A stretch of DNA of 64,000 nucleotides from Amycolatopsis bartoniae (lineage in GTDB: Bacteria > Actinomycetota > Actinomycetes > Mycobacteriales > Pseudonocardiaceae): the NCBI RefSeq assembly GCF_014191255.1, contig NZ_JACHWH010000001.1:930001-994000 (forward strand). Direction: 5' to 3'. Shown in pieces: positions 1 through 64,000 of this stretch (positions are counted from its first letter, which is position 1; every line of letters starts with the position of its first letter). Made by a program: the position numbers and the translations under genes. The notes beneath the pieces are model-generated. The model was not told the origin of the DNA and ran no database searches. It was given only the letters and a program-made list of their open reading frames with translations.

Positions 1-518
1 ACCGGCTCGCGCTCGCCGCGGAACCGGGCGCGGGCGGGCTGACCCTCCTGCCGTACCTGGACGGCGAGCGCACCCCGAACCTGCCCGACGCGGCCGGTTC
101 GCTGCACGGCATGCGCCGCACCAACATGACCCCGGAGAACCTCGCCCGCGCCGCCGTCGAAGGCATGTTGTGCGGCCTCGCGGCGGGCCTGGACGCGGTG
201 CAGGCCCACGGCGTCACCGCGCGCCGCGTCCTGCTCATCGGCGGTGCCGCGCAGTCGGCCGCCGTGCGTGCCGTCGCGCCGACGGTGTTCGGGCTGCCGG
301 TCGTGGTGCCCGAACCGGCCGAGCACGTCGCGCTCGGCGCCGCGCGCCAGGCCGCGTGGGCGCTCGCCGGCGGCGACGAACCGCCGGCCTGGTCCGAGAA
401 CACCCGGCTGGAGCCGGTCACCGGGGACGCCGCGACCGGCGAGGAGCTCCGCCACCGGCACCTTGACATCCGCGAGCTCGTGCATCACGTTTCACTGAAA
501 ACAGGAGAGGACACCTGA
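1..518 (+). CDS. Xylulokinase-like FGGY sugar kinase, C-terminal part (5' end outside window)
   Basis: The reading frame is already open at base 3 and runs to the TGA at 516-518, giving about 171 residues of the C-terminal domain of an FGGY-family carbohydrate kinase. The stretch [10 protein letters not shown] near the start is typical of xylulokinases, and LLIGGAAQS followed by [15 protein letters not shown] is the ATPase-fold segment these kinases share. The family phosphorylates a sugar such as D-xylulose with ATP in the cytoplasm. The stop codon overlaps the start of the next gene (TGATG), so the two are translationally coupled, which fits sugar uptake and catabolism. Substrate is inferred from family resemblance only. 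Confidence 0.8.
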
Positions 519-1600
519 TGGCCACGATCACCTACGACAAGGCGTCCCGCCGCTACCCCGGCGCCGACCGCGCGGCGGTCGACGCCCTGGATCTCGAGAT
601 CGCCGACGGGGAGTTCCTCGTGCTGGTCGGGCCTTCCGGGTGCGGCAAGTCCACGAGCCTGCGCATGCTGGCCGGGCTCGAGGACGTGGACGACGGCGCC
701 GTGTGGATCGGTGACCGCGACGTCACCCAGCTGCCGCCGCGCTCGCGCGACATCGCGATGGTGTTCCAGAACTACGCGCTCTACCCGCACATGACGGTGG
801 GGCAGAACATGGGCTTCGCGCTGAAGATCGCGGGCAAGCCCAAGGACGAGATCAAGCAGCGCGTGGCCGAGGCGGCGAAGCTGCTGGACCTGGAGGACTA
901 CCTCGACCGCAAGCCCAAGGCGCTCTCGGGTGGCCAGCGGCAGCGCGTCGCGATGGGCCGCGCGATCGTGCGCGAGCCGCAGGTGTTCCTGATGGACGAG
1001 CCGCTGTCCAACCTGGACGCGAAGCTGCGTGTGTCCACCCGCACCCAGATCGCCGCGCTGCAGCGGCGGCTGGGCACCACCACCGTCTACGTCACGCACG
1101 ACCAGGTCGAGGCCATGACGATGGGCGACCGCGTCGCGGTGCTCAAGGACGGGCTACTGCAGCAGTGCGACACCCCGCGGGCCCTGTACGAGCGGCCGGC
1201 GAACGTGTTCGTGGCCGGGTTCATCGGCTCGCCCGCGATGAACCTCGCGTCGGCGCGGCTGTCCGACGCCGGTGCGTCGCTGGGCGGGATCACGGTGCCG
1301 CTGTCGCGCGAGACGATCGCCGCGGCCGGTGGCGAAGACGTCACCCTCGGCTTCCGGCCGGAGTCGCTGGAGCTGACCGACCAGGACGGTCTCGCCGTGA
1401 AGGTCGACCTGGTCGAGGAGCTGGGCTCGGACGCCTTCGTCTACGGCAAGATCGCCGCCGACGGCGCGGCCGAAGGCGCCAGCGTCGTGGCGCGTGTCGA
1501 CCCGCGCAAGACCCCGTCGATGGGCGACACCCTGCGCCTGCGCATCCGCCCGGACGAGCTGCACGTGTTCTCCACCAGCACCGGCCTGCGCCTGGACTGA
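518..1600 (+). CDS. Sugar ABC transporter ATP-binding protein, MsiK/UgpC type
   Basis: This 360-residue cytoplasmic ATPase has Walker A GPSGCGKST at 38-46, the signature LSGGQRQRVAMGRA, Walker B VFLMDEP and the D-loop SNLDA. About 120 C-terminal residues form the regulatory TOBE-like domain typical of the CUT1/UgpC/MsiK family. In Streptomyces, MsiK-type ATPases energise several sugar importers, so the permeases need not be next door and none is seen here. The ATG at 518 overlaps the upstream kinase stop by one base, and AGGAGAGG lies just before it, which fixes the start. A strong inverted repeat follows the stop. Confidence 0.92.
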   Translation: MATITYDKASRRYPGADRAAVDALDLEIADGEFLVLVGPSGCGKSTSLRMLAGLEDVDDGAVWIGDRDVTQLPPRSRDIAMVFQNYALYPHMTVGQNMGFALKIAGKPKDEIKQRVAEAAKLLDLEDYLDRKPKALSGGQRQRVAMGRAIVREPQVFLMDEPLSNLDAKLRVSTRTQIAALQRRLGTTTVYVTHDQVEAMTMGDRVAVLKDGLLQQCDTPRALYERPANVFVAGFIGSPAMNLASARLSDAGASLGGITVPLSRETIAAAGGEDVTLGFRPESLELTDQDGLAVKVDLVEELGSDAFVYGKIAADGAAEGASVVARVDPRKTPSMGDTLRLRIRPDELHVFSTSTGLRLD

Positions 1601-1610
1601 GTGTTTTCCG

Positions 1611-1643
1611 GATGGCCGGCTTCGCACCGCGAAGCCGGCCATC
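1611..1643 (+). terminator. Inverted repeat between the ABC ATPase and alr
   Basis: Perfect 14-bp arms (1611-1624 and 1630-1643) close a very short loop 11 bases after the ATPase stop codon. There is no U-run, as is common for actinobacterial terminators. It probably ends the sugar-operon transcript before alr. Confidence 0.7.
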
Positions 1644-1668
1644 GGCGTGCTGTGGGAAAATCGGCGCG

Positions 1669-2781
1669 ATGAGCCCCGAACTGTTCCGCGCCGAGATCGT
1701 GATCGACCTCGCCGCCATCCGGCACAACGTCGGCCTGCTCGCCGAGCGGGCGGCCGGTGCCGCGACGATGGCCGTGGTCAAGGCCGACGGGTACGGCCAC
1801 GGCGCCGTCCCGGTGGCGAAGGCCGCGCTCGACGCCGGTGCGACGTCGCTGGGGGCGTGCTCGCTCGCGGAGGGGCTCGCGTTGCGGGAGGCGGGGATCA
1901 CCGCGCCGGTGTTCACGTGGCTCGACGCGCCGGGCGTGGACTTCGCGCCGGGTGTCGCCGCGGACATCGATCTGTCGGCCAGTTCCACCCACGAGCTCGC
2001 CCGGATCGCCGAAGCGGCGCAGCGGGTCGGCAAGCGCGCCCGCGTGCACCTGAAGATCGACACCGGGCTTTCGCGCAGTGGGTCTCCCGCGTACGCGTGG
2101 CCCGCGCTGGTCAAGGCCGCGGCGGCCGAGCCGGACGTCGAGGTGGTGGCGGTGTGGTCGCATCTGGCGTGTGCCGACGAGCCCGGTCACCCGTCGATCG
2201 ACCAGCAGGCGCAGCGTTTCCAAGCGGCGTACGACATCGCGTGCGAAGCGGGGCTGAACCCGTTGCGGCACATAGCGAATTCCGCCGCGACGCTCACGCG
2301 CCCGGACCTGCACTTCGACCTCGTGCGCCCCGGTATCGCGGTGTACGGGCTGAATCCCGTGCCACAGCGGGAAGATCTGCGTCCGGCGATGACGTTCCGC
2401 TCGCAGGTCGTGCTCACCAAACGCATCGAGGCCGGTGAGTCCGTCTCTTATGGACAGACGTGGACGGCCGAGCGGGACACGAACCTGGCGCTGGTGCCCG
2501 CGGGGTACGCCGACGGGGTGCCGCGCACGCTGTCCGGCCGGATGGACGTGTGGCTGGCCGGGAAGCGGCGGCCGGTGGCCGGGCGGGTGTGCATGGACCA
2601 GCTGGTCGTCGACTGCGGGGACGACGAGCCGGAGGTCGGGGCCGAGGTGGTGCTGTTCGGCGCGGGCGGGCTGGGCGAGCCGACCGCGCGTGAGTGGGCG
2701 GACACGATCGGCACGATCGACTACGAGATCGTCACCGGGATGTACCGGCCGCGGGTGCGGCGGCGGTACGAGGGGGAGTGA
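1669..2781 (+). CDS. alr: Alanine racemase
   Basis: A 370-residue PLP enzyme that converts L-alanine to D-alanine for peptidoglycan. The PLP-binding lysine is in AVVKADGYGHGAV (K38), and the second catalytic residue, Tyr261, is in SYGQTW. The barrel motif LKIDTGLSRSG and the C-terminal VCMDQLVVD are also family hallmarks. Length is normal for the family. The ATG at 1669 gives the standard N-terminus (FRAEIVIDLAAIRHNV); upstream in-frame sequence is part of the ABC gene and hairpin. It is followed after one base by an alpha/beta hydrolase and then tsaE, an order common in actinobacteria. Confidence 0.95.
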   Translation: MSPELFRAEIVIDLAAIRHNVGLLAERAAGAATMAVVKADGYGHGAVPVAKAALDAGATSLGACSLAEGLALREAGITAPVFTWLDAPGVDFAPGVAADIDLSASSTHELARIAEAAQRVGKRARVHLKIDTGLSRSGSPAYAWPALVKAAAAEPDVEVVAVWSHLACADEPGHPSIDQQAQRFQAAYDIACEAGLNPLRHIANSAATLTRPDLHFDLVRPGIAVYGLNPVPQREDLRPAMTFRSQVVLTKRIEAGESVSYGQTWTAERDTNLALVPAGYADGVPRTLSGRMDVWLAGKRRPVAGRVCMDQLVVDCGDDEPEVGAEVVLFGAGGLGEPTAREWADTIGTIDYEIVTGMYRPRVRRRYEGE

Positions 2782-2782
2782 C

Positions 2783-3877
2783 ATGACGCCGTCCCGGCGC
2801 CTGCTGACGGTCGTCGGCGGTGCTGCCGCGCTCGCGACGGGAGCGGCGGCGGCCGGGATCGCGTTCGCAGCGCAGCAGCGTCGTTCGGCCGTGGAGCCCG
2901 GCGAGCGGCTGGGTGACCTGCGTGCCGACCGGACGTGCACGGTCGCCGCGGATGACGGGACGCCGCTGGCGGTGTCGGAGGTCGATCCGGAGGAGGGCAA
3001 GCCGGAGCTGACCGTCGTGGGGGTGCACGGGTTCGCGTTGTCGCAGCGCAGCTGGTACTTCCAGCGGCGGGCGCTGGCTTCGCTGGCGTTGCCGCGGGTG
3101 CGGCAGGTGTACTACGACCACCGCGGGCACGGCCTGTCCGGGGCGGCGGACGCCGGGAGCAGCACGATCGAGCAGCTGGCGCGGGATCTGGACGCGGTGC
3201 TGCGGTCGGTGGTGCCGGAGGGGCCGATCGTGCTGCTGGGGCATTCCATGGGCGGCATGGTGATCATGGAGCTGGCGCAGCAGAACCCGGAGCTGTTCGC
3301 CGAGCGGGTGTGCGGGGTGGCGTTCCTCGCGACCGCGGCGGGTGAGGTGGGTAGTCGCGGGTTGCCGCGGAGCCTGTTGTCGAAGTACAACCCGCTGACG
3401 CGCGGGGTGGGTGGGCTGGCGGGCTGGCAGCCGGGGCTGGTGGAGTTCGTGCGGGCCGCGGGAGGTCAGCTGACACGCCCCGCCGTGCGGCGCCTGTCGT
3501 TCGGTTCGCGGGATGTGCCGTCGGAGGTGGTGGACTTCCTGCTGGAGATGCTGGCCGTGACCCCGGTGCGGGGCCTGGTGAACTTCGTGGACACGCTGGG
3601 GAGTCACAACCGGTACGCCGCGCTGGCGGGCCTGAAGCACGCCCACGTACTGGTCCTGGGCGGCGACGCCGACCGGTTCACGCCGTACTCGCACGCCGAA
3701 CGGATCGCCGCGGAACTCCCGGATGCCGAGCTGGCGCGTGTCCGGGGTGCCGGGCACATGGTGCAGCTGGAGCAGCCGGAGCTGGTGAACAGCCACGTGA
3801 TCGACCTGCTGCAGAAGTGCGCGGGCGTAGAGGAGGCCCCCTCGGCCCGCCGCCTGTGGCGATGGCTGGACAAGTAG
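2783..3877 (+). CDS. Membrane-anchored alpha/beta hydrolase
   Basis: A 364-residue alpha/beta-hydrolase-fold protein. The N-terminus (SRRLLTVVGGAAALATG...) is a twin-arginine-like charged start followed by a hydrophobic stretch to about residue 30, so the protein is probably exported or anchored. The nucleophile elbow is GHSMGG (Ser155), and an acid in GGDADRF and a histidine in GAGHMVQLEQP complete the triad. The YDHRGHGLSG segment is the usual oxyanion region. The substrate cannot be read from sequence. It starts one base after alr and is likely co-transcribed with it; the alr-hydrolase-tsaE order is conserved in related genomes. Confidence 0.85.
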   Translation: MTPSRRLLTVVGGAAALATGAAAAGIAFAAQQRRSAVEPGERLGDLRADRTCTVAADDGTPLAVSEVDPEEGKPELTVVGVHGFALSQRSWYFQRRALASLALPRVRQVYYDHRGHGLSGAADAGSSTIEQLARDLDAVLRSVVPEGPIVLLGHSMGGMVIMELAQQNPELFAERVCGVAFLATAAGEVGSRGLPRSLLSKYNPLTRGVGGLAGWQPGLVEFVRAAGGQLTRPAVRRLSFGSRDVPSEVVDFLLEMLAVTPVRGLVNFVDTLGSHNRYAALAGLKHAHVLVLGGDADRFTPYSHAERIAAELPDAELARVRGAGHMVQLEQPELVNSHVIDLLQKCAGVEEAPSARRLWRWLDK

Positions 3878-4349
3878 CCCGAGGTGGGGGTGCGCGGGCG
3901 GGGGTGCGGCCGCACGGGCGGCCCCCGGAGCGGGGTCGCGGCGCGGGTTGCGCGGGCGGGCGAGCTGTCCGCGGGAGCGAGCCTGCGGGTGGGCCGTGGC
4001 GCGGGCGGGCAAGCTGCCCCGAGCGAGCCTGCGGGTGGGCCCTGGCGCGGGCGGGCCGGGTTGTGGTGGCGTGGGCGGGCGAGCTGTCCGCGGGAGCGAG
4101 CCTGCGGGTGGGCCGTGGCTTGGGCGGGCCGGGTTGTGGTGGCGCGGGTGGGCGAGCGATCCTCGGAGTGGGGTCGCGGCGCGGGTGGGGTGACGGAATC
4201 ATCGAGCTCCGGCGAAACGAGCGGTGGTCGAGCTGGTGCTGGGGGCGGGATGGCATTGTGGCCGGGCAGGGGTCACGGCGTCATGCCGGTGAAGCGGTGG
4301 GCGCGTGATGGATGGATGATCGAGCTGCCGGTGGAACGGAGGTCTCGGC
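3878..4349. repeat. Gene-free gap with degenerate GC-rich tandem repeats
   Basis: This 472-base gap holds three imperfect copies of a roughly 48-bp unit (3952-4000, 4000-4044, 4070-4118), each containing GAGCGAGCCTGCGGGTGGGC. They are joined by copies of GGGCGGGCCGGGTTGTGGTGGC. Related fragments (GGGGTCGCGGCGCGGG near 3933 and 4170) flank the array. The 3' part (4199-4349) has copies of GAGCTGCCGGYGGAAC that also occur inside the start of tsaE (4410-4425). Open frames across it are repeat artefacts; no gene is supported. Confidence 0.7.
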
Positions 4350-4844
4350 GTGAGTGAGCGGTCGGAATTCCGGCGGAGCGGAGGTGGCGGCGTGGTCGAG
4401 CAGGCGGTGGAGCTGCCGGCGGAACAGGACACGGTGGCCTACGGCGAGGAGCTGGGCCGCAAGCTGCGGGCGGGTGACCTCGTGTTGCTCGCGGGCCCGC
4501 TCGGTGCCGGGAAGACCGTGCTGACGAGGGGTATAGCGAAGGGGCTCGGCGTTTCCGGCCGGGTCAGTTCGCCGACCTTCGTGCTGGCTCGGGTGCATCC
4601 CGCGGGGGAGCGCGGCGTGCCCCTGGTGCACGTGGACGCTTACCGGCTGGGCGGAGACCTCGCGCAGCTGGACGATCTGGACCTCGACACCGACCTGGAA
4701 GCCTCGGCGGTCGTCGTCGAGTGGGGCGAGGGGTCCGCGGAGCGCCTGTCGGAGGACTACCTCGTGGTACGCCTGCAACGCCGTGACGACGACGTCCGGA
4801 TCGCCACACTCGAACCGCACGGGGGTTGGAAGGAGCGGGTGTAG
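4350..4844 (+). CDS. tsaE: tRNA t6A biosynthesis ATPase TsaE
   Basis: A 164-residue P-loop ATPase that works with TsaB and TsaD to make N6-threonylcarbamoyladenosine at A37 of ANN-decoding tRNAs. The P-loop is GPLGAGKT (49-56), followed by VSSPTF, the VDAYRL motif and VEWGE, all family signatures. Two starts are almost equally good: GTG 4350 with GGAGGT at 4338, and GTG 4392 with GGAGGT six bases upstream. The second gives 150 residues, closer to the conserved domain. The first 14 residues look like duplicated leader DNA, so the shorter form may be the true protein. Confidence 0.9.
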   Translation: MSERSEFRRSGGGGVVEQAVELPAEQDTVAYGEELGRKLRAGDLVLLAGPLGAGKTVLTRGIAKGLGVSGRVSSPTFVLARVHPAGERGVPLVHVDAYRLGGDLAQLDDLDLDTDLEASAVVVEWGEGSAERLSEDYLVVRLQRRDDDVRIATLEPHGGWKERV

Positions 4845-5103
4845 CCCGTCTCGACTGGCTGCTAGGTTGGCGTGGTGAGGGCGCGCTGAGCCGGGGCGGC
4901 GTGGGTGCGCTGAACCGTGTGGGGATGGGGCGGGCCGCGCGCTGGATGCGCTCAGCGGCGCCGTGAGAGCGACCTGCGTGCACTGAGTCGTGCGGCTGGG
5001 CGACACGGTGATGGCGGGCTGGCTGCGCTGAGCCGGAGCCTGTGGGGGTGAAGCGATCTCCCTGCCGTGCCGGGGGATGGGGTGATCGTGGGAAGGTGGG
5101 GGT
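4845..5103. other. Gene-free gap with decayed repeats
   Basis: No gene is visible. The words GCGCTGAGCCGG (about 4882 and 5025) and GCGCTGAACCG (about 4908), with weaker variants at 4950 and 4982, recur at irregular spacing. They look like a decayed tandem array. Confidence 0.5.
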
Positions 5104-6084
5104 ATGAGTCGTGCGGTGGTGGTCGAGCGGCCGGGTGAGGTGCGGGTTGTGCGCAGCGAGCCGCAGCTGCCCGGGCATGGCGAGGCGGTCGTGCGGGTGG
5201 CCTGGTCGGGGATCTGCGGGTCCGACCGCGAGGTGTTCGCCGGCACGCGCGCCGAAGGGTACGTCCGCTATCCGGTGACCCCTGGGCACGAGTGGTCGGG
5301 GACGGTCGTCGAGCTGGGGCCGGGGACCGATCAGTCCCTGCTGGGCAAACAGGTGGTGGGCGAGGGGTTCCGCAACTGCGGGCGGTGCGCCTCCTGCCGT
5401 CGGGGCGACACGAACCTCTGCGAGGCTGCCTACGACGAGACGGGCTTCACGCAGCCCGGCGCGTGGGCCGACGAGCTGCGCCTGCCCGCCCGGCTCCTCC
5501 ACGAGCTGCCCGCCGACGCCGACCTCCGCGCGGCCGCGTTGCTGGAACCCGCGGCCTGCATGGCGGCGGCCTGCCTCAAGGCGAACGTCGTGCCGGGCGA
5601 GCGCGTGGCGGTCGTCGGGGGCGGGACACTAGGGATGCTCGCCGTGCAACTGCTCGCCGCGAGCGGCCCGGCGGAACTGGTGGTCGTCGACCCGCGTACG
5701 GACCGTGCCGAGCTGGCCGGGCGCTCCGGCGCGGCGTTCGCATCGCCGGATGAGGAGCTGACCCCGTTCGACGCGGTCGTCGAGGCCGCCGGAGCACCCG
5801 GCACCGGCGCACTGGCGGTGCGCCTGACCCGACGCGGTGGCCGGACCGTCCTCACGGGCCTGGCCGGCACCGAGACGGAACCCATCGCCCCGGCGGAGCT
5901 CGTCGCGTCGGCGGTCACGGTGCACACCGTCTTCGGCGCGTCCTCAGCCGCCTGGAGCCACGCCGTCCGCGCCTTCGCGGCGGGGATCCTCGACCCGGCG
6001 CCCCTCATCACGCACGAGTTCCCCCTCGAACAGGCGGAAGCCGCGTTGTCCACCCTCGGCGGGAAGGTGCTGCTGCATCCGTAG
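5104..6084 (+). CDS. Zinc-type medium-chain alcohol dehydrogenase-like protein
   Basis: A 326-residue MDR-superfamily oxidoreductase. The N-terminal catalytic domain has GICGSDRE with a zinc-ligand Cys, GHEWSG with the family His-Glu, and a structural-zinc loop with four cysteines (NCGRCASCRRGDTNLC). The Rossmann motif VVGGGTLGMLA near residue 175 binds NAD(P)H. It resembles sorbitol/threonine-dehydrogenase-like members; the substrate is not evident. At about 326 residues it is slightly short for the family. It stands alone between the tsaE gap and a convergent operon. Confidence 0.85.
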   Translation: MSRAVVVERPGEVRVVRSEPQLPGHGEAVVRVAWSGICGSDREVFAGTRAEGYVRYPVTPGHEWSGTVVELGPGTDQSLLGKQVVGEGFRNCGRCASCRRGDTNLCEAAYDETGFTQPGAWADELRLPARLLHELPADADLRAAALLEPAACMAAACLKANVVPGERVAVVGGGTLGMLAVQLLAASGPAELVVVDPRTDRAELAGRSGAAFASPDEELTPFDAVVEAAGAPGTGALAVRLTRRGGRTVLTGLAGTETEPIAPAELVASAVTVHTVFGASSAAWSHAVRAFAAGILDPAPLITHEFPLEQAEAALSTLGGKVLLHP

Positions 6085-6085
6085 C

Positions 6086-6338
6086 GGCTGCCGCGGTCAG
6101 GCGAGGTCCTGGGCGCAGGTGGGAGTCGGGTTGTCGACTCTCGTTGGGAGGGGCGGTGTGGCGTCGGTAGTGGCTGCTGGCGTCTTGGGGGTGCAGGTGG
6201 AAGCCGTCGGGAGAGGGGTGCTGCGCCCGTGGGGGCTGCCGCGGTCAGGTTTCCTGTGCCACCTCCAGTTCGGCGAGGTCCTGGGGGCGCAGGTGGAAGT
6301 TGTCGGGAGAGGGGTGCTACGCCCGTGGACGCTGCCTG
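6086..6338. repeat. Tandem decaying copies of the neighbouring carboxyltransferase 3' end
   Basis: The sequence at 6245-6338 closely resembles the last part of the minus-strand gene that ends at 6340 (TTCCTGTGCCACCTCCAGTT here versus TTCCCTGTACCACCCCCAGT in the gene). A further partial copy lies at 6186-6244 and a fragment at 6086-6125. The block GAGAGGGGTGCTRCGCCCGTG recurs exactly 96 bases apart (6211 and 6307). No independent gene is present. Confidence 0.75.
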
Positions 6339-6339
6339 G

Positions 6340-7635
6340 TCAGACGATTCCCTGTACCACCCCCAGTTCCACGAGGTCCTGGGGACGGAGGCGGAGTTGC
6401 TCGGCCGTCGCGGGGATCTCCTCCGGTGGGCGCTTGAGGATGGCGGCGGCCGCTTCCGGTGACGTCACCGAGAAGTAGCTGTCGGGCGTCACCCACGTTC
6501 GGCCGGGTGCGGCGAACGCGAGTGCGCCGCCCGAACCGCCCTCGCCGATGACCAGTGTGGTCACCGGGACCGACGCCGCCGCGATCGCGCCGAAGACCTC
6601 CGCGATCCCCGCGCCCGCGCCCGCTCGCTCGGCTGCACCGTCGTTCGCCGCGCCGGGGGTGTCGACGAGCGTCAGCACTGGGATGCCCAGCCGGTCGGCG
6701 AGCCGGATCAGCCGGGCCGCCGTGCGGAAGCCCGAAGGAAGCGTCGCCGTGCCGCACTGTGCCGCGTAGGCGATCGTCATGCCGTTGCGAGAACCGAATC
6801 CACAGTGGACACCTGCATCCACTCCGCCGCACCGGTCGCCGCTGACGTTCTCTCGCCAGTCGAAGTACGCGTCGAGATAGGCGTCGGCCCTTGGACGTTC
6901 CGGAGCCCGCGCCGCCAGCACCGCGTCCCAGCCCGTCTGCGGCAACTCCGTCTGCCGCAAGGATGTGGGTGGTTCCGGCGCCCCGCCAGTACCTTGCGTG
7001 AGCAGCGTCAACCATCGCGCCAGTGCAACAGGCAGATCGTTCACGATCTGGTCCACGTGTCCGGACGCCAGCTGCGATTCGGCCGTGTAGGCCTGCTCGT
7101 TGCCCGGCGGCCGTACCCGCGAACCGGCGAACCCCACCTGTGCTCCGGGCAGCGCGAGCACGACATCCGCACCCGCACCGAGCGTCGCCCAGCCCCCGCC
7201 CGTCGTCGGGTCGCGGAGGACCGAGATCTGCGGGATACCCGCCGCCCGGGTGAGCGCCACCTGGCGTGCGATGCGCTGCAGCTGCGACAGCGCCGCCATG
7301 CCCTCCTGCATTCGACTACCACCGGTCGCGATCAGCGAGACCACTGGCGTGCGCAGCTCCCGCGCCCGCGTGAAGGCCGCCTCGATCCGGTCTCCGGTCC
7401 GCCGTCCCACCGAGCCGCCGAGAAACCCGAACTCGAACACGATCAGCGTCGCCTCGACGTCGCCGATCTTGCCGGAACCGCAGATCACCGACTCCCGCTC
7501 ACCGGTCCGTTCCCGCGCCCGCCGCCGGGCCGCGTCGTACCCCGGCCAGCCGATCGGACCGTCCACAACGGACTCGTCCGGAGGCGGGTCGAACTCCGTG
7601 AACCCGGAGCAGACGGACTCGATCAGCTCACGCAT
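6340..7635 (-). CDS. Acyl-CoA carboxyltransferase-like protein (fused beta/alpha halves)
   Basis: A 431-residue crotonase-fold protein with two carboxyltransferase halves in one chain. Residues about 75-200 resemble AccD/MdcD (RTPVVSLIATGGSRMQEGM, GGGWATLGAGADVVLALPGAQVGF). Residues about 265-420 resemble AccA/MdcE (GIPVLTLVDTPGA, VIGEGGSGGALAFA). The CxxC zinc ribbon of AccD is absent. Its ATG overlaps the end of the matB-like gene by eight bases, so the two are translationally coupled. With malonyl-CoA as the shared metabolite, a decarboxylating or carboxyl-transferring role on malonyl-CoA is plausible but inferred. The 3' end has been duplicated into the adjacent gap. Confidence 0.8.
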   Translation of the reverse strand: MRELIESVCSGFTEFDPPPDESVVDGPIGWPGYDAARRRARERTGERESVICGSGKIGDVEATLIVFEFGFLGGSVGRRTGDRIEAAFTRARELRTPVVSLIATGGSRMQEGMAALSQLQRIARQVALTRAAGIPQISVLRDPTTGGGWATLGAGADVVLALPGAQVGFAGSRVRPPGNEQAYTAESQLASGHVDQIVNDLPVALARWLTLLTQGTGGAPEPPTSLRQTELPQTGWDAVLAARAPERPRADAYLDAYFDWRENVSGDRCGGVDAGVHCGFGSRNGMTIAYAAQCGTATLPSGFRTAARLIRLADRLGIPVLTLVDTPGAANDGAAERAGAGAGIAEVFGAIAAASVPVTTLVIGEGGSGGALAFAAPGRTWVTPDSYFSVTSPEAAAAILKRPPEEIPATAEQLRLRPQDLVELGVVQGIV

Positions 7636-9088
7636 CCAGCGCCCGTTTCATCACCTTGCCCATCTCGTTGCGCGGCAGCGCGTCCAGGAACCGCACCACC
7701 CGCGGCCGCTTGTGCGGGGACAGCAGCCGTGCGACGTGGTCGACCAGCTCCTGCTCGGCGGGCGGCGCCCCGGACGGCACGATCCACGCCACGATCCGCT
7801 CGCCGAGGTCGGGATCCGGCTCACCGGTGACCGCCGCTTCCGCGACGCCCGGGTGCTCCAGCAACGCGTTCTCGATCTCCCCGGCGCCGATCTTGTAGCC
7901 CCCGCTCTTGATCAGGTCGGTGGCCTTGCGGCCGACGATCCGCAGGTACCCGTCGCCGTCGCGGGTCGCCATGTCGCCAGTGCGGAACCAGTCTCCCCCG
8001 CCGGCTACGCCCTCACTGACGAACACCTCGGCCGTCGCGTCCGGCCGGTTCAGGTACTCGGTGAACAGGTTCGGCCCGCGCACCTGGATCTCGCCGACCG
8101 TCTCTCCGTCGGAGACCTCGATGACCGCGCCGGACTCGTCGACGAGCCGCACCTCGACCCCACCCAGCGGCACGCCGACCGTGCCCGGCTTGCGTTCGCC
8201 GTCGGCCCGGACGCTGGTGTTCATCAGCGTCTCGCTCATCCCGTACCGCTCGACGACCTGCTGGCCCGTCGCGGCCGTGATGCGCTGGTGGTCGTGCACC
8301 GGCAGTGCCGCCGAGCCCGACACGAGCAGCCGTGCCTGCCCGAAGGCCTTGGCCAGCTGCGGGTTCTCGGTGACCTCGCCCGCGATCCGGTGGTACATCG
8401 TGGGCACGCCGAACATCATCGTGGCGCCCGAGGTCAGCTCCTTGGCCGCGCCCTCGACCGAGAACCGGCCCAGGTGCCGCACGCTGCCGCCGCGGCGCAG
8501 CGGGCCGAGGATGCCGAGGATCAGGCCGTGCACGTGGAACAACGGAAGCCCGTGCACGAGCACGTCGTCAGCGGTCCACTGCCACGCGTCCTCAAGGGCG
8601 TCGAGCGTGGAGGTGATCGCCCGCCGCGGCAGCACGACACCCTTCGGCGGGCCCGTGGTGCCGGACGTGTAGACGATCAGCGCCGGTGCCTCGGGATCCA
8701 GCTCCGGGGGCAGCTCACCCTGCTGGCCCGTGAGCGGAACGTCCTTCCGCGGCAACGCCTCCAGGTCCGGTGGCAGCGCGACTCCCGATTCGGCGAGCAC
8801 CAGGGACGGCGTGCTGTCGGACACGATGTGCCCCAGCTCCCGCTCGCCGATCTTCGGGTTCACCGGTACCGCGGGCGCGCCGGCCAGCAGGGCAGCCACG
8901 ACGGCGACGCTGGTGTGGATCGTCGGCGTCGCCCACACCGCGACCCGGCCCGGCGCCGCCTCGCGCAACTCCCGCGCCAGCGCTCCGGCCACCCGCGACA
9001 GCTGCGCGTAGTCGAGGGAGACCTCGCCGAAGCGCAGCGCTTCCTTCTCCGGCGGCGTCACCAGCGCCGGGAAAATCCGTTCGACCAC
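7628..9088 (-). CDS. matB: Malonyl-CoA synthetase MatB-like
   Basis: A 486-residue ANL-superfamily enzyme that adenylates malonate and forms malonyl-CoA. Visible motifs are YTSGTTGPPKGVV (P-loop), YGMSETLMNTS (substrate motif of MatB proteins), WFRTGDMA, and GRKATDLIKSGGYKIGAGEIE, ending with the catalytic lysine context PRNEMGKVMKRALDA. The run from YGMSET to RKATDLIKSGGYK closely follows Streptomyces MatB as I recall it. The GTG at 9088 is chosen because GAGGAGG lies 8 bases upstream and the N-terminus then aligns with MatB (ERIFPALV); an upstream ATG at 9169 would add 27 unconserved residues. It is divergent from tsaB. Confidence 0.87.
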   Translation of the reverse strand: MVERIFPALVTPPEKEALRFGEVSLDYAQLSRVAGALARELREAAPGRVAVWATPTIHTSVAVVAALLAGAPAVPVNPKIGERELGHIVSDSTPSLVLAESGVALPPDLEALPRKDVPLTGQQGELPPELDPEAPALIVYTSGTTGPPKGVVLPRRAITSTLDALEDAWQWTADDVLVHGLPLFHVHGLILGILGPLRRGGSVRHLGRFSVEGAAKELTSGATMMFGVPTMYHRIAGEVTENPQLAKAFGQARLLVSGSAALPVHDHQRITAATGQQVVERYGMSETLMNTSVRADGERKPGTVGVPLGGVEVRLVDESGAVIEVSDGETVGEIQVRGPNLFTEYLNRPDATAEVFVSEGVAGGGDWFRTGDMATRDGDGYLRIVGRKATDLIKSGGYKIGAGEIENALLEHPGVAEAAVTGEPDPDLGERIVAWIVPSGAPPAEQELVDHVARLLSPHKRPRVVRFLDALPRNEMGKVMKRALDA

Positions 9089-9181
9089 CTTCGGGGCCTC
9101 CTCACGAAATTGGCAAAGTGGCTGAGCCACTTTCCGACCACTCTGCGGCTGCCCAGCCGCTGCTGTCAAGCACGCAGGGCA

Positions 9182-9187
9182 TACCCT
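9182..9187 (+). promoter_or_regulatory. Likely -10 box of a leaderless tsaB transcript
   Basis: TACCCT lies 8 bases upstream of the GTG start of tsaB, and no Shine-Dalgarno sequence is visible, as expected for a leaderless mRNA. Confidence 0.55.
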
Positions 9188-9195
9188 GGTACACC

Positions 9196-9843
9196 GTGCT
9201 GGTACTCGCCATCGACACCTCGACGCCTGCCGTCACCGCCGGGCTGGCGACGCTGGCGGGCGCCGACGTCTCCGTGCTCGCCGAGCGCGTCACGATCAAC
9301 CCCCGTGCCCACGGGGAACTGATCACCCCGCACGTGCTCGACGCCGCCCGGGAAGCCGGCGTCACGCTGCGCGAGGTGGACGCAATCGTTTGCGGTGTGG
9401 GCCCGGGCCCGTTCACCGGCCTGCGGGCCGGCATGGCCACCGCCGCCGCGCTCGCCCACGGCCTCGGGATCGACGCCTATCCGGTATGCAGCCTCGACGC
9501 GATCGCGGCCACCGCGCAGGCCGGTGAGCCGTTCCTCGCCGTGACCGACGCCCGCCGCCGCGAGGTGTACTGGGCGGCCTACGACGCGGACGGCCACCGC
9601 GCCGACGGTCCGCACGTTCAGGCGCCGGAGCCGCTCGGCCTGCCCGTCGCCGCCGGTGACGGCGCCCTGCTCTACGCCGACAAGCTCGCCGTCCGGACCA
9701 TCGAGCCGCGCTATCCGACGGTGGCCGGCCTCGTCACCGCCGCGCGGCCCTCGTTCGACGCCGAGCCCGCGCCGCTCACGCCGCTGTACCTGCGCCGTCC
9801 CGACGCGACCGAGCCGGGGGCGCGGAAGCGGGTGACGGCATGA
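9196..9843 (+). CDS. tsaB: tRNA t6A biosynthesis protein TsaB
   Basis: A 215-residue ASKHA-fold partner of TsaD in threonylcarbamoyl transfer to tRNA A37. The opening VLAIDTSTPAVTAGL and the GPGPFTGLRAGMATAAALAHGL segment are TsaB signatures. The GTG at 9196 fits both the conserved N-terminus and a -10 box 8 bases upstream. The last codons and stop (9811-9844) are repeated almost exactly at 9924-9957, just before rimI, so tsaB and rimI probably once overlapped and were pushed apart by a 113-bp duplication/insertion. Confidence 0.92.
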   Translation: MLVLAIDTSTPAVTAGLATLAGADVSVLAERVTINPRAHGELITPHVLDAAREAGVTLREVDAIVCGVGPGPFTGLRAGMATAAALAHGLGIDAYPVCSLDAIAATAQAGEPFLAVTDARRREVYWAAYDADGHRADGPHVQAPEPLGLPVAAGDGALLYADKLAVRTIEPRYPTVAGLVTAARPSFDAEPAPLTPLYLRRPDATEPGARKRVTA

Positions 9844-9957
9844 GGATGGCCCGATTCTGTCGTGATGAAGTCGTGGTGGAAGCCTCCTTTGAGTGTTGTG
9901 CCGGGCGATGCCGGCGTGACGCCGAGCCGGGTGCGCGGAAGCGGGTGACGGTATGAA
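9811..9957 (+). repeat. 34-bp direct repeats flanking a 79-bp insert
   Basis: 9811-9844 and 9924-9957 match at about 31 of 34 positions. Both carry GCGCGGAAGCGGGTGACGG followed by an ATGA-like tsaB-stop/rimI-start junction. The 79 bases between them have no coding potential I can support and no relation to flanking sequence that I can see. Confidence 0.8.
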
Positions 9958-10423
9958 GCTCGCCCCGCTTCGCCGCAAGGACATCGGCCGCTGTGTCGAG
10001 ATCGAGCGGCAGCTGTTCGCCGGGGACGACCCGTGGAGCGCGCGGGCCTTCCAGTCCGAGCTCGACGCCGGCGGCTACTACCTCGGCGCCTACACCGACG
10101 ACGACGAGCTGGTCGGCTACGCCGGTCTGGTCACCGTCGGGCGCCCCGGCGACTTCGAGTCCAGCGTGCACACCATCGCTGTCGACGAGGCCCACCAGGG
10201 ACAGGGCATCGGCACCGCGCTCCTGCGTGCCCTGCTGGCCCGCGCCGACGAGCTGCGCGCCCCCGTCTTCCTCGAGGTCCGCACCGACAACGACCGCGCT
10301 GTCGACCTGTACGTCCGGCACGGCTTCGTCCGCATCGGCGTGCGCAAGCGTTACTACCAACCATCGGGCGCCGACGCCTACACCATGAAGCGCCTCGCCC
10401 GCTCCGAACAGGAGGTCGGCTGA
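9953..10423 (+). CDS. rimI: Ribosomal protein-alanine N-acetyltransferase RimI
   Basis: A 156-residue GNAT acetyltransferase. RimI acetylates the N-terminal alanine of ribosomal protein S18 and is often encoded with tsaB and tsaD. The acetyl-CoA loop is [14 protein letters not shown] around residues 84-95, preceded by [10 protein letters not shown], and followed by [29 protein letters not shown], the classic RimI C-terminal block. The stop overlaps the tsaD start (TGATG). Confidence 0.92.
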
Positions 10424-11469
10424 TGTCCCGGATCATCATGGGCATCGAGAGTTCCTGCGACGAGACCGGCGTCGGACTGGTCCGCCTGCACGACGACGGC
10501 ACTGTCGACCTGCTGGCTGACGAGGTGGCCTCCAGCGTGGACCAGCACGCCCGCTTCGGCGGCGTGGTGCCCGAGGTGGCGAGCCGGGCGCACCTGGAAG
10601 CGATGGTGCCCACGGCGAACCGCGCGTTCGAGAAGGCCGACCTCAAGCTGTCCGATGTGGACGCGATCGCGGTGACCGCGGGACCCGGCCTGGCGGGCGC
10701 GCTGCTCGTCGGGGTCTCCGCGGCCAAGGCCTACGCCGCCGCGCTCGGCGTGCCGCTCTACGGCGTGAACCACCTGGCCGGGCACATCGCCGTGGACACC
10801 CTGCAGCACGGCCCGCTGCCGAAGCCGTGCCTGGCGCTGCTGGTCTCCGGCGGGCACACCCAGCTGCTGCGCGTGGACGACATCGCCACCACCATCACCG
10901 AACTCGGGTCCACTGTGGACGACGCCGCCGGTGAGGCGTACGACAAGGTCGCCCGCGTGCTCGGCCTGCCCTACCCGGGTGGCCCGCCGATCGACAAGGC
11001 CGCCAAGCAGGGCGACCCGCGGGCCATCGCGTTCCCGCGCGGGATGACCGGCCCGCGGGACGCGAAGTTCGACTTCTCGTTCTCCGGCCTGAAGACGGCT
11101 GTCGCGCGGTGGGTCGAGGGTGCCGAACGCCGGGGCGAGGACATTCCCGTCAACGACGTCGCGGCCTCGTTCCAGGAGGCCGTGGCCGACGTGCTCACCG
11201 CGAAGGCCGTGCGCGCCGCGAAGGAGTCGGGCATCGGGACCCTGGTGATCTCCGGTGGGGTCGCGGCCAACTCCCGCCTGTCCGAGCTGGCGCGCGAGCG
11301 CTGCGAGGCGGCCGGTATCGAGCTGCGCGTACCGCGGCCGCGGCTGTGCACGGACAACGGTGCGATGATCGCCGCGCTCGGCGCTCACGTCGTGGCGGCC
11401 GGGGTGCGGGAGTCCACTCTGGACATCTCCGCGAACCCCGCCCTGCCCGTGCACGTCGTCTCGGTGTGA
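10423..11469 (+). CDS. tsaD: tRNA N6-adenosine threonylcarbamoyltransferase TsaD
   Basis: A 348-residue ASKHA metalloenzyme that transfers threonylcarbamoyl from its AMP adduct to A37. The metal-binding histidines are in NHLAGH (H117, H121). Other family motifs are [12 protein letters not shown] at the N-terminus, [19 protein letters not shown] and [10 protein letters not shown]. The ATG at 10423 overlaps the rimI stop, and GGAGGT lies 6 bases upstream. Together with tsaE and tsaB, three of the four t6A genes are in this 7-kb stretch; the TsaC/Sua5 partner is not in the window. Confidence 0.96.
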
Positions 11470-11543
11470 CCCGGTAGCTGTCTTTTCCACGTCTCCCAGT
11501 CCACACGGCGGCGGCCGGACACGGAAGCCCGAATCCGGCCACC

Positions 11544-11570
11544 TGTGGACAACTGGGGGTATGTGGACAA
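11544..11570 (+). promoter_or_regulatory. Two DnaA-box-like nonamers
   Basis: TGTGGACAA occurs at 11544-11552 and again at 11562-11570, 18 bases apart in the same orientation. Its complement TTGTCCACA is the preferred actinobacterial DnaA box. They sit in the 100-base gap between tsaD and the opposing amidase gene. Confidence 0.5.
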
Positions 11571-11571
11571 C

Positions 11572-13488
11572 TCAGGGGCGGCCGATCACCACGTCGTCGG
11601 TCTTCACGTACGCGACCCGGTGCCCGAACTGGATCTGCACGTAGTTCGTCTGCCCGCGCACCACCACGTGCGTGGTCGGGTCGAACGTCGTCGACCAGTA
11701 GTACTCCGACGGCAGCACCGGCCCCGCGACGTACTTCTGCCCGGCCGCGAAGGTGTACTGCAGTGGCGTCACCGCCTGCGGCGGCACGTTCGCCGGATAC
11801 GCGGCGGCCTCCGGATACGCCCGCCCGTACACCGGCACGCTCGCGAGCCCCGGCTTCGGCGTCACCACCTGGCCCAGCGCGGGCACTGCCGCCGCGCTGC
11901 GGAACCAGCCCTTCTGGCCGAGATACCAGATCGCCGTCCACTCGCCGCTGACCTCGGCGACCGCGTACTGCTGGCCCGTCGACGCGCGGCTGCCCACGTC
12001 GGACACCCCCATCGTCGAAGGTGACCCGTCCGGGTGGAGGCCCAGGTCCTGCAGCAGCGGAGCGTCGTCCCGCGGTTCACTCCGCAGGATGACCTCGGAC
12101 GATCCGCGCAGCGTGCACGCGGCTCCCGCGCTGTCACAGCCGGTGAAGGCGGGCTTGTTGGTCGCGAAGTCCGGCCGGATCGTGACGAGCCCCGTGCTCT
12201 GCCGCGCCCAGCTGCGCAGCGGTGCGCCGAGCAGGTCGAAGTAGTGGCACCAGTCCCAGTAGGGGCCCGGGTCCCAGTGCATGCCCGCGACGGTCGACGG
12301 CAGCGTGCCCGGCACGTTGTCGTGCCCGAGGATGTGCTGCCGGTCCACCGGGATGCCGTACTTGTCGGCCAGGTAGCGCACGAGCTTCGCCGAAGTCCGG
12401 TACATCGCCTCCGTGTACCAGGTGCCCTGCGCGCCGAAGCCCTCGTGCTCGACGCCGATCGACTTCGCGTTGACGTACCAGTTCCCGGCGTGCCAGCCGA
12501 CGTCCTTGGTCAGGATGTGCTGGGCGATGTGGCCGTCGGTGGAGCGCAGCGTGTAGTGCCAGCCGAGGTACGTCGGGTCCTGCACGAGCCCGAGCGCCGT
12601 GTCGTAGGTGCACTCCGTGTCGTGGATGACGATGTGCGTGATCCGCTGGCTCTGCGGGCGCTCGGCCTTGTCGTAGTTGCCGTAGTCGCCGGGGCCGTCG
12701 CCGGTCTGCTGGTACGGCGCGGGAATCCACTCGGCCGACACCCCCGGCGGTGCCTCGACGTCCCCGCGCGGCGACGCGGGCAGGTTCAGCGCGCGGAGCT
12801 GGCCGCGGGCGGGGGAGACGCTGGTGGCGTCGAGGCGCACCGACTGGCCGTCGTCGGTCGTGCGGCTCGTGCCGGTGCTGATGGTGCCGAACACCTCGTC
12901 GGCGAAGAACGCTGCGGCGTCGGAATCGGTGGCGCCGCTGTAGCGCGCGACGGCGCCGTACCAGTCCGCCGGGTTCGAGCTCTTCACGCCCAGCTCCCGC
13001 TGGTACTGCGCGAGAACCGCGGCGCCGCCACGGATGTTCTGCGTCGCGTCCGTGCGCAGCGCCTCGGGGCTCTCGCCGGTGAGCTGTGCGGCGAGGTCGA
13101 CGGTCTGCAGGGCCGGCACCGGCGCGGCTTCCCGCGGCTCGGCCGGGCGGAGGGCGGCGCGGGCGAGGTCGCCGCGCGGGTCCTCGGTGCCCTTGTCGTG
13201 GTGGCTCCCGCCGGCCGCGACGGTCCGCACGTCCGTCAGGTGCATCGGCCCGAAACCGGCGCCCGTGCTCGGCGTGCCGCCGTGGTGGTCCCAGCGGGAC
13301 TCGAGGTACGAGACGCCCAGCAGGACCTGCTCCGGTACGCCGAACTCGGCGGCGGCCGCGGCGAAGGCGCGCTGGCGCGCCTGGTCGGCGGCGACGCTCG
13401 CCCCGGCGATCCCGGGAGCCGCGGCGGCGAGCCCGGCCGTTCCGGCGGCCGCGGCTCTGAGCGCGGTGCGACGGCTTAAGGGGTCCAT
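11572..13488 (-). CDS. Tat-exported N-acetylmuramoyl-L-alanine amidase (amidase_2/PGRP type)
   Basis: A 638-residue secreted cell-wall hydrolase. The N-terminus (DPLSRRTALRAAAAG) is a twin-arginine signal followed by an Ala-rich hydrophobic core. Residues about 45-190 resemble a lytic-transglycosylase-like segment (LLGVSYLESRW, GFGPMHLTD). The amidase_2 zinc domain follows: HIVIHDTECTYD, GWHYTLR, GVEHEGFG, and HILGHDNVPGTLPSTVAGMHWDPG. The C-terminal part carries SH3-like repeats. It is expected to cleave between MurNAc and the stem peptide. The ATG at 13488 has GAGGAG upstream and gives the signal peptide directly. Confidence 0.9.
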   Translation of the reverse strand: MDPLSRRTALRAAAAGTAGLAAAAPGIAGASVAADQARQRAFAAAAAEFGVPEQVLLGVSYLESRWDHHGGTPSTGAGFGPMHLTDVRTVAAGGSHHDKGTEDPRGDLARAALRPAEPREAAPVPALQTVDLAAQLTGESPEALRTDATQNIRGGAAVLAQYQRELGVKSSNPADWYGAVARYSGATDSDAAAFFADEVFGTISTGTSRTTDDGQSVRLDATSVSPARGQLRALNLPASPRGDVEAPPGVSAEWIPAPYQQTGDGPGDYGNYDKAERPQSQRITHIVIHDTECTYDTALGLVQDPTYLGWHYTLRSTDGHIAQHILTKDVGWHAGNWYVNAKSIGVEHEGFGAQGTWYTEAMYRTSAKLVRYLADKYGIPVDRQHILGHDNVPGTLPSTVAGMHWDPGPYWDWCHYFDLLGAPLRSWARQSTGLVTIRPDFATNKPAFTGCDSAGAACTLRGSSEVILRSEPRDDAPLLQDLGLHPDGSPSTMGVSDVGSRASTGQQYAVAEVSGEWTAIWYLGQKGWFRSAAAVPALGQVVTPKPGLASVPVYGRAYPEAAAYPANVPPQAVTPLQYTFAAGQKYVAGPVLPSEYYWSTTFDPTTHVVVRGQTNYVQIQFGHRVAYVKTDDVVIGRP

Positions 13489-13579
13489 CAAATCTCCTCG
13501 CATCGACGACGCGAGAAACCTACACAGAGTCCCGGTGCTTGGGCAGCGTCTTTCGACGGAAACTGTGGTGGACATGAGA

Positions 13580-13613
13580 AAGCCCCTGGTCCCGACGGAA
13601 GGACCAGGGGCTT
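13580..13613 (-). terminator. Terminator of the Cys-rich peptide gene
   Basis: Perfect 13-bp arms (13580-13592 and 13601-13613) with an 8-base loop. On the minus strand the 3' arm runs into TTTCTC. It lies 18 bases past the stop of the 21-residue peptide and separates it from the amidase gene. Confidence 0.8.
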
Positions 13614-13630
13614 CGGAGGCGCTCAGCCGG

Positions 13631-13696
13631 TCAGCACTTACCGCAGCAACCGCAGGACGAACCGGAGCACGAGCTGCAGCAGTTGCATCCACTCAT
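13631..13696 (-). CDS. 21-residue Cys-rich peptide (metallothionein-like)
   Basis: Reading the minus strand from the ATG at 13696 gives 21 codons and a TGA. Eight residues are cysteine (positions 4, 6, 7, 10, 15, 17, 18 and 21), arranged C-N-CC-SS-C ... C-G-CC-GK-C, with Ser, Gly, Asn and one Lys otherwise. A purine-rich GAAGGGAAGG precedes the start by about 8 bases. A -10-like TACCTT lies about 44 bases upstream, and a perfect terminator hairpin follows the stop. This self-contained transcription unit argues that it is a real gene. Thiol-rich peptides of this composition usually bind Cu(I), Zn(II) or an Fe-S cluster; a metal-buffering role is inferred. I do not recognise the family. Confidence 0.7.
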   Translation of the reverse strand: MSGCNCCSSCSGSSCGCCGKC

Positions 13697-13739
13697 GTGG
13701 AGAACACCTTCCCTTCGGGTTCTGCCCGGGCCGCCACTC

Positions 13740-13773
13740 AAGGTAGGCAGCGGTCCGGGTGACCCGGAACCGC
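13740..13773 (-). promoter_or_regulatory. Promoter and palindrome upstream of the Cys-rich peptide
   Basis: TACCTT (minus strand, 13745-13740) is a plausible -10 box. A 24-bp near-palindrome at 13750-13773 (GCGGT.CCGGG / CCCGG.ACCGC) covers the -35 position, so a repressor bound there would block the promoter. Confidence 0.45.
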
Positions 13774-13965
13774 TCAACGAGTGACGGGCGTTGACGGCAC
13801 GTCACAACAGTTCCGCTCTGCGGGACAGCTTTCGGTCGCGCCGAGCAGGGTTTCCCGCACCCGGGGCAGGGGCGCGTGGACGAGACCGGCGTGTTCGGCG
13901 GAGCATCTTCACCCGTCCGAGTAAGCCCACTTCACGGCCTCTCCAGAGAGCGGAACGGACCCTCC

Positions 13966-13995
13966 TTGCGCGGCTAGCACTCGCGTGGCTAGAGT
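13966..13995 (+). promoter_or_regulatory. groES promoter
   Basis: TTGCGC (13966-13971) and TAGAGT (13990-13995), separated by 18 bases, match a housekeeping sigma promoter. The -10 and spacer are covered by the CIRCE operator. Confidence 0.65.
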
Positions 13996-14000
13996 GCTAA
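13974..14000 (+). promoter_or_regulatory. CIRCE operator (HrcA binding site)
   Basis: CTAGCACTC-N9-GAGTGCTAA matches the CIRCE consensus TTAGCACTC-N9-GAGTGCTAA at 17 of 18 arm positions. HrcA bound here represses groESL until heat or protein-folding stress titrates HrcA away. Confidence 0.93.
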
Positions 14001-14107
14001 TTGCACGGCACCGCACACGCCCCGGCACCCGCGACGGCGGGGGTGGTAGGCGCCAAAGACAGACAAGTACCTGCCAACGCTTTCGACGACCCGTGGAGGT
14101 CAACCCG

Positions 14108-16097
<1,990 letters not shown>

Positions 16098-16107
16098 CGC
16101 GAACCGG

Positions 16108-16143
16108 AAGGGGCGGCATCCATCGCGGATGCCGCCCCTTTTT
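16108..16143 (+). terminator. Rho-independent terminator of groESL
   Basis: 14-bp arms (16108-16121, 16127-16140) with a 5-base loop, followed by a T-run. Confidence 0.92.
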
Positions 16144-16192
16144 CCGTGCAACCTGAAAACAGTGCACAACCGTTCACCGGAATTCGGGACGA

Positions 16193-16228
16193 AAAAGGGG
16201 CGGCACCCCACCCGATGCCGCCCCTTTT
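16193..16228 (-). terminator. Terminator of whiB3 (possibly bidirectional)
   Basis: 13-bp arms AAAAGGGGCGGCA (16193-16205) and their complement (16216-16228) lie 8 bases past the whiB3 stop, with A/T runs on both sides. Confidence 0.85.
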
Positions 16229-16236
16229 CGCTCCCC

Positions 16237-16539
16237 CTACTGGCCGGAAAGACTCAGTTCCCGCTTGCCGTTCTTGAGAATGCTCTCCCGTTCGGACTCC
16301 GAGAGCCCGCCCCAGATCCCGTAGGGCTCGTGCACGGCCAGTGCGTGCTCACGGCACATCCGCAGGACCGGGCACGTCTGGCAGATCGCCTTCGCCCTGG
16401 CCTCGCGGCGGGCCCTGGCCGGTCCCCGCTCGCCGTCCGGGTGGAAGAACGCCGCGCTGTCCATCCCTCGGCAGGACCCCTCCAGCTGCCAGTCCCAGAT
16501 GTCGGCGTTGGGGCCTGGAAGCCTCCGCGTGTCTGCCAT
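16237..16539 (-). CDS. whiB3: WhiB-family Fe-S regulator, WhiB3/WhiD type
   Basis: A 100-residue Wbl protein. Four cysteines (C23, C53, C56, C62) can hold a redox- and NO-sensitive [4Fe-4S] cluster, and GIWGG at 74-78 is the turn that contacts sigma region 4. The N-terminal LPGPNADIWDWQLEG..CRGMDS and FFHPDGERG closely match mycobacterial WhiB3, the orthologue of Streptomyces WhiD. Its position beside groEL1 and the BldM-like and SigD genes matches both genera. GGAGG lies 9 bases before the ATG at 16539. These proteins act at promoters together with the primary sigma factor. Confidence 0.95.
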   Translation of the reverse strand: MADTRRLPGPNADIWDWQLEGSCRGMDSAAFFHPDGERGPARARREARAKAICQTCPVLRMCREHALAVHEPYGIWGGLSESERESILKNGKRELSLSGQ

Positions 16540-16765
16540 CGTTCACCGCCTCCGTTATTCGGTCGGATCCCCTCGTTGTCGCACTGCGACTACTCCATTC
16601 GGTGCAACGGCGGTAACGTTAGAAGCGCGCCAATAGTTGTTCAAGGGAATCGATCGGATTCATCCTTTGGATATCCCCCGCTAGCGTGAGAAAGGGATAT
16701 TCGGCAGGTCAGGCGGCATAACTTCCGAGTTGCTGGGTAGTCATGCCTCCCTGATATTGGAACGG

Positions 16766-17671
16766 ATGGACTCCCCAGGGCAGGTCGAACCGACGATGCC
16801 GGTGGCCGCTGTGGCCCGGCGTCTCGGTGTCGCCCCCGCGACACTGCGCACCTGGGACCGCCGCTACGGGCTCGGCCCCAGCAGGCACACCGGCGGCAAG
16901 CACCGCCGCTACGGGCCCGCCGACATCCGCCGCCTCGAACTCATGCAGCGTGCCCTGCTGCGTGGCGCGTCGACAGCGGAGGCCGCTCGCTTCGCCATCG
17001 AGGCGGCCGTCGACGACGTGCGCCCCGAGGCCGCGCGGCCCACGCGAGCCGAGCCGGACCGCTCGGTCGCCCGCCGGCTGCGCACGGCCGCGCTCGCCAT
17101 GGACGGGGCCGCCACCCAGCGCCTGCTGGCCGCCGCGATCGCCGACGCCGGGGTCGCGTCCGCATGGGAGAACGTCATCGAGCCCGTGCTGACGGCGTTC
17201 GGCGCGGGCTGGCCCGGTGCACACGCCGGAACCGAGGCCGAGTACCTGCTCGCCGAAAGCGTTCTCGGGGCGCTCGTGCGCGCGACGCCCGTGCTCGACG
17301 TGCCTCGCAACTCCCGGCCCGTCCTGCTGAGCGGGGTGCCGGACGAGCGCGCCAACCTCCCGCTCTACGCGCTCGCCGCGACGCTGGCCGAGCGCGGCAT
17401 CGCCGCCCAGCTGTTCGGCACCCCGCCGCCGGCGGAGGTGCTCGCCGTCGCCGTGCGTCGCACGTCGCCCGCTGCCGTCGTGCTCCGGGCCCAGCGCAGT
17501 ACGGTCGCCGACGGCCGGTTGTTCCCGCGCGTGACCCGCGGGCGGCAGCGCAGCCGGGTCTTCGCCTGGGGTCCCGGCTGGGCGCACACACCGTTGCCCG
17601 ACCAGGTCGAGATGCTGTCCGACCTGCGGACGGCCGCCGAGCGCATCGAATTTGTCCTACTGGGTCACTAG
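16766..17671 (+). CDS. MerR-family regulator with cobalamin-binding-like C-terminal domain
   Basis: About 301 residues. The N-terminal winged helix (VAAVARRLGVAPATLRTWDRRYGLGPSRHTGGKHRRYGPADIRRLE) is a MerR DNA-binding domain. The rest resembles the helical and Rossmann B12-binding modules of the CarH/LitR group (the segment IEPVLTAFGAGWPG... then RPVLLSGVPDERANLPLYALAATLAERGIAAQLFGTPPPAE), but I do not see the cobalamin DxHxxG motif, so B12 binding may be lost. The ATG at 16766 is preferred; a TTG at 16730 is possible. It is divergent from whiB3. Confidence 0.8.
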   Translation: MDSPGQVEPTMPVAAVARRLGVAPATLRTWDRRYGLGPSRHTGGKHRRYGPADIRRLELMQRALLRGASTAEAARFAIEAAVDDVRPEAARPTRAEPDRSVARRLRTAALAMDGAATQRLLAAAIADAGVASAWENVIEPVLTAFGAGWPGAHAGTEAEYLLAESVLGALVRATPVLDVPRNSRPVLLSGVPDERANLPLYALAATLAERGIAAQLFGTPPPAEVLAVAVRRTSPAAVVLRAQRSTVADGRLFPRVTRGRQRSRVFAWGPGWAHTPLPDQVEMLSDLRTAAERIEFVLLGH

Positions 17672-17674
17672 GGT
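17669..17674 (+). promoter_or_regulatory. Leaderless -10 box for the TPR-like gene
   Basis: TAGGGT, overlapping the MerR stop codon, lies exactly 7 bases upstream of GTG 17682. Confidence 0.5.
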
Positions 17675-17681
17675 GCCCCTC

Positions 17682-18503
17682 GTGGAAATCGAGGAGCTGC
17701 GGCGCGCGGCGTTCGGGGACGCTCCGGCGCTGCCGTCCGCGGTGCCGGACTCGCCGCGGGCGAAGCTGCTCGCCGCGATCGTGCTCGGCGCGCAGGGGCG
17801 GTACGCCGCCGCGGCCACCTTGCTCGGCGAGATCGGCCGGGGCCGGGACCCGGTGCTCGCCTCCCTCGCGCTGTCCACGTTCGCCTCGCACCGGCGGCAG
17901 CTAGGCGGGCACCGCGCCGCTTTCGCACGCGATGGTGCGGCGCTGCGGCTCGTCGCCGGGCTCACCGGAGTGGACGACCCGGACGGCCTCGACGCCGCGG
18001 GCGCCCGCGCCGACGCGCTCCTCGGGCTGGCCGCCGACAACCTCGGCGTGGGGCGGCTGCCCGTCGCCCGCCGGTTGCTGGCGCGGGCCGAGCCCCTGGG
18101 CTGGCGTGCGCGGGTGCGCAAGGGCTGGGTCACCGCCGAGATCGAGCTGGCTTCCGGTCGCGCCGCCGACGCCGTCGCGCCCGCCGAGGCGGCGCTGGAC
18201 CTGGCCACCGCCACGGGCGCGCTCCGGCACGTCACCAAGTCCCAGCTGGTGCTGGCCGCCGCGCTCGGCGCGACCGGTGAACGGGAACCAGCGCTGCACC
18301 TCGTCCACGAAGCACTCGGCGTGTCGGAGAAGTTCGCACTACGCTCCCTGAGTTGGCCCGCGGGGCTGCTCGCCGCCGAGCACGACCCGGACGCGCCGGG
18401 ACGGGATCGATCCAGGGTCGACGCGGTACTACACGCTGTGTTACTACGAAGTGATCCGGACGGGAGGCGGCTGGCGCGTGACTCGCCATGGGTGCCGGTG
18501 TGA
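17682..18503 (+). CDS. Conserved helical-repeat (TPR-like) protein, Rv3415c-like
   Basis: About 273 residues, rich in Ala, Leu and Arg, built of repeated helix pairs (for example ARADALLGLAADNLGVGRLPVARRLLARAEPLGWRARVRK split over two repeats). It has no signal peptide or catalytic motif. The position between the whiB3 region and sigD matches Rv3415c of mycobacteria, a conserved protein of unknown function. The start is uncertain: GTG 17682 is leaderless behind TAGGGT, while GTG 17673 would add three residues. A scaffold or signalling role would be a guess. Confidence 0.75.
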   Translation: MEIEELRRAAFGDAPALPSAVPDSPRAKLLAAIVLGAQGRYAAAATLLGEIGRGRDPVLASLALSTFASHRRQLGGHRAAFARDGAALRLVAGLTGVDDPDGLDAAGARADALLGLAADNLGVGRLPVARRLLARAEPLGWRARVRKGWVTAEIELASGRAADAVAPAEAALDLATATGALRHVTKSQLVLAAALGATGEREPALHLVHEALGVSEKFALRSLSWPAGLLAAEHDPDAPGRDRSRVDAVLHAVLLRSDPDGRRLARDSPWVPV

Positions 18504-18644
18504 TGCCGGTTGGAGCAGTCGAGGAGGCCATACCGACATCCGGGCGAAGATCTTCCAAAAAAAGCCACCGGATCGTGTCAAGGTGCGGCCTAAAGCGTCC
18601 GATAGGGGATATGGAAGGTCACCCGGCTGCAGGAAGGAAACCCC

Positions 18645-19241
18645 GTGACTACGGTCTTGATCTGCGACGACCGACGCAGTGTCCGCGAAGGGCTCACCCG
18701 CGTGATGTCTGCTGTCCCCGGCGTCAGTCGCATCGACTGCGTAGCGCACGGTGACGAGTTGCTGGCCAGGTATTCGCGGCAGCCCGTGGACGTCGTCCTC
18801 GTCGGCACCCAGCGCGCGATGCCGGCCGGGGTGGAGGCGACTCGGCGGCTGGTGTCCGCCAATCCCCAGGCGAACGTGATCGTCTTCGGCGCTCCCGACG
18901 ATGCCAGCAGCATCGCCGCGGCCATCGCCGGTGGCGCTCGCGGTTACCTGCGGTGGGACGCCTCTCGCCCCGAGCTCGTGGCCGCGCTCGCACACACGCT
19001 CGCCAGTACGTCGGTCCCGGCGCCGCGCCAGCCCGCGGATCCCGGTGTCCAGCTCACCGAGCGGGAGCTGCAGGTGCTGCGGGGGATGAGCCAGGGGAAG
19101 AGCAACGGCCAGATCGGCCGCGAGCTCTATCTCTCGGAGGACACCGTGAAGACGCACGCGCGGCGGCTGTTCCGCAAGCTCGGCGTCCGGGACCGCGCCC
19201 AGGCGGTCGCGCACGGGTTCCGCCGCGGCCTCGTCTCCTGA
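18645..19241 (+). CDS. bldM: Atypical LuxR-type response regulator, BldM-like
   Basis: 198 residues: a receiver domain (1-120) and a LuxR/FixJ helix-turn-helix (about 132-195; LTERELQVLRGMSQGKSNGQIGRELYLSEDTVKTHARRLFRKLG in two pieces). The C-terminal half closely follows Streptomyces BldM, which is the neighbour of whiD there as here. The acidic pair D8-D9 is present, but the phosphoacceptor position 54 is Gly (VVLVGTQRAMP), so it cannot be phosphorylated in the usual way. BldM-type proteins act as homodimers or with WhiI in development. The start is GTG 18645 with AAGGAA upstream. No sensor kinase is adjacent. Confidence 0.85.
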   Translation: MTTVLICDDRRSVREGLTRVMSAVPGVSRIDCVAHGDELLARYSRQPVDVVLVGTQRAMPAGVEATRRLVSANPQANVIVFGAPDDASSIAAAIAGGARGYLRWDASRPELVAALAHTLASTSVPAPRQPADPGVQLTERELQVLRGMSQGKSNGQIGRELYLSEDTVKTHARRLFRKLGVRDRAQAVAHGFRRGLVS

Positions 19242-19323
19242 ACTGCCGCTGTTGCGAGCATCTTTCATATTGTAAGCTGGCGCAATTCGTTGAATTCTTG
19301 AACACCTGACGTGTTCGCTCGCC

Positions 19324-19352
19324 GGCGTGTCCCGGGCTGCCCGGGGCACGCC
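19324..19352 (+). terminator. Hairpin after the BldM-like gene
   Basis: GGCGTGTCCCGGG and CCCGGGGCACGCC, separated by CTG, form a 13-bp stem with one mismatch, 82 bases after the stop. No U-run. Confidence 0.6.
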
Positions 19353-19454
19353 GAAGGCGACCGTGCACGAGCGATGTCGAGGCCGGGCGGTACGGTGGGC
19401 ATCACCGGTGCGAGGGATGTGGGTTTCGCGCGCCGTCAATTTGTACGCCAACAC

Positions 19455-19480
19455 GTAACGCTGGGACTGTTGTCTGCGAT
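19455..19480 (+). promoter_or_regulatory. Possible SigD-type autoregulatory promoter
   Basis: GTAACGCT (19455-19462), followed after 14 bases by CGAT (19477-19480), resembles the -35 and -10 described for mycobacterial SigD. It overlaps the sigD start codon, which would require initiation from a later GTG (19488) on that transcript. Confidence 0.35.
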
Positions 19481-20051
19481 GGCCACTGTGGGGGACGGAC
19501 TGGAGGAGTCGGTCGCCGCCGCCGTGGAGGGAGATCCTCAGGCGGTGGAGCGGCTGCTTGCCGCCATCCGTCCTTTGGTGGTGCGGTACTGCCGCGCCCG
19601 GGTAGGACGGCAGGAGCGATCGTTCGCTTCGGCAGACGACGTAGCTCAGGAGGTGTGTCTCGCGGTGCTCACGGCCTTGCCTTCGTACCGTGATCAAGGG
19701 CGCCCGTTCCTGGCCTTCGTCTACGGCATCGCCCAGCACAAGGTGGCCGACGCGCATCGTGCCGCCGCCCGCAACCGGGCCGAGCCCGTGGCCGAGCTCC
19801 CCGACGAGATCGAAGGGGACATCGGCCCGGAGCAGCACGCCCTGCAGGGGGAGTTGAACGAGCGGATGGCCCAGCTGCTGCGTGTGCTGCCGGACAAACA
19901 ACGCGAAATCGTGGTGCTGCGAGTGGTCGTGGGACTGTCCGCCGAGGAGACCGCGGAAGCGGTCGACTCGACGCCAGGTGCCGTCCGCGTCGCCCAGCAC
20001 CGAGCGCTCGCGCGGCTCCGCAAGGCGCTGGCGTCCGAGGAGGTGGCCTGA
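19479..20051 (+). CDS. sigD: RNA polymerase sigma factor SigD/ShbA
   Basis: A 190-residue group 4 (ECF) sigma factor. Region 2 (about 30-95) has RPLVVRYCRARVG, SADDVAQEVCLAVLTALPSYRDQGRPFLAFVYGIA and HKVADAHRAA; region 4 (about 130-182) has LPDKQREIVVLRVVVGLSAEETAEAVDSTPGAVRVAQHRALARL. The sequence follows Mycobacterium SigD, the counterpart of Streptomyces ShbA, which drives hrdB transcription. The ATG at 19479 gives the conserved N-terminal helix. Its stop is followed immediately by the anti-sigma gene, so the pair is coupled. Confidence 0.93.
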   Translation: MATVGDGLEESVAAAVEGDPQAVERLLAAIRPLVVRYCRARVGRQERSFASADDVAQEVCLAVLTALPSYRDQGRPFLAFVYGIAQHKVADAHRAAARNRAEPVAELPDEIEGDIGPEQHALQGELNERMAQLLRVLPDKQREIVVLRVVVGLSAEETAEAVDSTPGAVRVAQHRALARLRKALASEEVA

Positions 20052-20993
20052 GTGACCGACCGCGACAGCCGGGACGAGGTCAGACGCGAGCTCGGTGAGT
20101 TCCCGTTCGACGACGAGACCATGAGCGCGTCCCAGGCGGCGTTCGAGGCCGACCTGTCGGCGGTGCACGCCGACGACGCGCTGCTGGACGCGCTCGGCGG
20201 GTCCGATCCCAGGGTGGCCGACGGGCTCGGCGACCAGGAGCTGAACGCGCTGCTGCTGGCGTGGCGGCGTGACATCGACAGCGAACCGCTCGCCGAGCTG
20301 GTGGACACCGACACGGCCGTCACCACGGTGAAGACCGCGGCGCTGGCCCAGCGGCACGGGCAGCGCGCCCGCAAGCGCCGCATCCTGGTGCCGGTCGCGG
20401 TGGCCGCGGCCGTGCTGGCCATCGCGTTCAGCGGCACCGGCATCGCCGCACGGGACGCGCAGCCGGGCGACGCGTTGTGGGGTCTGACGAAGGTCCTGTA
20501 CTCCGACCACGCCCGCTCGGTCGAGGCCGCCTCCGCGGCACGCACCGACCTGCAGCAGGCGAGCATCGCACTGTCCCAGGGCCGGATAGCCGAGGCGCAG
20601 CAGGCGCTCGCCGAGGCGGCGGCCAAGCTGTCGCAGGTGTCCGCGGAGGACAACCTGGCCCAGCTGATGAGCGAGCACCAGCAGCTCACCCAGCTGCTGC
20701 AGAACCCGGCGGCCGCCGTGCCGCCGGTCACGTCCTCGCCGCAGTCGCCCACCACGCTGCCGGTGTCGTCCACCACGTCGACGCCGACCAAGCCGAGCAC
20801 CACGACGTCACCGGAGCCGCCGACGTCCAGCACGCCGACCCCGACGGAGACGCCGACCACGAGCCCGCCCACCACGGAGAGCAGCTCCTCGCCGACGGGG
20901 GATTCGGGCAGCACCATCCGCTACGACTCGTCGTCGGCGGACAGCGGCACCGGCGGGCAGGCGCCCGCGGGCGTCGATCCGAGCGGCGGCTGA
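20052..20993 (+). CDS. rsdA: Anti-sigma-D factor RsdA-like membrane protein
   Basis: A 313-residue single-pass protein encoded directly after sigD. The cytoplasmic N-terminus (1-110) carries an acidic helical segment with DDALLDALGG like the sigma-binding motif of mycobacterial RsdA. A transmembrane segment spans about 111-129. The outer part starts with an alanine-rich helix (125-225) and ends in a Pro/Thr/Ser-rich tail. In mycobacteria RsdA holds SigD and is degraded by ClpP proteases to release it; regulated proteolysis here is inferred. The start GTG 20052 abuts the sigD TGA. Confidence 0.88.
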   Translation: MTDRDSRDEVRRELGEFPFDDETMSASQAAFEADLSAVHADDALLDALGGSDPRVADGLGDQELNALLLAWRRDIDSEPLAELVDTDTAVTTVKTAALAQRHGQRARKRRILVPVAVAAAVLAIAFSGTGIAARDAQPGDALWGLTKVLYSDHARSVEAASAARTDLQQASIALSQGRIAEAQQALAEAAAKLSQVSAEDNLAQLMSEHQQLTQLLQNPAAAVPPVTSSPQSPTTLPVSSTTSTPTKPSTTTSPEPPTSSTPTPTETPTTSPPTTESSSSPTGDSGSTIRYDSSSADSGTGGQAPAGVDPSGG

Positions 20994-21004
20994 ACCAAGC
21001 ACGA

Positions 21005-21038
21005 AAAAGAGGCCCGGCAGGCAAGCCGGGCCTCTTTT
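21005..21038 (+). terminator. Bidirectional terminator after rsdA
   Basis: 14-bp arms (21005-21018 and 21025-21038) have A- and T-runs on the two sides. It lies between rsdA and the convergent DUF5319 gene. Confidence 0.9.
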
Positions 21039-21047
21039 CGTGGTCTG

Positions 21048-23028
<1,981 letters not shown>

Positions 23029-23031
23029 CGG

Positions 23032-24192
23032 GTGAGCACAGACACGAGAGGGGATCCGCACGTGCGGGATCTGGTCGAGATCGGCATGGGGCGTACCGCG
23101 CGGCGGGCGTACGACCTCGACGACGTGGAGATCGTCCCGTCGCGCCGGACGCGTTCGTCCGCGGTGGTGTCCACCGCCTGGCAGATCGACGCGTACCGGT
23201 TCGACCTGCCGCTCGTCACGCACCCGACGGACGCGATCGTCTCGCCGTCGACAGCGGTGCAGGTGGGCGAGCTCGGCGGGCTGGGCGTGCTCAACGCCGA
23301 GGGCCTGTGGTCGCGGCACGCGAACGTCGAGCAGGTGATGGGACGGCTGCTCGACGCGACGAAGGACGAGGACCCGACGGCGCTGGTGCGGCTGCTGCAG
23401 GAGCTGCACTCCGCGCCCGTGCAGCCCGAGCTGCTCGCCGAGGCGCTGGGCAAGGTCCGCGAGTCCGGGGTCACGGTCGCGGCGCGGGTGAGCCCGCAGC
23501 GCGCGGCGCAGCTGACGCCGCACCTGATCGCGGCGGGCGTGGAGATCCTGGTCGTGCAGGGCACGATCATCTCGGCCGAGCACGTGTCCGGTGACGCGGA
23601 CCCGCTCGACCTGAAGGAGTTCATCGGCGGTCTCGACGTGCCGGTGATCGCGGGCGGCACGGCCGACTACCGCACGGCCATGCACCTCATGCGCACCGGC
23701 GCGGCGGGCGTCATCGTCGGCCACGGCTACACGCCGGGCATCACGAGCACCGACCGCGTGCTGGGGATCGGCGTGCCGATGGCCACGGCGATCATCGACG
23801 CGGCGGCCGCGCGGCGCGACTACCTCGACGAGACGGGCGGGCGTTACGTGCACGTCCTCGCCGACGGCGGCATGACCTCTTCGGGTGACATCGCGAAGGC
23901 GATCGCATGCGGGGCGGACGCAGTGATGCTGGGCGCGCCGCTGGCCGCGGCGGCCGAGGCGCCGGGGCACGGGCTGTACTGGACGGCGGCGGCCGCACAC
24001 CCGTCGCTGCCGCGCTCGCGCGTCGCCGCGGGCCCGGACTTCGAGGTCGACCTGAAGACGCTGCTCTTCGGCCCCTCCTCGGACGCCGAGGGCGCGATGA
24101 ACCTGTTCGGCGCGCTGCGCCGCGCGATGGCGAAGACCGGCTACTCGGACCTCAAGGAGTTCCAGCGGGTCGGGCTCACCGTCCGGCGCTAA
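23032..24192 (+). CDS. guaB3: GuaB3 family IMP dehydrogenase-related protein
   Basis: About 386 residues (GTG 23032), or 376 if GTG 23062 is used. It has the IMPDH barrel but no CBS domains and no SxCxTR catalytic loop. Diagnostic segments are VEIGMGRTARRAYDLDDVEIVPSRRTRS, LRTGAAGVIVG-like phosphate loops and [25 protein letters not shown]. The family is always next to guaB2 in actinobacteria. It has been proposed to act as a GMP reductase rather than an IMP dehydrogenase; that activity cannot be confirmed from sequence alone. Confidence 0.9.
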   Translation: MSTDTRGDPHVRDLVEIGMGRTARRAYDLDDVEIVPSRRTRSSAVVSTAWQIDAYRFDLPLVTHPTDAIVSPSTAVQVGELGGLGVLNAEGLWSRHANVEQVMGRLLDATKDEDPTALVRLLQELHSAPVQPELLAEALGKVRESGVTVAARVSPQRAAQLTPHLIAAGVEILVVQGTIISAEHVSGDADPLDLKEFIGGLDVPVIAGGTADYRTAMHLMRTGAAGVIVGHGYTPGITSTDRVLGIGVPMATAIIDAAAARRDYLDETGGRYVHVLADGGMTSSGDIAKAIACGADAVMLGAPLAAAAEAPGHGLYWTAAAAHPSLPRSRVAAGPDFEVDLKTLLFGPSSDAEGAMNLFGALRRAMAKTGYSDLKEFQRVGLTVRR

Positions 24193-24234
24193 CCCATCGG
24201 TAACTTACTCCTGGTCAGGAACGCTGTCCGGCGT

Positions 24235-24240
24235 TACAGT
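24235..24240 (+). promoter_or_regulatory. Leaderless -10 box for choD
   Basis: TACAGT lies exactly 7 bases before GTG 24248. Confidence 0.55.
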
Positions 24241-24247
24241 TTTATGT

Positions 24248-25957
24248 GTGACCGCGGGTAACAGCAGTGCAGCTGACTATGACGTGATCGTGGTCGGGTC
24301 GGGCTTCGGCGGCAGCGTCGCGGCCCTCCGGCTCACGGAGAAGGGCTACCGGGTGGCCGTCGTGGAGGCGGGCCGCCGGTTCGCCGACGACGAGTTCGCC
24401 AAGACGTCCTGGGACCTCAAGCGGTACCTGTGGGCGCCGGCGCTGGGCTGTTTCGGCATCCAGCGCATCCACCTGCTCAACGACGTCATGGTGCTGGCCG
24501 GTGCCGGGGTCGGCGGCGGTTCGCTGGTGTACGCGAACACGCTGTACCGGCCGCTCAAGCCGTTCTACCGGGACAGGCAGTGGGCGCACATCACGGACTG
24601 GGAGTCCGAGCTCGCCCCGCACTACGACCAGGCGAGCCGCATGCTCGGCGTCGTCACCAACCCGACGGTGACGCCGTCGGACGAGGTCATGCGCAAGGTG
24701 GCGCGGGACATGGGCGTCGAGGACTCGTTCCACGCCACGCCCGTCGGGGTCTACTTCGGCAAGCCGGGCGAGCAGGTGGCGGACCCGTACTTCGGCGGCG
24801 CCGGTCCGACGCGCGTGGGCTGCACCGAATGCGGTTCGTGCATGACAGGCTGCCGCGTCGGGGCGAAGAACACGCTGGTCAAGAACTACCTGTACCTCGC
24901 CGAGCAGGGCGGCGCGCACGTCATCCCGCTGACCACCGTGGACGCGGTGCGCCCGCAGCCCGACGGCTCGTGGGTGGTCGACGTCCGCAAGACCGGCACG
25001 AAGTCGAAGCGGTTCCGCGGCAGCCTCACCGCCGGGCAGGTCGTGCTCGCGGCCGGCACGTGGGGCACGCAGCAGCTGCTGCACCGGATGCGTGACGAGA
25101 AGGTGCTGCCGAAGCTGTCGCCGCGGTTCGGTGAGCTGACGCGCACCAACTCCGAGGCGATCATCGGCGCCGGGCGGCTCAAGGTCGACCCGGAGCAGAA
25201 CTTCAGCCGGGGCGTGGCCATCACGTCGTCGATCCACCCCGACGAGAACACCCACATCGAGCCGGTCCGCTACGGCAAGGGCAGCAACGCGATGAGCCTG
25301 CTGCAGACCATCGCCACCGACGGCTCGCTGCCGACGCCGCGTTGGCGGCAGATGATCGGGACCCTGCTGAAGCACCCGGTGCAGTCGCTGAAGCTGCTCA
25401 ACGGCTACCGGTGGAGCGAGCGGACGGTCATCCTGCTGGTGATGCAGAGCCTGGACAACTCGATCACGACGTACACCAAGCGCGGGCTGTTCGGGCGGCG
25501 GAAGTACACCTCGAAGCAGGGCCACGGCAAGCCGAACCCGTCGTTCATCCCCGCCGGGCACGAGGCGAACCTGCGCACGGCCGAGCACATCGGCGGCGTC
25601 GCGGGCGGCACGTGGGGCGAGATCTTCGACATCCCGCTGACGGCGCACTTCATCGGCGGCGCGCCCATCGGCACCGACGCGAGCGACGGCGTGATCGACC
25701 CCTACCACCGCGTGTTCGCGTACCCGACGCTGTCCATTGTGGACGGTACCGCGATCACGGCGAACCTCGGCGTGAACCCGTCGCTGACGATCACCGCGCA
25801 GGCCGAGCGCGCGTTCTCCTTCTGGCCCAACAAGGGCGAGGCCGACCCGCGGCCGCCGCAGGAGGAGGGCTACCGCAGGCTGGAGCCGGTGGCGCCGAAG
25901 AACCCGGCAGTGCCGGCGGAGGCGCCCGCCGCGCTGCGCCTGCCGTTGGTCGGTTGA
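24248..25957 (+). CDS. choD: GMC-family FAD oxidoreductase, ChoD (cholesterol oxidase-like)
   Basis: A 569-residue flavoprotein. The FAD motif VVGSGFGGSVAALRL is near residue 15, the GMC glycine-rich segment AGAGVGGGSLVYAN near 90, and the C-terminal block DGTAITANLGVNPSLTITAQAERA is the family's second FAD-binding region. It has the same location after guaB3 as Mycobacterium choD (Rv3409c). A cysteine cluster CTECGSCMTGC near residue 197 is shared by a subgroup of these enzymes. Steroid oxidation is assigned by homology; the mycobacterial enzyme has only weak cholesterol oxidase activity. No signal peptide is seen. Confidence 0.88.
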   Translation: MTAGNSSAADYDVIVVGSGFGGSVAALRLTEKGYRVAVVEAGRRFADDEFAKTSWDLKRYLWAPALGCFGIQRIHLLNDVMVLAGAGVGGGSLVYANTLYRPLKPFYRDRQWAHITDWESELAPHYDQASRMLGVVTNPTVTPSDEVMRKVARDMGVEDSFHATPVGVYFGKPGEQVADPYFGGAGPTRVGCTECGSCMTGCRVGAKNTLVKNYLYLAEQGGAHVIPLTTVDAVRPQPDGSWVVDVRKTGTKSKRFRGSLTAGQVVLAAGTWGTQQLLHRMRDEKVLPKLSPRFGELTRTNSEAIIGAGRLKVDPEQNFSRGVAITSSIHPDENTHIEPVRYGKGSNAMSLLQTIATDGSLPTPRWRQMIGTLLKHPVQSLKLLNGYRWSERTVILLVMQSLDNSITTYTKRGLFGRRKYTSKQGHGKPNPSFIPAGHEANLRTAEHIGGVAGGTWGEIFDIPLTAHFIGGAPIGTDASDGVIDPYHRVFAYPTLSIVDGTAITANLGVNPSLTITAQAERAFSFWPNKGEADPRPPQEEGYRRLEPVAPKNPAVPAEAPAALRLPLVG

Positions 25958-25961
25958 GACT

Positions 25962-26008
25962 TCCGCCCGCTGTGCCGCCACCGGGGTGGGGGTGGCACAG
26001 CGGGCGGA
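25962..26008. terminator. Bidirectional terminator between choD and the aldehyde dehydrogenase gene
   Basis: 15-bp perfect arms (25962-25976, 25994-26008) sit between two convergent genes. Confidence 0.88.
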
Positions 26009-26015
26009 TCCCTCG

Positions 26016-27461
26016 TTACAGCTCGACGCCGGTGAACACCGTGACACGCTCCTCGGTGAGGTCGTGCATCGCGGCGAGCACGCCCTCGCGGCCCACGCCG
26101 GAGCCCTTGACCCCGCCGTACGGCATCTGGTCGGCCCGGTAGGACGGCACGTCGCCGACGATGACGCCGCCGACCTCCAGCTCGGCCGACGCGCGGAACG
26201 CCAGCTGCACGTCGCGGGTGAACACCCCGGCCTGCAGTCCGTACGCCGAGGCGTTCACCGCGGCGAAAGCCTCGTCCGCACTGTCCACAACGGACACCGC
26301 GAGCACCGGGCCGAAAATCTCCTCCGCCCACGCCTTCGCGTTCGCCGGGACGTCGGTGAGGACCGTCGGCTCCACCGTTGCGCCCTTGCGCGAACCGCCG
26401 GTGAGCACCTTCGCGCCACCCGCGGCGGCCTCCTCGACCCAGGCGACGATGCGCTCGGCGGCGGCCTCGTCCACCACCGGGCCGACGTCGACCGTCGTGT
26501 CGTACGGGTCGCCCGTCTTCAACGCGCGCACGGCTTCGACCAGTGCGGGCACGAACTCGTCCGCGGCCGAGCGCTCGACGAGAACGCGCTGCACGGCGAT
26601 GCACGACTGCCCGGCCTGGTAGTTGCCGAACGTCGCGATGCGCGCCGCCGCACCCGCGAGGTCCGGCCAGTCCGCCAGCACGACCGCCGCCGCGTTGCCG
26701 CCCAGCTCCAGCACGACGTGCTTGCGTGGCGCGGCCTCCGCGAGCGACCAGCCCACGGGACCCGAACCGGTGAACGACACGACGGGCAGGCGCGGGTCGG
26801 CGACGAGCTTCGCCGTGTCCTCGTTGCCCAGCGGCAGCACGGAGAACGCGCCCTCGGGCAGGTCCGTCTCGGCGAGGATCTCGCCGAGGATGAGCGCGGA
26901 CAGCGGGGTGCGCGGCGCGGGCTTGACGAGGATCGGCGCGCCGACCGCCAGCGACGGCGCGACCTTGTGGGCCACCAGGTTCAGCGGGAAGTTGAACGGC
27001 GCGATGCCCAGCACGGGCCCGCGCGGTACGCGCCGCACCATCGCCAGTCGTCCCTCGCCGCCGGCGTCGGTGTCCAGCCGCTGCAGGTCGCCGGTGAACC
27101 GCCGGGCCTCCTCCGCGGCGATGCGGAACACGGAGATCGCGCGCTTCACCTCGACCTCGGCCCACTTGAACGGCTTGCCGTTCTCGGCGGTGATGACCTC
27201 GGCCAGCTCCTCGGCGCGCTCCGCGAGCCCGCGGGAGACGTGGTCCAGCGCCGCGGCGCGCACGTGCGCGGGCGAGCGGCGGAACTCGGGCGCGACGGCC
27301 ACCGCCGCGGCGACGGCACGCTCGACCTGCTCGGGCCCGGGCACGGCGACGGTCGCCACCTCGCTGCCGTCGAACGGGTGGGTGACTTCGAGCGTGCCGC
27401 TGCCCTGCTCCGCCCGGCCGGCGATCCACGCGGGCCGGGGCTCCGGAGTGATGGTGTCCAT
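26016..27461 (-). CDS. NAD(P)-dependent aldehyde dehydrogenase
   Basis: A 481-residue ALDH-superfamily enzyme. The catalytic nucleophile is Cys287 in GQSCIAVQRV and the general base Glu252 is in LELGGNAAAV. The cofactor site includes APFNFPLNL and FTGSGPVGW, and EEIFGPVLAV near the C-terminus is standard. Sequence features are closest to non-phosphorylating glyceraldehyde-3-phosphate or lactaldehyde-dehydrogenase-like members; the substrate is open. The ATG at 27461 has GGGAGGT directly upstream and TACCGT 7 bases away. It is divergent from guaA and convergent with choD. Confidence 0.9.
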   Translation of the reverse strand: MDTITPEPRPAWIAGRAEQGSGTLEVTHPFDGSEVATVAVPGPEQVERAVAAAVAVAPEFRRSPAHVRAAALDHVSRGLAERAEELAEVITAENGKPFKWAEVEVKRAISVFRIAAEEARRFTGDLQRLDTDAGGEGRLAMVRRVPRGPVLGIAPFNFPLNLVAHKVAPSLAVGAPILVKPAPRTPLSALILGEILAETDLPEGAFSVLPLGNEDTAKLVADPRLPVVSFTGSGPVGWSLAEAAPRKHVVLELGGNAAAVVLADWPDLAGAAARIATFGNYQAGQSCIAVQRVLVERSAADEFVPALVEAVRALKTGDPYDTTVDVGPVVDEAAAERIVAWVEEAAAGGAKVLTGGSRKGATVEPTVLTDVPANAKAWAEEIFGPVLAVSVVDSADEAFAAVNASAYGLQAGVFTRDVQLAFRASAELEVGGVIVGDVPSYRADQMPYGGVKGSGVGREGVLAAMHDLTEERVTVFTGVEL

Positions 27462-27468
27462 ACCTCCC

Positions 27469-27474
27469 ACGGTA
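27469..27474 (-). promoter_or_regulatory. -10 box of the aldehyde dehydrogenase gene
   Basis: TACCGT (minus strand) lies 7 bases before the ATG; the intervening GGGAGGT would be the whole leader. Confidence 0.5.
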
Positions 27475-27610
27475 GATCGTGGCGAAGCGCGGGGGCGCGC
27501 GGCGGCGCTCGGTTCACGCCGACGCCACCCGCTGCTGGCCCGGGGGCGGGGTGGCACAGCTCACCTGGGACGATAGGGGTGTCGTCTTGTCGCCCCCGAG
27601 GAGGTTCCGG

Positions 27611-29167
<1,557 letters not shown>

Positions 29168-29170
29168 CGC

Positions 29171-29205
29171 ACGAAGGGCCGGTCCACAGTGGACCGGCCC
29201 TTCGT
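29171..29205 (+). terminator. Terminator of guaA
   Basis: A 17-bp perfect inverted repeat (29171-29187 and 29189-29205) lies 3 bases after the guaA stop. Its centre is the palindrome GTCCACAGTGGAC. Confidence 0.88.
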
Positions 29206-29213
29206 GGTTCCCC

Positions 29214-29438
29214 CTAGTCCCTGCGTCCTCCACGCAGGGAAGCACCGAGCATGAGCACCCCGAACAGGATCGCGCCGCCCGCCAATACCCATCGCAGGTC
29301 GAACGACGGGAGCCACGTCGCGCCGTCCGTCAGGGTGTACGCCGACGCGAACAGCGTCGCGACTCCGATCAGCAGGGTGAACACGTCGACCCCGCGGCGG
29401 CGCGGCCGCTGGTCCGTCGTCTCGTCGTACTCAGCCAC
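29214..29438 (-). CDS. Small membrane protein coupled to the PspC gene
   Basis: 74 residues with a polar, basic N-terminus (DETTDQRPRRRGVDV), two predicted membrane helices (about 19-36 and 49-66) and a basic tail. The GTG start overlaps the end of the upstream PspC gene by eight bases, so it is translationally coupled and probably works with it. I do not recognise a family. Confidence 0.75.
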   Translation of the reverse strand: MAEYDETTDQRPRRRGVDVFTLLIGVATLFASAYTLTDGATWLPSFDLRWVLAGGAILFGVLMLGASLRGGRRD

Positions 29439-30666
29439 GGCGCACCTCGATGTCTCCCGCTCCCTGTGACACGTTCAGGTCGATCTGCGGCCCGCCGCGG
29501 CCGTCGGTGCCGAGGTCCTCGCCGCGCACCGGCCCGCGGTTGATCCCGTCGCTGCGGCCGCCGAGGCAGTCGACGTTCCCGGCGTCGATCTCGCACGTGT
29601 ACCGCACGTCCGCGGTCTCCGGCACGACGACCGTCGTCCTCCCCGCACCGGCGCGGACGGTCGTGGTGACGGGCGTCCCCGCGGGCAGGCGCGTCAGGTC
29701 CAGTCGCATGTCGCCCGCGGTGTGCTCGTACACCGGCAGCACCTCGGCCGCCGTCGCGGGCGAGGCGTCGACGTCGCCGAACCCGCCCCGGTACTCCGTC
29801 ACGGGCACCGACGTGAGCACCACCCCGGCGATGGACAGCGGCACCGCGAGCGCGATCAGCCCCCGCCCGCCGCGGACGAACGCGCCCGTCACCAGGCCGA
29901 TCCCCAGCGTCCCGAGCACCAGGCCGACGATGTGCTGCACGGAGAACCAGTCCACGCCGAGTGCCGCCCCGGCCGCCCCGCCACCGGCCACCAGCAGCGC
30001 GGCACCGAACGTCGCGACACCGACCTTCGATCGCTCACGACGGCGGCGGCGTGGTCTGGGTGGCTCCGGCGGCGGGCTGTAGGCGGACTGGGGGTCCGGC
30101 AGGTCCCAGGCCAGCGGGGCCGCGCCCAGTGGGTCGGTCACCGCCGGGCCGGATGTGGACGTCGGGTAGGTCATGGTCTCCTCCACGGGTGCGACCGGCC
30201 GGTTGTCCTGGCCACGGCTTCGGTGCAGCAGGTAGAGCGCGGTGACCAGCAGGGCAAGGCCGATGATGCCGCCGCCGTCGAACCAGCCCCAGCTGCTGGA
30301 GAACGCCCAGCTGGCGAGCGGGAAGAACGCGATGATCAGCACGATCGCGAAGCCCCTCGACACGGAGCTGCGACCCCGGCCGATGAGCGACTCGAACGCC
30401 GAGACCTCGTCGCCCTCGCCGGCGAAGAACAGCCAGCCCAGCACGTACAGCACCAGTCCGATCCCGCCGAACACGCCCGCGGCCACGAACGCCACCCGCA
30501 CGATCACCGGGTCGATGCCGTACCGGTTGCCGATCGCGGCCGCAACGCCGGCCACCTTGCGGCCCCGCGCCGGCCGCCGGGGCCTGCTGGCCCAGAAGTC
30601 CTTGATCGTCTCTTCGAAACCGCTCAGGCCGGAGACCTTGCCCTGCTGGTCCGTTCCGCCACTCAT
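29431..30666 (-). CDS. PspC-domain multi-pass membrane protein with C-terminal adhesin-like sheet domain
   Basis: About 411 residues. A PspC domain (residues about 32-85: GRKVAGVAAAIGNRYGIDPVIVRVAF ... LYVLGWLFF in pieces) is followed by several membrane helices, a Pro/Arg-rich cytoplasmic linker ([17 protein letters not shown]) and three more helices. The soluble C-terminal domain is rich in beta strands (DMRLDLTRLPAGTPVTTTVRAGAGRTTVVVPE in pieces), similar to the LiaF/DUF2154-type domain of envelope-stress regulators. It is divergent from a histidine kinase that also has a PspC domain, so the two probably monitor the envelope together. The start at 30666 has a weak ribosome site; 30678 is possible. 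Confidence 0.85.
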   Translation of the reverse strand: MSGGTDQQGKVSGLSGFEETIKDFWASRPRRPARGRKVAGVAAAIGNRYGIDPVIVRVAFVAAGVFGGIGLVLYVLGWLFFAGEGDEVSAFESLIGRGRSSVSRGFAIVLIIAFFPLASWAFSSSWGWFDGGGIIGLALLVTALYLLHRSRGQDNRPVAPVEETMTYPTSTSGPAVTDPLGAAPLAWDLPDPQSAYSPPPEPPRPRRRRRERSKVGVATFGAALLVAGGGAAGAALGVDWFSVQHIVGLVLGTLGIGLVTGAFVRGGRGLIALAVPLSIAGVVLTSVPVTEYRGGFGDVDASPATAAEVLPVYEHTAGDMRLDLTRLPAGTPVTTTVRAGAGRTTVVVPETADVRYTCEIDAGNVDCLGGRSDGINRGPVRGEDLGTDGRGGPQIDLNVSQGAGDIEVRRG

Positions 30667-30781
30667 GGGAACGAGCATCGGCCATCGCCGGGCCCCGCAC
30701 ATCGGGGAACCTCCCGGATATCCGCGATCAGGGCTTTTCCCTGATGATTCCGGCCCGCTGTCGTGTGACCATGGGGAAACC

Positions 30782-32074
30782 ATGGAAGACGTGCAGGAGA
30801 AGGCCGTGACGCGGGTGCCGCCGAGCGCGCTCGCGGAGCCGGAAGGGCCGCCGAAGCTGTACCGGCACCGGGCGAACCGCGCGGTCGCCGGGGTTGCGGC
30901 CGGGCTGGCCGAACACCTCGGCGTCCGGGTGCTGTGGGTCCGGGCGGTGTTCGCCGTGCTCGCCGCATTCGGCGGCGCGGGGCTGCTGGCCTACGGGCTG
31001 CTTTGGGTGTTCGTGCCGCAGAAGTCCGGTGAGGACGCGTCGCGCCCGAGCTCGCCGAAGGAACGCCAGCAGGCGATCGGCCTGCTCGTGCTGGGCATCG
31101 GGCTCGCCGTCGGCGGCAGCACCTTCTCCGGCGCGATCAGCGGCTGGGTCGCCGTGCCGCTGGCCGTCGCGCTGGTCGGTGCCGCGGTGGTGTGGCGTGA
31201 GGCCGACGAGTCGCAGCGGCGCCGCTGGCGGGCGGGGGCCCGCTCCGGTGTCGCGGAGGTGGTGCTCGGCGGCGGTGGCTGGTCCGCGGTGGTGCGCATC
31301 CTGGCCGGGGTGGCGCTGGTCATCACCGGCATCGGTGTGGTGGTGCTCCGCAGCGGCAGCTTCGACCAGGTGCAGTTCGCGCTCATCGCGGTGGTCGCGA
31401 CGCTGGTCGGGGTCGCCGTGCTGACGATCCCGTTCTGGCTGCGCATGGTCCGCGACCTCGGCGAGGAGCGCCGCGCCCGCATCCGGACGGAGGAACGCGC
31501 GGAGATCGCCGCCCACCTGCACGACTCGGTGCTGCAGACGCTCGCGTTGATCCAGAAGCAGTCCGACGCGCCGAAGGAGGTCGCGCGGCTGGCGCGTGGG
31601 CAGGAACGGGAGCTGCGTGGCTGGCTGTACGGGCCTTCGGGGTACGGCGGGAAGAAGGCGCTCACCGAGGACGGCGGCCGCCTGTCCGCGGCGATCGCCA
31701 CCGCGTGCGGTGAGGTCGAGGACGCCTTCGCGATCTCGGTGTCGCAGGTCGTCGTGGGGGACGCGGACCTGGACGAGCCGCTGTTGGCGCTGGTGCAGGC
31801 GGCGCGGGAGGCGATCGTGAACGCGGCCAAGCACGCGGGCGTCGAGGAGGTCAGCGTGTACGCCGAGGCGGAGCCCACAGCGGTCACGGTGTTCGTGCGC
31901 GACCGGGGCAAGGGCTTCGACCCGGAGGAGGTGTCGGAGGACCGGCATGGCCTCGCGGACTCGATCCGGGGCAGGATGGAGCGCAACGGCGGTACGGTCC
32001 GGCTGCGCACGGCGCCGGGGGACGGAACGGAAGTGCAGCTGGAAATGCCGATCAAGACGGGAAGCAACGCATGA
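30782..32074 (+). CDS. PspC-type sensor histidine kinase
   Basis: 430 residues. The N-terminal PspC module (about 25-82: LYRHRANRAVAGVAAGLAEHLGVRVLWVRAVF in pieces) is followed by further helices (about 97-140 and 168-222). The cytoplasmic HisKA_3 domain has the phosphoacceptor His247 in HLHDSVLQTL, and the HATPase has AREAIVNAAKHAG, VRDRGKGFD and HGLADSI. This is the NarL-partner class of kinases (PspC-LiaS-like). Its stop overlaps the response-regulator ATG. The antiparallel PspC gene suggests a shared envelope-stress regulon. Confidence 0.92.
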   Translation: MEDVQEKAVTRVPPSALAEPEGPPKLYRHRANRAVAGVAAGLAEHLGVRVLWVRAVFAVLAAFGGAGLLAYGLLWVFVPQKSGEDASRPSSPKERQQAIGLLVLGIGLAVGGSTFSGAISGWVAVPLAVALVGAAVVWREADESQRRRWRAGARSGVAEVVLGGGGWSAVVRILAGVALVITGIGVVVLRSGSFDQVQFALIAVVATLVGVAVLTIPFWLRMVRDLGEERRARIRTEERAEIAAHLHDSVLQTLALIQKQSDAPKEVARLARGQERELRGWLYGPSGYGGKKALTEDGGRLSAAIATACGEVEDAFAISVSQVVVGDADLDEPLLALVQAAREAIVNAAKHAGVEEVSVYAEAEPTAVTVFVRDRGKGFDPEEVSEDRHGLADSIRGRMERNGGTVRLRTAPGDGTEVQLEMPIKTGSNA

Positions 32075-32730
32075 CTGAGACACCGGTGACCGTCTTCCTG
32101 GTCGACGACCACGCGTTGTTCCGCGCCGGGGTGCGCACGGAGCTGGAGTCGATCACCGACGAGGTGCGCGTGGTCGGCGAGGCGGGCTCGGTGGCCGAGT
32201 CGGTCGCGGGCATCGTCCGCACCAAGCCGCAGGTCGTGCTGCTGGACGTGCACATGCCTGACGGCGGTGGCGCGGAGGTGCTGCGGCGGGTGCGACCCGA
32301 GCTGCCGGACGTCGTGTTCCTGGCGCTTTCGGTGTCCGACGCCGCGGAGGACGTCATCGCCGTCATCCGTGCCGGCGCCCGTGGTTACGTCACCAAGACG
32401 ATCTCGTCGAAGGAGCTCGTCCGCGCCATCACGCGGGTCGCCGACGGGGACGCGGTGTTCTCGCCGCGGCTGGCCGGGTTCGTGCTCGACGCGTTCGCCG
32501 ACCGGCCCGGCTCGGCGCCGATCAGCGACCCCGAGCTGGACCTGCTCACCCCACGCGAGCGGGACGTCCTGCGGCTGCTGGCGCGCGGGTACGCGTACAA
32601 GGAGATCGCCTCGGAGCTGTTCATCTCGGTCAAGACGGTTGAGACACACGTGTCGAGCGTGCTTCGCAAGACACAGCTGTCGAACCGGTACGAGCTGTCG
32701 CGCTGGGCTTCGGACCGCCGGCTCGTCTGA
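32071..32730 (+). CDS. NarL/LuxR-family response regulator
   Basis: 219 residues. The receiver domain has the acidic pair D12-D13, phosphoacceptor D59 in VVLLDVHMP and the conserved Lys in VTKTISSKEL. The C-terminal HTH is LTPRERDVLRLLARGYAYKEIASELFISVKTVETHVSSVLRK in two parts. It is coupled to the PspC kinase by ATGA overlap, so it is the cognate regulator. The final 101 bases overlap, on the opposite strand, the tail of the DMT transporter gene. Confidence 0.94.
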   Translation: MTETPVTVFLVDDHALFRAGVRTELESITDEVRVVGEAGSVAESVAGIVRTKPQVVLLDVHMPDGGGAEVLRRVRPELPDVVFLALSVSDAAEDVIAVIRAGARGYVTKTISSKELVRAITRVADGDAVFSPRLAGFVLDAFADRPGSAPISDPELDLLTPRERDVLRLLARGYAYKEIASELFISVKTVETHVSSVLRKTQLSNRYELSRWASDRRLV

Positions 32731-33586
32731 CCCTGGTGAGCGCCACCCCGGCGAGCACCACCACCATGCCGGCGAGCACGCGGAGGTTGAGCTGCTCGTG
32801 CAGGAAGACCGTGCCGAGCAGCACCGACACCACGGGCATCAGGTAGCCGACCATCGACGTCGCCACCGCGCCTTCGGTGGCCATCAGCCGGTAGTTCAGC
32901 GCGAACGCGATGCCGGTGGAGAAGACGCCGAGCACGAGGATCGCCACCAGGGCGACCGGGCTCAGGTGCACCGGTTCGGCACCGCCCGCCGGCATCGCGA
33001 GCACCAGGAACCCGGAGGCGAGCAGCATCTGCGCGCCCGCGAGCGCGACCGGCGAAGACCCGGTGCCGGACAGAAACCGGCTTTCGTAGGCATAGACGAA
33101 GCCGTAGCTCGCCGACGCCGCGACGCACGCGAACGCGCCCCAGCTGAGCAGGCCGCTCGCCTGCCACGGCGCGAAGATCACCACCACGCCCAGCAGGCCG
33201 ACCGCCAACCCGGCCAGCCGCGGTCCGCCGAGGTTGCGGTCGATCCCGAACGCGAACACCGCGACGAGTGTCCACAGTGGAGTGGTCGAGTTGATGACGC
33301 CGGTGATGCCGGAGCTCACCGTCTGCTCGCCCACCGCGAACAGCAGGAACGGCAAGGCGTTGTGGAACAGGGCCGCGACCGCGAGGTGCCCCCACAGTCG
33401 TCGGGACGGCAGCCGGTCGCGCTGGGCGTAGCAGATCACCACCAGCACGGCGGCGCCCAGCACCAGCCGTGCCAGCACGAGCTGGACCGGCGTGAAGGCC
33501 CCCAGCGCCAGCTTGATCCACAGGAAGCTCGATCCCCACATCAGCGCGAGCGCGCCCAGTCGCAACAGTGTTTTCGTCTCTCCCAC
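32630..33586 (-). CDS. EamA/DMT-superfamily transporter
   Basis: 318 residues with ten predicted membrane helices arranged as two EamA repeats (ALALMWGSSFLWIKLAL near the start, GVFSTGIAFALNYRLMATEGAVATSMVGYLMPVVSVLLG in pieces in the second half). Such proteins export amino acids or metabolites. The last 33 residues (GGPKPSATARTG...) are a soluble, low-complexity tail encoded antisense to the response regulator. They look like readthrough after loss of an earlier stop. It is divergent from a LysR gene that probably controls it. Confidence 0.88.
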   Translation of the reverse strand: MGETKTLLRLGALALMWGSSFLWIKLALGAFTPVQLVLARLVLGAAVLVVICYAQRDRLPSRRLWGHLAVAALFHNALPFLLFAVGEQTVSSGITGVINSTTPLWTLVAVFAFGIDRNLGGPRLAGLAVGLLGVVVIFAPWQASGLLSWGAFACVAASASYGFVYAYESRFLSGTGSSPVALAGAQMLLASGFLVLAMPAGGAEPVHLSPVALVAILVLGVFSTGIAFALNYRLMATEGAVATSMVGYLMPVVSVLLGTVFLHEQLNLRVLAGMVVVLAGVALTRVRRAGGPKPSATARTGSTAVSCEARSTRVSQPS

Positions 33587-33609
33587 GCAGCCAGGTTGCC
33601 GCCGGGGAG

Positions 33610-33658
33610 CTGTAAGGACAAGCGAAATAAACTACAGGACACCTACAGGAAAACTGTA
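33610..33658 (-). promoter_or_regulatory. Putative LysR operator region (TACAG/CTGTA repeats)
   Basis: The AT-rich gap contains the palindrome TACAGGAAAACTGTA (33644-33658), another TACAG at 33633-33637 and CTGTA at 33610-33614. Such half-sites between a LysR gene and its divergent target are the usual arrangement for autoregulation and activation. Confidence 0.5.
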
Positions 33659-33712
33659 CGCGCCAGCCCCTCGCCCGACCGCCACCCCTCAACGAGGCGC
33701 GTTGCGCCGCAG

Positions 33713-33718
33713 TACCCT
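33713..33718 (+). promoter_or_regulatory. Leaderless -10 box for the LysR gene
   Basis: TACCCT lies 6 bases before the ATG at 33725. Confidence 0.5.
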
Positions 33719-33724
33719 CTCCGA

Positions 33725-34621
33725 ATGCTCGACGTCCGCCGCCTGCAGATCCTGCGGGCCGTGATCACCAGCGGGTCGATCACCGCCGCCGCGCGCAACC
33801 TGGGCTACACGCCGTCCGCGATCAGCCAGCAGCTCGCCACGCTCGAACGCGAAGCAGGCGTCGAGCTGCTGGAACGCGTCGGCCGCGGCGTGCGGCCGAC
33901 CCCGGCCGGGGCGCTGCTGTCGGAGCACGCCGAGACGCTCAGCGCCCAGCTGTGCAAGGCGGAAGCGGAGCTGGCGGAACTCAAGGCGGGGCACACCGGG
34001 CGGCTGGCCGTCCGATACTTCGCGACGGCCGGAGCCGCGCTGGTGCCGCCCGCGGTCGCGGCAGTCCGGCGCGAGTTCCCCGGAATCCAGCTGGACCTGA
34101 AGCTGCGCGAGCCGTACGAGTCCATCCCCGAGGTCGAGGCGGGCGAGGCCGACGTCGCGATCGTCGTGTGGCTGGGGGAGTGGCGCGTGAAGACGGCGGA
34201 GCTGGTCCACCTGCTCGACGACCCGTACCGCGCCGCGCTGCCCCGCACGCACCCGCTGGCCGGCCAGCGCGTGATCGACCTGGCCGACCTGCGTGACGAG
34301 CAGTGGGTGGGCACCGAGGGCACGCCCGGCCCGTGCCGCGACACGCTGATCGCCGCCTGCGCGGCCGCGGGTTTCGCGCCGAACTTCGTGCTGGAGTGCG
34401 AGGACTACCAGACCGCGCAGGGCTTCGTCGCCGCCGGACTGGGCATCAGCCTCGTGCCGCTGCTCGGCCTCGGCTCGCCGCATCCGGGAGTGGTGCTCAA
34501 GCGCATCCGGCGCCCGGAGCCGACCCGTTCGATCCACGCCGCGGTGGCCACTCGCGCCGCGAGCCAGCCCGCGGTCCGCCACCTGCTGGAGACCCTCCGC
34601 GCGGCACCCGCCGCGGCCTGA
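33725..34621 (+). CDS. LysR-family transcriptional regulator
   Basis: 298 residues. The N-terminal winged HTH (DVRRLQILRAVITSGSITAAARNLGYTPSAISQQLATLEREAGVELLER in pieces) is followed by a periplasmic-binding-like effector domain (TGRLAVRYFATAGAALVPPAVAAVRREFPGIQLDLK). It is divergent from the DMT exporter with a palindromic gap between, so it is likely to regulate that transporter in response to its substrate. The effector is unknown. Confidence 0.9.
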   Translation: MLDVRRLQILRAVITSGSITAAARNLGYTPSAISQQLATLEREAGVELLERVGRGVRPTPAGALLSEHAETLSAQLCKAEAELAELKAGHTGRLAVRYFATAGAALVPPAVAAVRREFPGIQLDLKLREPYESIPEVEAGEADVAIVVWLGEWRVKTAELVHLLDDPYRAALPRTHPLAGQRVIDLADLRDEQWVGTEGTPGPCRDTLIAACAAAGFAPNFVLECEDYQTAQGFVAAGLGISLVPLLGLGSPHPGVVLKRIRRPEPTRSIHAAVATRAASQPAVRHLLETLRAAPAAA

Positions 34622-34625
34622 ACCG

Positions 34626-35591
34626 TCAGAGGAACAGCAGCTGCGTGATCCCGATCCCGATCGCCGCCGCGCACAGCACGGCGCCCACGGTGAGGATCAG
34701 CGTCCGCACGCGCTGGGGCGTCAGGTGGATCAACGGCTGCTTCGTGACCACGGGCTGCGGCGGCGGGGGCTGCACGGGCCAGACCGCGGGCACCGTCGGC
34801 AGGGCGGGCGCGGTCGGCGGGATGAACGCCGTCTGCCTGCCCTGGGTGATGGCCTGGAACGAGGTGATGCTGTCCGACAGCGTCGGCCGCGACAACGGGT
34901 CCTCGCGCAGCAGCTTCATCAACGCACCGCTCAGCTGGCCCGCGCGCTGCGGCTGGCGCAGGGGGCCGGTGCCGTCCTCGCCGTACGGCGGCACGCCCTC
35001 CACCGCGTGGTACAGCGTGGCGCCGAGGGAGAACGCGTCAGCGGTGGGATCGGGCGGCGCGCCCCGCGTGACCTCCGGCGCCCGGAACGCGGGGTTCGGT
35101 CCGCCGCCCGTGATGCCGATGTCGGTGACCTTCACGCCGCCGTCGTCGGCCAGCAGCACGTTGCCCGGTTCGAGGTTGCGGTGCAGGACCCCGACCCGGT
35201 GCGCGGCCGAAAGCGCGGACGCCAGCTGGATGCCCAGGTACGCCGCCTGCTCGGGCGTCAGCGCGCCGTGCTCGGTGAGGAAGTCCGTCATGTTGCGGGA
35301 CGGCACGTACTCCATCGTCAGCCACGCGTCCGGCCCGTCGCGGACCACGTCGTAGACGGTGATCACGCAGTTGTGCAGCACCCGGGTCGCGGCGCGGCCC
35401 TCCTGCAGGGCGGTGTTGATCGCCTGCTCCGTCCGCGCGGGGTCGAGGCCGGGCTGGATGTACATCCGTTTCGCGGCGATCGTCCGGTGCAGGAGCAGGT
35501 CGTAGGCCAGCCACACGATGCCGGCGCGGCCACGGCCGATCGGCTGGTCCAACCGGTACCGGCCGCCGACCACTGCGCCCTCAGTACCCAC
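34626..35591 (-). CDS. Ser/Thr protein kinase-like protein, predicted pseudokinase
   Basis: 321 residues: a protein-kinase fold (10-265), a Pro-rich linker and one membrane helix (about 298-320) with almost no outer domain. The glycine loop is GRGRAGIV and the ATP lysine is K41. In the catalytic loop HRDLKPxN has become HRNLEPGN, so the base Asp139 is Asn and the Lys141 position is Glu; DFG is DIG (157-159). Loss of the catalytic base predicts little or no phosphotransfer. The next gene on the same strand is an intact kinase, suggesting a scaffold or allosteric partner. Confidence 0.85.
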   Translation of the reverse strand: MGTEGAVVGGRYRLDQPIGRGRAGIVWLAYDLLLHRTIAAKRMYIQPGLDPARTEQAINTALQEGRAATRVLHNCVITVYDVVRDGPDAWLTMEYVPSRNMTDFLTEHGALTPEQAAYLGIQLASALSAAHRVGVLHRNLEPGNVLLADDGGVKVTDIGITGGGPNPAFRAPEVTRGAPPDPTADAFSLGATLYHAVEGVPPYGEDGTGPLRQPQRAGQLSGALMKLLREDPLSRPTLSDSITSFQAITQGRQTAFIPPTAPALPTVPAVWPVQPPPPQPVVTKQPLIHLTPQRVRTLILTVGAVLCAAAIGIGITQLLFL

Positions 35592-35637
35592 AACACCCTC
35601 TCGTCGTACCGGTCAGTTACTCGCCCAGCGAGGAGCC

Positions 35638-37134
35638 TCAGCCGTTGCCCCCACCGGCGCCACCTGAGCCATCGTCGCTCGTGGTGGTGGTGGGACTTGG
35701 CTTTGAGCTGGACTGCGCACTCGACGTCGGCTGCTTCTTCGAAGAGCTGGTCGACGTCTCACCCGTGGGTTCCTCGGCCGCGGTGGACCGGTGCGACGAG
35801 CTGGTCTTCGTCGACCTGGTCGCCGTCGCCGACTCGGTCTCCGACGGCGCCGCGGACTCCGTGGTGAGCACCGAAGAGCTGGTCGGCGCGGGCGGGGGGA
35901 CCACCGGCTGGTTGTCGGTGATCTTGCTGTCGCCGTTGTTCGGCCCGTTGAACAGCCAGATGCCCAGCGCGACGAGCGCGATCACGACGACCGCGCCGAT
36001 CGCCGCGGGCACCTTCCACTTCCCGGGCCGCTCGTCCTCGTCCACGTCGGCGGCCGGCTCCTCGCCGTCGGCGTACCCGGCGGGGACGGCACGCGTACGG
36101 CCGTCGTAGTCCTCCGTCGGATAGGCCGCCGTGGCGCCGTAGCCGTCCTCGGCGTAGTCGTCCTCGTAGTCGTCGTAGAAGTCGTCCTGCCGCGTGCCGC
36201 CCAGGTTGCCACTGAACGCGCGGGTGGCCGCGGCACCGGCGGCAGCGCCCGCCGCGAGCGCGCCGGGCGAAGCGACCCTCGTCGCGTCCGCGGGGCCGCC
36301 CAGCGGGGTCTCCCCGCGCGCCACGGCGGACAGCAGCTCCTCGGACTCCTCGGCCGTCGGCCGGTGCTTGACGTCCGGGTGCAGCATGACGGCGAGCACG
36401 CTGGCCAGTGGCCCGGACTGCCGGGGCGGGTTGATCTGCCCCGCCGCAACGGCGTGCAGCAGGCTCAACGTGTTCTCGCTGAGCCCGAACGGCGGCTGCC
36501 CCTCGCACGCGGCGTACAGCGTCGAGCCGAGGGAGAACACGTCGGACTCCGGCCCCGGTTCGCCACCGATGGCCACCTCGGGCGCCAGGTACGCGGGGGT
36601 GCCCGCGATCATGCCGGTCTTCGTGACCGTGACGTCGTCCTTGGCCCGCGAGATGCCGAAGTCGGTGATCTTCACGACGCCGTTGTCACCGAGCAGGATG
36701 TTGCCCGGCTTGATGTCGCGGTGCACGATGCCGACCGCGTGCGCCTCCTTGAGCGCGGCCGCGATCTGGGTGCCGATGCTCGCCACCTCCGGCGGCGGCA
36801 GCGTCTTGCGCTCGCGCAGCAGGTCGGCGAGGCTCGTGGACGGCAGGTACTCCATCACCAGGCACGGGTGCCCGTTGTCGTCGGTGACCACGTCGAACAC
36901 GGTGATGGCGTTGGGGTGGTGCAGGCGGGCCGCGATCCGCCCCTCGCGCATGGTGCGCTGCTTGGCGTCCTCCGCCTCGTGCGGGTCCAGCCCCGGCTGG
37001 AGCAGGAGCTGCTTGATCGCGACGGTGCGGGCGAGGACCTCGTCGTGGGCCTGCCAGACCGCACCCATGGCTCCGGTGCCGATCCGCCGGACCACGCGGT
37101 AGCGGCCGGCGACCAGGCGGCCTTCGTCGCTCAC
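35638..37134 (-). CDS. Membrane Ser/Thr protein kinase (PknB-like)
   Basis: 498 residues. The cytoplasmic kinase domain (10-270) has all key residues: GTGAMGAVW, K41 in VAIKQ, HRDIKPGN (D140), DFG (158-160) and APE. A long acidic Tyr/Asp-rich juxtamembrane segment (DDFYDDYEDDYAEDGYG) precedes one membrane helix near 395-415. The outer part is a short Ser/Thr-rich tail (about 75 residues) without PASTA domains. The GTG at 37134 has GGAGG upstream. The downstream pseudokinase and upstream membrane proteins on the same strand may be partners or substrates. Confidence 0.93.
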   Translation of the reverse strand: MSDEGRLVAGRYRVVRRIGTGAMGAVWQAHDEVLARTVAIKQLLLQPGLDPHEAEDAKQRTMREGRIAARLHHPNAITVFDVVTDDNGHPCLVMEYLPSTSLADLLRERKTLPPPEVASIGTQIAAALKEAHAVGIVHRDIKPGNILLGDNGVVKITDFGISRAKDDVTVTKTGMIAGTPAYLAPEVAIGGEPGPESDVFSLGSTLYAACEGQPPFGLSENTLSLLHAVAAGQINPPRQSGPLASVLAVMLHPDVKHRPTAEESEELLSAVARGETPLGGPADATRVASPGALAAGAAAGAAATRAFSGNLGGTRQDDFYDDYEDDYAEDGYGATAAYPTEDYDGRTRAVPAGYADGEEPAADVDEDERPGKWKVPAAIGAVVVIALVALGIWLFNGPNNGDSKITDNQPVVPPPAPTSSSVLTTESAAPSETESATATRSTKTSSSHRSTAAEEPTGETSTSSSKKQPTSSAQSSSKPSPTTTTSDDGSGGAGGGNG

Positions 37135-37322
37135 GCGACCTCCTTCGGGGCTGTCTTGCAGGGCGCGGCACAGTTCCGCCTGCCCGGAGCGTATGCACAT
37201 GTCCCGATCCCGCGGGACCGGTTCAGCCGAAGCCAGCTCGTGACAAGGCTAGGGTGCTCACTCTTCGCACATACACTCGGCACGCTTCGGGGCGCCTGTC
37301 GGTTGCCTGCTATGGCGGAAGA

Positions 37323-38204
37323 CTACAGCTGCTCCGCGGACAGCAGGACGGCCTTGGAGATCACGTTCCGCTTCCCTCCGGTCACCGTGAGCACCTGCGT
37401 GACCCGCAGCTGCGTGCCGTCGTGCTGGTGCATCGTCACGACCGCGCGGACCGTGCCGTCGGGCTGCACCTCGACGTCGTTCACGTCGACCCCCGTCATG
37501 GAGCTCCACGCGCGGACGAGGTCGCCCGGCTCGTCCCCGGCGAGGTCGGCAGTGAGCATGGCCAGCGCGTCCTCCGGGTGCGGCGACACCATGCGCTGGT
37601 AGAACTGCTCGACCAGCGACACCTTGTCGTCGTCGGTCGCCTGCGCGGAGCTGGTGGCCGAGGTAGTGCCCGCCGGGCCGTTCGCGGTCGGCTGCGTCTG
37701 CGCGACCGGAACCTGCGAGGTGGCGACCACGTCGTCCCGGTGGCTCGGCGCCGTACTGCCGGTGGACCGGGACGAGCCCTGGACGTTGGGCACGAAACCG
37801 CCGAGCGCGGCAGCCCCGGTGATCTGCGGGGCGGCGGGAGCCGCGGCCGCACCGGTGTCCGGCCGCTGGCGGGTCAGCATGGCGGACGCCACGACCGCGC
37901 CCACGAGCAGGGACGCCGCGGTGGTGAGGCCCGCGAGCTTCGCGACCTTGGACAGCCTGCTCTCCGGCTCGCGCGGGGGTTCGTCCTCGCGCTTCGCCTG
38001 GACGCGGGGCGGCGGCAGGAAGGTGCGTGGTTCGCGCACGGGCTCGGTGGCGAGGTAGGTGTCTTCGACCAGCTCGAAGTCGAGCTCCTGTGCCGACAGG
38101 AGGTCCTCGACGGTGAGGGCGTCCGGCGTGCGCCGGGATCGCCGCCGATCGTGCACGACTCTCATGGCCTCTGTTCCGGTAGATCGGGTTCTCTGCTCGT
38201 TCAT
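37323..38204 (-). CDS. Single-pass membrane protein with outer NTF2-like domain (paralogue 1)
   Basis: About 293 residues (ATG 38204; ATG 38165 is possible). The cytoplasmic part is basic then acidic (residues 1-100), followed by one membrane helix near 105-125 (KLAGLTTAASLLVGAVVASAM). Outside come a low-complexity Ser/Thr/Ala linker and a globular domain of about 95 residues (SLVEQFYQRMVSPHPEDALAMLTADL ... VVTMHQHDGTQLRVTQVLTVTGG). That end domain is related to the end of the next gene. No catalytic motif is visible. Confidence 0.75.
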   Translation of the reverse strand: MNEQRTRSTGTEAMRVVHDRRRSRRTPDALTVEDLLSAQELDFELVEDTYLATEPVREPRTFLPPPRVQAKREDEPPREPESRLSKVAKLAGLTTAASLLVGAVVASAMLTRQRPDTGAAAAPAAPQITGAAALGGFVPNVQGSSRSTGSTAPSHRDDVVATSQVPVAQTQPTANGPAGTTSATSSAQATDDDKVSLVEQFYQRMVSPHPEDALAMLTADLAGDEPGDLVRAWSSMTGVDVNDVEVQPDGTVRAVVTMHQHDGTQLRVTQVLTVTGGKRNVISKAVLLSAEQL

Positions 38205-38317
38205 CAGCCAACCGGGGCAAGTCGTTACCGGCCACCCTGGATCGGTGGACAGCCGCCAGGACACGACGAACGGCATCCCGCGTCACCCGACTGGCGCAAC
38301 GGCAGGTCCGGCCGGGG

Positions 38318-39466
38318 TCAGCTGCCGTCGCTCGCGATCTTGCCGCCTTCGAAGGTGAGTGTGCGCTGGACGGTGTCGGCGGTGCCGTTCTTGCGCACCA
38401 GCTTCACCGTGCAGACCGTGGTGCCGTCGTACTGGTGCACCTGCACGTGCTGGACCTGGAAGTAGGCCACGTCGGCGTACTTCTGTTCGAGCCCCTCGGC
38501 ACCCTCCTGCTGCAGCTCGCCCGTGGTCATGGCGTACGCCGCCTGCGGGTCCTCGGTCACCGTGTCGAGGTAGCGCTGGGAGTTCTGCGCCAGCACCTTC
38601 GGGTCGCCCTGAGGGATCCGGAACCGGAACGGGTCGGCGTCGTAGGGCGCCGAGGTCGGGGCGGGCTTGACCGGAACCGGCGTGGTGGTGGGCTCCTGGC
38701 CCGCGGGCGTGCCCGAGGTGGTGCGGGTGGGCGTGACCGGGCTGTTCACGGAGCCTTCGGAGGTGGTGCCATCCGGCTCGCGGATGCTTTCGGGCAGCGG
38801 CGCCGTGGTCTCTGCCGACGAGGACGTGCTGCTCTCGCCGGCCGGCCGCCCGTTGGAGGGCTCGCTCGAGTAGCCGCCGCCGTCGGGCGCGGGCACGACC
38901 CGCTCCCCGCCGAGCGTCGGCAGGCCGCCGCCGAGCCCGGGGATCCACGCGTCGCCCGCCTGGTCCGGAGTGGGCTTGCCGACCAGCGCGGACCCGGCGA
39001 ACAGGAGGGCCAGGACGACGCCGCCCGAGGACGCGGTGGCGAACCACGCGGCCTTGCGCCACGTGCGGGGCGGCGTGACCGACGCGGGCACGGACCCGAG
39101 GTCGAACGACCCCAGCCCGGTCTCCGGCGGCGCGACGTACACCCGCACGTCGTCGTCCTCGGCGTTCTCGTCGTGCGGGGTGGGCGGCGTCAGCGTGACC
39201 TTGGTGCGCCGGGGTGGCCTGCGCGGCGGCGTGACCGGTTCCGGCAGCGGCAGCTCGCCGTGCGCCGCCGGGAAGGCGGCGGAGGTGGTCTCCAGCGGGG
39301 ACAGCGGGGGCAGTGAGCCGCGGGCAGGGGGGTCGGCAGGCGTGAACGACGCGTGCCTGCCCCCGGCCGCGCGCGGCGGCACCTGGGGAGTCCAGGTGCC
39401 CGCACCTCGCCGGTGCCGGCCGGTCACAAGGGGAAGGTGTTCGATCGATTCGGCCCCGCCTGTCAT
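38318..39466 (-). CDS. Single-pass membrane protein with outer NTF2-like domain (paralogue 2)
   Basis: 382 residues with a long Pro-rich cytoplasmic N-terminus (1-155), one membrane helix near 160-180 (AAWFATASSGGVVLALLFAG), a Ser/Thr/Pro-rich outer linker and a C-terminal globular domain of about 90 residues (AQNSQRYLDTVTEDPQAAYAMTTGEL ... HVQVHQYDGTTVCTVKLVRKNG). The end domain aligns in outline with that of the downstream gene, so the two are probably diverged tandem duplicates. The association with the two kinase genes suggests signalling or cell-wall function. Confidence 0.75.
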   Translation of the reverse strand: MTGGAESIEHLPLVTGRHRRGAGTWTPQVPPRAAGGRHASFTPADPPARGSLPPLSPLETTSAAFPAAHGELPLPEPVTPPRRPPRRTKVTLTPPTPHDENAEDDDVRVYVAPPETGLGSFDLGSVPASVTPPRTWRKAAWFATASSGGVVLALLFAGSALVGKPTPDQAGDAWIPGLGGGLPTLGGERVVPAPDGGGYSSEPSNGRPAGESSTSSSAETTAPLPESIREPDGTTSEGSVNSPVTPTRTTSGTPAGQEPTTTPVPVKPAPTSAPYDADPFRFRIPQGDPKVLAQNSQRYLDTVTEDPQAAYAMTTGELQQEGAEGLEQKYADVAYFQVQHVQVHQYDGTTVCTVKLVRKNGTADTVQRTLTFEGGKIASDGS

Positions 39467-39735
39467 GCCGGGTGGACCCCTCCCCCCGGGCCTCGTGACG
39501 CCGGCAGGAAAGCGGTTAAGCCGGATGGAGCAACATGCACACGGGAAAATGCACGTTCATCTGCACGCGCACGGCGAGACGCCGAGCAGGTGCCGTCGAT
39601 CGCGCGAAGTTCCACGCCTCAAGGGTAAAAGGCTTCAGCCGCAACGGGAGCACGGGCTCCCAAGTTCACCCTGACGGGGTCGCGTTTCGCCGACACTGCG
39701 ACTTGCAGTGTGTAACCGCGCCCCGCCGCGGTGTT
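39467..39735. other. Gap upstream of the membrane-protein pair
   Basis: No gene seen. It contains a 6-bp inverted repeat ACACTG/CAGTGT (39693-39711) just past the end of the small membrane protein gene, possibly a weak terminator, and several TGCAC words near 39540-39570. Confidence 0.4.
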
Positions 39736-40041
39736 TTAGCCGCCGGTACGGTACTTCTCCTGGGTGGACTGCAGGGCCTTCACCGCCACCGCCCCGCTCC
39801 CGGCGGCCAGCAGGATGGCGATGACGTCCATCGTCGGCCCGCCCGCGGTGAACAGCCACGCGAGCAGCGAGGCCGCGGTGGTCCCGCCGGCGATGCCCCA
39901 CCGGCTGCGCACGTACTGCGCCACCGGAGCACCGCCGGCCCGCTTGTTGGCGGCGTTGTTGAGCAGCGCCAGATATCCGACGTGGCCGAGCGCGGCGAGC
40001 ACACTGGCTATCGCGACCACGACCGCGATGAGGTTAATCAT
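39736..40041 (-). CDS. Small three-helix membrane protein
   Basis: 101 residues with helices at about 3-27, 48-66 and 72-90 and a polar loop NNAANKRAGGAPVAQYVRSRW between the first two. No known domain. It lies downstream of the chorismate mutase gene on the same strand, separated by 60 bases. Confidence 0.75.
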   Translation of the reverse strand: MINLIAVVVAIASVLAALGHVGYLALLNNAANKRAGGAPVAQYVRSRWGIAGGTTAASLLAWLFTAGGPTMDVIAILLAAGSGAVAVKALQSTQEKYRTGG

Positions 40042-40101
40042 GCGTCCAGTGTGCCCGCCCGCGGCGCTTCGGGGGTCGGGGAAAATCCCTGAACGGAACG
40101 C

Positions 40102-40398
40102 CTACCGGCCGAGGCGGCCGCGCCCCAGGTTCAGCAGCGCCATCGCGAGCTGGCGGCCGTCGGGGCCGAGCTCCCGGTAGCGGGCGAGCACGTCCATCTC
40201 GCGGTTGTAGACGATGCGGGTGCCGCCCGCGGCCATCCGCGCGCGGCCGATCGTCTGCGAGACCTCGACGCGGCGCTTGACCAGGCGCAGGATCTCCGAG
40301 TCGAGCCAGTTGATCTCCTTGCGCAGCTCGGCGATCTCCTCGGCCGAGGCCACCGGCTCCGCCGAGGAGACGCGGTCGTCGTCTGTCTGTGCGTTCAT
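40102..40398 (-). CDS. Chorismate mutase (AroQ, MtCM type)
   Basis: A 98-residue all-helical enzyme that converts chorismate to prephenate, the branch to Phe and Tyr. The core EIAELRKEINWLDSEILRLVKRRVEVSQTIGRARMA (in pieces) and GGTRIVYNREMDVLARYRELGPDG follow mycobacterial Rv0948c closely, including the C-terminal LGRGRLGR used there to contact DAHP synthase. Orthologues of this type have poor activity alone and are boosted by the DAHP synthase. The ATG at 40398 has GGAGG upstream. A leader peptide and terminator precede it. It is next to uvrD, as in mycobacteria. Confidence 0.93.
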   Translation of the reverse strand: MNAQTDDDRVSSAEPVASAEEIAELRKEINWLDSEILRLVKRRVEVSQTIGRARMAAGGTRIVYNREMDVLARYRELGPDGRQLAMALLNLGRGRLGR

Positions 40399-40446
40399 CT
40401 GGACCTCCGATCGGTCCGGACTTCCACCCGGTCCCAGAGCCGACGA

Positions 40447-40475
40447 AAGCCCCGGGTCCGTGGACTCCGGGGCTT
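40447..40475 (-). terminator. Attenuator terminator ahead of chorismate mutase
   Basis: 9-bp GC-rich arms (40467-40475 and 40447-40455) with an 11-base loop, followed on the minus strand by TTTCGTC. The 5' arm and loop (CCGGAGTCC, 40470-40462) are also complementary to GGACTCCGG inside the leader-peptide coding region (40521-40513), giving an alternative antiterminator pairing. Confidence 0.75.
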
Positions 40476-40503
40476 GGTGGTGATTGCGGGCGACACTACG
40501 CGA

Positions 40504-40557
40504 TCACGGGAGCCGGAGTCCGGTCCCGTAGAAAAATCGGTACGCGTGGTGCCGCAT
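40504..40557 (-). CDS. Aromatic leader peptide of the chorismate mutase attenuator
   Basis: Minus-strand ATG 40557 to TGA gives MRHHAYRFFYGTGLRLP. Four of residues 6-10 are Tyr or Phe, the amino acids made through chorismate mutase, as in pheL-type control peptides. The ATG follows CATACT by 6 bases and could be leaderless; it also lies 4 bases after the stop of the DUF1707 gene, so coupling is possible. Codons 13-15 overlap the antiterminator strand. With charged tRNAs, a ribosome reaching the stop would cover that strand and let the terminator form; stalling at Phe/Tyr codons would free it. The mechanism is inferred. Confidence 0.7.
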   Translation of the reverse strand: MRHHAYRFFYGTGLRLP

Positions 40558-40561
40558 GCGC

Positions 40562-40942
40562 TCAGTATGGCACAACTCGTCCCCGGTTCCGGAGCGCCGC
40601 GTGACCCATGAGACTCAGCGAGAGCCAGAACAGCGGCGCGACGGGCCAGAAGAACGGCGCCCCGGACGCGGCCCAGGCCACCACGAGCAGCACCGCCAGT
40701 ACCGCGACCGCCGCGGCGTGCACACGCAGCGGCGCGGGGAAGCGCGGCCGCGGCACCGGTTCGGGTGGCAGGTCGGCCACGAAGGCGGCCAGCTCGTGGA
40801 CGTAGGTGGTGGCATAAACCGCGCCCAGCCGTTGTTCTGTTTCGTCGAGTGTCAGGCGGCCTTCGCCGCTCGCGCGCTGGATCCGGGCGGCGGTGCGCTC
40901 GCGATCGGCGTCCGAGGCGCGGATCCCCTTCGGTGTCGTCAT
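40562..40942 (-). CDS. DUF1707-domain membrane protein
   Basis: 126 residues. The N-terminal DUF1707 (about 3-57: GIRASDADRERTAARIQRASGEGRLTLDETEQRLGAVYAT in pieces) is a short helical domain found at the start of many actinobacterial membrane proteins. Two helices follow (about 75-97 and 99-117). The ATG at 40942 begins the conserved domain. Divergent from uvrD. Function unknown. Confidence 0.85.
   Translation of the reverse strand: MTTPKGIRASDADRERTAARIQRASGEGRLTLDETEQRLGAVYATTYVHELAAFVADLPPEPVPRPRFPAPLRVHAAAVAVLAVLLVVAWAASGAPFFWPVAPLFWLSLSLMGHAALRNRGRVVPY
40564..40569 (-). promoter_or_regulatory. Possible -10 box of the leader-peptide transcript
   Basis: CATACT on the minus strand, 6 bases before the leader ATG, overlaps the end of the DUF1707 gene. 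No -35 is evident. Confidence 0.35.
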
Positions 40943-41037
40943 ACCCTCGATGCTCCGCACCGGCACGGGGCTCGGCATCGGCCGCCGGGCGACATCCGCG
41001 GCTACGTCCGGTGCGGTAGACCGTCAGTCCCCCCGAG

Positions 41038-41043
41038 TAGCGT
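41038..41043 (+). promoter_or_regulatory. Leaderless -10 box for uvrD
   Basis: TAGCGT lies 9 bases before the ATG at 41053, with no ribosome-binding site between. Confidence 0.5.
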
Positions 41044-41052
41044 GGATCCCCG

Positions 41053-43434
41053 ATGAGCACCCTCTTCGATCTCCCCGCCGAAAAGCCGGCGGCCGCCCCC
41101 GCCGGCCGCCATGCCGACCTGCTCGCGGACCTCAACCCCGCCCAGCGCGAAGCCGTCACCCACGCCGGTGTGCCGCTGCTGGTCGTGGCCGGGGCCGGTT
41201 CGGGCAAGACCAGGGTGCTGACCAGGCGGATCGCCTGGCTGCTGGCCCAACGCGGCGCGCAGCCCGGCGAGATCATGGCCATCACCTTCACCAACAAGGC
41301 CGCGGCCGAGATGCGCGAGCGGGTCGCGAGCCTCGTGGGCCGCCGCGCCAACGCGATGTGGGTGTCGACGTTCCACTCGATGTGCGTGCGGCTGCTGCGG
41401 CGCGAGGCCAAGACGCTCGGCATGTCGTCGAACTTCTCCATCTACGACTCCGACGACACCAAACGGCTCATCACGCTGGTGGCGCGCGATCTCGACGTCG
41501 ACCCCAAGCGGTATCCGGCCCGCACGCTCGCGGTGCACATCTCGAACCTGAAGAACGAGCTGGTCGACCCGGAGAGCGCCAAGGAGAAGGCGGCCAACGA
41601 CCTGGAGCGGCGCGTCGCGGAGGTCTACGTCGAGTACCAGCGGCGGCTGTCGCTCGCCAACGCGATGGACTTCGACGACCTGATCATGCGCACGGTCGAG
41701 CTGCTGCAGGTCTTCCCGGACGTCGCCGAGCACTACCGGCGCCGGTTCCGGCACGTGCTGGTCGACGAGTACCAGGACACCAACCACGCGCAGTACACGC
41801 TGGTCCGCGAGCTGGTGGGCACGCACCGGTCGGAGTCCGGCGTGGAGCCCGCGGAGCTGTGCGTGGTGGGTGACGCGGACCAGTCGATCTACGCGTTCCG
41901 CGGCGCGACGATCCGCAACATCGAGGAGTTCGAGCGGGATTTCCCGAACGCGCGCACGATCCTGCTGGAGCAGAACTACCGCTCTACGCAGACGATCCTG
42001 TCCGCCGCGAACGCCGTGATCTCGCGGAACCCGAACCGGCGGGACAAGCGGCTGTGGACCGACTCGGGTGACGGCGAGAAGATCGGCGGCTACGTCGCGG
42101 ACAACGAGCACGACGAGGCGGCGTTCGTCGCGGGCGAGATTGACGCGCTGGCCGACCGCGGCGAGGCGAAGTACTCGGACGTGGCGGTGTTCTACCGCAC
42201 CAACAATCAGTCGCGGGTGTTCGAGGAGATCTTCATCCGGCTGGGGTTGCCGTACCGGGTGGTCGGCGGTGTCCGTTTCTACGAGCGGCGCGAGGTCCGG
42301 GACATGCTGGCGTATCTGCGGGTCATCGCCAACCCGGAGGACACGGTGAGCCTGCGCCGGGTGCTGAACGTGCCCAAGCGCGGCATCGGCGACAGGGCGG
42401 AGGCCGTGGTCGCCACCCACGCCGAGCGGGAGCGGATCTCGTTCAACGCGGCGTTGCGTGAGGCGGTCGAGGGCAAGGTTCCGCTGCTCAACCCGCGTTC
42501 GGCCAAGGCGATCACGGGGTTCGTGGAGCTGCTCGACGGGCTGCGCGAGCTGGCCGACGAGGGCGCCGAGGTGGCGGACGTGCTGGAGGCAGTGCTGGAG
42601 CGCACCGGGTACCGCGCGGAGCTGGAGGAGTCGGACGACCCGCAGGACGCGTCGCGGGTCGAGAACCTGACGGAGCTCGTGACGGTGGCGCGGGAGTTCA
42701 CCGAGGCGGCCGCCGAGCAGCCGCCGGCGGAGGACGGCCTGCCGGAGCCGGGGTCGCTGCCCGCGTTCCTGGAGCGGGTGTCGCTGGTGGCGGACGCGGA
42801 CTCGATCCCGTCGCCCGACGGTGAGGACGAGGAAGAGGACTCCGGGGTGGTCACGCTGATGACCGTGCACACCGCCAAGGGCCTCGAGTACCCGGTGGTG
42901 TTCTGCACGGGCTGGGAGGACGGGGTCTTTCCGCACCTGCGGGCGCTGGGGGAGCCGGCGGAGCTGGCGGAGGAGCGGCGCCTGGCGTACGTGGCGATCA
43001 CGCGGGCGCGGGAGCGGCTGTACCTGTCGCGGGCGATCACGCGCTCGGCGTGGGGGCAGCCGATGACCAACCCGGCGTCGCGGTTCTTCGACGAGATCCC
43101 GGCCGACTTGATCGACTGGCGCCGGGAGGAGCCGGAGTCGTACGGCTCGCCCCGGACGGCGACCACGTGGGGCAGCAGGCGCTCCTTCGGCGGTGATTCG
43201 GCACAGGCCGGTGTGGCGGCGCGGGGCATGCGCTCGACGCCGTTCAAGGGCTGGCAGAACACGGTGGCACTGAAGCTCGACGTGGGTGACAGGGTCAGCC
43301 ACGACAAGTACGGCCTCGGCACGGTGGTCGAAGCACAAGGCGAAGGCGCCCGAGCCACCGCGACGATCGACTTCGGCGCGGCGGGCAAGGTGAAGCTGAT
43401 GCTCATCGGCAGCGTCCCGATGGTGAAGCTGTAG
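41053..43434 (+). CDS. uvrD: ATP-dependent DNA helicase UvrD1/PcrA
   Basis: A 793-residue SF1A helicase for nucleotide excision repair. Walker A is AGAGSGKT near residue 50, Walker B is VDEYQDTN, and other motifs are VGDADQSIYAFRGA, NYRSTQTIL, TVHTAKGLEY and AYVAITRARERLYL. The C-terminal 60 residues (VGDRVSHDKYGLGTVVEAQGEGARATATIDFG in pieces) form the Tudor-like domain that in mycobacterial UvrD1 contacts RNA polymerase and Ku. The order chorismate mutase-uvrD matches Rv0948c-Rv0949. Confidence 0.96.
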   Translation: MSTLFDLPAEKPAAAPAGRHADLLADLNPAQREAVTHAGVPLLVVAGAGSGKTRVLTRRIAWLLAQRGAQPGEIMAITFTNKAAAEMRERVASLVGRRANAMWVSTFHSMCVRLLRREAKTLGMSSNFSIYDSDDTKRLITLVARDLDVDPKRYPARTLAVHISNLKNELVDPESAKEKAANDLERRVAEVYVEYQRRLSLANAMDFDDLIMRTVELLQVFPDVAEHYRRRFRHVLVDEYQDTNHAQYTLVRELVGTHRSESGVEPAELCVVGDADQSIYAFRGATIRNIEEFERDFPNARTILLEQNYRSTQTILSAANAVISRNPNRRDKRLWTDSGDGEKIGGYVADNEHDEAAFVAGEIDALADRGEAKYSDVAVFYRTNNQSRVFEEIFIRLGLPYRVVGGVRFYERREVRDMLAYLRVIANPEDTVSLRRVLNVPKRGIGDRAEAVVATHAERERISFNAALREAVEGKVPLLNPRSAKAITGFVELLDGLRELADEGAEVADVLEAVLERTGYRAELEESDDPQDASRVENLTELVTVAREFTEAAAEQPPAEDGLPEPGSLPAFLERVSLVADADSIPSPDGEDEEEDSGVVTLMTVHTAKGLEYPVVFCTGWEDGVFPHLRALGEPAELAEERRLAYVAITRARERLYLSRAITRSAWGQPMTNPASRFFDEIPADLIDWRREEPESYGSPRTATTWGSRRSFGGDSAQAGVAARGMRSTPFKGWQNTVALKLDVGDRVSHDKYGLGTVVEAQGEGARATATIDFGAAGKVKLMLIGSVPMVKL

Positions 43435-44200
43435 GCCCCCTGCGGGGGTTGGGTGGGTCCGACGCGACGGGGCGGCTATGGCGGAGCTGTCATCGGTGAA
43501 TCGCCCGGGCTACCCGGGCGGCCCTCGCGGCGAGGTTGCGCGGCAGGCCATCGGGGTGGGGTCGCTATGGGAGCTGTCGCGGTGGGCCGCGCGGCAGGCC
43601 CTCGCGGCGGGGCCCTCGCGGTGGGGCGATCACGGCAGCCCTCGCGGCGGGGCTGCACGGCAGGCCCTCACGGTGGGGTCGCCACGGAAGCCGTGGCGGC
43701 GGGGCCGCGTAGCAGCAGTCCTCGCGGTGGGCCCACCACAGCGGCCATCTCGGGGGCCCACCACAGCGGCCATCTCGGTGGGGTCGCCACAGCGGCTCTC
43801 GCGGCGGGGCTGCGCGGCAGGCCTCGGGGCGGGGTCGCCATGGGCGCCGTGGCGGCGGGGTCGCGCGGCAGGCCCTCGCGGCAGCCGTCGCACGGGAGCG
43901 TCGCGGCGGCGTCGCATGGAGGCCATCGCGGCGGCGCCGCATGGCAGGCCCTCGCGGCGGGGCCGCGCGGCAGCAGACCCTCGCGGTGGGGTCGCCACAG
44001 CGGCCCTCGCGGCGGGGTCGCGCGACACGCCACTGCGGCCGGGCCCTCGCGGCGGCGCCGTGCGGCAGGCCACCGCGGCGGGGCTCTCGCGGCGCTTTCG
44101 CAACGGCGGGAGGCCGAGGCGTGTCCCACCGTGGGCCGAGCTGGTCGTACGGCAGGCAGGGGCGCGGCTGCTGCGGCACTGCCTCGTCGTCTGGCGGCTT
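43435..44200. repeat. Degenerate 27-bp GC-rich minisatellite
   Basis: About 28 imperfect units with the core CCTCGCGGYGGGGYCGC(G/C)(A/C)CRGCAG follow one another at close to 27-bp spacing, with occasional 24- to 26-bp units. A nearly exact doublet of CCCACCACAGCGGCCATCTCG is at about 43733-43780. Because 27 is a multiple of three, all frames stay open on both strands and encode low-complexity Ala/Gly/Arg repeats. No ribosome site or domain supports a gene. Confidence 0.75.
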
Positions 44201-44744
44201 CGTATAGCCTGCTGTGCGTCAACCCGCCCGTGCTTCGCCTAAGAGCAGTCCAGCACGGCGCGCCCACTCCGCCGCAGCCGCGCCCCATGCCCCTCCGCGC
44301 GCCTCCCAACGCCCGGAGCTACCGCCCCTCCACCGAAGCGCGAGCGGACGTGAGAATCTCTCGCGATTCGAGGGCACCCGTTCAGTCGATTCGACGCCGT
44401 AAAGGCCGCCACGACCGTTTCAGGCCGCGGCTTGAGGTAACCCTGCGACGGTGCCTGCCGCATCCGCGCGTGTCGCCACTCCGAGGGCCGTCATGGCCTG
44501 CGTGGAGCGCGCATCACTCGATCGGGCACACCCTCGGCCGCTCGCGGCTTCCAGCCACATCGTGGCCCCGGAATTGTCGGACCCCTCCGCTATACCTGTA
44601 CTCGAACACCGGTTCGAGCAGAAGGAGGCTCCGATGCAGCACATCCGCCAGTTCATCCGCCGAAGCGCGGCCTGGTTCGCGCGCCTGCGACCACTCGGGA
44701 AGGCGCACCACCGGCGACGGTCCCGAGCGGATCGGCGACCCGAA
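44201..44744. other. Gap between minisatellite and M23 peptidase gene
   Basis: No recognised gene. A TATACCT at 44591 and AAGGAGG at 44622-44628, followed by ATG 44634, look like a start site. The frame MQHIRQFIRRSAAWF... then runs without a stop antisense through the peptidase gene, so I do not call it. Confidence 0.4.
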
Positions 44745-45560
44745 CTACACGTACACGCCCCGCGCGGCGAGCCACGGCCGCGGGTCGATCTTCTTCGTGC
44801 CGTTCAGCCAGACCTCGAAGTGCAGATGGGGTCCGGTCGCCTGGCCGCGCTCGCCGATCTCGGCGATCTGCTGACCGCACTTGACCTTCTGCCCCTCGTG
44901 CACCGAGAAGCTGTTCATGTGCCCGTACACCTGGATGGTGCCGTCGTCCAGCTGGATCCGCACCCACAGCCCGAAGCCGCTGGCCGGCCCGGCGTCGATC
45001 ACCGTGCCGTCGGAGGCGGCGTAGATGGGCGTGCCGATCGCGTTGGCGATGTCGATGCCGTAGTGGGTCGTCCCCCACCGGGCGCCGAAGCCCGAGGTGA
45101 ACGTGCCGTGCGCGGGCAGGCAGGTCTTGGGGCGCGAGGCCTCGTCGGCGGCGGCTTTCGCGGCGGCGGCGTCACGCGCCTCGCGGTTCTGCGTCACCTG
45201 GAGGCTGGCGTCGAGCTTCTGCACCTCGGCCGAAGCGTCGGTGTAGTGCGCGGCGGGCACCAGCTCAGGGGCGCCGGCGGGGGCGTCGCCACCGAGGGCG
45301 AAGTTGGCGCTCGCGTCCGTGGTGTTGGCCAGCGGCGCCACGCCTTCGGCCTCGGCGGTGCCGAACGACTGCAGGGTCTGGCCTGCCGCGGCGGCGGCGA
45401 AAGCACCAGCGGCGACGGCGGCGACCACCACTCGCCCGCGCAGGGCCGAAGACGGGGTCGGGAATCGGTGTCCACCCCGGACACGGACGACCGCACCCTC
45501 CAGTGCGCCATCGAGTTCCGGGGAAGGGGCTTCGCCGCTGGGGGAGCGGTGTCGAGCCAA
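44745..45560 (-). CDS. M23-family (LytM) peptidase, exported
   Basis: 271 residues. After a charged N-terminus there is a hydrophobic export/anchor segment (about 43-63, RVVVAAVAAGAFAAAAAG), a helical stalk (AEVQKLDASLQVTQNREARDAAAAKAAADEAS in pieces) and a LytM domain with zinc ligands in HYGIDIA and GPHLHFE. Such enzymes cut peptidoglycan cross-links or activate amidases. It corresponds to Rv0950c by position before sucC. The TTG at 45560 has GGAAGG 8 bases upstream; that site is buried in the leader stem described separately. Confidence 0.88.
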   Translation of the reverse strand: MARHRSPSGEAPSPELDGALEGAVVRVRGGHRFPTPSSALRGRVVVAAVAAGAFAAAAAGQTLQSFGTAEAEGVAPLANTTDASANFALGGDAPAGAPELVPAAHYTDASAEVQKLDASLQVTQNREARDAAAAKAAADEASRPKTCLPAHGTFTSGFGARWGTTHYGIDIANAIGTPIYAASDGTVIDAGPASGFGLWVRIQLDDGTIQVYGHMNSFSVHEGQKVKCGQQIAEIGERGQATGPHLHFEVWLNGTKKIDPRPWLAARGVYV

Positions 45561-45568
45561 GACGGGAG

Positions 45569-45697
45569 CCTTCCGTTACTCGGGGGAGCCAGATCGCGAA
45601 CCCGGGCGGGGGACCCGGTGAGCAACCTCGGGGGTGGTTGCTCGTCGTCCGCTTCGTGACCTGACCGTAATGGGGACCGGGGGACAGTAACGAAAGG
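45569..45697 (-). ncRNA. Structured leader RNA (riboswitch-like) of the M23 peptidase gene
   Basis: On the minus strand a 12-bp stem closes a 129-nt element: CCUUUCGUUACU (45697-45686) pairs with AGUAACGGAAGG (45580-45569), with one G-U. Inside are a perfect 8-bp hairpin GAGCAACC/GGUUGCUC (45643-45620) and CCGGGU/GCCCGG. The 3' strand of the closing stem contains GGAAGG, the only ribosome site for the TTG start 8 bases away, so stem formation would block translation. Cell-wall hydrolase genes in actinobacteria often have c-di-AMP (ydaO) riboswitches, but I cannot find that conserved core here, so the class is open. Confidence 0.55.
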
Positions 45698-45886
45698 AGG
45701 TCCTTCTGGGCAAGGTGTCGTCGTGGCCTGGGCTGAAAGTGTGAGCGGCGCGAGCGCTCTAGCAGCAGTGATGACGCAGAGTCGAGGAATGATTACGCCG
45801 TCTGTGTGACATGGGTAACGTTTACTGCTCAGCCTCGCCGGGCACCAAGTGTCGCGGGCGGGCCGGTGAACCGGCGTCGTCCTTGC
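45698..45886. promoter_or_regulatory. Divergent promoter region
   Basis: AT-richer sequence between the peptidase leader and the membrane-protein gene. It contains GGTAACGTT at 45814-45822; the same word occurs at 16611-16619 between whiB3 and the MerR gene. Confidence 0.35.
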
Positions 45887-45892
45887 TAGCGT
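45887..45892 (+). promoter_or_regulatory. Leaderless -10 box for the 12-helix membrane protein
   Basis: TAGCGT lies 9 bases before ATG 45902 and only 3 before GTG 45896, which favours the ATG. Confidence 0.45.
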
Positions 45893-45901
45893 TCCGTGGC
45901 A

Positions 45902-47659
45902 ATGACCCGGACTCGCTGGACAGTCGCCGCCCGGTTCTCGCGGACCGATCCGCACCCGGCGGACGCCCTCGACGGGCAGTCGACCAAGACGTTGCTCCCC
46001 GCGCTGGTGCTAGGCGCTCTCGCCACCCTGCTGCTGGCCCTCGGGTCGGTGCTCCCGGTGGTCGACGGCGCGGTCCGCGGCTACCCCAGTGCGCCTCTGC
46101 TGATCGTGCTCGCCGTGGCTCCACTCGCGCTCGCGGGTGCGTTCCTGCTGAGTGGGCGCGTGGCTGCTGCGGCCGGGGTGTTCGCGGGGGTTGCCGCGCT
46201 CGTGCCCGGACGTGCGGTGCTGGACCTGCAGTTCATCGCCGACCCGTCGGCGGCGTCGCGTCCTGAGCTGTACCGGCCGGAGGTGTTCGCCCTGCCCGGG
46301 GCGGGCGTCGGCCTCTGGTTGCTGCTCGCGGGGCACGTGGCAACAGTGGCCGCCGGGATCGTCGCGGTCCGGGCGCTCGGGCCGCGGCCGGACTCCGGCT
46401 CCACGGAACGTGGGCTGCTGCCGGTCGGGCTGGTGGCCGCGGGTGTCGCGGCGATCGGCGTGATGATGGCGCCGTTCTCCGGGAACGACGCCTTCCTGCC
46501 GGTGGGCAGTGCGTTCGAGCGGCCGACCCTGGTGCTGACCGGGTGCCTGCTGCTGGCGTTCGCGTTGCCCGCCGCCGCCGGGCTCGCGATCAGTTCGGGT
46601 TCGGCCGCACTGAGCATGGGCGGGCTGCTCGGGCTCGGGCTAGCCGCTGCCACGGTCGCGTTGCCGGAGCTCGTCTCCGGTGCGGTCGTGACGGGCCTCG
46701 GGGTCTCGGCCGGGCCGGTCGTGGTGCTGGTCGGTGCGCTCGGGCTCGTGGTCGTCGCGTTTCTGCCGTCCGAGGGACAGCCGGTGGCCGTGAGCGACGA
46801 CGAGGCGGGCGAGGCAAAGCTGCCGGGCTCGCCGCGGCTGCAGCGGGTCGCCGGGGTGCTGGGCGTCCTGACGATGCTCGCCGCGATCGCGGGCACCTTC
46901 ACCGATCAGGTGATCGTGACCGGTGAGCTCGGCGGGCCGCAGAGCCCCTCGCGCTGGTTGCTGCTGGTCGCCGGGCTGCTCGTCGGCGTGCTGGGCGTGG
47001 CGATGTTCGTGCCGCGGCTCGCGCCGGTCCTGCGTCCGGTGCTGTCGGTGGCCTGGGTGGGCGTGCCACTCGCCGCCACGGCGGTGCTGACCACGGCGAT
47101 CACCGCCAGCGAGCTCGGTGCCGGGTTGTCGCCGGGGCCGGGGGTGCTGTGGACGTCCGTCGCCGCTGCCACCGCGGTCGCGGTCGCCGTCGTGTCGGTC
47201 ATCGCCGGAATGGTGGAGCGGGACGACAGCGACGAGAGCCTCGACGTCCTGCTCGGGCCGAACATGATCACGCCGCTGGTGGCGGGCGGGATCCTCGCGG
47301 TCGGAGGGTTCGGCACGCCGTCGATCGTCGCGCCGGACTACGTCGAGCCCGCCCTGTGGTCGAACTTCGGCACCCCGTCGTGGGGGCTGCTGCTCGCGCT
47401 GCTGACCGTGCTCGGCGCGTGCTTCCTCGCGCCCCGCAGCCGCCCCGCCCGTGCGACGGCGCTGCTCGCCGGGGCGACGTGCGTGGCCGCGCTCCGCGTC
47501 CTCGCGCTGCCCCTGACCGGGGACCAGATTCCCGGTGCGCACGCCGGCGTCGGGTGGTGGATCGCGCTGGGTTGTGTCGTGGCTCTCGCGATCGCGACCG
47601 TTCTTGCCCCGCGTGGGACGACTCACACCCGAAAAACACCCTCTGGATCCATACGGTGA
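45902..47659 (+). CDS. Large multi-pass membrane protein
   Basis: About 585 residues, composed almost entirely of Ala/Val/Leu/Gly-rich hydrophobic segments, with at least 12 predicted helices. The short polar N-terminus is TRTRWTVAARFSRTDPHPADALDGQ. No transporter signature is visible. Genes of this kind lie between the M23 peptidase and sucC in related actinobacteria. A cytoplasmic acidic loop (SDDEAGEAKLPGSPRL) lies near the middle. Function unknown. Confidence 0.8.
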   Translation: MTRTRWTVAARFSRTDPHPADALDGQSTKTLLPALVLGALATLLLALGSVLPVVDGAVRGYPSAPLLIVLAVAPLALAGAFLLSGRVAAAAGVFAGVAALVPGRAVLDLQFIADPSAASRPELYRPEVFALPGAGVGLWLLLAGHVATVAAGIVAVRALGPRPDSGSTERGLLPVGLVAAGVAAIGVMMAPFSGNDAFLPVGSAFERPTLVLTGCLLLAFALPAAAGLAISSGSAALSMGGLLGLGLAAATVALPELVSGAVVTGLGVSAGPVVVLVGALGLVVVAFLPSEGQPVAVSDDEAGEAKLPGSPRLQRVAGVLGVLTMLAAIAGTFTDQVIVTGELGGPQSPSRWLLLVAGLLVGVLGVAMFVPRLAPVLRPVLSVAWVGVPLAATAVLTTAITASELGAGLSPGPGVLWTSVAAATAVAVAVVSVIAGMVERDDSDESLDVLLGPNMITPLVAGGILAVGGFGTPSIVAPDYVEPALWSNFGTPSWGLLLALLTVLGACFLAPRSRPARATALLAGATCVAALRVLALPLTGDQIPGAHAGVGWWIALGCVVALAIATVLAPRGTTHTRKTPSGSIR

Positions 47660-47805
47660 CAGAGTTCACCGGGTGCGGCGCCCCGCGTCTTCCCCCAGGT
47701 CGCTAGGGTCGTTCCCGTCCGGCAGCATGGTTTGCAACAAGCACGCATCTGGACCGCCTCATCGCAGGTCAACACAGTGGCGTGTGTCGTCAGGAGACTG
47801 GAGTA

Positions 47806-48975
47806 GTGGACCTCTACGAATACCAGGCGAAGGATCTCTTCGCCGCCCACGGTGTGCCGGTTCTGCCCGGTGCCGTTGCGAGTACCCCGGAAGAAGCGCA
47901 GGCCGCCGCCGAGAGGATCGGTGGTCAGGTTGTGGTCAAGGCGCAGGTGAAGACCGGTGGTCGTGGTAAGGCCGGTGGTGTGAAGCTGGCCCAGGACCCG
48001 GCCGAGGCCAAGGAGAAGGCTCAGGCGATCCTTGGTTTGGACATCAAGGGTCACGTCACGCATCGGGTGTTGGTGACCGAGGCGTCGGATATCGCGCAGG
48101 AGTACTACTTCTCCTTCCTGCTCGATCGCGCGAACCGCACCTTCCTGGCGATGGCCTCGGCCGAGGGGGGTATGGAGATCGAGCAGCTCGCGGTCGAGCG
48201 CCCCGACGCGCTGGCCAAGGTGCCGGTCGATGCGATCGCCGGGGTCGACAAGGCCAAGGCGCTGGAGATCCTGACCCAGGGCAATTTCCCCGAGGTGATC
48301 CGCGAGCAGGCCGCCGAGGTGGTGGTGAAGCTGTGGGAGACCTTCGTCGCCGAGGACGCCACCCTGGTCGAGGTCAACCCGCTGGTGCGTGACCCGCAGG
48401 ACAAGATCGTGGCCCTGGATGGCAAGGTCACGCTGGATGAGAACGCCTCGTTCCGCCACCCCGGGCATGAGGAGTTGGTGGACAAGCAGGCCGAGGACCC
48501 GCTGGAGGCCAAGGCCAAGGCGAAGAACCTCAACTACGTCAAGCTCGATGGTGAGGTCGGCATCATCGGCAACGGTGCCGGGCTGGTCATGTCCACCCTG
48601 GACGTCGTGGCCTACGCCGGGGAGAAACACGGTGGGGTGAAGCCGGCGAACTTCCTCGACATCGGGGGCGGCGCCTCCGCGGAGGTGATGGCCGCCGGGC
48701 TGGACGTCATCCTCAACGACCCCGCGGTCAAGTCGGTGTTCGTCAACGTGTTCGGTGGGATCACCGCCTGTGACGCGGTCGCGACCGGCATCGTCGAAGC
48801 GCTGAAGATCCTGGGTGAGGAGGCCACCAAGCCGCTGGTGGTGCGTCTGGACGGGAACAATGTCGAGGAGGGCCGCCGGATCCTCAACGAGGCGAACCAC
48901 CCGCTGGTGACGCAGGTGGACACCATGGACAACGCGGCGGACAAGGCTGCCGAACTCGCGGCGGCAGGAGCGTAG
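47806..48975 (+). CDS. sucC: Succinyl-CoA synthetase beta subunit
   Basis: 389 residues with an ATP-grasp fold. [19 protein letters not shown] at the start, [18 protein letters not shown] for nucleotide binding, and [19 protein letters not shown] and [14 protein letters not shown] are standard. With SucD it interconverts succinyl-CoA and succinate in the TCA cycle with substrate-level phosphorylation. The GTG at 47806 gives the canonical N-terminus, with AGGAG 9 bases upstream. It uses many GGT and other T-ending codons, as often seen in highly expressed genes. Confidence 0.97.
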
Positions 48976-48979
48976 AACA

Positions 48980-49909
48980 ATGTCGATCTTCCTTGACTCT
49001 GACAGCAAGATCATCGTTCAGGGCATCACCGGGTCCGAGGGCACCAAACACGCGACCAAGATGCTGCAGGCCGGCGCGAACATCGTCGGCGGGGTGAACG
49101 CCCGCAAGGCCGGGCAGACCGTGACTCTCGCCGGGAAGGACCTCACCGTGTTCGGCACGGTCGAGGAGGCCATCAAGGAAACCGGCGCCGACGTGTCGGT
49201 CATCTTCGTGCCGCCGCGCTTCGCCAAAGACGCGGTGATCGAGGCCATCGACGCGCAGATCCCGCTCGCGGTGGTGATCACCGAGGGCATCCCGGTGCAC
49301 GATTCGGCCTACTTCTGGGCCCACGCCGTGGCGAAGGGCAACAAAACCCGGATCATCGGGCCGAACTGCCCCGGCGTCATCTCCCCCGGTAAGTCGAACG
49401 CGGGCATCATCCCGGCCAACATCACCGGCCCCGGCAAGATCGGTCTCGTCTCCAAGTCCGGGACGCTGACGTATCAGATGATGTACGAGCTGCGCGACAT
49501 CGGCTTCTCCACCGCCGTCGGCATCGGCGGGGACCCGGTCATCGGCACCACCCACATCGACGCCCTCGAAGCGTTCCAGGCCGATCCCGAGACCGAGGTC
49601 ATCGTCATGATCGGCGAAATCGGCGGCGACGCCGAAGAACGCGCCGCGGCCTACATCAAGGACAACGTCACCAAACCCGTCGTCGGCTACGTCGCCGGGT
49701 TCACCGCCCCCGAAGGCAAAACCATGGGCCACGCCGGCGCCATCGTGTCCGGCTCCGCCGGCACCGCCCAAGCCAAGAAGGAAGCCCTCGAAGCCGCCGG
49801 CGTCAAGGTCGGCAAGACACCATCCGAAACCGCCGCACTCGCCCGGAAAGCGCTTTCAGTCACCAACTCGCCAGAATCGGCCGTCCCGGTTGACGGAGCA
49901 CCGAGATGA
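48980..49909 (+). CDS. sucD: Succinyl-CoA synthetase alpha subunit
   Basis: 309 residues. CoA-binding [26 protein letters not shown] at the start, phospho-histidine region [21 protein letters not shown], and [19 protein letters not shown] are family motifs. It follows sucC by four bases. The C-terminus has an unusual extension of about 17 residues after LARKAL ([17 protein letters not shown]), and its last 50 bases overlap the convergent MFS gene. Confidence 0.96.
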
Positions 49910-51050
49910 GCGTGGCGGCCACCAGGCCGAGCAGTGCGGTCACGCCGAAGCCCGCGGTGCCAACATAGGCGGCGAGCAGTACGCCGAGCAGTCCGCCGAC
50001 GGCCTTGGCGCCGTAGAAGAAGCTCGGCAGGGCAAGGCGTTCGCCGAAGTGGCCCTGCACGATTCCCGGCAGCAGTGCATAACACGCGCCAGCGGCGGCA
50101 CCGGCGAGACAGGCTCCGACGGTCGGCGCCACCAATACCAGCAGCTGCGCGACTCCTGCGGTCGCCAACGCTCCACAAAGGACCGTACGACGACCGAACC
50201 TCACGCCCGCCCAGGCAGCGCCGACGCGAGTGAGCCCGCTGGTAGCGGCGAACAGTCCCGCGGCGAGCAGTCCGTGGAACGCGGCCAGGTACGCGATGTC
50301 GAAGAGCGCCACCGCGGCCGCTCCCGCCACGGCGAGGTACAGCAGCCACGCCACCGGGCAGCGGAGCGCCTCGGCGACCGAGTACTGCCGGATCGCGGGG
50401 CGGTTGTGCCGCAGGTCGCGGTTCAGGGTCTTGTCGAGCGCCCACTGGCGGGGGTCGAGGTGCCGGGGCCACCAGTCGTCGGGCGGGGTACGCAGGATCA
50501 GTGCCGCGCCGAGCGCCAGGACGAGCACGACGGCGGCCGCGGGCGTCGGTCCCGTGAGCAGGAAGGGAATCGAGCCGTAGGCGAAGGCTCCGGTCACCAC
50601 GGCGACCAGCGACGGCCGCTCGGGATACCAGCGCGCGACGGTGCTCTGGCAGGTGCCGTAGACCAGCCCGGCGCCGGCGCCCCCGAGCACGGCGTGACTG
50701 GCCAGCACGACGGGAAACTCCCGCGCGGCGGCCAGTGCCACGAACCCCGCCGCGCACAGCACCCCGCCGACGGCCAGGGTCACGGCAGGTGGCAGCCGCG
50801 TGGCGACGAAGACGGTGGCGCTCTGGCAAACCGTCCAGACGGCGAGGACCCAGCAGCCCTGCTGCCAGGTCCAGCCACGCTCGGCGACGAGCCCGGGCAG
50901 CAGCGCGCCGTAGCCGTACTGCCCGGCCCCGGCCGCGAGCATCACCGCCCACGCCGCGACGAGCACCCAGACCCGCGGTCTCCCCAGCAGGAGGCGGTCC
51001 GTCTCGCCGATGCGGTAGCGCCTGCCGTAGAAGTCCTGGATAAGTTGCAT
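49860..51050 (-). CDS. MFS transporter (OFA-like)
   Basis: 396 residues with 12 predicted helices. The first segment ([38 protein letters not shown] in pieces) and the loop after helix 4 resemble the oxalate/formate antiporter group of the major facilitator superfamily. Its substrate is probably an organic anion. A palindromic sequence overlaps the start codon, so expression is likely repressor-controlled. Its 3' end overlaps sucD antisense by 50 bases. Confidence 0.87.
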
Positions 51051-51067
51051 ACAGTATGTCGTATACG
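51048..51067 (-). promoter_or_regulatory. Tandem palindromes at the MFS start
   Basis: CATACAGTATG (51048-51058) and CGTATACG (51060-51067) are both perfect palindromes. They overlap the start codon and the likely -10 region. GntR- or TetR-like proteins bind such sites; no regulator gene is adjacent. Confidence 0.5.
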
Positions 51068-51591
51068 GTGATGGTTGCGTTCGGGTCGCGAAAGGGCAAC
51101 TGCTGGGACTCGGTGCTGGGCGGGGTGGATGGGGCCGGTTGTGTTGGGTGCGGCGGTGAGAGCTTCCGCGGCCTCGCCCGGCCGGACTTGGGGTCGGCCA
51201 CGATGGGGAGCACGCCTCAAGGCGGCCAGCTCGGCCGATCCGGTCAGGGCGGTCAGGGCGGTCAGGGCGGTCAGGGCGGCAGGGCGACCAGCGCCGCCAA
51301 CGCGACCAGCACGGCCAGCCCGGTCAGCGCGGTCAGCGCGGCCAGGGCGGCCTACCCGGTCAGCGCGGCCAGCCCGGCCAACGCGGTCAGGGCGGCAGGG
51401 CGGCAGGGCGACCAGCGCCGCCAACGCGACCAGCCCGGCCAGCACGGTCAGCACGGTCAGCACGGTCAGCACGGTCAGCACGGTCAGGAGCAGCGTCCCA
51501 CGGCGCAGGGCCGGGGCCGGACCGCTGACTCCGCCACCGTCGAGGCCACAAGGCCGCAGGTCATGACGGGTTCGACCGGGGCAGGCCGCGG
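51068..51591. repeat. Gap with 9-bp tandem repeats
   Basis: From 51236 to 51275 the word GGTCAGGGC repeats about four times. From 51436 to 51486 GGTCAGCAC repeats five times. Between are mixed units (GGTCAGCGC, GCCAGCCC, GGCAGGGC). A longer block GGCAGGGCGACCAGCGCCGC recurs at about 51278 and 51403. Frames through it encode only Gly-Gln or Thr-Val-Leu repeats. No gene is supported. Confidence 0.7.
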
Positions 51592-52059
51592 TCAGGAGCG
51601 GGAGAAGGCGGTGCGCAGCCAGTTGGCCGCCAGCAGGATGATCGCCACGAGGGCGAGGACCAGGCCGATCCCGGGACCGCCGCCGGCAACGCCGTTCGCT
51701 CCGGCCGACTGCTGCGACCACACCGCGAGCAGGCCGTCGACCGAGGAGAACCAGCCGCCGATGGCGCACACCCACGTCATCCACCACAGGCGCGTGCTCA
51801 GGGCCAGCGCGGAGCACAGCACACCGATCACCGTGGACGTCGCGGCGAACAGTTGCGGGATCGCCCCGGCCCGGCCCAAGAGCACCTGCCAGCCCACGTG
51901 CCCGCCCGCCCACGGCAGCAACTGCGCGATCAGCAGCACGAACACCAGCACCGACAGGATGAACCCGCGCCGCCCCAGCTCGACCGTGCGGGCGGCCTTC
52001 CTGCCGATCTCGTCGACGTCCGCACCCAGCCGGTCGACGTCCGTCTCGTGCTCGGTCAT
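51592..52059 (-). CDS. Four-helix membrane protein downstream of miaB (Rv2732c-like)
   Basis: 155 residues. A charged N-terminus (TEHETDVDRLGADVDEIGRKAARTVELGRRG) leads to four predicted helices (about 33-52, 62-88, 90-110, 127-148). Position directly after miaB on the same strand matches the conserved membrane protein Rv2732c of mycobacteria. Function unknown. GGAG precedes the ATG at 52059. Confidence 0.8.
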   Translation of the reverse strand: MTEHETDVDRLGADVDEIGRKAARTVELGRRGFILSVLVFVLLIAQLLPWAGGHVGWQVLLGRAGAIPQLFAATSTVIGVLCSALALSTRLWWMTWVCAIGGWFSSVDGLLAVWSQQSAGANGVAGGGPGIGLVLALVAIILLAANWLRTAFSRS

Positions 52060-52296
52060 GCGCTCCACCCGCCTGTCGCCACGTGCGGGCTGGGGGCGCC
52101 GCACTCCATCCGCTGCTGGGACCTCAGCACGGCTGCCCGCGCCACCGGGCGAACGACCCAGCTGCGCGCCGCCACGGGCGAGCGCCGGAGAAGCCGCACT
52201 CCGTCCAGCCGGGGCGCCAGCGTGGCTGTCCGCCCAAACCTTCCCTGCTCGGTCATCCGGCCCACCGGCCCGTCGCCGCGCGCTTCGTCACGGTGG

Positions 52297-53790
52297 TCAT
52301 GCGCCGCACCCGCCCGTGACCGGTTGCTGCGTCTTCGGGACGCCGAAGGACGGGAGGCCGAGGCTGACGCCGTCGGTTTTCGGGCGCAGGCCCGCTTCCA
52401 CGTTGTCCCCCGCGCGGGTGCGGCGGTGCGTCAGAACGTCACCGTCCGCGACCAGGTGGTGCGGGGCGCCGTAGGTGACCACCGTCTCGACCACGTCACC
52501 CGGCCGCACGGCGCGGTCGACCGCGGGGCCTGCCGGGGTGAAGTGCACGAGCCTGCCGTCGCGGGCGCGGCCGCTCATCCGCTGCGTTTCGGCGTCCTTG
52601 CGGCCCTCGCCGGTGGCGACGAGCAGCTCCACCTTCTGCCCGACGAGCTTCTTGTTCTCCTGCCACGCGATGTCGTTCTGCAGCTCGACGAGCCGGTCGT
52701 AGCGCTCCTGCACGACCTCCTTCGGCAGCTGCCCCGGCATCTCCGCCGCGGGAGTACCCGGGCGCTTCGAGTACTGGAACGTGAAGGCGCTCGAGAACCG
52801 CGCCTGCCGCACGACGTCGAGCGTCGCCTGGAAATCCTCTTCGGTCTCGCCAGGGAAGCCGACGATGATGTCGGTGGTGATGGCCGCGTCCGGCATCGCC
52901 GCGCGCACCTTGTCCAGAATGGACAGGTAGCGGCTCGACCGGTACGACCGCCGCATCTCCTTCAGCACCCGGTCCGAGCCCGACTGCAGGGGCATGTGCA
53001 GCTGGTGGCACACGTTCGGCGTCTCGGCCATCGCGTCGATCACGTCGTCGGTGAACGCCGCCGGGTGCGGCGACGTGAAGCGCAGGCGCTCCAGCCCGTC
53101 CACGGAACCGCAGGCACGCAACAGTTTCGAGAACGCCTGCCGGTCGCCGAACTCGACGCCGTAGGAGTTGACGTTCTGACCCAGCAGCGTCACTTCGAGC
53201 ACACCCTCGGCGACGAGCGCCTCGACCTCGGCCAGCACCTCACCCGGACGGCGGTCGCGCTCCTTGCCCCGCAGCGACGGCACGATGCAGAACGTGCACG
53301 TGTTGTTGCAGCCCACCGAAATCGACACCCAGCCCGAATAGGCCGAGTCGCGGCGGGCGGGCAGCGTCGAGGGGAACGTTTCGAGCGACTCGAGGATCTC
53401 CACCTCGGCCTCGGCGTTGTGCCGGGCGCGTTCGAGCAGCACCGGGAGCGAACCGAGGTTGTGCGTGCCGAACACGACATCCACCCACGGCGCCCGCTTG
53501 ACGATCTCGCCGCGATCCTTCTGCGCGAGGCAGCCACCCACCGCGATCTGCATGCCGGGGTTCGCGTCCTTCGCCGGGCGCAGGTGCCCGAGAGTGCCGT
53601 ACAGCTTGTTGTCCGCGTTCTCGCGCACGGCGCACGTGTTGAACACGACGAGGTCCGGCGCGGCTCCTTCGAGAGCCGGCACGTAGCCCGCTTCCTCCAG
53701 CTGCCCGGCGAGGCGCTCGGAGTCGTGCACGTTCATCTGACAGCCGAACGTGCGAATTTGGTAGGTTTTGCCGACCTCTGTCGTACTCAT
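52297..53790 (-). CDS. miaB: tRNA-2-methylthio-N6-dimethylallyladenosine synthase MiaB
   Basis: A 497-residue radical-SAM methylthiotransferase acting on i6A37 of tRNA. The N-terminal cluster-binding domain has [25 protein letters not shown] and VGGCLAQ; the radical-SAM cluster is CNNTCTFC; the C-terminal TRAM domain ends near [18 protein letters not shown]. The last 40 residues are a basic tail. It has a leaderless -10 box. With TsaB, TsaD and TsaE, this window encodes modification of A37 in two tRNA classes. Confidence 0.96.
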
Positions 53791-53798
53791 CGCCTACC

Positions 53799-53804
53799 AG
53801 GGTA
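53799..53804 (-). promoter_or_regulatory. Leaderless -10 box for miaB
   Basis: TACCCT on the minus strand lies 8 bases before the ATG at 53790. Confidence 0.55.
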
Positions 53805-53867
53805 AACCCGGAAAAGCACGGCCGATTCCGGGGCACCACCAGGCGCGGCGGGTGGCCGGAGTGGCGG

Positions 53868-54098
53868 GCGTTGAGCGGGAGCTGGGGGCGCGGCCAACGA
53901 CGACCTGGGTGCATCGGTTGGCGGCGGCCCGAGGGCGCACGGGGCCGAGCGGGTGGCACATCAACGCCGAAGGGGTGTCCTCGCGTGGGACAGGCGGCAG
54001 GCGTTGAGCGGGAGCTGGGGGGCGGCCAACGACCTGAGTGCATCGGGCCGGTGGCGCATCGACGCCGAAGGGGCGCCCTCGCATGGGACAGGTGGCGC
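53868..54098. repeat. 133-bp tandem duplication, diverged
   Basis: GCGTTGAGCGGGAGCTGGGG starts at 53868 and again at 54001. Each copy continues with GCGGCCAACGAC, TGCATCGG, CATC(A/G)ACGCCGAAGGGG and TCGC(G/A)TGGGACAGG. The second copy has a deletion of about 37 bases. It lies in the gene-free stretch 53805-54396; the rest (54100-54396) shows nothing I can assign. Confidence 0.8.
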
Positions 54099-54396
54099 AC
54101 GCGTGCAAAAGCGGCGGCGCGGGATGCAGTGACGCGAGGTGGTGCGCAGGGCAGGCGGCGCGCACCAATGCGAGACGGCCCGTCGATGTGAGGGCGGCGG
54201 CACACCCCGGTGGTGTGGGCAACCCGCACGAGAGGGTGGCTCGTCCGCGCGACGGGCGAAGTAACAAGGCGGCGGTACGGGTGACCTCCGCAAGGACTTC
54301 TCAAGGTCCGCGAGCCGCGTAGAGGATGGAGCACGGCCCCCTAAGCCCAGGAGACCCGACAACCCCGGGAGTCAGGTCGCAGCCCGACTGCCCGGA

Positions 54397-54744
54397 TCAC
54401 AACCCCAGGTGCACGCGCAGCGCCTGGTCCAGCTTCGCCATCACCGCGGGCGGTACCTGGCCCGTCTTCCTCCCTATCCGCTCCACCGACACCGAGCGGA
54501 CCTGCTCCGCCTGGGCTTTCGAGTCCACCTTCAGCCCGCAGGCGCTCGCGGGCAGCAGGACCTGGAACGGATACACCCGGGTGGTGTTCGACGTCACCGG
54601 TACGACCGTCACGACCCCCCGGCCGAGCCGGGACGCTGCCGCGTTCGCTCCGTCGTTGCTGACGATCACCGCTGGGCGCGTCTTGCTCGCCTCGGCGCCT
54701 CGCACCGGTTCGAGGTCCACGAGCCGGATCTCCGCACGCCGCAT
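54397..54744 (-). CDS. MazF/PemK-family toxin
   Basis: 115 residues, a small SH3-barrel endoribonuclease of the MazF type. [31 protein letters not shown] at the start, [11 protein letters not shown] in the middle and [14 protein letters not shown] near the end are family hallmarks. It would cleave mRNA when freed from its antitoxin. The start overlaps the antitoxin stop (GTGATG: GTG 54747 or ATG 54744). Confidence 0.92.
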
Positions 54745-54965
54745 CACCGACCCGTCAGCCCGTCACCCGCGGCGGACTCCCACAGCGCGGCGTCCTCGAT
54801 CTCCCATTCCTCCCACGCGTCGGCATAGGACTCCTCCAGCTGCGAGGCACGCAGCAGCTCGATGGCCCTGTGCAACACGGCGGACCGGGACCCCGCCTGT
54901 GTCTCCGCCGCGTACTCGTCCAGGAAGGCGACGTCCTCCTCCCCCAGACTCACACTCAGCTTCAT
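54744..54965 (-). CDS. RHH/MazE-like antitoxin
   Basis: 73 residues. The N-terminus [38 protein letters not shown] is a ribbon-helix-helix DNA-binding domain. The acidic C-terminus ([24 protein letters not shown]) is the unstructured part that normally inhibits MazF. The ATG at 54965 is leaderless, 7 bases after TAGCAT. It overlaps the toxin gene, so translation is coupled, and it likely autorepresses through the repeats upstream. Confidence 0.9.
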
Positions 54966-54972
54966 ACCCAGC

Positions 54973-55003
54973 ATGCTACCCCCTTTGCTACCCGCATGCT
55001 ACC
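54973..55003 (-). promoter_or_regulatory. Promoter and three operator repeats of the toxin-antitoxin pair
   Basis: TGCTACC occurs at 54974, 54986 and 54997, spaced 11-12 bases (one helical turn), as RHH antitoxins prefer. The first copy includes the -10 box TAGCAT (minus strand 54978-54973). Confidence 0.6.
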
Positions 55004-55157
55004 TCTTCGCGACCCGGCCCGCACCCCTGCTCATCTCCTACTAAGGTTCCTGCCGGGTGCGCAGATGACACCTAGGTTGCTTTTGGTCCGTTTTGCGGGC
55101 GTCAACCGCCACTTCGGTGTTAGATCGCCGGATGGGCAGGGGTGTATGGAGGGATCG

Positions 55158-55910
55158 ATGACCACAGCGACGTCGCCGGCGATGATCAAGGCGACTGGCG
55201 TCAACAAGTTCTTCGGCGAGCTGCACGTGCTGAAGGACATCAACCTGGAGGTTCCGCGCGGCCAGGTCGTCGTCGTGCTCGGTCCTTCGGGTTCGGGCAA
55301 GTCCACGCTCTGCCGCGCGATCAACCGGCTCGAGCCGATCAACTCGGGGGAGATCTCCGTCGACGGCAAGCCGCTGCCCGCCGAGGGCAAGGCGCTCGCC
55401 GCGCTGCGCGCCGACGTCGGCATGGTCTTCCAGTCGTTCAACCTGTTCGCGCACAAGAGCATCGTGGAGAACGTCATGCTCGCGCCGGTGAAGGTGCGCA
55501 AGCAGTCCTCCGCCGAGGCGCGCAAGACCGCGATGGAACTGCTGGAGCGCGTGGGCATCGCCAACCAGGCGGAGAAGTACCCGGCTCAGCTGTCCGGCGG
55601 GCAGCAGCAGCGCGCCGCGATCGCCCGCGCGCTCGCGATGAAGCCGAAGGTGATGCTGTTCGACGAGCCGACCTCCGCGCTGGACCCGGAAATGGTCCAG
55701 GAGGTGCTCGACACGATGACGGGCCTGGCGGCCGACGGCATGACCATGCTCGTCGTCACCCACGAGATGGGTTTCGCGCGCCGCGCCGCGCACCGGGTGG
55801 TGTTCATGGCCGACGGTGAGATCGTCGAGGACGCCACGCCGGACGAGTTCTTCACCCAGCCGAAGTCCGAACGTGCGAAGGACTTCCTCGGCAAGATCCT
55901 TACCCACTAG
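55158..55910 (+). CDS. gluA: Glutamate/amino-acid ABC transporter ATP-binding protein
   Basis: 250 residues of the polar amino acid uptake family. Walker A is GPSGSGKST, signature [16 protein letters not shown], Walker [16 protein letters not shown]. The closest named relatives are GluA of Corynebacterium and GlnQ. The ATG at 55158 has GGAGGG four to nine bases upstream; ATG 55146 is an alternative. First gene of a four-gene operon with binding protein and two permeases. Confidence 0.93.
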
Positions 55911-55963
55911 CAGGTTCGCGGCGCGACGTGCGCCGCACCGACCCAGGAAGCAGGAGAGTTCGA

Positions 55964-56878
55964 ATGAGGATCCGCACCCTGGCGGCAGGGCTGCTGGTCG
56001 GCGCGCTCGCGCTGACCGCCTGCGGCAAGGAGGGCACGCCGTCCAGCGGCGGCACCGGGGACACCGGGGGCAACGCCGCGGCGCTGCCGTCGTACACGGT
56101 GGCGCAGGGCGTCGACATTCCCGGCTCGGCCACCTTCGCGAAGATCAAGGGCAAGGGCGGCCTGACCATCGGTGTCAAGGACGACCAGCCCGGCCTCGGC
56201 GCGAAGGACCCGACCACCGGCAAGTACTCCGGGTTCGACATCGAGATCGCGAAGCTCGTCGCGGCCGGCCTCGGCTACGACGAGAGCAAGATCACGTACC
56301 AGACCGTCGACTCCGGTGCGCGCGAGGCGGCCATCGCCAACGGCACCGTCGACTACTACGTCGGCACGTACACGATCACCGACAAGCGCAAGGCGCAGGT
56401 GTCGTTCGCGGGCCCGTACTTCCAGGCGGGCCAGGATCTGCTGGTGCGCAAGGACGACAACTCCATCACCGGCAAGGACACCCTGAAGGGCAAGAAGGTC
56501 TGCTCGGTGACGGGGTCCACCCCGATCCAGCGGGTGCGCGACCAGCAGCTGACCGAGCCCGGCAACATCGTCGAGTTCCAGAAGTACTCGCAGTGCGTCG
56601 ACAAGCTGCTCACCAAGGACGTCGACGCCGTCACCACCGACGACGCGATCCTCAAGGGCTTCGCGGCGCAGGACCCGGACAACCTGAAGGTGGTCGGCCA
56701 GCCGTTCTCGCAGGAGCCGTACGGCATCGGCCTGAACAAGGACGACTCGGCGCTGCGCAACAAGATCGATGACCTGCTGCAGGCCGCGCTCGACGACGGC
56801 ACGTGGCAGAAGATCTACGACGCCACCCTGGGCAAGTCCGGTTCGACCGCGACCAAGCCCACCATCCAGCGCTACTGA
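55964..56878 (+). CDS. gluB: Glutamate-binding lipoprotein
   Basis: 304 residues. The signal peptide ends in the lipobox LTAC (Cys about 21), so the mature protein is a lipid-anchored solute-binding protein. The SBP_bac_3 fold is shown by GGLTIGVKDDQPGLGAKDPTTGKYSGFDIEIAKLVA (in pieces), the ligand-contact segment DYYVGTYTITDKRK and FAGPYFQAGQDLLV. It delivers glutamate (inferred from operon order and similarity to GluB) to the GluC/GluD permeases. Confidence 0.93.
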   Translation: MRIRTLAAGLLVGALALTACGKEGTPSSGGTGDTGGNAAALPSYTVAQGVDIPGSATFAKIKGKGGLTIGVKDDQPGLGAKDPTTGKYSGFDIEIAKLVAAGLGYDESKITYQTVDSGAREAAIANGTVDYYVGTYTITDKRKAQVSFAGPYFQAGQDLLVRKDDNSITGKDTLKGKKVCSVTGSTPIQRVRDQQLTEPGNIVEFQKYSQCVDKLLTKDVDAVTTDDAILKGFAAQDPDNLKVVGQPFSQEPYGIGLNKDDSALRNKIDDLLQAALDDGTWQKIYDATLGKSGSTATKPTIQRY

Positions 56879-56965
56879 TCCGCGAGTGTGGCCGGTGAGC
56901 GCTCACGGTGGGCGGTCACCGGCCACACCTCTATCTCCCACTCGACCCGCGGCGGGGAAGGCCCG

Positions 56966-57613
56966 ATGGACGTCCTGCTCGACAATCTGGACCTCTATGG
57001 TCCGTTCTTCCTGACCACGATCAAGCTCTTCGTCATCTCGGCGGTGGCGAGCCTGGTCTTCGGCACGTTCCTGGCGATGCTGCGCGTGAGCCCGGTGCCG
57101 GTGTTCCGCGTCGTCGGCACCGCCTACGTGACGATCCTGCGCAACACCCCGCTGACGCTGGTGTTCGCGTTCCTGGTGTTCGCGTACCCGCTGCTGGACG
57201 TGCTGAAGCTCAGCTACTTCACCTCGGCCGTGGTGGCGCTGACCATCTACACGTCCGCGTTCATCTGCGAGGTAGTGCGCTCCGGCATCAACACGGTGCC
57301 GGTCGGCCAGGCGGAGGCGGCGCGGGCGCTGGGCCTGTCGTTCACCCAGGTCCTCGGCCAGGTGGTGCTGCCGCAGGCGGTGCGCTCGGTGGTCCCGCCG
57401 CTGATGAGCATGCTCATCGCGCTGCTGAAGAACACCACCATCGCCGCTGGGTTCAACGTGGTCGAGGCCGGCGCGATCCGCCAGTACCTCGCCGAGCGCG
57501 GCGACAACCAGCTGGTCGGCCTGCTGTGGGTCGCGCTCGGGTTCATCATCCTGGTCGCGCTCCTGTCGCTGGTCCAGCGTGCCTTCGAGAAGCGGTGGAG
57601 CGTGGCCCGATGA
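56966..57613 (+). CDS. gluC: Glutamate ABC transporter permease
   Basis: 215 residues with about five helices. The HisMQ-type permease motif lies at GQAEAARALGLSFTQVLGQVVLPQAVRSVVPPL. It pairs with the next gene to form the membrane channel. The stop overlaps the start of gluD. Confidence 0.92.
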   Translation: MDVLLDNLDLYGPFFLTTIKLFVISAVASLVFGTFLAMLRVSPVPVFRVVGTAYVTILRNTPLTLVFAFLVFAYPLLDVLKLSYFTSAVVALTIYTSAFICEVVRSGINTVPVGQAEAARALGLSFTQVLGQVVLPQAVRSVVPPLMSMLIALLKNTTIAAGFNVVEAGAIRQYLAERGDNQLVGLLWVALGFIILVALLSLVQRAFEKRWSVAR

Positions 57614-58482
57614 CCAACGTCCTCTTCGACATCCCCGGGCCGCGCGCCCGGGTGCGCTACCGGCTGCTGGCCGTCGTCGGGGCGCTGGTGGTCGCCGCGA
57701 TCATCGCGTTCGTGATCTACCGCTTCTACGACAGCGGCCAGTTCTCCGCGCGCCGCTGGGAGTGGCTGGAGTACACGCAGGTCCAGCGCGACCTCGGCAA
57801 CGCCGTGCTGTTCACCCTCAAGGCGTTCGCGCTGGGCGCGGTGCTCGCACTGGTGTTCGGCGCGATCTTCGCCGCCGGACGGCTTTCCGACCACGCGTGG
57901 CTGCGCGGGATCTCGACGTTCGTGGTCGAGCTGTTCCGCGCCATCCCGCTGCTGGTCCTGATGTTCCTGTTCTTCTACGGCCTGCCGGCGCTCGGCGTCA
58001 CGATTTCGCCGTTCCTGTCCGTGGTGCTGGGCCTGACGCTGTACAACGGCTCGGTGCTGGCGGAGGTGTTCCGCGCCGGCATCCTCGCGCTGCCCAAGGG
58101 CCAGAGCGAGGCGGCCTACGCGCTGGGCATGAACAAGACGCAGGTGATGACGCTCGTCCTGATCCCGCAGGCGATCCGCTCGATGCTGCCGACGATCATC
58201 AGCCAGCTGGTGGTGCTGCTCAAGGACACCGCGCTCGGGTTCGTGGTGACGTACCAGGAACTGCTGTACTACGCGCGCTACATCGGCACGCAGGGCGAGT
58301 TCAGCCGCCCGATCGTCCCATCGACGCTCGTGGTCGCGGCGATCTACATCGTGCTGTGCCTGCTGCTCACCGCGCTCGCGACGTACCTGGAGCGGCGCAA
58401 CCGCCGCAGCAAGAAGCACCTCCCGGCGGCGGACACCAAGGCCCAGGAGATCGCGCTCGAAGCCGACCTCCGCGCGGGCTGA
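57610..58482 (+). CDS. gluD: Glutamate ABC transporter permease
   Basis: 290 residues with six helices and an extended C-terminal tail (RRNRRSKKHLPAADTKAQEIALEADLRAG). The permease motif is GQSEAAYALGMNKTQVMTLVLIPQAIRSMLPTI. Its ATG overlaps the gluC stop (ATGA). It is the last gene of the operon and is followed by a strong terminator. Confidence 0.92.
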   Translation: MTNVLFDIPGPRARVRYRLLAVVGALVVAAIIAFVIYRFYDSGQFSARRWEWLEYTQVQRDLGNAVLFTLKAFALGAVLALVFGAIFAAGRLSDHAWLRGISTFVVELFRAIPLLVLMFLFFYGLPALGVTISPFLSVVLGLTLYNGSVLAEVFRAGILALPKGQSEAAYALGMNKTQVMTLVLIPQAIRSMLPTIISQLVVLLKDTALGFVVTYQELLYYARYIGTQGEFSRPIVPSTLVVAAIYIVLCLLLTALATYLERRNRRSKKHLPAADTKAQEIALEADLRAG

Positions 58483-58493
58483 CCGGACCGCGG

Positions 58494-58530
58494 AAAGGGG
58501 CGGCACCGGACCAGCGGTGCCGCCCCTTTT
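58494..58530 (+). terminator. Terminator of the glu operon
   Basis: 15-bp arms (58494-58508, 58515-58529) with a 6-base loop and a T-run; it probably also serves the convergent hydrolase gene. Confidence 0.92.
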
Positions 58531-58536
58531 TCGTGC

Positions 58537-59922
58537 TCAGAACGCGCAGAGCCAGTCCAGCACCACGGCCGCCGTCCAGGACTGGTCCGTGCTGCCGAGT
58601 GGTTCGCCGGTGAAGGGTTCGTAGTACTCGCCGAACGAGCCGTCCTCGGTGAGGCGGATGCCGCCGTCACGCAGTTTCCGCGCCCGGTCCTGCCAGCCGC
58701 GGCGCTCGAAGGCCCACGAGAACAACCACACCACCACCGGCCATTGTGGACCGCGCCAGTACTGGCGGGGGTTGAAGCCCGGGCGCATCGGCGAGACCGA
58801 CGGTGGCACCGGCGCCAGCAGGTCCGGGTTGCCCGCCCAGCGGTCACTGTCCAAAAGCGACAGCAGTTTCAGCTGCACGTCGTCCGGTGCCCCGCCGCAC
58901 AGCAGCGGGGAGAACCCGGCGATCGTCTGCGTGTCCAGCCAGCGGCCGGTGCGCAGGTCGCGGTCGCGGGCCATGCCCGAAACCGAATGGCAGCTCCCGG
59001 CGACCGCGGCGCGCGCCTTGGCGGCCCAGTCCGCGAGATCCGCCAGCTGCTCCGGCTCCTGCCCGAACTCGGTGCCCAGCTCCAGCAGCACGTCGCACGA
59101 CACGGCGAACAACGCTGTGATGAACACGTCGCCGACGAGGAAGCTGGAGTTCTCGACGATCGTGCGCTGGTCGTAGCCCGCCCGGCGCATCTCCTCGATG
59201 AGCCAGAGGTACCGGTCGTACTCGCGGTCGGTGGGCCGCTCGGCCGGGTCGCCGACGAGGCGGACGTCCTTGCGCACGTATGGCGGCAGGGCCGCGCCGG
59301 GGTGCACGGCGTCGTACGGCACGTCCCAGCGCGGCGAATTGTCCATTCCGGACTCCCAGCCGTGCACGATCGCGATGAGCCCGCTCGACCCCGGCGTACG
59401 GTACTCGACGAGCCAGCGGTGCCACGCGTACAGCTTCGGCCAGATGCGGCGGGCGAAACGCTCCGCGTCGATCCGGTCGTGCGGCCCGGAGCGCCGGGCG
59501 ATGTCGAGCACCCGGCGCACCGCGATGGCGTGCACCGGCGGCTGGCAGATGCCGGACGTGCGCACGTCGCGCGGGCCGTCCTGCGCCACGTCGGTCCCCC
59601 AGCGGTCGGGCCCCGGGAAGTACGCGTCGTCGTCGGTGAACACGATGTGCGGCACCATGCCGTTGCGCCACTGGGCGGCGAACAGCGTGTCCAGCTCCGC
59701 GATGGCGCGCTGCACGTCGAGCCGGGCGAGGCCGATGGAGATGAACGCGGCGTCCCAGCTCCACATGTGCGGGTACAGCCGGGGCGCGGCCGTGATGACG
59801 GCTCCGGTGTCGTTGTCCCGCAACACCCGGGCCGCCCTGGCCGCGAGGGCAGGCTCGGTGAAGCGGACCGGTCTTCTGCCGCCGGATGCGCTCTCCGTCG
59901 TCCTCGTGGTGTCCACCGTCAT
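58537..59922 (-). CDS. ggh: Glucosylglycerate hydrolase (GH63-like)
   Basis: A 461-residue (alpha/alpha)6-barrel glycosidase. LYPHMWSWDAAFISIGLARLDVQRAIAELDTLFAAQWRNGMVPHIVF (in pieces), HGWESGMDNSPRWD with a catalytic Asp, and FGEYYEPFTGEPLGSTDQSWTAAVVLDWL with the catalytic Glu region follow the mycobacterial glucosylglycerate hydrolase. That enzyme releases glucose and glycerate from the compatible solute glucosylglycerate when nitrogen becomes available. The ATG at 59922 has GGAGG 7 bases upstream; an upstream extension is unlikely. Nearby glutamate import may be functionally linked. Confidence 0.88.
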   Translation of the reverse strand: MTVDTTRTTESASGGRRPVRFTEPALAARAARVLRDNDTGAVITAAPRLYPHMWSWDAAFISIGLARLDVQRAIAELDTLFAAQWRNGMVPHIVFTDDDAYFPGPDRWGTDVAQDGPRDVRTSGICQPPVHAIAVRRVLDIARRSGPHDRIDAERFARRIWPKLYAWHRWLVEYRTPGSSGLIAIVHGWESGMDNSPRWDVPYDAVHPGAALPPYVRKDVRLVGDPAERPTDREYDRYLWLIEEMRRAGYDQRTIVENSSFLVGDVFITALFAVSCDVLLELGTEFGQEPEQLADLADWAAKARAAVAGSCHSVSGMARDRDLRTGRWLDTQTIAGFSPLLCGGAPDDVQLKLLSLLDSDRWAGNPDLLAPVPPSVSPMRPGFNPRQYWRGPQWPVVVWLFSWAFERRGWQDRARKLRDGGIRLTEDGSFGEYYEPFTGEPLGSTDQSWTAAVVLDWLCAF

Positions 59923-60174
59923 TCCTGGGCCTCCAACAACCGGGTCTCGGCCACGGCGACGGGCCGTAACTGCGTCGACAGGAACACCATTCCACCCGCG
60001 CCGGTGGTCGAGAAGCCCACGCAACCCGCTGCCAGCGAAGCTGGTCCGGCCACGACGAACCCCCGCAGGAGCGTCGGGCCGCGGGCCGCGCGCATCTGAC
60101 TCTCTCCGCATCCGGGGCCGGTTAGACTTCTGTCAGGTCATTGAACATAAGTCCCGCCGGGAGAAGCTGTCAAC
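59923..60174. promoter_or_regulatory. Divergent promoter region of ggh and the ROK gene
   Basis: No gene seen. An AT-richer segment at 60127-60153 includes ACTTCTGT...ACATAAGT (about 60127 and 60146), an imperfect inverted repeat possibly bound by the ROK protein. Confidence 0.35.
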
Positions 60175-61329
60175 ATGCGTACGCCGCCACCGACCTCCCC
60201 CGGGCACATCCTGGCCGTGCTCCGCGCCGAGGGTCCGCTGACGCGGCAGGAGCTGCAGGACCGCATCGGCCTGTCGCGCGCGACGATGGTGGAGCGGCTC
60301 GAGATCCTGCAGCGGCTGGACCTCCTGCGGCAGACGGGCGTGCGTGCTTCCAACGGTGGCCGCCCGGCGCAGGTGCTGGCGGCCAACGACGTCGGGCGCA
60401 CCGCACTGGTCGCCGACGTGGGGCAGCGGCACGCGACCGTCGCCGTCGTCGACCTGCGTGGCACCGTGTTCGCCCAGGTGCACCGCCCGCTGCCCGCGGG
60501 TCACCTGCCCGGCGAGACGCTGACGTACCTGCTCGACACCGGCCGGCAGCTGCTCGACCGGACGGGGCGCGCGGACAGCCTCTCCGCGGTCGGGCTCAGC
60601 GTGCCCGGCCAGATCGACCACGACCGCGGCACCACGAGCGCGCCACCTGCCATGCGCGAGTGGACGGGACTGCCGTTGCGCGACCGGTTCACCGAAGCAC
60701 TGGCGGTGCCGGTGTTCCTGGAGAACGACGCGAACGCGCTGGCGTTCGGCGCGTACTGCGACCTCGGACGGCCGGACGCGGCGCTCGTCGGCGTGAAGGT
60801 CGGCACGGGCATCGGCGCCGGGTTGGTGATCTCCGGGCGCACGCACCGCGGCGAGACGGCGTCGGCGGGCGAGATCGGACACCTCCGCATCGAGGGCCAC
60901 GACGAACGCTGCGACTGCGGGCGGCGGGGCTGCGTCTCGGCGATCGCCAGCGGCCAGGCGGTGATCCGGCAGCTGCGGCCGACGGGCGTCCGGACCGCGG
61001 AGGACGTCGTGCGGCGCGTGCGGGCCGGGAACGTCGAGGCGATCCGCGTGACCGCGGCAGCGGGCAGGCTCGTCGGCACGGTGCTCGCCACGGTGGTCAC
61101 CATCGTCAACCCGCGCTACCTGCGCGTCGGCGGGGCGATCGGCGTGCTGCCCCCGTTCCTCGACTCGCTGCGCGACGCCGTGCGGGCCAACGCGCAGACC
61201 ACGGCGCTGGCGGGCGTGAACGTGGCCGCGTGCACCCTCGGCGTCAACACCACACTGGTGGGACTGTCCGGTCTGGTCGCCGACGAGCTGCTCGCCCCGG
61301 CCGCGGTCGACGCCCTGGCCGGTGCCTGA
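60175..61329 (+). CDS. ROK-family transcriptional regulator
   Basis: 384 residues. A winged HTH (14-60: LAVLRAEGPLTRQELQDRIGLSRATMVERLEILQRLDLL in pieces) is followed by a sugar-kinase-like ROK domain with VGVKVGTGIGAGLVISG, GEIGHLRI and the zinc-binding CDCGRRGC. Such regulators sense sugars. The downstream chitosanase gene has a palindrome of the type bound by the Streptomyces ROK repressor CsnR, so regulation of chitosan use is a reasonable inference. A role at the divergent ggh gene is also possible. Confidence 0.9.
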   Translation: MRTPPPTSPGHILAVLRAEGPLTRQELQDRIGLSRATMVERLEILQRLDLLRQTGVRASNGGRPAQVLAANDVGRTALVADVGQRHATVAVVDLRGTVFAQVHRPLPAGHLPGETLTYLLDTGRQLLDRTGRADSLSAVGLSVPGQIDHDRGTTSAPPAMREWTGLPLRDRFTEALAVPVFLENDANALAFGAYCDLGRPDAALVGVKVGTGIGAGLVISGRTHRGETASAGEIGHLRIEGHDERCDCGRRGCVSAIASGQAVIRQLRPTGVRTAEDVVRRVRAGNVEAIRVTAAAGRLVGTVLATVVTIVNPRYLRVGGAIGVLPPFLDSLRDAVRANAQTTALAGVNVAACTLGVNTTLVGLSGLVADELLAPAAVDALAGA

Positions 61330-61386
61330 ATTCCTACGAAAGTTCCTTGTGCGCCCGCGCGAGGGCACGGCATCCTGGGCACCCCT

Positions 61387-61408
61387 GAAAGTTAAGAAAC
61401 TTTCCTAA
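61387..61408 (+). promoter_or_regulatory. Palindromic operator upstream of the chitosanase gene
   Basis: TTAAGAAACTTTCCTAA (61392-61408) is a 17-bp palindrome with one mismatch. It overlaps GAAAGTT-AAGA-AACTTTC (61387-61404). A degenerate relative (CTACGAAAGTTCCTT) lies right after the ROK stop at about 61335-61349. It resembles the operator described for CsnR-controlled chitosanases. Confidence 0.55.
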
Positions 61409-61421
61409 TTAGGGAGCCGCC

Positions 61422-62078
61422 ATGCGAAAGAAGGTCTTCCTCGTCGTGCTCACGCTCTTCGTGAGCCTCTTCCCGACCGCGATGGCCCAGGCCGCAGCGC
61501 CCACCGCGGCCCAACTGCTGGCCAAAACCCAGAGCTGCAGCCAGATCTCGAATGGAAAGTACAAGACGGACGAGGAGACCAGCAGCACCGTCTCCGTGTG
61601 CGGCGCCAACGGAGCGGTGTTCTGGCACGCCGACATGGACATCGACTGTGACGGGCAGCGCACCACCCAGTGCAACGAGGACACCGACTGCTGCTTCTAC
61701 CCCGACACGGCGTTCCACACCTCGACCGACCAGCCCCTGAACGCGGCCCAGCTGCCGTACATCGTCGTGCCGAGTTCGAGCAGCATCTGGAACTACTCGT
61801 CCTCCGGGCTCCGGGGTGGCGGCTCGTGCGCGGTGATCTACAACGGGAAGGTCGAGTACGCGGTCATCGGGGACACCGGCCCGACGGACATCATCGGCGA
61901 AGCGTCCTACGCGACCGCGAAGGCGCTGGGCATCGATCCCGACCCGAGCACCGGCGGCACCGACTCGGGCGTGACGTACATCTGCTTCAAGAACTCGACC
62001 GTCTCGCCCATCGAGGACCACGCGAAGGCCACCTCGACCGGGCAGAGCCTGGCCACGACGTTCCTGCAGAACAACTGA
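61422..62078 (+). CDS. Secreted GH75-family chitosanase
   Basis: 218 residues. A Sec signal peptide (RKKVFLVVLTLFVSLFPTAMAQA) is cleaved after about residue 24. The GH75 core shows FWHADMDIDCDGQ, CFYPDTAFHTS, LNAAQLPYIVVPS, SCAVIYNGKVEYAVIGDTGPTDIIGEAS with the catalytic acid/base residues, and seven or more cysteines. The enzyme endo-hydrolyses chitosan outside the cell. GGGAG precedes the ATG at 61422. The low GC of its promoter and the palindrome suggest substrate-controlled expression. Confidence 0.9.
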   Translation: MRKKVFLVVLTLFVSLFPTAMAQAAAPTAAQLLAKTQSCSQISNGKYKTDEETSSTVSVCGANGAVFWHADMDIDCDGQRTTQCNEDTDCCFYPDTAFHTSTDQPLNAAQLPYIVVPSSSSIWNYSSSGLRGGGSCAVIYNGKVEYAVIGDTGPTDIIGEASYATAKALGIDPDPSTGGTDSGVTYICFKNSTVSPIEDHAKATSTGQSLATTFLQNN

Positions 62079-62098
62079 CGTCCTGAAGCGGAAAGCGG

Positions 62099-62104
62099 TA
62101 TAAC
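62099..62104 (+). promoter_or_regulatory. Leaderless -10 box for the KAP gene
   Basis: TATAAC lies 6 bases before GTG 62111, with no ribosome site between. Confidence 0.5.
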
Positions 62105-62110
62105 CCTGCG

Positions 62111-63874
62111 GTGACCGTTTTCGACGACGATGGGTACACCGTGGCCGAGTCCGCTCGCCCGGCGTTCGCCGTCCTCAACGACTCCCCGGTCGGCGAGGGT
62201 GGCAACGAGGACCTGCTGGAGTCGACGGTCACCGCGGGGAACCTCGCGGAGCTGATCCTCGCCTCCCGCGCCGCCGCGCCGTTCACGGTCGCGATCGACG
62301 CCGGCTGGGGCATGGGCAAGAGCAGCCTGCTGCGCCGCCTCGACGCGGAGCTCGGCAAGGACCCGGCCGTCAGCACGGTGTGGTTCAACGCCTGGACCTC
62401 CGAACGCGCCGACGCCGTCGAGGGGCTCATCAAGTCGGTGCTGCTGAGCTTCGACCGCAACGTCCTGCGGCGCGCCGTCCGCGGGACGTTGCGGCGCAAG
62501 CACGTGGTCGGCGCGGTGCGCGCGGTCTCGCTGGTCGCGTCGAGCTTCTTCGGGCTGGGCGCCGCGGTCGACGCGATGTGGCGCACGCTCGCCGTGGATG
62601 CCAAGGCGCGCAACGAGATCAAGGCCGTCGTCCACGAGATGGCGCAGAACTGGCTGGCCAAGGGCTCGTCCGGCCGGGGACGGCTGCTGGTGGTGTTCAT
62701 CGACGACCTCGACCGCTGCTCGGACCAGCGGATCTTCGAGGTGTGCGAGACGATCAAGCTGTACCTGGACGTGCCGGGCGTCGTGTTCGTCCTCGCGTGC
62801 GACCAGGCGGTGCTGTGGCAGGCCGTCGGCCGCGACCGGGTGGCCGACGGGGTGCGGTACCTGGAGAAGATCATCCAGGTCAGCTATCCCATTCCGCCGC
62901 CCAGCTCGATCCTGGCGCGGAACCTCGTGGACGGCTACCTGCTGCGCTCGGGCACGGCGCACCTGTTCGACGACGCGATGAAGAAGCTGCTCATCGAGCG
63001 GACGGGCCGCAACCCGCGCCGGATCAAGCGGCTGATCAACAGCTTCGTGCTGGAGCACCACCTCGGCCGCATCGGAGGCGACCTGGGCACCGAGAACCTG
63101 GTGAAGATCATCCTGCTGCGGCACTTCTACCCCGAGTTCTACAACATGGTGGTGCTGTCCCCGGAAGGTGACCTGGCGCAGCGGTTCCTCGACTACCACG
63201 ACTTCCGGGAGTACGTCCGGCACGGCACGCGACCCGATCCGGGGCGCCGGGCGCGGCTGTTCGCGGTCACCGGGGTCAAGCCGCCCGCGAACGAGACGAA
63301 AGCCGAGCTGACGGAGGCCCTGGAGGAGGTCGTCCAGGAGCTGCCGGTGAGCTTTCCGGAACTGGCCAAGGACAGGGAGTTCGTCGCGTTGCTGCGCAGT
63401 CTGCCGATGGCCACCGCCCAATGGCGCCGGCTGCGCGCGCCGCTCGTCGCGGACTCGGCGCCGTACCCTCCCACCTCGGTTCAGGAACCCCAGCGCACGG
63501 ACCGTTTTTTCGGGCTGCGCGTGCTGTGGATCGACGACGAATCCGAGGGCCCCGCATATCTGATGAACACCCTCAGAGCGGGCGGCGCGCGCGTCGAGGC
63601 GGCCAGGAACCGGGAGGAGGCGGTCGAAATCCTGCCCCGGCTGCGCCCGAACGCGCTGGTGTCCGACATCCGCCGCGAGGACGACCCGCAGGCCGGGTTC
63701 ACCGATCTGCGCTACCTGCGGGAGCAGGGCCTGTACCAGGGACCGGCGTTCTTCTACACCGGACAGGTCACCCCGGCCCGGCTGGCACAGGCCGAGCAGC
63801 TCGGCGCGGACGGCGTCACCACCGACCCCGGCGAGGTCCTCGCGTGGCTGACGAGGATCGCCGAGCGGCTGTGA
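62111..63874 (+). CDS. KAP-family P-loop NTPase fused to a receiver-like domain
   Basis: 587 residues. The KAP NTPase (about 40-370) has Walker A GWGMGKSS (65-72), a hydrophobic insertion (about 133-155) typical of KAP proteins that insert in the inner membrane, Walker B LLVVFIDDLDRCS (192-204) and the distal NPRRIKRLINSF motif. After a linker, residues 468-582 form a CheY-like receiver: acidic pair D475-D476, phosphoacceptor-like D519 in LVSDIRRE and Thr550, but the conserved Lys is replaced (VTTDP). KAP NTPases occur in anti-phage and other immune-like systems. A phosphorelay-gated NTPase is inferred. The neighbours give no partner. Confidence 0.85.
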   Translation: MTVFDDDGYTVAESARPAFAVLNDSPVGEGGNEDLLESTVTAGNLAELILASRAAAPFTVAIDAGWGMGKSSLLRRLDAELGKDPAVSTVWFNAWTSERADAVEGLIKSVLLSFDRNVLRRAVRGTLRRKHVVGAVRAVSLVASSFFGLGAAVDAMWRTLAVDAKARNEIKAVVHEMAQNWLAKGSSGRGRLLVVFIDDLDRCSDQRIFEVCETIKLYLDVPGVVFVLACDQAVLWQAVGRDRVADGVRYLEKIIQVSYPIPPPSSILARNLVDGYLLRSGTAHLFDDAMKKLLIERTGRNPRRIKRLINSFVLEHHLGRIGGDLGTENLVKIILLRHFYPEFYNMVVLSPEGDLAQRFLDYHDFREYVRHGTRPDPGRRARLFAVTGVKPPANETKAELTEALEEVVQELPVSFPELAKDREFVALLRSLPMATAQWRRLRAPLVADSAPYPPTSVQEPQRTDRFFGLRVLWIDDESEGPAYLMNTLRAGGARVEAARNREEAVEILPRLRPNALVSDIRREDDPQAGFTDLRYLREQGLYQGPAFFYTGQVTPARLAQAEQLGADGVTTDPGEVLAWLTRIAERL

Positions 63875-64000
63875 CTACTTCTTCCCGCGCCGGAACAGGT
63901 TGGTGCCCAGCCAGACCAGCGGGTCGTACCGCTTGTCCGCCACCCGCTCCTTCATCGGGATCAACGCGTTGTCCGTGATGTGGATGTTCTCGGGGCACAC
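63875..64000 (-). CDS. Unidentified protein, C-terminal 41 residues
   Basis: The minus strand is open from the window edge to TAG at 63877-63875. The visible end reads CPENIHITDNALIPMKERV followed by a basic tail ending FRRGKK. I do not recognise the family. It is convergent with the KAP gene. Confidence 0.6.
   Translation of the reverse strand: MCPENIHITDNALIPMKERVADKRYDPLVWLGTNLFRRGKK

Follow-up and report, generated by a model that had tools for sequence, protein, structure and literature searches.

An eight-cysteine peptide gene with a conserved promoter element across Pseudonocardiaceae: probably a minimal metallothionein-like peptide

Background

Is an open reading frame of 21 codons, eight of them for cysteine, a gene in its own right, and if so, what might its product do? 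The question is raised by a 64,000-nucleotide stretch of the Amycolatopsis bartoniae genome (the window, in what follows), for which an earlier note had proposed such a gene from the letters alone. Because gene callers miss genes of 21 codons, a peptide of most genomes in a major antibiotic-producing family may have been overlooked.

Results

The peptide gene

The frame is present as the earlier note described it, with Cys making up 8 of its 21 residues (38.1%, given there as 38 percent); the coordinates of this and the other features are collected in Table 1. The peptide contains two CC steps, two C-x-C steps and no aromatic residue, which is the composition expected of a metallothionein; some of its extended homologues have F or Y ahead of the Cys core. 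Its double C-x-CC-xx-C pattern is found a single time in the window and not at all in 100 shuffles, and at the window's TGY frequency the expectation is 4.7e-6 per 7.76-Mb genome. Among the 1125 ORF starts in the window that give 15 to 60 amino acids, this peptide has the highest Cys share. The purine-rich stretch upstream of the ATG, a putative ribosome-binding site, has a counterpart in relatives, for example gaagggatggtg in L006.

The window peptide had no matches among PHROGs or PDB sequences, a search of low power at such a length, and two peptides of the family matched no Pfam-A or NCBIfam family at E<=10, power again being low at 21 to 22 residues. Rfam gave no matches in the window, and searches of open-licence literature listed no publication on this peptide family. 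We do not assign the peptide to any named metallothionein family, and it may be previously undescribed.

Table 1. Positions of the peptide gene, its associated elements and neighbours in the window, and of the module-bearing proteins in viral contigs
Feature	Position	Strand	Remark
Peptide gene MSGCNCCSSCSGSSCGCCGKC	13631..13696	minus	21 codons + stop; ATG 13696-13694, stop 13631-13633
Putative ribosome-binding site GAAGGGAAGGTG	13705..13716	minus	purine-rich; putative role
-10 hexamer TACCTT	13740..13745	minus	TANNNT kept in relatives
Palindrome CCGGGTCACCCGG	13755..13767	none	not conserved
Conserved promoter element TCACTCGTTGAGCGGT	13769..13784	minus	consensus TCACYC-N4-RGYGGT; putative regulator site
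Terminator-like hairpin	13580..13613	minus	fold energy against shuffles
N-acetylmuramoyl-L-alanine amidase (Amidase_2)	11572..13488	minus	neighbour; outside the system
groES (Cpn10)	14108..14401	plus	neighbour; divergent; outside the system
Viral module protein, L254	1215-5783		
Viral module protein, L255	886-3039		
Viral module protein, L256	3452-4585		
Viral module protein, L284	4368-5156		
Viral module protein, L285	840-1940		

Spread of the family

We built a profile from 37 cores and searched 297 genomes of the window's taxonomic family, Pseudonocardiaceae, at a cut-off of E<=0.1. The profile matched 213 of the 297 genomes, in 43 of the 46 genera, and gave no match in the other 84; the peptide itself was read in 82 of the matched genomes. 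BLAST with the window peptide gave matches in 49 of the 297 genomes, and one BLAST place (L327, in G043) was rejected as a chance match in another frame. All 30 of the loci that we fetched have the spacing C-x-CC-xx-C-4-C-x-CC-xx-C.

A search at the level of the order (298 genomes) gave 46 matches, of which 42 fell in the same taxonomic family and the other four were partial and weak. At the level of the class (296 genomes) there were nine matches besides the window's own genome, and at the level of the phylum (376 genomes) two, all of them weak and partial. A DNA pattern scan of the whole collection found at least 118 loci, and nearly all of the 587 positions listed were TGC repeats. When peptides with more than nine Cys or a stop were dropped, 11 loci were left among the matches listed. 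Five of these are short family peptides (L058, L103, L117, L119 and L133), from Lentzea, Kibdelosporangium, Amycolatopsis and, twice, Saccharothrix, four genera that belong to one family, Pseudonocardiaceae; the other six were repeats or pieces of other ORFs, and we rejected them. A tblastn search of plasmid and phage record collections, in which the low-complexity filter may hide some matches, gave none.

As a less circular test of conservation, we also started from groES rather than from the peptide. In 14 of 19 genomes of the window's genus the peptide lies within 1.5 kb upstream, and all 14 carry the exact promoter element at the peptide. Two of the remaining five have the peptide elsewhere (G263, where the contig ends, and G198, about 3 kb away), and the profile search at E<=0.1 gave no match in G234, G242 and G249, which belong to the same genus. 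Given how many genomes of the family have no match, these three among them, the peptide is dispensable. The gene is present twice or three times in several genomes (L264, L266, L267, L268 and L270).

Sequence constraint and variants

Over 37 aligned cores the eight Cys, G12 and G16 are all invariant, an invariance that is partly built in because many cores were chosen by their Cys pattern. The same caveat applies to the Cys codons of 64 distinct DNA cores (447 TGC against 65 TGT) and to the pN/pS of 0.289 over those cores. Codon-level conservation of Cys in close relatives, on which the earlier note had made its proposal depend, was checked in this way and holds. The residues between the Cys vary across cores, and the N-terminus varies as well while the Cys core stays constant: in 43 of 69 distinct copies an ATG lies at most four codons from the first Cys, in 25 the nearest ATG is 6 to 16 codons ahead of it, and one copy has none within 21 codons.

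His replaces the first Cys, Cys4, in ten loci, all from one genus (L283 and L313-L321; for example MHGCCSKCTGQGCGCCGNCN), where the promoter element is still of the same type, at 0 to 3 mismatches. One genome (L325) has CC-x-C instead of C-x-CC and retains eight Cys. If these residues are ligands, their number is kept while position varies, which is what a metal site would allow; such variation is predicted neither by a leader that counts codons nor by a thioether natural product. In L283, L313-L317, L319 and L320 a basic-hydrophobic N-terminal stretch (MIKRLLKVVLRHG...) stands ahead of the His-for-Cys core, and is perhaps membrane- or nucleic-acid-binding.

A promoter element of the peptide gene

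The earlier note credited the gene with its own -10 box and a palindrome over the -35 region. The -10 box is where it was said to be. The palindrome is present too, but it is not conserved within the genus (for example, in L008 and L010), and for that reason we ruled it out as an operator. A different element is conserved, lying mostly beyond position 13773, where the earlier note had ended the gene. We searched 70 distinct upstream regions for a composite of this element and, 22 or 23 nt further on, TANNNT, allowing one mismatch at most, and found it in 51. The 19 regions from which it is absent comprise 17 extended forms and two second copies of the gene; several still have a close element, and the two second copies have no element at the usual place.

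A similar search of the window and 20 context loci (888,508 positions) gave 21 matches, and 19 of these fall at the peptide. When the pattern was tightened, each of five genomes from four genera had one site with at most one mismatch, which was the peptide's own; there were three further sites with two mismatches, as against seven with a reversed-pattern control. In the window's own genome, the loose motif has 25 sites, and only at the peptide's is there a TANNNT 22 to 23 nt on. The gene of an APC-type transporter was considered as co-regulated and rejected, its TANNNT being 25 nt after the element, which looks like chance. Because the genome-wide motif searches gave peptide-only sites, the element looks dedicated to the peptide gene. 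It is likely to be a regulator's site over and upstream of the -35 position, a placement that suggests an activator or a repressor. To our knowledge, it resembles no metalloregulator site.

In several genera the upstream regions (L011-L026) share another conserved sequence, near TCACATAGCGRAATCGGCAT and some 22 bp ahead of the element; this is possibly a second binding site.

Downstream hairpin and neighbouring genes

The earlier description of a perfect terminator is partly right. The hairpin stem has 13 Watson-Crick pairs, or 15 counting two G-U pairs, and folds at -35.5 kcal/mol, compared with a mean of -23.1 for shuffled sequences, only 1 of 200 of which was as good. The U tract is short and weak, and a scan for canonical terminators found none. 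Across 44 contexts, the downstream hairpin beats all 20 shuffles in 35. Together with the many matching genomes, the shared Cys spacing and the conserved promoter element, its presence in most contexts bears out the claim of a self-contained gene with unannotated homologues.

A script scored the next gene as convergent in 33 of the 44 contexts, and approximately 31 remain once the window and L170, in both of which the amidase-type ORF overlaps, are corrected; in the window the next gene is the amidase, which is co-directional. The layout is monocistronic in most contexts. Over 20 context loci, 5 named loci and the window, the neighbours differ between genera. The ten that we scanned with Pfam were a TAP-like hydrolase, an FMN reductase, an IclR regulator, a dehydrogenase (zinc-type), an SBF symporter, a LuxR-type ATPase, a binding protein, a CBM2 protein, an acyl-CoA dehydrogenase and one unmatched protein. 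No metal-transport or metal-regulator gene is among the named neighbours, which are heterogeneous; no RiPP modification enzyme is among the ten, and no neighbouring enzyme or transporter is constant across the context loci. Varied neighbours, a next gene that is mostly convergent and the downstream hairpin therefore suggest a stand-alone unit that acts in trans.

Cpn10 and Amidase_2 matches confirm that the gene lies between groES and a cell-wall amidase. However, groES/groEL adjoin the peptide gene in only 7 of the 20 context loci plus the window, and we ruled out this co-location as a functional clue: the groES/amidase setting is local to the window's genus and one other in which it was seen, and therefore says nothing about function. 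A WhiB-type regulator gene lies after groEL on the opposite strand, at positions 16237-16539 of the window. ARAGORN reports a single tRNA-Thr (ggt) at 18818-18896, overlapping a regulator ORF (18645-19241), and this is possibly a false call.

Eight-Cys modules in viral contigs

Two scans of viral contigs found five contigs that encode a protein with an embedded eight-Cys module, similar to GCxCCxxC(S/T)GPxCGCCxxC. The GC content of the contigs ranges from 0.335 to 0.693. At least two of the five proteins are clear head proteins: that of L254 is a portal-MuF-RNA-ligase fusion, and that of L255 is a Mu-like protease. Those of L256 and L284 weakly resemble head maturation proteases (E 0.0038 and 0.0015), and that of L285 had no match. 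The exact Cys spacing of the peptide is found in L254 and L256; the first half differs in L255 and in L284/L285. The viral and cellular modules may be related by common descent or may have converged.

Discussion

Proposed function

The peptide is probably best read as a minimal, metallothionein-like metal-thiolate peptide under dedicated control, serving as a metal buffer or sink. The earlier suggestion of a minimal metallothionein or cluster-binding peptide fits the sequence, with its eight Cys, its CC and C-x-C steps and the Cys-to-His replacement in ten loci. We infer that the peptide binds metal and that it is cytoplasmic, no secretion signal being seen in the short form. The stand-alone gene would then yield a peptide of 20 to 36 residues in the cytoplasm, whose two C-x-CC-xx-C half-sites, linked through four residues that include a conserved Gly, would fold around a metal-thiolate cluster. 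The ligands would be eight thiolates, or seven and a His. A regulator acting at the promoter element would raise expression on metal or thiol stress. For the metal, our first guess is Cu(I), with Zn(II) or Cd(II) nearly as likely. Cu(I) is preferred because fungal thioneins with a comparable number of Cys take up about six of these ions: those with seven Cys bind 5.8-6 Cu(I) (PMC13107397), which also makes metal-thiolate chemistry plausible at this peptide size.

We think it unlikely that an iron-sulfur cluster sits between the two C-x-CC-xx-C halves, or that the thiols are oxidised to disulfides and reduced again so as to sense or buffer oxidants. The division of the eight Cys into two equal halves, with an invariant Gly beside Cys, would suit such a role, and two of the sampled neighbours in other genera, the FMN reductase and the zinc-type dehydrogenase, are oxidoreductases, a weak hint that is offset by other sampled neighbours unrelated to redox. 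His at the first Cys position suits a metal ligand better than a redox thiol, although His-ligated Fe-S clusters exist. We know of no free-standing Fe-S protein of 21 residues, which also counts against this explanation.

It seems to us distinctly improbable that the peptide is an adaptor, folding into a very small Zn-Cys8 module and binding another protein, as the copies embedded in phage proteins might. Similar modules do occur in the five viral-contig proteins, over a GC range of 33-69% and including at least two head proteins (portal-MuF and Mu-like protease), but the residues between the Cys vary, and the likeness of phage and cellular modules may be convergence.

We give still less credence to a ribosomal natural product or secreted disulfide-rich peptide, in which the core would be modified after synthesis (by thioether or disulfide) and the 3 to 13 extra N-terminal residues of some genera would be its leader. 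The variable N-terminus ahead of a constant Cys core, with the ATG 6 to 16 codons from the first Cys in the longer copies rather than 3 to 4, has the look of such a precursor. In the 43 copies with a close ATG, however, the N-terminus is too short for a leader, no enzyme or transporter is a constant neighbour in the 20 context loci plus the window, near-family-wide presence in single copy is unlike that of natural-product clusters, and the Cys-to-His swap argues against it as well.

The alternative that is best excluded, and to our minds hardly credible, is a Cys-responsive attenuator, a leader ORF whose Cys codons would stall the ribosome at low cysteine and thereby set the expression of an operon behind it. 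The many Cys codons with a hairpin after them, and in the window a co-directional amidase gene, recall the polycysteine uORFs described for mycobacteria (PMC4633059, PMC9031893). Attenuation is disfavoured because the next gene is mostly convergent and differs between genera, the window peptide has at most two contiguous Cys codons, and fixed spacing, invariant Gly and Cys-to-His are constraints beyond a count of Cys.

If the peptide does bind metal as proposed, bacteria would encode in it about the smallest natural metal-thiolate cluster protein, one that lends itself to synthesis, and the single-target promoter would offer a route to a new regulator. The modules in phages point to a minimal domain for metal binding that is portable. 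More tentatively, then, the peptides may form a near family-wide class of the shortest encoded bacterial metallothioneins (20 to 21 residues, eight ligands), with a single-target promoter element and with the same kind of module, as a portable minimal metal-cluster domain, in the head proteins of unrelated phages.

Comparison with known systems

Fungal Cu-thioneins of the Neurospora crassa / Agaricus bisporus type are likewise very short, with seven Cys to the peptide's eight. Their spacers are Gly, Ser, Asn and Lys, as in the peptide, whereas their spacing is based on C-x-C rather than on C-x-CC-xx-C twice. They are eukaryotic, and we claim no homology.

SmtA and the Pseudomonas metallothioneins are also Cys-rich metal-thiolate proteins, to which the eight-Cys peptide has no profile match. 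At about 50 residues or more they are longer, and they combine a zinc-finger fold with several His. A Pseudomonas metallothionein shows a Zn3Cys9His cluster (PMC7387436).

MymT is, like the peptide, a small unannotated Cys-rich actinobacterial protein; it is more than twice as long. Its Cys pattern differs from that of the peptide, and its promoter is of the RicR type. MymT is a mycobacterial copper metallothionein of 4.9 kDa involved in copper resistance (PMC7558416). By description the two appear to differ, and the window peptide has no Pfam or NCBIfam match.

The leaderless polycysteine uORFs of mycobacteria are, like the peptide gene, short Cys-rich ORFs of actinobacteria. They combine contiguous Cys codons with a co-directional operon, whereas in most contexts what comes after the peptide gene is a hairpin and then a gene in convergent orientation.
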